Origin: a virus
DNA length: 24,595 nt
Reading direction: 5' to 3' (one strand)
IMG/VR virus record: IMGVR_UViG_3300035698_024691
Span: 1 to 24,595 of that record
Shown here piece after piece: positions 1 to 24,595 of the stretch. The notes below the pieces were generated by a model. The model ran no database searches, was not told the DNA's origin, and saw only the letters and a program-made list of their open reading frames with translations. Both the position numbers and the translations under genes were made by a program. Each line of letters starts with the position of its first letter. The stretch's first letter is position 1.

Positions 1-1
1 A

Positions 2-181
2 AAAAATATTGCGGAACTTATATATATTGAGATATCTAATGATTTTATTGCTGCAAATTTTCAATATTCATCTGTTTTAGATATTAGTCCAATGAGAGAC
101 TCTGATTATCAAGATTATCAAGAATTAGATTTTGATAGAATTAAAGAAATATCTCTAGAACGAGCGGATCTTATTGAATAA
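2..181 (+). CDS. 3' end of an unknown upstream gene (5' partial)
   Basis: An uninterrupted frame runs in from the left edge and ends at TAA 179-181, giving 59 codons of an acidic C-terminal tail that ends in residues ERADLIE. The start lies outside the window. The next gene begins 6 nt after the stop, so both are probably on one transcript. The tail is rich in Asp, Glu, Tyr and Ile, with no motif I recognise. From its place before neck and sheath genes it could be a head, portal-proximal or neck protein, but that is inference from position only. Confidence 0.6.
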   Translation, partial: KNIAELIYIEISNDFIAANFQYSSVLDISPMRDSDYQDYQELDFDRIKEISLERADLIE

Positions 182-187
182 TATATT

Positions 188-1069
188 ATGACTTTATTAA
201 GAAAAACAATAAGAGCTTTGATAGAGGTTCCAATTAGAGACTTTGATGTCATCGGTAATAAGATAGAACCTGAAAAGCCTGGAACCTTTGCTAAGAAAGA
301 TAGAAAACTTTTATCTAACCCTAAAGCTATTGAAAAGATAAAAAGGCAATGGGATAAGACAGAGTATATTTTTGATATGTATCTTCTAAATGTCCCACAA
401 CTAAATAAAACTGATTTTAGAGAATATGGAATGGCAGATTCTAGATTCGAAGAAAATTTTAGAGAAGCAACGGGATTAGACCTTCCAAGCGATCCTGGTG
501 CGATTACCATATTGTTCAATGGAAATTCTGGTTCTGAAAAAGTTCCATTAACAGGTTGGGTTATGGCACATAGATTTGGACATGTAGTTAAAGGATTGCC
601 TTCTTGGCAGTATTATATTGGAGAAGTTGTAGAACTAACAAAAAGCATACTGAACGATTTATATTCAAAGACTGTTGATACTTTAAGGAAAGATGGAACA
701 ATTGGAAGAGGTTATAATTATAATTTTTCTGATCGTGATTCTTTAAAAGTTCAAGAAAAAATGATAACATTATTTTTTAATCAAATTGGTTCATTTAAGT
801 CGGCTCGTGAAAATAAAATAAACAGATATTACGAATTCTTTTATGAGGTTTTTGCACAATATCTTATAACGGGTTCTGTTAAATTTAATCCATTAGATAA
901 ATCAATCATTATTGCCAATTTGCCATTCGGAAGAAAGCAAATGGCACATGCTGTTGATGATGATTTGGTCAATATGTGGAATCGAGATATGGAGATTTAT
1001 GTATCAAATATTGAATCAAGAATTATAAATGTTTTGGAAGATTGTGTTGGAAAAACATTTTTGATGTAA
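188..1069 (+). CDS. Hypothetical protein with degenerate zincin-like HRFGH motif
   Basis: This 293-aa protein starts at ATG 188, 6 nt after the previous stop and without a clear Shine-Dalgarno sequence. I do not recognise the family. Residues 126-135 read VMAHRFGHVV, which has the spacing and hydrophobic frame of a metallopeptidase HExxH helix (H128, H132), but the catalytic Glu is replaced by Arg129. About 90 residues later lies EVFAQYLITG with E220, where gluzincin-like enzymes carry a third ligand. The N-terminus is basic (TLLRKTIRALIEVPIRDFD). No signal peptide or membrane segment is seen. It precedes likely neck genes, so a structural role derived from a peptidase fold, without catalysis, is possible. 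The coding call is firm; the function is not. Confidence 0.8.
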   Translation: MTLLRKTIRALIEVPIRDFDVIGNKIEPEKPGTFAKKDRKLLSNPKAIEKIKRQWDKTEYIFDMYLLNVPQLNKTDFREYGMADSRFEENFREATGLDLPSDPGAITILFNGNSGSEKVPLTGWVMAHRFGHVVKGLPSWQYYIGEVVELTKSILNDLYSKTVDTLRKDGTIGRGYNYNFSDRDSLKVQEKMITLFFNQIGSFKSARENKINRYYEFFYEVFAQYLITGSVKFNPLDKSIIIANLPFGRKQMAHAVDDDLVNMWNRDMEIYVSNIESRIINVLEDCVGKTFLM

Positions 1070-1125
1070 ATAACAATTGAATTCATATTGTTGATATAAT
1101 AAACTATTAAGTACTAATTACTAGT

Positions 1126-1809
1126 ATGCCTCGCCTTTTTATTACGCCAAGAGAAATCGATTTCATTAATGATATTTCGAAAGAAGTTATTAAAGATATA
1201 ATTGGACAAAAGGTGTATTATTACCCAATTTCATTTGATAAAAGCAAAGTTGACGATGTTTATGAAGAGGCTATTGAGAAGATCTTTGAAAATCCAATTG
1301 AGATAAACTGCATTGTTGATTGGCAACCGCCGGACATTACAACAACAAAATTTGGACAAGATTCAATTTTGTCAATTAAAGTTTATATTCAGTCTCGTGA
1401 TTTAATTCACAAAGAAATTGAAGTAAAGGATGGTGATTTCTTTTCGTATGGATCAGAATTTTTTGAAATAACAAGTGCTCGTACAATGAAAAACATTTAC
1501 GGACAAGTTGAATATGGTGATGGAATTGAATTATTGGGTAGACAAGCAAGAAAAGATCTATTTTCAGAGAAGGCATTTGGTCCAACGAAAGAGTCCTTTA
1601 ATGACCCAGAAGCTGTACAGAAAACATTTGTTCAACAAAGAGGATTTGACGAGAACAGAGAAGGAAAGACTGGGGACAAAAGAGATCTTGTTGATAATGG
1701 AGTTCTTGATGCACCCGACATTGATGAGCCAGCAGAAATTTCATCACGTGGGACATCAGGAAATTCTGGAAATGCTTTCTTTGGACAGTATGATGATGAA
1801 GATTTATAA
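1126..1809 (+). CDS. Putative neck / head-completion structural protein
   Basis: A 227-aa acidic protein with ATG start at 1126; no Shine-Dalgarno sequence is visible in the 20 nt before it. The first ~150 residues look like a small beta-rich fold: a region around residues 62-85 with DWQPPD and regular alternation, then GDFFSYGSEFFEIT followed by IYGQVEYGDGIELLG. This pattern (a stated surface level, 'what is needed', then a polar return strand) resembles phage head-closure or neck adaptors. The C-terminal ~75 residues are low-complexity and charged (Asp, Glu, Gly, Ser), probably disordered. It sits between the HRFGH protein and a tail-completion-like gene ahead of the sheath, which fits a head-to-tail joining role. 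The family assignment is inference from pattern and position. Confidence 0.75.
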   Translation: MPRLFITPREIDFINDISKEVIKDIIGQKVYYYPISFDKSKVDDVYEEAIEKIFENPIEINCIVDWQPPDITTTKFGQDSILSIKVYIQSRDLIHKEIEVKDGDFFSYGSEFFEITSARTMKNIYGQVEYGDGIELLGRQARKDLFSEKAFGPTKESFNDPEAVQKTFVQQRGFDENREGKTGDKRDLVDNGVLDAPDIDEPAEISSRGTSGNSGNAFFGQYDDEDL

Positions 1810-1852
1810 AAATAATTTTAGTTCAATGTTTGGGTTAACATATTTATAATAG

Positions 1853-3022
1853 ATGACCACACAAAAGGAAATGTCCAATCAGGACATTGGAAACAGAATA
1901 CCTTCTGGGTATGAAGGCTCTAATGTTCCTGAAGATTTTTTCATTCCTTCTGTTGGAATCTATGATGTTGATAAAGCAATGAAAGATTTGTTTGATGTAG
2001 ATAATATTATCTACGTTCAAACAAAGGATGCGGATAGTCATGAGTTTTATCAAAAGAAAGTGCCAGTTATATTGGCTACGGGGGAAAGATTTGTATTGCG
2101 TGAAAGACATACTCCGATTAGAGACAAGAATGGGGCATTGATTCTTCCGATTATATCAATCATAAGAACAGGGATTTCTCAAGCAAAAGAGAATATGGGT
2201 TCTGCCATTGGTCAAGACACTGGTGATTTTGTAATTAAAAAAAGACTAAGTTCAAGAGATCCGGCATATCAAAATATTATCAATAAAGCGGGACTAAAGA
2301 ATCAAGACAATCTTCCATCTGGAAATCCAAATGGAACGGTTGATTCTAGAAGAAATAGGTTTATATCAAATGAAGGAAGATTATTTGAACCAGATTTAGG
2401 TAGAAACATATTTGAAGTTATAACAATTCCTTTTGGGATACGATATATGGCTTCGTATGATGTGACAATTTGGACAAGTTACCAAGGTCATATGAATGAG
2501 ATTTTAGAAAAAATAATGACAAATTATGATGGTCAAGGAAGAACTTATAAATTAAGTCTTGATAAGGGATATTATTTTGTTGCTTATTTTGAAGATGACA
2601 TTCAATCAGAAAATAATTTGGATGATTTTACGAATGATGCGAGGATTCACAAATATACTTTTAATGTAAAGGTACCAGCTTATTTGATTGCTAATAAGAA
2701 TGGTGGAGATTCTGTTCCTTTTAGAAAGTTTTATTCGGCTCCACAAATATCATTTAGTTTTGTTGATGGAATTTTTGAAGAAAAGACGTCGAGAATTTCT
2801 CCAAGTGGAAAACATGAAGATTTTGTATTAAGTAATATTAATAACTTAAACGCCAAAGGAAATGAAATTAAAAGATTAAATGATTTATTTCAGAAGCGTA
2901 TTATTCGTAACCCATTTTCTGGTGAAGAAGATGTAGAATTTGTAAAAATAAAAAGAAGAAATGCAAGAAAAGGTGAAACAACAATTAGTGCTAGGAAGCT
3001 TACAGATATTGAAATTCCGTAA
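1853..3022 (+). CDS. Putative tail-completion / sheath-terminator-type neck protein
   Basis: A 389-aa protein; ATG 1853 lies 43 nt after the previous stop. There is no Shine-Dalgarno sequence, and TATAAT ends 2 nt before the start. The central part, about residues 183-280, has the most structure: NIFEVITIPFGIRYMASYDV, then a segment with WTSYQGHMNEILEKIM, and later FNVKVPAYLIA. Paired strands followed by an amphipathic helix carrying Q-x-x-M-N are typical of tail-terminator and neck proteins, which cap the last tube or sheath ring. The gene stands directly before the sheath genes, as the T4 sheath-completion gene 15 stands ahead of gene 18. The C-terminus is basic (KIKRRNARKG). T4 gp15, gp3 or gp14-type roles cannot be told apart here. 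Confidence 0.75.
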   Translation: MTTQKEMSNQDIGNRIPSGYEGSNVPEDFFIPSVGIYDVDKAMKDLFDVDNIIYVQTKDADSHEFYQKKVPVILATGERFVLRERHTPIRDKNGALILPIISIIRTGISQAKENMGSAIGQDTGDFVIKKRLSSRDPAYQNIINKAGLKNQDNLPSGNPNGTVDSRRNRFISNEGRLFEPDLGRNIFEVITIPFGIRYMASYDVTIWTSYQGHMNEILEKIMTNYDGQGRTYKLSLDKGYYFVAYFEDDIQSENNLDDFTNDARIHKYTFNVKVPAYLIANKNGGDSVPFRKFYSAPQISFSFVDGIFEEKTSRISPSGKHEDFVLSNINNLNAKGNEIKRLNDLFQKRIIRNPFSGEEDVEFVKIKRRNARKGETTISARKLTDIEIP

Positions 3023-3115
3023 ATATGTAAAGATATGCGATTATGTGTTTTGTATATGTGGCTACTACTTATTATTAGTGTTGTAAACCCCCTTTTAGGG
3101 CAAGGAGCGTATTAG

Positions 3116-6100
3116 ATGGCTGAGCAAACTTTCAGATCACCAAAATTTATAGACAGAGAAATTGATCTTACAGCTCGTCAAGAGGGACCAGTTGGTATAC
3201 CAGCAGGTATTATTGGAACTGCTGACCGTGGTCCCGCATTTGTACCCGTAACTTTAGGTTCATTCGCTGATTTTGAATCTAGATTTGGTTCATTAAATCC
3301 AAAACACGTTGCTGGATATGCAATGGAAAGATGGTTGGCCAATAAGACAGCAGGAACCTTTATGAGAGTTCTTGGAGCTGGCGCAAATGATACAGTTGAC
3401 GATATTGAAAAAACAAGAATTACAAATCAAGTTCGAAATGCTGGTTTTGTTGTAACGGGAACGGTGAGTGTGCCGGATGGCAGAAGTGTAGGTTCTACAC
3501 AGTTTCTGGTTGCCAAACATACCACAACAACCAACGAAACTCTCGGTATGCCAATCTTTACCGACAATGACTCATTCACGGCAACAGCTGCTTCGGAAGA
3601 CGCATATGTCGTAAGAGGTGTTTTATTTAGCACTTCTGGTTCAAGAGTTATGATATTGAATGGTGACGAAGCTGTCCCGACTGACTTGACTTTGTCTGAT
3701 GACCTTGCAACTTTGGATTCAAATTCAAATTTCAAGATCGTTATTTCTTCATCTGTTGGAATTACCACACTTACAAGTTCACTCGATCCAGGCAGTTCCA
3801 ACTATATTGGTAAAATACTTAATACAAATCCTGATAAATTTTCAACATTGAATCATCTTCTTTATTTAGATTTTTCTGTTGATGCAGAAGTTGCTGCAGT
3901 TTCAACTGATGCCGATTCTGTTGGTATCCTTTCTGGAACAAGAAATACTTCAGATAGTTCTGGAGATACTACGTTTGCATTTCAGGATGCTTATGGACAT
4001 TTCGATACGAGATTCAAATCAGCGGTAACATCAAAAATTATTTCACAACCTTTTGGTACTTCAGAATTTGATTTATTTCATTTTGAAGCATTGGATGATG
4101 GTGCATGGCCCAATACGAAAGTTAAAATTTCCATTGCCAACATCCGTGGTTCAACTGACCCAAGCAATCCTTATGGATACTTTGAGGTTCAAGTAAGAGA
4201 CTGGAATGATACAGATCAATCTCCTCAAATTCTTGAAAGATTTCCTAATTGTAATCTTGACCCAAGAGACGATAACTATATTGCTGCTAGAATCGGCGAT
4301 AGAAAAATTCGTTATGCTTTCGATGCAGATAGTAATGAAGAGCGTAGAATTATTGACGAAGGAAGATATGATAATCGCTCAAGACTAATAAGAGTTGTTG
4401 TTGAGAATTCTGTTGAAAAAAGATTGGTTCCTGCGAAATCATTACCATTTGGATTTAGAGGACTAAATGTTCTTAAAACAACCGACAGTAACAGCGATGG
4501 AGGTCTTGGTGGTAACCTAAGACTTGGTGGTAGTGGATCAATCAGTCAATTATCATCTTCAATTGTTCCGCCATTACCGTATCGTTTCAAATTGACACGC
4601 GGTGCAGTTTCAACAACAGGTTTCGCTGGAAACCCAGGAACATCCGAAGAAGTTGATGGAAGACTTTATTGGGGCGCAAAACTAGAAAGAAATAAAGTTC
4701 CACTAAATTCTAATATAACTAAAGAAAAGAGTAATCTTTCTACAGCATATTCAAAAATGCATGGTTTGCTTGGATTAGATGTATTAGTTTCTGGTACCGC
4801 AGTTGATGATTTCAATGAAAATAAATTCACGTTAGCCAGAGTAGCTTTTTCTAATGGTACCGTAACAGAACTAACTGGCACAGCAGCAGATCATATTAAA
4901 GAAGCTGCCTACCTTAGAAATTCCAACCCAGATTCATCCGAATATAAAGTAAGTGATGCCATCCTTGGCTCACGAATAACATTGGGAACATTGATAAATC
5001 TTACATCTTCTGTTGATTTTAATAGATTTCAAGATTTCACAAAATTCACAACAATTATGTATGGTGGTTTTGATGGACTTAATATTCTTGATAAGAATGA
5101 TGGTCTTATGAATGATAAGGCATCTAGTTCAGATACGGGCGGCAGCGCAGAGTTGGGAAGAGTATCTCCTGGACTTGCTTACAATCCCTCCGGTGAAGGT
5201 AAGTTGAATAACTCTGTTGTAAGTTATAGAACAGCAGCCAAGATTTTGACAGATCCGTTTACTCTTTCTTCTAACGGATTCTCTATCCCGTCTGTAAATC
5301 TTATTGCAGTACCAGGTATTAGAGACTCTTTTGTAACAGATTATGTTTCTGAAGAAACAAAGAACTTCTCATTGGCGATGTATGTTATGGACATACCTGC
5401 TTATGATCAAACCGGGATAAGATTGTTTGATGATAGTTCTGAACGACCAGCTGTTAGAAAGACGGCCGAACTGTTTGATGGAAGAGCAATTGACAACAAT
5501 TATGTTGCAACATATTTTCCAGATATTGTAGCAGAAGATAATATCAATAATAGAAGAGTTGATTTGCCGGCATCTGTTGCAGCAATGGCTGCACTTGGAT
5601 TCAACGATCGTGTTGCATTCCCATGGTTTGCGCCAGCTGGTTTCAATCGCGGTTCATTGGATTTTGTAACAAATATTGCGGTAAGATTGACGGCAGGAGA
5701 CAGAGACATTCTTTATGATGCAAGAATTAATCCAATTGCAAACTTCCCCAATGAAGGATTTGTAATTTTTGGACAAAAGAATTTGCAACAATTACGTTCT
5801 GCTTTGGATCGAGTAAATGTTCGTCGTCTTCTTCTTACTGTAAAACGTATTGTAAGCGAAATCGGAAGAACAATTACATTCGATCAGAATCGACCAGCTG
5901 TACGTGCTCGTTTCGTAAGTCAAGCTGTGCCACGACTTGGTTTGATTCAGGCTCAATCTGGTATCGAAAGATTTGATGTTGTTATGGATGACAGAAATAA
6001 CAGCCAAGAAGATATCGAGCAAAACAAAGTAAATGGAAGAATCGTAATTGTCCCAACAAGGGCAGTCGAATATATTGCAGTCGACTTTATTATCACAAAT

Positions 6101-6124
6101 GCAGGTGTAAGTTTCGATGTTTAA
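3116..6124 (+). CDS. gp18: Contractile tail sheath protein 1
   Basis: A 1002-aa sheath protein, much longer than T4 gp18 (659 aa). The N-terminal signature at residues 26-46 includes GIPAGIIGTADRGPAFVPVT. The C-terminal polymerisation domain contains FPWFAPAGFNRG from residue 835, SALDRVNVRRLLL near 895-907, and near the end VPTRAVEYIAVDFIITN, all hallmarks of myophage sheaths. The extra length lies in the middle (about residues 110-500), which is Ser/Thr/Asp-rich and probably forms outward-facing inserted domains. The start is set by AAGGAG at 3102-3107, 8 nt before ATG. The product polymerises around the tube and contracts to drive it through the envelope. It is followed after 44 nt by a paralogue of nearly the same length. 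Confidence 0.95.
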   Translation: MAEQTFRSPKFIDREIDLTARQEGPVGIPAGIIGTADRGPAFVPVTLGSFADFESRFGSLNPKHVAGYAMERWLANKTAGTFMRVLGAGANDTVDDIEKTRITNQVRNAGFVVTGTVSVPDGRSVGSTQFLVAKHTTTTNETLGMPIFTDNDSFTATAASEDAYVVRGVLFSTSGSRVMILNGDEAVPTDLTLSDDLATLDSNSNFKIVISSSVGITTLTSSLDPGSSNYIGKILNTNPDKFSTLNHLLYLDFSVDAEVAAVSTDADSVGILSGTRNTSDSSGDTTFAFQDAYGHFDTRFKSAVTSKIISQPFGTSEFDLFHFEALDDGAWPNTKVKISIANIRGSTDPSNPYGYFEVQVRDWNDTDQSPQILERFPNCNLDPRDDNYIAARIGDRKIRYAFDADSNEERRIIDEGRYDNRSRLIRVVVENSVEKRLVPAKSLPFGFRGLNVLKTTDSNSDGGLGGNLRLGGSGSISQLSSSIVPPLPYRFKLTRGAVSTTGFAGNPGTSEEVDGRLYWGAKLERNKVPLNSNITKEKSNLSTAYSKMHGLLGLDVLVSGTAVDDFNENKFTLARVAFSNGTVTELTGTAADHIKEAAYLRNSNPDSSEYKVSDAILGSRITLGTLINLTSSVDFNRFQDFTKFTTIMYGGFDGLNILDKNDGLMNDKASSSDTGGSAELGRVSPGLAYNPSGEGKLNNSVVSYRTAAKILTDPFTLSSNGFSIPSVNLIAVPGIRDSFVTDYVSEETKNFSLAMYVMDIPAYDQTGIRLFDDSSERPAVRKTAELFDGRAIDNNYVATYFPDIVAEDNINNRRVDLPASVAAMAALGFNDRVAFPWFAPAGFNRGSLDFVTNIAVRLTAGDRDILYDARINPIANFPNEGFVIFGQKNLQQLRSALDRVNVRRLLLTVKRIVSEIGRTITFDQNRPAVRARFVSQAVPRLGLIQAQSGIERFDVVMDDRNNSQEDIEQNKVNGRIVIVPTRAVEYIAVDFIITNAGVSFDV

Positions 6125-6168
6125 TTATCATATAACATATCTATTGATTAGAGACCCAGGAGAATCAA

Positions 6169-9100
6169 ATGGCAGAATTGACATTTAAAAGTGCAGGCGT
6201 AACTGCAACCGAGATTGATCTAAGTGGACCCAGCGTTACTGGTCCAACCGGCACACCTGCAGGTATCATCGGGACAGCTACTCGTGGTCCCGCATTTGTA
6301 CCCGTAACTCTTGCAAATCTCCAGAATTTTGAGGCAAAATTTGGAAAGTCAGATGGTGAAAAGTTTGGACCACTAGCTGCCGGACAATGGTTTAAAAATG
6401 CAAATGCTCTTGTGTATTTGAGAGTGCTAGGAGTTGGAAGAGGAGATCAAAGACTAACAACAGGTAACAATGCAGGAAGTGTAGAAAGTGCTGGTTTTGT
6501 TGTTGGAGAAGAACAACCTCGCGACTCAGGAAATTTTGGCGGCAATGTTTATGCTGTCAGTGAAGGTGAACCAGGCAGAACATATGTTATCGGTTGTTAC
6601 ATGAGTGAGTCAGCTGGTTCTGATGTATTTTCAGCGGCTGGCATTCAAAATAGTGATCAAGCACATCCAATAATTCGTGGAATTATCATGGCTGCTTCTG
6701 GTGTTATACCATTGTTATCTTCTAGCTTTGGAGGAAACTCAATTGCACCTGTTTCAACCGATCCAGCAACAGCTGGGACTGGATCACTTAAAGGACAAAT
6801 TACAGGCTCGGTTGTGTTGCTCGACGGAGCAACAAGTAAGCAAGAATTTGTTTTACTTCTTAATGGTCATGTAGGATCTGATTCTTCATATCCGAATGTA
6901 ATTACGGCATCTTTTGACTCAACAGCTCCCAACTATTTTGGTAATGTATTGAATAGTGATGTATCTAGCCTTCAAAAAGCTGGACATTACTTATATACAC
7001 ATTATGATATTCATTCTAGTGTTGCAGTTGTTACAGGAACATCATTATTGGACGATACTGGTGTATTGTCTGCTTCCACAGTAAATGAAGAATTAGCATT
7101 CATTACAACTTCTTCTTTGGGAAGAAATCTTGGAAGTTCTACTGTTCCCAACTTTGAAAACTTTGAAGATAGATTCAGTAGCCCAAGAACACCATATGTT
7201 ACATCTCAAAGATTTGGTGGTGTACCTGTAAATCTATTTAGAATTCATGGTCTTTCTGACGGAGAAAGAGATGCACAAAGTTGGAAATTCTCAATTGAGA
7301 ATATTACTCCATCGCAGAGTGAAGAAGATAAATTTGGTAGATTTGATCTTCTGATTAGAGATATAGCCGACACCGATGACAGCAAGAGAGTTATTGAATC
7401 ATATAGAGGAGTAACACTTAATCCGTCTGACGAGAGATTCATCGGTAAAGCAATTGGTGATGAAAATAGATTCTTTGATTTTGATCGTCAAACTGGTTTG
7501 CAAAAACTTGTTGTTGATGGAAAATATCCAAATGTTTCTGGAAGAATTCGTGTAGAACTTTCTAGTGACGTTATGAATGGCGACGTTGAAGCAACAGCTT
7601 TGCCGTCTGGGTTTCGAGGAAAATCACACCTTATAACATCCGGCTCAGATCCACTTACTTCAATTGGAGGATTCTTTGTTGATGCTGCAACCGATGTTCT
7701 TAATCGTGCTATTGAAATGCCATTACCATTGCGTAAAAACATTGTAATTGGTGTGGATCCGAAGGACGTAGTCAATAGAAATCTTTATTGGGGCGTACAG
7801 TTCCAACAAATTAGTTCTGTAACTGAACCTAATAGAAGTGCTGCACAAGAAAAAACGATTCTTAGTTTTGCTAAATTCCTCCCAGATTTTATGACAACAA
7901 ATCAAAACGTTGTTGCTGGAGACAATGAAGGAGTTGCCGATACTGCGGAAAATGGCATTCTTGATGCCGACAGATTTAACAATAATGCGTTTAGTCTTGA
8001 AAGAATTCAAGTTGTTACTGCTTCAAATGGTAGAGCAAATCTAAAAACTGTAGATCAATGGACATATGTTCGTGAAGGAAATATTGTTCCTGACGAAACT
8101 GCAAAAACAAGAGCATTAAGTATTGAAACAGATTTGGTACTTCCTGGCGTTCGTTCTCTATCTAAATTCTCCTTTTTTATGCAAGGTGGATTTGATGGTG
8201 TAAACAGTTTCAATTCAGCTGAATCTAGACTAGATAATAGAGCCATAATTGAAGAAATGAATTTTCTTGCTCGCGGACAAGACGAAGGTCCAACTGTTCG
8301 TGCATATAGAAAAGCTCTTGATGTAATGGGAGAGCCAAGTGAAGTTGACATCAATATTTTAGCAATTCCTGGTATTAGACATAGTGTTGTTACAGATGCA
8401 GCTGTATTATCTGTTGAAGGAAGATTTGATGCAATTTACCTTATGGACATTGAAGAAAGAGATACAGTCAATTCTGTTGTAACGTCATCTCTTCAAGAAA
8501 TCAATGTTGCTAATACGGTAACCGATTTTGCCGGAAGAGCTTTAGATTCAAGTTTTGCGGCGGCATACTTCCCAGATATTATCGTTAGAGATCCCGTTAC
8601 AAATACAAATGTCCGTGTTCCACCTTCCGTTGGTGTAATCGGAGCATTCGCTTTGAATGATAAAATTGGATTTCCATGGTTTGCACCGGCTGGTTTCACT
8701 CGTGGTGTCATGGCTGATGTTCCTAGATCAGCTGTAATGCTCAATAGAGATAATCTTGATGATCTTTATGATGTAGACATCAATCCTATTACAACTTTTC
8801 CTGGTGGACCTGGGGTCGTTGTGTGGGGCCAAAAGACCCTCCTTGCAACACAAAGTGCTTTGGATCGAGTTAATGTTCGTCGCCTTCTTCTTGAATTGCG
8901 TCGTCGTGTGAAAACTGTAGCTAATAGCTTCCTATTCGAACAAAATAGAGAAGATACTATCAATAGATTCTCATCTCGTGTAAATCCAATTCTTAGCAGA
9001 ATCCAGGAACAATCTGGTGTTGATCGTTATCGCGTAAGAATCGATACAACAACAACAACACAAGCAGATATTGAAAACAATACAATCCGTGGAATTATCT

Positions 9101-9174
9101 ATATCCAACCCACTAGAACTATTGAGTTCGTTGCCTTAGACTTTTTGGTAACAAACAATGGCGTAACGATATAA
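6169..9174 (+). CDS. gp18: Contractile tail sheath protein 2 (paralogue)
   Basis: A 1001-aa second sheath protein. It shares with its neighbour the N-terminal TPAGIIGTATRGPAFVPVT block, FPWFAPAGFTRG at residue 835 (the same residue number), ALDRVNVRRLLLELRRR from residue 897, and the C-terminal QPTRTIEFVALDFLVTNNG strand. The middle third diverges strongly. Equal length and register of the conserved blocks point to an old tandem duplication followed by divergence of the exposed domains. The start is supported by CAGGAG at 6157-6162, 6 nt before ATG. The two products could form a mixed sheath or be used as alternatives; sequence alone cannot tell. The tail tube gene follows 53 nt downstream. 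Confidence 0.95.
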   Translation: MAELTFKSAGVTATEIDLSGPSVTGPTGTPAGIIGTATRGPAFVPVTLANLQNFEAKFGKSDGEKFGPLAAGQWFKNANALVYLRVLGVGRGDQRLTTGNNAGSVESAGFVVGEEQPRDSGNFGGNVYAVSEGEPGRTYVIGCYMSESAGSDVFSAAGIQNSDQAHPIIRGIIMAASGVIPLLSSSFGGNSIAPVSTDPATAGTGSLKGQITGSVVLLDGATSKQEFVLLLNGHVGSDSSYPNVITASFDSTAPNYFGNVLNSDVSSLQKAGHYLYTHYDIHSSVAVVTGTSLLDDTGVLSASTVNEELAFITTSSLGRNLGSSTVPNFENFEDRFSSPRTPYVTSQRFGGVPVNLFRIHGLSDGERDAQSWKFSIENITPSQSEEDKFGRFDLLIRDIADTDDSKRVIESYRGVTLNPSDERFIGKAIGDENRFFDFDRQTGLQKLVVDGKYPNVSGRIRVELSSDVMNGDVEATALPSGFRGKSHLITSGSDPLTSIGGFFVDAATDVLNRAIEMPLPLRKNIVIGVDPKDVVNRNLYWGVQFQQISSVTEPNRSAAQEKTILSFAKFLPDFMTTNQNVVAGDNEGVADTAENGILDADRFNNNAFSLERIQVVTASNGRANLKTVDQWTYVREGNIVPDETAKTRALSIETDLVLPGVRSLSKFSFFMQGGFDGVNSFNSAESRLDNRAIIEEMNFLARGQDEGPTVRAYRKALDVMGEPSEVDINILAIPGIRHSVVTDAAVLSVEGRFDAIYLMDIEERDTVNSVVTSSLQEINVANTVTDFAGRALDSSFAAAYFPDIIVRDPVTNTNVRVPPSVGVIGAFALNDKIGFPWFAPAGFTRGVMADVPRSAVMLNRDNLDDLYDVDINPITTFPGGPGVVVWGQKTLLATQSALDRVNVRRLLLELRRRVKTVANSFLFEQNREDTINRFSSRVNPILSRIQEQSGVDRYRVRIDTTTTTQADIENNTIRGIIYIQPTRTIEFVALDFLVTNNGVTI

Positions 9175-9227
9175 ATTTCCACATTTAGAATATGAAAGAT
9201 AATTAAAGTTATAAGGAGTAATAAAAA

Positions 9228-9716
9228 ATGGTAGACGTCCTAGAAGTACAAGATATGTTAGCAAATACGTACGAACCTAAAAGAAAATTTAGGTGGCTAT
9301 TAGCTATTGAAGGTATTGACTCATTCCTCTTAAAGAGTGCAGCAAGACCAACTATATCAACAGAAGAATTCACAATTGATTACATCAATGCTACAAGGTA
9401 CCTCGCAGGTAAATATACATTTGGTGAATTGGCCGTAACATTGCATGATGCTATTGCACCATCCGGCGCACAGCAAGTTATGGAATGGATTCGCTTGGCG
9501 CATGAGCATGTGACTCAGCGTGGTGGTTATGCAGATTTTTACAAGCGTGATATTCAATTGAAAATGCTTGATCCTCTTGGAGCCGTCGTGGAACTTTGGG
9601 ATCTCAAAGGCTGCTTTGTTAAAGAAGCAAACTTTGGTGAGCTTTCATATGATAATAACGAATCTGCAGATATTGCATTAACTTTAAGATTCGACTTAGC
9701 GGTACTTCAGTACTAA
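9228..9716 (+). CDS. gp19: Tail tube protein (T4 gp19 family)
   Basis: A 162-aa protein, matching the 163-aa length of T4 gp19. It opens with DVLEVQDMLANTYEPKRKFRW and continues with the family's typical order: a strand around LLAIEGIDSFLLKSAARPTI, the EEFTIDYINATRYLAGKY segment at about residues 45-62, then a long helix (QQVMEWIRLAHEHV). It ends with alternating strands (ADIALTLRFDLAVLQY). It forms the hexameric rings of the inner tube through which DNA passes. The start is set by AAGGAG at 9213-9218. It follows the sheath pair as in T4. The stop is followed 18 nt later by the hairpin of the inserted endonuclease, which may also end part of the tube transcript. Confidence 0.93.
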   Translation: MVDVLEVQDMLANTYEPKRKFRWLLAIEGIDSFLLKSAARPTISTEEFTIDYINATRYLAGKYTFGELAVTLHDAIAPSGAQQVMEWIRLAHEHVTQRGGYADFYKRDIQLKMLDPLGAVVELWDLKGCFVKEANFGELSYDNNESADIALTLRFDLAVLQY

Positions 9717-9730
9717 TTTTTAGATTAGTA

Positions 9731-9759
9731 CTGCCAAAACACCTGTTTATGTGTATAAT
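9731..9759 (+). promoter_or_regulatory. Possible promoter inside the endonuclease leader hairpin
   Basis: A perfect TATAAT lies at 9754-9759. Seventeen bases upstream is CTGCCA (9731-9736), which matches 4 of 6 positions of the sigma70 -35 box. Initiation would be expected near 9765-9767, inside the right arm of the inverted repeat and 7-9 nt before the GTG start of the HNH gene. A transcript made here would lack the left arm and leave the ribosome site free. TATAAT is common by chance in DNA this A+T-rich, so the site is only plausible because of where it lies. Confidence 0.35.
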
Positions 9760-9774
9760 GTAACAGGTGTTTTG
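9735..9774 (+). promoter_or_regulatory. 13-bp leader hairpin masking the endonuclease ribosome site
   Basis: CAAAACACCTGTT (9735-9747) and AACAGGTGTTTTG (9762-9774) are perfect reverse complements around a 14-nt loop. The right arm carries the only Shine-Dalgarno-like bases (AGGTG, 9765-9769) and the G of the GTG start codon (9774-9776) of the HNH gene. Read-through RNA from the tube gene would therefore fold the ribosome site shut. The hairpin could also act as a weak terminator for the tube transcript, since the right arm contains TTTT, but there is no long U-run after it. Confidence 0.65.
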
Positions 9775-10544
9775 TGCTTAAATGTCCCGAGTGTAAAAAA
9801 GAATATGATAATGAAATTTCTTTAAATCATCATTGGGTACGTGGACATAAATTACAATCTAAAGATTTATATAAATTTTTGAATGAAAATTATATAGTTT
9901 GTGCGTGCGGTTGTGGAGAAGAACCAAACTACAAAAGCATAACTAAAGGATTTAAACTATATGTTCATGGACATAATAAAAAACCTCCAATCGTATATGA
10001 TAATGGCATTGAAAAATATTGTCCAAAATGTAAGAAGGTTTTATTATTAAGTAATTTTGGAATAAGAAACGATAAACAAAAATATCAATCTTATTGTAAT
10101 GGTTGTTGTTTGAGATATAGGAATGAGCGAAGTTCTATAATAAATAAAAAATCTTCTGAGTGGTACTACAAGAATAAAAAGAGAGTATTTGCTAGGATGG
10201 CTTATCGTTTTAAAAATGATATTAGTTATCGCATTACACTAAATATGAGAAGATATGTTGGAGATAGAATAAGAAATAACATTATACCAGCTAAAAAATA
10301 TTATAAAACAATGAAACTTCTTGATTGTTCAGTTGAGACATTAAAAGAACATTTGGAGAACAAATTTATAGATGGAATGAGCTGGAAAAATTATGGGCAA
10401 AAAGGTTGGCATATTGATCATATAGTTCCATGTTCAAGTTTTGATTTGAGAGACGTAGAGCAACAAAAGAAATGTTTTCACTATACAAACCTCCAACCTT
10501 TGTGGTGGTATGATAATATAAAAAAGGGCAATAAAATTATATGA
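9774..10544 (+). CDS. Zinc-finger HNH homing endonuclease
   Basis: A 256-aa protein. The only in-frame start near the N-terminal finger is GTG 9774, because a TAA lies in frame at 9756-9758. Domains in order: a C2H2 finger (C4, C7, H20, H25); a CACGCG...GH knuckle (C43, C45, C47, H65, H67); a four-Cys ribbon (C83, C86, C108, C111); a basic linker; and a C-terminal HNH nuclease core with WHIDHIVP (D215, H216), NLQPLW (N239) and DNIKKGN (N248). This is the usual make-up of free-standing phage homing endonucleases, which cut an unoccupied allele so that repair copies the gene across. It sits in the gap between tail tube and gp26-like genes and its stop overlaps an ATG (ATGA, 10541-10544). Expression is probably controlled by the leader hairpin. 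The recognition site is unknown. Confidence 0.92.
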   Translation: MLKCPECKKEYDNEISLNHHWVRGHKLQSKDLYKFLNENYIVCACGCGEEPNYKSITKGFKLYVHGHNKKPPIVYDNGIEKYCPKCKKVLLLSNFGIRNDKQKYQSYCNGCCLRYRNERSSIINKKSSEWYYKNKKRVFARMAYRFKNDISYRITLNMRRYVGDRIRNNIIPAKKYYKTMKLLDCSVETLKEHLENKFIDGMSWKNYGQKGWHIDHIVPCSSFDLRDVEQQKKCFHYTNLQPLWWYDNIKKGNKII

Positions 10545-10704
10545 GAAACATTAAGACAAAATTTATTATTGTTTAGATGCACTAAAGAAAAGTAAACATA
10601 TTGATTTAGATAAAATTTTTATAGAATTAGATTTATTAGTTTTTCATGGAGAAGATGCAGTTACACATTATGAAGATACCATCGAAGGAATAAAAAAGAA
10701 ATAA
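10541..10704 (+). pseudogene. Small frameshifted ORF after the endonuclease
   Basis: ATG 10541 overlaps the endonuclease stop and reads MRNIKTKFIIV before TAG at 10574. A second frame, open from 10555 to TAA 10702-10704, has no start codon but encodes a protein-like stretch with IYYCLDALKKSKHIDLDKIF and ending EDTIEGIKKK. A -1 step at the AAAA run (10558-10561) joins the two into one 55-aa product, so one lost A, a programmed slip or a read error would all explain it. I do not recognise the product. The join is inferred; the start-less open stretch is seen directly. Confidence 0.5.
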
Positions 10705-10893
10705 ATTAGTTTAACAGTTTGTTGAATGTATTTATTGGTGGATCCAATGGATTCATTTCTTTTTCTTTTTCCTTGGGCACGTCATGTGCCCATTTTTTTC
10801 CAAATTTTCATCTTTCCTAGTATTTATTATTGAAGGCTTTAACAAGCTGTAAAAATAGCTTATTTTAATAATAGGCAATATACGAGGAAAAGT
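10705..10893 (+). other. Non-coding spacer before the gp26-like gene
   Basis: No credible gene is seen here. The stretch holds a pyrimidine-rich run (10755-10774), a strong terminator, and a weaker stem AACAAGCT / AGCTTATT (10841-10848 with 10857-10864, one mismatch) that ends 29 nt before the next ATG. GAGGAA at 10884-10889 is the Shine-Dalgarno sequence of the next gene. A promoter restarting transcription after the terminator is expected in 10800-10880, but I see no convincing -35/-10 pair. Confidence 0.5.
10775..10799 (+). terminator. Rho-independent terminator
   Basis: GGGCAC (10775-10780), a 5-nt loop GTCAT, and GTGCCC (10786-10791) form a G+C-rich stem, extended by a T-A pair at 10774 and 10792. 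Seven T residues follow directly (10793-10799). It would end transcripts from the tube/endonuclease side and separate them from the gp26-like/tape measure unit. On the minus strand no T-run follows the stem, so it acts in one direction. Confidence 0.85.
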
Positions 10894-11745
10894 ATGGAAG
10901 AAACCAAAGACGTAACTGAGGCAAAGACACCGGATCAAAGAACGGGAAATCAAGTCTTCAACCCAGCCCAAGGAAATGTATCATTTAAACCTGTTGATGA
11001 TGTGCCGTACGAGACAGTACCACTGCCGTCAAGAGGTTCAATTTATCCTGAAGGAAGTGCACTACATTGCGAAGAAAGAATAGACATTCGGGTCATGACA
11101 GCGAGAGAGGAAGATATTCTTACTTCTCAGGCTTTGATCAAAAGAGGAACAGTTTTAACTGAATTGTTGAGATCATGTATTATGAATCCGAATATTGATG
11201 TTAATGAAATGATAGCTGGAGACAGAAATGCTATTATGGTTGCATTGAGAATTACTGGGTATGGCGCAGATTATCCGGCAGAAATTGAGTGTTCTTCATG
11301 TAGTCATCGTTATGAACATGATTTTGATTTATCAAGGCTTGGAATTAAGAGATTAGAAATTGAGCCTGCTGGATTGGGACAGAATCTTTTTGGATTTAAG
11401 TTGCCGATGAGTGAGACAAATGTTTTATTTAAATTTCTTACAGGACAGGATCAGGAAGAGATAGAGATTATCCAGGACAAGATGAAAAGGCTTGGAAATT
11501 TACGTGACAGCTTTGTAACGACAAAATTGAAGGCTTGCATCATGGAGATTGATGGAGTAGAAGATAAGGCACAAATTTCAAGATTTGTTGATCGTATGAG
11601 AGCTGGAGACTCCAAGGCATTAAGAAGATATATGGATAAGAATGAGCCTGGAATTCTTATGAGACAAGACGCATCTTGCCCCGCATGCGGATATACCGAA
11701 GAGGTGGGTATGCCGCTAGGGCCGCAGTTCTTTTGGCCTGAATAG
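10894..11745 (+). CDS. gp26: Base-plate protein of the T4 gp26 family
   Basis: A 283-aa protein with the features of the T4 base-plate gp26 family: VPLPSRGSIYP with PSRG at residues 45-48, the REEDILTSQALIKRGTVLTE helix, GDRNAIMVALRITGYGADYP, and the C133-x-x-C136 knuckle in IECSSCSHRY. A second Cys pair, C262 and C265 (CPACGY), lies near the C-terminus, so the two pairs may bind one zinc or two. The start is supported by GAGGAA (10884-10889). In T4 this protein belongs to the baseplate hub. Here the gene lies between tube and tape measure genes, where other myophages keep tail assembly chaperones. A hub component or a factor loading the tape measure are both possible. Confidence 0.85.
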   Translation: MEETKDVTEAKTPDQRTGNQVFNPAQGNVSFKPVDDVPYETVPLPSRGSIYPEGSALHCEERIDIRVMTAREEDILTSQALIKRGTVLTELLRSCIMNPNIDVNEMIAGDRNAIMVALRITGYGADYPAEIECSSCSHRYEHDFDLSRLGIKRLEIEPAGLGQNLFGFKLPMSETNVLFKFLTGQDQEEIEIIQDKMKRLGNLRDSFVTTKLKACIMEIDGVEDKAQISRFVDRMRAGDSKALRRYMDKNEPGILMRQDASCPACGYTEEVGMPLGPQFFWPE

Positions 11746-11779
11746 TAAAGACATATATCTAAAACAAATATTTTACTTG

Positions 11780-12148
11780 ATGTATTATGGTGGTTTCACC
11801 TATTCCGAATCAAGATTTTTACCAGTCAATTTGAGAAAGTATTTTCTTAATGAGATTACCAAAGAACTTAAGAGACAGAATGGAAAATCTGCTGAAGATG
11901 ATATGGATAGACCACTTAGTAAAGAGCAAAAAGAGATTATTCGTTATAAGACAATGCAAGTTAATCCCGAGCGGGCTCGACCTGAAAGTTATAACCCAAA
12001 CTATCAATCGGACAAAAAAGCACCAGATAATGATGTTGGAATTAGCGAATCTAGGTCACCGGCACAAAACACTCCCGACATTAGGGCATTGCAGGGAAAA
12101 GAAAGAACCAATATTCCAACAAGACTTTTAAGATATAAAGGTCCATAA
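11780..12148 (+). CDS. Small protein between gp26-like and tape measure genes
   Basis: A 122-aa protein if read from ATG 11780; a TTG three bases earlier is also in frame. No Shine-Dalgarno sequence precedes either. The N-terminus MYYGGFTYSESRFLPVNLRK and the following helix (FLNEITKELKRQ) look folded. From about residue 60 on it is polar, Pro/Asn/Arg-rich and probably disordered. It sits where the second part of a frameshifted tail assembly chaperone (lambda gpGT-like) lies in many phages, and its frame is open back to 11720, across the end of the gp26-like gene. I do not recognise the family for certain. A tape-measure chaperone or a free baseplate protein are the main options. Confidence 0.7.
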   Translation: MYYGGFTYSESRFLPVNLRKYFLNEITKELKRQNGKSAEDDMDRPLSKEQKEIIRYKTMQVNPERARPESYNPNYQSDKKAPDNDVGISESRSPAQNTPDIRALQGKERTNIPTRLLRYKGP

Positions 12149-12200
12149 ATCTTCGTTTTTTTGTCAGTTGTGATATTTAGTTATGGAATGTTTCTATTAA

Positions 12201-15200
12201 ATGGCTGATGTTGACAATATAGGAATCCAACAACAATTAAATAAATTGTTGGAGGATAGGAAAAATACAGTTGCTGACACAACAAAACTGATGCGCCAAC
12301 AAGCATCAGTTGCAAGAGAACTTGTTAATTCTTTATCTGAAGCCACAATTAAAGACGAAACAGCAAGAAAAGCTAATGATTTAAAAACTTCTTTAACTGA
12401 AGCAAGTAAAGAAGCTCGAAACTTTTCCGAACAGAACATAGAACTTAATCAATCGATCCAGGATGGGTTTGATGGATATGATGATGGGTTTGAAAGTTTA
12501 ATTGCACAATATGGAAAGTCAACCAAGAAAGCTTCTGTTTGGGGGTCTGCAACTACAGGTTTTATATCCGGTATTGGTTTTGGATTTAACATTCTTAAGG
12601 AGGGACTGACAAGTATTCTTGGGCTGACAGCAACAGTAGCTCAGGGTATGTTTAGTATTGGCACGGCAATTTTATCAATTCCATTTAAGATCTTTAACGC
12701 ATTTGTTGACGTGGCTAATAGAATGCGCGGCGCGCCGTTGCTTGCCATTGAGTTTGAAGCAACAAGAAAAAGTTTTGGTGATTTTGGTGAAGATCTTTCA
12801 AAGAACGTCATTGGAGGTTATCGAAATTTGCGTGGCGAACTTGCTAAGACGGGACTTTCATCGTTTCGTGTTCTTGGATTTATGTATGAGAGATTGAAGT
12901 TTGTTCGTGAACAATTTGAAGCTTTAGGGCCACTTGCCGAGGAATTTGGAGATGAGATAAGTAGACAATCTGATTACTTTGCTGCATATCAAAAAGGTCT
13001 TGGATTGTCTGGTGAGATGATGAAGAGTCTTGCTCAGACAACGCAAGGATCTGGAAAGACTTTTGATGAAACGTTAAGAACTGCTACCAACTTCACAACA
13101 ACGCTTGGTAAACAATTTGGAATATCCCAGAAGGTTATTGGTTATGATATTGGTGAAATGTCGCAAGATCTCAAGATGTTTGGATCTGTTGGTATTCGTG
13201 AAATGGCTCAATTGTCTGTATATGCCAGAAAATTGGGAGCAGATTTCAAGAGCCTCCTTGGTGTTGTTGATAAGTTTGATAATTTTGAAGATGCTGCCGA
13301 TTCTGCAGCACGTCTTGCTCAGGCGTTTGGAATGAATGTTGATGTTATGGGTATGCTTGCAGAACAAGATCCTGCAGCTCGTGTTGATCAATTAAGAAAA
13401 TCATTTTATCAAACCGGAAAAGACATTACAAAACTAACACGCCAAGAAAGAAATTATCTTGCTGAGACTGCAGGCATTGAAGATCAGGCATTAAATACTG
13501 TATTTGCTCTTGATAAACAGGGAACATCTTATGATGATATTAAAAAATCTGGAGAACTTGCTGAGAAGCAGCAAATTTCTCAAGCAGAAGCCACGAAGAG
13601 ATTATCTGATTCTATTGAAAGAATGATCAAACAGGGCAATAGGCAAGGTGGTTTCTATGATAGATTTGTGATGGGATTTAAACGCGGTATACGTTGGACC
13701 AAAGAGTTCTGGGGAATCATGCGCAACATTCGAAGAAGTCTTTGGGCTGCTGAAATTGCTGGTCGTCGTGTTGGTCGCATGTTTGTGAAAGAGTTTCCAG
13801 GCGTCAAGAAGTTTCTTCAAGGTGTTCGCGAATTCTTTAATCCACATAAATTTAGGATAATGGCGAATGGCGTTGTAAAGGCTTTTGGTAAATTTTTCAA
13901 AGATTTAGGGAACCCAGCAACGGCAGAAAAAGCATTGGGAAATCTTCTTAAATCTTTAAATAAAGTTTTTTTTGGTATGGTTGGATCTCAAGAGTCTGCA
14001 TTGAGTAAAATTATTAGTGGATTTAAAACTGGATTTAAGGCCGTTGGTCAAGTTATTCTTTCTGGAATTAAGATAGCAATTGAATATGTTGGCAAATTTT
14101 TTGAAGCAATGGCCGACTATGCTAGTTCCGACAAGTCATTCATTGATGCAATATCTGGAATTTTTGATGATTCGATGACGGCTGGTGCCGGCATTTTTAA
14201 TGATATTTGGGATATTATCGTTAAGCAGCTTGGACCCGCATCAACTAAGCTTGGTAAGTCTTTTATGAAGTTGTTTGATGTTGTTTGGGGAAAGGTTACT
14301 ACATGGTTCAATTCCATTGATTGGGGTAAGCTTTTTATGGGGGCAGCAAAGAGTAAAGCTGGTCTTGCACTTATTGGTATTTTATTTGGTCCTGCGTTTC
14401 TCAAGGGGGCAATTGGTGCACTAGGCGCTGCTTTAACTTCTTCTTTAGGTGGTGCATTTAAATTAGTAGGTGGAGAATTAGCCAAAATTGCTGGTAACTC
14501 TATTAGTAAATTATTTAAAGGAAAAAACATTTTCAGTAAAGCAGGATCTTCATTAGGAAAATTCGCTGGACCTGCTTTGTTTCTTACTGCTGCGGTGGGA
14601 ATTAGTAAAGGATTGAAAATTTATGAATCCAAGATCGATAAATCTTTTAAAGGAACTGAGCGTAAAATTGGAGCTGCTGCGGCAGGAGTTCTTGATACCT
14701 TTACCTTAGGTCTATTACCACCAGGATTATATGCTTCATTTGGAAATATATCTGCAAAAATATCAAACATGTTTTTCCAAGCGCTAACAAAAGCATTTGG
14801 GAAAAGTTTTTCAACATCATATCAAAATGTATTTGGTGAATGGCTGGATTTTATGGGTTCATTGGGAGATCTAATTGGTGCCATTTTTGATGGCGAAAGC
14901 TCTAAAATTGAAGAAACAGCTAATAAGTTTGGATATAATTTATTGGGATATTTGTGGACAGCAACTAAATTCGTATTTACAGAATTGCCAATAGGTATTG
15001 CAACCTTTATTTGGCGCGCTGCAAAAACAATTATTATTACTTTTGGGAGTGCATTATTAGGTCTTGGAAAAACAGTGGTGACAACATTTAAGGATGCATG
15101 GGCTGGGGCTGAAGGGGCTTTTTCTTGGGATAATGCCAAAAAAATTGGACTAAAAATTGTTGATGGAGTCTTGGCCGGACTAAAAGGTCTTGGCACTGCC

Positions 15201-16370
15201 GTAGTGGACAAATTTGTAGAAGCTAAAGATTGGGTGTTTGATGCACTTGAAGTTAATTCTCCATCAAAAGTTTTTATGAGATTAGGCAAAGGGATCATGG
15301 ATGGATTGAAAGAAGGAGTTGAAAAAGAAGCTCCTTCCAATTGGTTGTCGGACGTATTTAGAAATATGCTTGGAAAGGCAGAAGTTGTCATTGAAGAAAT
15401 GAAAAAATCTGGCAAAATCGTTGAAAAAGAAACTAAAGATATTGCAAATAATGATATTTTTTCATCGATTGAAGAAGCAAATTTGATTTCTCCTTCAAAA
15501 ATAAAAAAGATTGAAAGAAATCTTAAAGAAGCTAAGAAACTTTTCCTTAAAGAGGGTGGAATTCGATATCTCATGGAAGAAATTATGAGTTCATTTGATG
15601 GATTTAAATCAAAAAAGTTTATGAAAGTTGCTGAAAATATTCAGCTTTTAGCTAGTGTTCCTAATGCTCTTTATGAAGTTTCCAAACAAAAAATTAATGG
15701 GAAAAAAGTAATAAGTAATATTGCAGCAACAAAAGTTGGTCTTATAGAATTAGTTAAATTAGGTTTGGTTGCTGGACCTATGATAGCATTAGTGGGACCA
15801 CAGATTAAAATGATTGAAAATGATTTAGGAAGTTTACGAGCTATTCCTGATGTTATTTCAGAAATTTCTGAATCCAATATTAGTGTTGATAAAATAAAAA
15901 ACTTTGGAAAAGGATTTGCGGAATTTGATAAATTGCTTTCTGAGAATAAAATATCATTTTCACCAAAAGCAATTGGTGCATTGTCTGCATTGGTTCCTCA
16001 GTCGATTATGGCTAATATGGGATTGCAAAGCATTAGTAGCATTGTGTCAAGTTTTGATACTTTAACTGATGAAATGTCTGGGTTCACCACAAAGGGTCGC
16101 GCTGCTAATTTGCCAGTTGTCCGTGGTATAAAACAGTTAGTTGCTGCTTCTAATGCTATAAATAAAGAACTGTCTTCTATAGAAAAAATTGATATAAAAA
16201 CTAAAGTTGAAAATCTTGGTAAGGTTCTTGGACTTAAGGGAACAAATAAAATCCAAATAGAACATAAAAACTTCAATGTAAATGTTGGAGTTACTGTTAA
16301 GCTTGATCCAACAGATTTAGCAGAAGCAATTCTCGATACGAAGATGGTTATGAAATCAACATATAAGTAA
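12201..16370 (+). CDS. Tape measure protein
   Basis: A 1389-aa protein, the longest gene here. It begins with a charged coiled-coil region (residues 1-110), then a long hydrophobic Gly/Ala-rich segment (about 114-172). More hydrophobic stretches follow near residues 720-755, 788-805 and 940-965, with helical regions between. NSPSKVFMRLGKGIMDGLKEG from about residue 1020 is the motif often seen near the end of tape measure proteins. The C-terminal 350 residues are again helical. This combination of length, alternating helix and hydrophobic segments, and position is diagnostic. The protein fills the tube lumen, sets tail length and is ejected ahead of DNA. No lysozyme or peptidase motif is visible. 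ATG 12201 has only a weak GGA upstream. Confidence 0.93.
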   Translation: MADVDNIGIQQQLNKLLEDRKNTVADTTKLMRQQASVARELVNSLSEATIKDETARKANDLKTSLTEASKEARNFSEQNIELNQSIQDGFDGYDDGFESLIAQYGKSTKKASVWGSATTGFISGIGFGFNILKEGLTSILGLTATVAQGMFSIGTAILSIPFKIFNAFVDVANRMRGAPLLAIEFEATRKSFGDFGEDLSKNVIGGYRNLRGELAKTGLSSFRVLGFMYERLKFVREQFEALGPLAEEFGDEISRQSDYFAAYQKGLGLSGEMMKSLAQTTQGSGKTFDETLRTATNFTTTLGKQFGISQKVIGYDIGEMSQDLKMFGSVGIREMAQLSVYARKLGADFKSLLGVVDKFDNFEDAADSAARLAQAFGMNVDVMGMLAEQDPAARVDQLRKSFYQTGKDITKLTRQERNYLAETAGIEDQALNTVFALDKQGTSYDDIKKSGELAEKQQISQAEATKRLSDSIERMIKQGNRQGGFYDRFVMGFKRGIRWTKEFWGIMRNIRRSLWAAEIAGRRVGRMFVKEFPGVKKFLQGVREFFNPHKFRIMANGVVKAFGKFFKDLGNPATAEKALGNLLKSLNKVFFGMVGSQESALSKIISGFKTGFKAVGQVILSGIKIAIEYVGKFFEAMADYASSDKSFIDAISGIFDDSMTAGAGIFNDIWDIIVKQLGPASTKLGKSFMKLFDVVWGKVTTWFNSIDWGKLFMGAAKSKAGLALIGILFGPAFLKGAIGALGAALTSSLGGAFKLVGGELAKIAGNSISKLFKGKNIFSKAGSSLGKFAGPALFLTAAVGISKGLKIYESKIDKSFKGTERKIGAAAAGVLDTFTLGLLPPGLYASFGNISAKISNMFFQALTKAFGKSFSTSYQNVFGEWLDFMGSLGDLIGAIFDGESSKIEETANKFGYNLLGYLWTATKFVFTELPIGIATFIWRAAKTIIITFGSALLGLGKTVVTTFKDAWAGAEGAFSWDNAKKIGLKIVDGVLAGLKGLGTAVVDKFVEAKDWVFDALEVNSPSKVFMRLGKGIMDGLKEGVEKEAPSNWLSDVFRNMLGKAEVVIEEMKKSGKIVEKETKDIANNDIFSSIEEANLISPSKIKKIERNLKEAKKLFLKEGGIRYLMEEIMSSFDGFKSKKFMKVAENIQLLASVPNALYEVSKQKINGKKVISNIAATKVGLIELVKLGLVAGPMIALVGPQIKMIENDLGSLRAIPDVISEISESNISVDKIKNFGKGFAEFDKLLSENKISFSPKAIGALSALVPQSIMANMGLQSISSIVSSFDTLTDEMSGFTTKGRAANLPVVRGIKQLVAASNAINKELSSIEKIDIKTKVENLGKVLGLKGTNKIQIEHKNFNVNVGVTVKLDPTDLAEAILDTKMVMKSTYK

Positions 16371-16381
16371 TTGGTGAAATT

Positions 16382-16615
16382 ATGAAATTATTAGACAAAC
16401 TAAAAGAAGATAAACATTATAAAAAAGTCATGGAAACAGTTTCAGAATCTGAACAAGAAGGGATTACTAAAGTTATGGAAGAATTCCTTGGTCCATGGGA
16501 GAAGGAATTACGTGCTCTTGAAGAAAAAATTAAAGAGGATCCAGAATTTGCAAAAACATTGGGACAAGAAGTATCCAAGTTGTATTCGCAGATGATAGAT
16601 ATTACTAAGAAGTAA
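16382..16615 (+). CDS. Small helical protein after the tape measure
   Basis: A 77-aa, highly charged protein (Lys/Glu-rich: KLLDKLKEDKHYKKVMETV, later ELRALEEKIKEDPEFAK) predicted to be almost wholly alpha-helical. It starts 12 nt after the tape measure stop, with GGTGA as a weak ribosome site. Its TAA directly abuts the ATG of the next gene, so translation of the two is probably coupled. The family is unknown to me. Position between tape measure and baseplate genes suggests a small assembly factor. Confidence 0.75.
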   Translation: MKLLDKLKEDKHYKKVMETVSESEQEGITKVMEEFLGPWEKELRALEEKIKEDPEFAKTLGQEVSKLYSQMIDITKK

Positions 16616-19600
16616 ATGGCAAATATAGATAAAAATACGCATGTTGATCCAGTTATTGATGGTTCTGGTCCAGATGGAACATTTCAAGAGCTTGATGATT
16701 TAAAAGAAGAAGTTCTTGAAACATTTGCTGATTTTTTGTTTTGCTTAACTTCGGATGGACAAAATGGCAATAGATTCAGACTTTCTCCCGGATTAGAAAA
16801 AGTATCGACACATGATTCTAATGGAGATCCAGCAGCTTTAGATTTAAATGCAAAAGGGTCAGAAAATCCTTTTGCACCAGCAAGTCAAAATCCATCATTG
16901 GTTCGACATTCTGATAGTGGTCAAATTTTCCAACCCAGTATTGGTTCATTTCTCACTAAAGGAAAGTCAGACACGATTTTAAAAGACGTCGCAGGTTTAA
17001 CTGATACGTCTGGTAAATCTCAACCGTCTCCGGTTCCTGTTGCACAAATTTTGTCAGGACAATCTGGTCCAATTATTGAAGCCATTGATACGGCTCTTGA
17101 CAATAATAGATTTTCTCCTGGTCCCCGCGGAGCTTATGCTGGCTCAAACAATATCCAAACACTAAACCCAGCGATTGGGAAACTTGAAGATAGAACGAGT
17201 AAAGAAGTTAGAACTGTTGCTCGTACTCAATCTGATTTTGGTCGCCATAGAACGGACGGCATGGATATTGAGATGGAAGACTTGAAAAAAATTGCTGAAT
17301 CTTTGGCATTACGAAGTGCGAGAGAGATTAAAGCAGCACAAACTGGAGATCCAAGAAGCGCGGCTGTTGGAGCTGCTGCACTTATCCCCGGAGCTTCACA
17401 AATTGCATTGTTGAAAGTTGATACAAATGAAGTACAAGCTTCTCGTGTAATGGAAGAAAATTTCAATTATCCCCCAAAGCCTCACTCAGAAATTGAAAGC
17501 ATAACAAATCAAGGAAACAAATCTTGGGGACAGCTAAACACACAACTGGAACCTTATGGTGGTTTTCTACCGATTGGCATGACGGGATTGGCTGTTGTAT
17601 TAACTGTTGGCATTCGATTAATTGTTTCGGGATTACTTGGTTTTCTTGGTCTTATTGTAAAAGAAAAAGGATTTCATATTCCTCACCGTGGACCATTTCC
17701 TATTGGACAATATGGAAAGCCAAGCACGCCTGGTGCCTTATTCTCATTGAAGATGATAGGAATTCAAGATACAGAACAAGATTTTTTATCTGCAGTATCT
17801 GAAGGTGTTGATGTTTTCTTTGCTTTTGATGGTACAAACTTTAAGCGCGTTGTGCGCGAACCACAATTTTATGTTATATTTGTTCGCAATATTGTTAGAA
17901 GTGCGAATACCATCGTAAATGAAATTCGCGATGTATTTTCAAGTAATCAAAATCCATTAGCTGCAGCGCAAGCATTTATTGGATTGATTGATATTTTGAA
18001 ATCATCTAAAGTTATTGCTTTTTTAAATATTATGGCTCAACTTGGCGATCGTTCATTAGCGAAACAATCATTGGGATTTAGTGCGGGAGCAAAGCGTGTT
18101 TCACAAATTGAAAATTTGGCGATTAACCCAGCAACAAATGTTATGAGAATTCGTAATAGAAGATCTGGATTAAGATCTGGAATGAATCAAGATGCATCAT
18201 TGTCTAAATTTTTATTCCCGTCGGAGATACTAAAAGCAGCAGAAATGCTTGGTAATTCTGGGATAAAGAAAGGTTTGGCTGGCATGCCAGAAAACCATGT
18301 TGCTTCCAACGAAAAAGATATAACAGAAAATGGGAGAATAAAATCAGAAATTGTTGAAAAGGTTGAGACAAGTCTTGATTCTGAATATGTTCCATTTTAT
18401 TTTCATGATTTAAGAACAAATGAAATTATATCTTTTCATGCCTTTTTGAGCAACTTGGAAGACAATTATTCTCCACAATACGAATCAACACAGGCGTATG
18501 GGAGAATTGACAATGTCAGAACATATGCGAGCACAGAACGAACAATAACTTTATCTTTTAATATTGTTGCAACGAACAAAGAGAGTTTTGATTTGATGTG
18601 GTGGAAAATTAATAAAATTACATCAATGGTTTATCCGTCATGGACAGAAGGTCGTGCGATTGAATCGGGAGATGGTAAATTTATTCAACCGTTTTCTCAA
18701 TTGCCTGCTTCAACTCCTTTGATTCGATTGAGGGTTGGAGATATTATAAGAAGCAATTATTCTAAATTTGCTTTACAAAGATTATTTGGTGCTGGTACGG
18801 ATAAATTTAATCTTATTGATGACTCACTTGTTAAGAGTGAATCATTTTTAAGTGCAGAAGCAGGATTTATTGCAAATACGAGAGACAGAATGCTAAGAAA
18901 CCCAGCGATCACAGGAGATCCTATGGATGGTTATTTGGCAAAAAAAGCTATTCTTTTACCAAACGTTATAGGATATCCTGCAGCACCGACGGCATTGGGT
19001 GCCGCTAAGCGTGCTGCTGCTTTATTATTGGGCAAAGCGAATATAAAAAAGAGATTGATTATTACGACAAGTACAAAAGTTAAAGTTTCTCCTGCGATAG
19101 GTTCACCAACAAAAAAAAATCCCAAAGCAACAAATGTGGGAGGATATGGTGAACATGGAATAGCTTATTATACTGTAGAAGTTGATGATGATGGTGGGGG
19201 AGTTCCAGACGAAATGAAAGGCTCATTTATTGTTACTCATGATGATTTGGTACCAGATCCAGAAACAGTATTGGATCTTTCAACAGTTCCGTCTCCACCT
19301 ACAACACCCAATCCATCTAAGCCTTCTCCATTTTCATCAGGAGAAAATGCAATTGTGCGGTCTTTTGAATCGGTGAAGGGGAAAGGTCTTGGTGGAGTTA
19401 TAACGGGATTAACATATACGGAACTAGCTTCGCCACAGATCGTATGGGAAACAAGTGATTTTGGTTCTCGTGCACCAAAAATGATAAAAGTCAATATGAC
19501 GTTTGCTGTAATTCACGATATTGCACCAGGAATTGATCATAAAGGATTTATGCGTGCGATTCAATATCCCGTTGGAAGAATTGCTCACACAATTAATGGA

Positions 19601-19705
19601 GATACTTATGATTCATCTGAGGAAAGAAATTCAGAATCAACTTTCAATAAAAATCATCGTGATGCAAGTCGAACATTAAGAAACGAAAACAAAAAAGGAG
19701 ATTAA
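16616..19705 (+). CDS. Large baseplate/hub-type structural protein
   Basis: A 1029-aa protein whose ATG touches the stop of the preceding gene. The first ~310 residues are polar with little visible structure. Residues 317-349 are strongly hydrophobic (MTGLAVVLTVGIRLIVSG and on), unusual for a baseplate protein. A folded core from about residue 591 has YVPFYFHDLRTNEIISFHAF, then YESTQAYGRIDNVRTYASTE and TLSFNIVATN; this looks like a tail-tube-initiator or hub barrel. Near the C-terminus (about 955-985) are KMIKVNMTFAVIHDIAPGID and KGFMRAIQYP. It is followed by a LysM / tail-X protein and a hub-like protein, so it most likely belongs to the inner baseplate. The exact counterpart in T4 is not clear. 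Confidence 0.8.
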   Translation: MANIDKNTHVDPVIDGSGPDGTFQELDDLKEEVLETFADFLFCLTSDGQNGNRFRLSPGLEKVSTHDSNGDPAALDLNAKGSENPFAPASQNPSLVRHSDSGQIFQPSIGSFLTKGKSDTILKDVAGLTDTSGKSQPSPVPVAQILSGQSGPIIEAIDTALDNNRFSPGPRGAYAGSNNIQTLNPAIGKLEDRTSKEVRTVARTQSDFGRHRTDGMDIEMEDLKKIAESLALRSAREIKAAQTGDPRSAAVGAAALIPGASQIALLKVDTNEVQASRVMEENFNYPPKPHSEIESITNQGNKSWGQLNTQLEPYGGFLPIGMTGLAVVLTVGIRLIVSGLLGFLGLIVKEKGFHIPHRGPFPIGQYGKPSTPGALFSLKMIGIQDTEQDFLSAVSEGVDVFFAFDGTNFKRVVREPQFYVIFVRNIVRSANTIVNEIRDVFSSNQNPLAAAQAFIGLIDILKSSKVIAFLNIMAQLGDRSLAKQSLGFSAGAKRVSQIENLAINPATNVMRIRNRRSGLRSGMNQDASLSKFLFPSEILKAAEMLGNSGIKKGLAGMPENHVASNEKDITENGRIKSEIVEKVETSLDSEYVPFYFHDLRTNEIISFHAFLSNLEDNYSPQYESTQAYGRIDNVRTYASTERTITLSFNIVATNKESFDLMWWKINKITSMVYPSWTEGRAIESGDGKFIQPFSQLPASTPLIRLRVGDIIRSNYSKFALQRLFGAGTDKFNLIDDSLVKSESFLSAEAGFIANTRDRMLRNPAITGDPMDGYLAKKAILLPNVIGYPAAPTALGAAKRAAALLLGKANIKKRLIITTSTKVKVSPAIGSPTKKNPKATNVGGYGEHGIAYYTVEVDDDGGGVPDEMKGSFIVTHDDLVPDPETVLDLSTVPSPPTTPNPSKPSPFSSGENAIVRSFESVKGKGLGGVITGLTYTELASPQIVWETSDFGSRAPKMIKVNMTFAVIHDIAPGIDHKGFMRAIQYPVGRIAHTINGDTYDSSEERNSESTFNKNHRDASRTLRNENKKGD

Positions 19706-19999
19706 ATGGGAATTAGAAGATATGCACGTTCTCCTGTTATAGGAGTAAATTTTCAATATGGCACTTCTCGTGCAATTAAGGCCGTTCGTGATGGTATCGC
19801 AAATGGAACAATTCGCTTTAAACAAACCATTCTAAAGGATGGCCAAAGATTAGACACCATTGCTGGAGAAGCTTATGGAGATGGACGTGATGGTTGGATT
19901 ATAGCAGCAGCTTCTGGAATAGGTTGGGCTATGCAAGTTCCTCCGGGGACAATAATTAATATTCCCAATAGGGAAGATGTAAAAAGTTTTGTGGGTTAA
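19706..19999 (+). CDS. LysM / tail protein X-like baseplate protein
   Basis: A 97-aa protein. Residues 41-88 follow the LysM-like plan of phage tail protein X: a GQRLDTIAGEAYGDG loop, the W-x-I-I helix (GWIIAAASGIGWAM), and a closing VPPGTIINIP. P2 gpX and the LysM part of baseplate proteins such as T4 gp53 share this plan and bind inside the baseplate, or contact peptidoglycan. AAGGAG at 19695-19700 gives a strong start; ATG directly follows the previous stop. The next gene starts 3 nt after its TAA. The family call rests on pattern, not alignment. Confidence 0.85.
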   Translation: MGIRRYARSPVIGVNFQYGTSRAIKAVRDGIANGTIRFKQTILKDGQRLDTIAGEAYGDGRDGWIIAAASGIGWAMQVPPGTIINIPNREDVKSFVG

Positions 20000-20002
20000 T
20001 TT

Positions 20003-22930
20003 ATGGCTATTTCTAAATTAGATACGGCTACAGCTGGTTTGTTAAAATGGTATCAACTATTTTCGTTGGAGGATATGGTTGTTGGCGGTATCGCTGGGTT
20101 ATCAACTAACGAAGCTAATGCGGCACTAAATAATATTGGAGATTTTTTAAAAAATTCTAGCATAACAGAAGACAATATTAAAAAAAGTGCAATTATTAAA
20201 GAAATAAGTTCGGCGATAATTGAAACACAAAAGGGATCAGTTATTTCTTCTGCATTGCTTAAGAAATTTATTGGAATTACCAAGGAAGCATCAGGAAAAA
20301 GATTAGATGTTCCAATAACTTCTTTTTTTGTTGGTGCAGATGAAAATTCTGATTTCAATATGGATAACAACCCAGGAATTGTAGAGATTTTAGGAATTTC
20401 AAATGATGATGGAATCAATCAATCGGTAGACAAACCAACAAAAGCATCTCCAACAGTTTCTGTACATTTGGTTCATTCAAAAAGAATATCTTTATCAAAT
20501 AAAAATCCAAATGCTCTCTCTATCTTTTTGAATGCAATTCCTTCGATCGAGTGGTCAAGAGCTGTGCCTTTTATTAGGATAAAATTTCAATTTCAGAGAC
20601 CAGCATTGTCTTCCGACGGACATGTTTCAACACCTTCTGTTCTTAAATTTCTTGATGGTTCTAGAAATCTGAGTGATACTACTGGTTTTGATTTTAAGTT
20701 ACAAACTGGTCGTTCTCCTGAACAAGAATTTGAATTTAGTGGAGATGATGGTAGCCCCATTGGTGAAGCAGGGTCAGAATTATTTATGATGCCACAAACT
20801 CTTGTTAATCCTGATTCGGATGATGGTGACAGTTTTAGGGCAGCTCCTGTTATTGATAAATTTAGACCATTAGCTTCATTGAAAAGTTTTACTGTTGATG
20901 TTGTTCCAGCTGCTGGAATTATTGCTTATAGAACTGCAAAACTTTCTTTTATTCTTCATGATCGAACAAGACTAAATGAAATGGCTGATTTTCTAAAATC
21001 TGGTTTATATAATCATACAGAGATTCTTATAGAGTATGGTTGGCAACATCCAGATGATGATAGTCCATTTGGAAACTTCATAAATGCTTTGCGAACTAAA
21101 GATAAATACCAGATAAAAAATAATCATTTTAAAATTAAAAATAATGGAGAAGTAGATATTGATTTGGATTTATTCACTAAAGGGGCTCTTGATCTTTACA
21201 CTAGTAAAATAGCCGATAGTCCCAATATTGTTGAGAAAGGCAATATTGTTCTTAAGTTGCAAGAAAAAATAGGAGATCTTTCAAGACAGTTTTTTAAGGC
21301 TGCTAATCAATCAAATCTTATAAAAGAAGTTCGTGGACAACAGATTTTCAGTACGGCATCTGATCATAGTTCGAATTTGTTACTTTCCAAAGATCTAAAA
21401 AGAGAATTAGCAAAAACATTATCTTCATTGAACAAATCTCCTGTGAGCGAAAATGCTAAAGAGTTGCGTAAAGCTTTAGTAGATCTTTATGGTTCAAAGA
21501 AAAAAAATGAACCTGGAGCAGCAAAAAATTTTGGCACATCTATTTCAGAGGTGATTAATGCCAAAATGAAAATAATTACAGGAAAAACGAAAGACAGTAA
21601 TCGCGGAACGCCGGATCCTTTTATTGATAGTTTTATCAAGTTGGTAGCGAACGCTAAAGAAAAAGGAAATATTAAGAACATTATTGAGAGAGGAGATGAC
21701 AAGCGAAAATTTGTAAGCTTAGCAAAACTTATGCTTTTATTTGTTGTACAACCTTTGGTAGAAACTAATAAGTTTGATGATATACAATTAATATTTCATC
21801 CCTTTAATGATAATGCAGGTCCAGCAAGAGAGTTAAATATTGGAAATTTTCCTATTGATATAGGAACTTTTCAAAAAAATTATGATCGTGTTGCCAAATT
21901 AAGAAGAACAGCAAATTTGTCTTTGCGTGAATTTCTTAATTTTATATCAAATAAATATTTGGAAGATATCTCCAATCCTGTTTATGGTTTGCGTGATCTT
22001 TATCGATACGAAACAAACAAAGAGACAAAAGAAATACAAGTTCTTGTTAATAAAAGTTTAGCGAATGATATAACGGCATTATCTCAGAGGGTCGAAAACA
22101 ATATGAGGGCTGCCAATGTTCCTGATGGTAATTTCAAATTACCACAAGTTGATATTTATATTGAGGCCGTATCAGGAGTTCCAAGCACTGAAGGACAAAG
22201 TGAAGATGCCTTTGAAGGATTGACTATTTTAAAAATTCATGTATTTGATAAACATGCCACTGCGTTTGCTGCTCAGAGCGATTTCTTAAGTGCTCAAAGA
22301 GATGATGCCATTAGAACATTGGGGAAAGCAGCAAATAGTGTTGTACAAGGTGAAACGACTTCTACTGATCTTCAAGTTCTGGTTGACAATGCTGGAAGAG
22401 ATGGTGCAAACCTAATTGAAAGAATTGAAGATGAAGATGGAGAGAGTGAGGTTTATTCTTTCATTGGTGGTCCAAAAGAAGTCAAGAATTTCATATCAAA
22501 GACAATGCCGACTATGGTTTTTGGTGCATCCAATACAGCAGTTCTTGACGCTGGACTTGAAACGATTCAGGATCAAAAATTATCTACAATTAATATGATT
22601 AATTCTGGAGATAGAGGAGACTTAACGCCTCAAGGTGCCGCAACGAACGGACTACCAATTCGTGTTTTTCCAGCTCAATTAAATATGAGAAGTTTTGGTT
22701 GTCCGATTATGGAATTCACACAGACTCTATTTTGCGATTTTCAAACAAATACATCAATTGACAATATTTATGCTGCAACTAAAATTCAGCATGTGCTTGA
22801 ACCGGGCAAATTTGTCACATCTACAACGATGACGCCATTGGATGCATATGGCCAATATCAAAATATTGCTTCAACGATTGGTGCTGCTATTACTAAGCTT
22901 GGCGGATACATCAAGATAACTGATGAGTAA
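20003..22930 (+). CDS. Baseplate hub-like structural protein
   Basis: A 975-aa protein starting 3 nt after the LysM-like gene. Around residues 295-400 it has a hub-type barrel: FTVDVVPAAGIIAYRTAKLS, then ILHDRTRLNEMADFLKSG, TEILIEYGWQHPD, and YQIKNNHFKIKNNGEV. The C-terminus (from about residue 898) reads FGCPIMEFTQTLFCDFQTNT, IDNIYAATKIQHVLEPGKFV and TTMTPLDAYGQY, the closing barrel seen in gp27/gpD-like hubs. The middle (about 430-620) is Lys/Ser-rich and helical. No lysozyme domain or spike repeat is present, so the puncturing tip must be encoded elsewhere. A hub role is inferred from fold pattern and position; no close relative is named with certainty. Confidence 0.8.
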   Translation: MAISKLDTATAGLLKWYQLFSLEDMVVGGIAGLSTNEANAALNNIGDFLKNSSITEDNIKKSAIIKEISSAIIETQKGSVISSALLKKFIGITKEASGKRLDVPITSFFVGADENSDFNMDNNPGIVEILGISNDDGINQSVDKPTKASPTVSVHLVHSKRISLSNKNPNALSIFLNAIPSIEWSRAVPFIRIKFQFQRPALSSDGHVSTPSVLKFLDGSRNLSDTTGFDFKLQTGRSPEQEFEFSGDDGSPIGEAGSELFMMPQTLVNPDSDDGDSFRAAPVIDKFRPLASLKSFTVDVVPAAGIIAYRTAKLSFILHDRTRLNEMADFLKSGLYNHTEILIEYGWQHPDDDSPFGNFINALRTKDKYQIKNNHFKIKNNGEVDIDLDLFTKGALDLYTSKIADSPNIVEKGNIVLKLQEKIGDLSRQFFKAANQSNLIKEVRGQQIFSTASDHSSNLLLSKDLKRELAKTLSSLNKSPVSENAKELRKALVDLYGSKKKNEPGAAKNFGTSISEVINAKMKIITGKTKDSNRGTPDPFIDSFIKLVANAKEKGNIKNIIERGDDKRKFVSLAKLMLLFVVQPLVETNKFDDIQLIFHPFNDNAGPARELNIGNFPIDIGTFQKNYDRVAKLRRTANLSLREFLNFISNKYLEDISNPVYGLRDLYRYETNKETKEIQVLVNKSLANDITALSQRVENNMRAANVPDGNFKLPQVDIYIEAVSGVPSTEGQSEDAFEGLTILKIHVFDKHATAFAAQSDFLSAQRDDAIRTLGKAANSVVQGETTSTDLQVLVDNAGRDGANLIERIEDEDGESEVYSFIGGPKEVKNFISKTMPTMVFGASNTAVLDAGLETIQDQKLSTINMINSGDRGDLTPQGAATNGLPIRVFPAQLNMRSFGCPIMEFTQTLFCDFQTNTSIDNIYAATKIQHVLEPGKFVTSTTMTPLDAYGQYQNIASTIGAAITKLGGYIKITDE

Positions 22931-22959
22931 AAATTGAATGAGATCTAATAAACTTGAGC

Positions 22960-24126
22960 ATGGAATTTTATCTCCATGGCTCTCACATTGGTAATGAAAA
23001 ACATATTCATTATAATGGAAAGATTAATTGGACTGATATTATCCCAGATAATTCTTTATCCTTTGATGAGTTGAAAATTGCTCTTTATTTATCAGGAAAG
23101 CCAATTGATATTCAACCGCCAGATAATTGGTTAAAATCTATGCGCTCTCTAACGCTTCAGGAAAAGTTACCTTGGCATAAGATTATGCCACATGACCAGT
23201 ACGAGGAATTCGTAGAAAAGTCTGTAAATAAAATACAGGAGGCTCTAAAGGACAATCATTTGTCCTACTATAAGAATGTATTCAATAAGGCTTCTCATGT
23301 TCTTGATTTATTGAAGCCAGCAAAAATTCACAAGAAGAAATTTAATTTTTTGATAGGTAAGAATATTGCCGGAATAAACGAATCTGTCATAAGGAGTTTT
23401 GAACCGAACGAGAAAGGATATGCAAATGGAGTTATATACGATCAATTGAGTTCCTTATCTGGTAGATTCACAGTAAAGAGCGGCCCACAAATCTTATTAT
23501 TGAATAAGGAATTAAAATCAATAATAAGATCAAGACACAAGAGTGGAGGAATATATAGCTTTGACTATGTTAGTTTAGAGCCGAGGATAGCTTTGATGTT
23601 GTCTGGAAAGGTTCCTTCTTATGATATATATTCTGAAATAAATGAAGAGATTTTTTCAGGAAGCTTGACTCGTGACGCTGTTAAGTTGGCTTGTTTATCT
23701 GTTCTTTATGGTTCTGGTGCTGACAATCTTCACAAGGGCACAGGAATTAGTTTATCTGAATGTAGGAATATAATTCTGCCACAGATTAAGAAGTATTTTG
23801 ATATCCATAATATATCGAGAAAGCTTGTTAATACATTTAAAAAATATGGATTGATTTGGAATTATTTTGGTAGGGCGATATATCCAAAAGATGGTGCCTC
23901 TTACAAGCTCTATAATCATTATATACAAAGCACGGCGGTTGATGCGGCTTTGCTTGGGTTTTATAATATTCTTATAAATTTGCCTGAGTTGATTCCATTG
24001 TTTGTTATTCATGATAATATCATTTTTGATTTAGAAAATGAGGATTTGATTGAAAAAATTAAAGAACATGGTTCAAAAATTTATAAGTTTGAAAATAAAC
24101 TCCCTTTGGAATGTTGTAAGATATAA
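22960..24126 (+). CDS. Minimal family A DNA polymerase, no exonuclease domain
   Basis: 388 aa from ATG 22960 (TTG 22954 is an alternative start). All polymerase motifs of the Pol I family are present in order: SGRF at residues 167-170 (the TGR motif); motif A FDYVSLEPR with D202 and E207; motif B with R238, K242, Y250 and G251, in which the Phe762 position of E. coli Pol I is Leu246; and motif C VIHDNIIFD with H351 and D352. The usual Glu after HD is Asn353. Both catalytic Asp residues are kept, so activity is plausible. There is no room for a 3'-5' or 5'-3' exonuclease; the N-terminal ~160 residues are unlike those. It follows the hub gene by 29 nt. T4-type phages normally use a family B polymerase, so a repair or accessory role is possible. 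Confidence 0.88.
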   Translation: MEFYLHGSHIGNEKHIHYNGKINWTDIIPDNSLSFDELKIALYLSGKPIDIQPPDNWLKSMRSLTLQEKLPWHKIMPHDQYEEFVEKSVNKIQEALKDNHLSYYKNVFNKASHVLDLLKPAKIHKKKFNFLIGKNIAGINESVIRSFEPNEKGYANGVIYDQLSSLSGRFTVKSGPQILLLNKELKSIIRSRHKSGGIYSFDYVSLEPRIALMLSGKVPSYDIYSEINEEIFSGSLTRDAVKLACLSVLYGSGADNLHKGTGISLSECRNIILPQIKKYFDIHNISRKLVNTFKKYGLIWNYFGRAIYPKDGASYKLYNHYIQSTAVDAALLGFYNILINLPELIPLFVIHDNIIFDLENEDLIEKIKEHGSKIYKFENKLPLECCKI

Positions 24127-24127
24127 T

Positions 24128-24595
24128 ATGAAATTTGATCAAATCATGGAAAAAGTTGACATTAAAGATTATAATTCAGATTTTGAATGTTTGATATTCA
24201 ACATTGATGATGAACAAAAAAATAAATATTCAAATGGAAACAAATATTGGCGACGCAATAATAAACTTCATAGAACCGATGGGCCAGCGGTTGAATGTTC
24301 AGATGGAAATAAACATTGGTATTTTAATGGAAAACTTCATAGAACCGATGGACCTGCGATTGAATGGGCAAGTGGAAATAAACATTGGTATTTGAATGGA
24401 AATCTTCACAGGGCGGATGGACCTGCGATTGAATGTTCAGATGGATACAAAAGTTGGCATTTGAATGGAAAATTTCATAGGGCGGATGGACCTGCGATTG
24501 AATGGGCAAGTGGAAATAAACATTGGTATTTGAATGGAAATCTTCACAGGGCGGATGGACCTGCGATTGAATGTTCAGATGGATACAAAAGTTGG
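24128..24595 (+). CDS. MORN-like 23-residue repeat protein (3' partial)
   Basis: ATG 24128 begins 1 nt after the polymerase stop, and the frame stays open for 156 codons to the right edge. The first ~33 residues are acidic and non-repetitive (MKFDQIMEKVDIKDYNSDFE). From about residue 34 the protein is a tandem array of 23-residue units of the form W-Y-x-N-G-K-L-H-R-x-D-G-P-A-I-E-x-x-x-G-x-K-x; the His-Arg pairs fall at 48, 71, 94, 117 and 140. Such repeats resemble MORN_2-type beta-hairpin repeats and are met in many phage proteins of unknown function. No catalytic domain is seen in the part present. It may not belong to the tail at all, since its neighbour is a polymerase. Confidence 0.8.
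   Translation, partial: MKFDQIMEKVDIKDYNSDFECLIFNIDDEQKNKYSNGNKYWRRNNKLHRTDGPAVECSDGNKHWYFNGKLHRTDGPAIEWASGNKHWYLNGNLHRADGPAIECSDGYKSWHLNGKFHRADGPAIEWASGNKHWYLNGNLHRADGPAIECSDGYKSW
24227..24595 (+). repeat. 69-bp tandem coding repeats with a 138-bp higher-order unit
   Basis: Five or more 69-bp units (23 codons) run to the edge. Units alternate between a 'GAATGGGCAAGTGG' and a 'GAATGTTCAGATGG' type. Positions 24347-24457 and 24485-24595 are identical over 111 bp at a spacing of 138 bp, so two units were duplicated together recently. Because 69 is a multiple of 3, other frames and the minus strand also stay open and repeat; those are shadows. Confidence 0.9.

Follow-up and report, generated by a model that had tools for sequence, protein, structure and literature searches.

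A promoter nested in a start-region hairpin as a probable insulated gene start of homing endonucleases behind phage tail tube genes

How can a free-standing homing endonuclease gene be controlled when it stands co-directionally behind a late structural gene? This question is raised by a virus DNA stretch of 24,595 nucleotides (IMGVR_UViG_3300035698_024691, positions 1 to 24,595; hereafter the window), a 24.6-kb fragment with a T4-like tail operon containing sheath, tail tube and baseplate hub genes, in which an HNH endonuclease gene is placed between the tail tube and baseplate hub genes (Table 1). The N-terminal module of the endonuclease has the pattern CPxC..H..H + CxCGCG..GH, and the HNH catalytic motif was read from the translation as WHIDHIVP...NLQPLWWYDNIKKGN. 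The window also holds two neighbouring tail sheath-like genes of ~1000 aa each (3116-6124 and 6169-9174), and a start-less open frame 3′ of the HNH stop (DALKKSKHIDLDKIFIELD..., 10545-10704) may be what is left of a longer endonuclease C-terminus.

Table 1. Features of the window around the start of the endonuclease gene.
Feature	Position	Strand	Basis
Tail tube gene (T4 gp19-like), co-directional, directly 5′ of the endonuclease gene	9228..9716	+	PF06841 at E 1.2e-5, short of the Pfam cutoff; phrog_4542 at E 4e-31
Smaller perfect 10-bp inverted repeat (9708-9717 / 9724-9733), across the tail tube stop and touching the -35 box	9708..9733	+	sequence; forms in the read-through fold
-35-like hexamer CTGCCA, 4/6	9731..9736	+	promoter scan
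Hairpin left arm, inside the -35/-10 spacer	9735..9747	+	sequence, fold
-10 hexamer TATAAT in the loop, 6/6	9754..9759	+	promoter scan
Hairpin right arm, with SD AGGTG (9765-9769), TTTT (9770-9773) and the first base of GTG	9762..9774	+	sequence, fold
Predicted transcription start, ~9766, within the right arm	9764..9768	+	inferred from -10 position
HNH / endonuclease VII-like homing endonuclease, 256 aa	9774..10544	+	phrog_1035, E 3e-11; N-terminal module common to the A1 family
Two ordinary terminator-like hairpins with T-runs, 3′ of the endonuclease gene	10737..10799	+	sequence scan
Baseplate hub-like gene, next in the tail operon	10894..11745	+	PF12322, E 9.5e-13; phrog_150, E 5e-16

The endonuclease gene starts within a perfect 13-bp inverted repeat, CAAAACACCTGTT (9735-9747) and AACAGGTGTTTTG (9762-9774), with a loop of 14 nt. 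The RNA fold of this hairpin was predicted at -21.8 kcal/mol, compared with -10.2 ± 2.4 for shuffled sequences (z -4.8), and 0 of 200 shuffles were as good. The GTG at 9774 is the sole usable start codon, with an in-frame TAA at 9756 and no start codon in between, and AGGTG, a right-arm sequence spaced 6 nt from the start, provides the sole SD-like bases. The hairpin, the GTG start, the weak SD and the TATAAT in the loop are all present where an earlier note had placed them. The arrangement CTGCCA-17-TATAAT (9731-9759) was recovered independently, with 10/12 matches, among the four best of 18 promoter-like sites in 3 kb of the window. Because these 18 sites are no excess over the 13.2 ± 3.8 expected, the window promoter alone carries no significance, which instead derives from its relatives. 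Small hairpins were also seen in several relatives (e.g., L040, L097, L177 and L209) at the place that matches the smaller repeat of the window.

We collected 80 tail-tube relatives. The locus occurs both with and without an endonuclease gene, that is, as an optional insertion beside a putative target gene. Many endonuclease-less relatives have an ordinary terminator at the site; in most endonuclease-bearing ones, the gene start is built into a hairpin. Of 51 non-redundant endonuclease genes that follow a T4-gp19-like tail-tube gene in the same direction, 47 had a strong start-region hairpin, versus 2 of 19 endonuclease relatives at other positions (P = 1e-10, nominal). All P values given here are nominal, since the representatives were thinned only by shared 6-mers and related leaders are not independent. 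In the class at other positions, 19 of 21 representatives are opposite-strand genes located next to the tail-tube start on its upstream side. These divergent relatives belong to the same enzyme family, are not exposed to late read-through and, apart from a few, have no hairpin.

One explanation is that the hairpin only terminates transcription of the tail tube gene; the endonuclease gene would then have landed on it by chance, with TATAAT being incidental to an AT-rich loop. This would fit the strong hairpin found just 3′ of the tail tube stop in 29 of 40 non-redundant endonuclease-less relatives, the TTTT at the 3′ end of the right arm in 20 of 47 endonuclease hairpins, and the lack of a second terminator downstream in 35 of 39 endonuclease loci, where the leader hairpin would take that role. 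The leader hairpin does occupy the terminator place of the tail-tube gene, a position that the earlier note had overlooked, and it likely terminates transcription where a T-run follows and where no other terminator is present downstream. The window hairpin has a 14-nt loop and TTTT only, within the arm, and the terminator scan made no call there. The presence of more terminators 3′ of the endonuclease gene in the window speaks against a terminator role alone. The comparison of promoters argues further against a terminator alone. With a nested promoter defined by a -10 and a -35 placed so that its own RNA retains ≤60% of the left arm, 36 of the 47 endonuclease hairpins contained one, compared with 2 of 29 plain terminators behind endonuclease-less tail-tube genes (P = 2e-9, nominal); the remaining 11/47 had none by the criteria used. 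Nested -10 hexamers numbered 37, against 14.6 expected when stems, loops and flanks were permuted, and the right arm holds the start codon or the SD in 40/47 hairpins. Tandem second endonucleases (L166, L183) each have a hairpin of their own, and the element therefore goes with the endonuclease and is more than an old terminator. On the single contig of L143 / L183, one tail tube gene is followed by a tandem pair of different endonuclease genes, and each of these has its own promoter-hairpin. A terminator met by chance is thus quite unlikely as a full account. Neither the window hairpin nor the promoter-hairpin arrangement, taken as a family trait, can be put down to chance.

The leaders follow two designs. 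In one, the right arm contains the SD and is followed by a T-run and ATG; in the other, the start codon itself lies in the right arm, with the -10 hexamer 5-8 nt upstream. The latter spacing was found at 17/51 loci, compared with 2.7 expected, and predicts leaderless RNA. The window, with a predicted leader of ~8 nt, is intermediate between the two. Unfused versions were also identified: in L138, a terminator is followed by TTGACA-17-TATACT and then ATG; in PA5oct, a terminator and then TTGACT-17-TATACT precede a Hef-like gene; and in KpV52 both the terminator and the promoter are annotated.

The arms were found to co-vary among relatives, as the comparison suggested in the earlier note had anticipated. 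An initial group of leaders had been selected by pairing, and the analysis was repeated on an unselected set of 27 Hef-like leaders, which were chosen without regard to pairing and aligned without gaps on the start codon. In register -15, 251 of 405 cells were paired. Another 14 registers had 139-182 paired cells, 500 shuffles gave no more than 231, and the mean pairwise identity of the left arm was 34%; pairing is therefore kept while the sequence changes. The stems differ in sequence, and compensatory change maintains their pairing; because the right arm is often protein-coding, the room for such change is mostly in the non-coding left arm. This bears on the alternative that the inverted repeat is a DNA operator for autorepression, or part of the homing site, and not an RNA hairpin. 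The palindrome of the window does overlap a promoter, and I-TevI binds to an operator that covers the promoter of its own gene (PMC2988022); however, the stem diverges while pairing is kept within one phage clade and beside one target gene, divergently placed relatives in the same enzyme family lack the element, and T-runs follow the right arm at many loci. An operator or homing site is accordingly very improbable.

The predicted effect on translation was as the earlier note had proposed, with read-through RNA shut and the promoter's own RNA open. In the window, the predicted unpaired probability of the SD/start region was 0.07 in read-through RNA versus 0.41 in the own RNA, and the predicted means over 49 loci were 0.19 and 0.54, respectively (P = 4e-11, nominal). 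Given the short T-run and the extra terminators at 10737-10799, the hairpin of the window probably acts mainly by blocking translation. The -35 of the window is weak, and the own RNA would begin with GGUG; with the SD cut short and GUG as start codon, its translation could be poor.

The timing of expression was assessed from promoter motifs. ATAYTTA occurs 25-50 nt upstream of the tail-tube start in 47 of 74 leaders (relatives L001-L080), against 2.8 expected, and is presumably the late promoter of this T4-like group. The T4-type TATAAATA late promoter, from which ATAYTTA differs, was rejected as the tail-tube motif (4/74 leaders versus 1.9 expected). Endonuclease leaders are enriched in TATAAT/TACAAT/TATATT, and sigma70 -35/-10 matches are better in them than in tail-tube leaders; the window loop has TATAAT, and no ATAYTTA was found in it. 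In T4 systems of the I-TevI type, early or middle transcripts arrive from upstream, and a late promoter lies inside. Under that scheme, the hairpin would block early translation and a late promoter in the loop would permit late translation. The geometry matches that of I-TevI, segB and Aeh1 mobE (PMC2988022); moreover, some loops of relatives hold TATATTTA, which includes the late motif, ATAYTTA being present in 10/48 endonuclease leaders (2.0 expected). Yet the gene upstream of the endonuclease is itself late, the window loop has TATAAT in place of ATAYTTA, and sigma70-like -35/-10 pairs characterize the endonuclease leaders taken together, leaving the I-TevI order a low, though not negligible, probability. 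The analogy with I-TevI timing drawn in the earlier note is probably inverted: with a late tail gene upstream and an inner promoter that lacks the tail-tube late motif, the expected order is the reverse of that in T4, and we infer early expression and late silencing for the window endonuclease. The loops that hold TATATTTA prevent extension of this timing to the whole family.

The endonucleases at these loci belong to three nuclease families, namely HNH (window, L005), TnsA-like PF08722 (L007, L049) and Hef-like (L022, L025, L061). The HNH and TnsA-like enzymes have a zinc-finger-like N-terminal module in common, and the Hef-like enzymes begin with a similar CPxC stretch. A full-length search with the window HNH enzyme returned one relative only; the shared N-terminal module was a far more productive query, and in this protein-only search 80 of 80 matches adjoin a same-strand tail-tube gene, a pattern that points to, without proving, a role of the module in directing insertion beside that gene. 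The exact stem sequence had no match in viral contigs because stems diverge completely, Rfam has no family for the element, and a nucleotide search of phage records yielded nothing beyond short HNH matches. Several further observations were made at these loci. Endonucleases are attracted to tail tube genes on either side, and the divergent Hef-like genes on the opposite strand (L179, L185-L229) stand upstream of the tail tube start, mostly at a distance of ~130-260 nt. The HNH relative at the tail-tube site of L005 (6550-8385, 611 aa) has its HNH part fused to a C-terminal DNA methylase (PF01555, just under cutoff). In L051, L073 and L075, a ACCTCTATGG...GTGGAGGT hairpin resembling the endonuclease leaders lies 3′ of the tail tube stop with no intact endonuclease downstream, and may be left over from endonuclease loss.

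Similar control occurs in transposons: in IS10, IS50 and IS200, read-through RNA folds over the transposase RBS and the own RNA does not, a protection from external transcription comparable to the scheme considered here for a homing endonuclease. A further case, in a cultured phage, is g230 of Yersinia phage phiR1-37, a Hef-like gene whose depositor-annotated terminator overlaps the RBS. Its leader, CCTCTCATGAACA...TGTTCATGAGAGG-TTTTT-ATG, whose loop contains TAAAAT (z -6.6), is the fused form behind a different gene; unlike the window, it belongs to a jumbo phage, the upstream gene encodes a structural RNA polymerase subunit and the -35 is poor. We know of no experiment on this leader.

Among T4 endonucleases, the leaders of I-TevI, I-TevII and I-TevIII likewise hide the RBS in read-through RNA and free it in an inner-promoter RNA without the left arm; these enzymes are intron-encoded with a late inner promoter, whereas the window enzyme is free-standing behind a late gene with a sigma70-like one. 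The earlier note had regarded the arrangement as new for a free-standing HNH enzyme. However, according to reviews, Aeh1 mobE (HNH) and T4 segB are free-standing endonucleases with a hairpin over the RBS and their own promoter (PMC2988022, PMC3014915); these promoters are given as late, that of segB being predicted in the review. They differ from the window in their target genes, and in the window the hairpin additionally takes the terminator position of a structural gene. A terminator at the 5′ end of the endonuclease gene that cuts read-through is also present in T4 mobE and segF, with about 30% termination in mobE (PMC2988022); there it lies within the coding region, and no nested promoter is described. 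The principle is therefore already published, including for free-standing and HNH enzymes, and the present case is not new in kind. What is added is its breadth, the compensatory maintenance, the dependence on transcription direction, the terminator position, and the likely sigma70 and leaderless variants; in a literature search of partial coverage, no paper describing these additions was found.

On balance, 9731-9776 is probably an insulated gene start, combining a read-through block with its own promoter, that is carried by the homing endonuclease. RNA polymerase arriving from the late tail genes would transcribe both arms, and the read-through RNA would fold, burying the SD and the start codon, with partial termination probable, so the endonuclease would not be made from it. 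Polymerase starting at the promoter, which has the left arm as its spacer and the -10 in the loop, would produce RNA beginning at ~9766. Without the left arm, this RNA could not form the hairpin and would be translated with almost no leader. The host-sigma70-like promoter makes early expression, followed by late silencing, the most likely timing. A more comprehensive proposal is that one 45-bp element combines a sigma70 promoter and a translational lock with the terminator of a late structural gene; that through it endonucleases of three nuclease families are expressed early, in many cases from leaderless mRNA, and shut off while late transcription proceeds; and that it travels with the endonuclease and replaces the terminator of the host gene. 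We put this forward tentatively, as an account somewhat less likely than not. If true, such a replacement would hinder clean deletion of the endonuclease.

Hairpin control of homing endonucleases is, in this perspective, recurrent and compensatorily maintained, and extends beyond a T4 curiosity. The device tracks direction, with the hairpin nearly always present downstream of and co-directional with a late gene, and nearly always absent when the endonuclease gene is divergent. With this dependence, why free-standing endonucleases are so tightly regulated becomes a question that comparison can test. A compact design rule is also suggested, in which a promoter with a hairpin arm as its spacer insulates genes from read-through.
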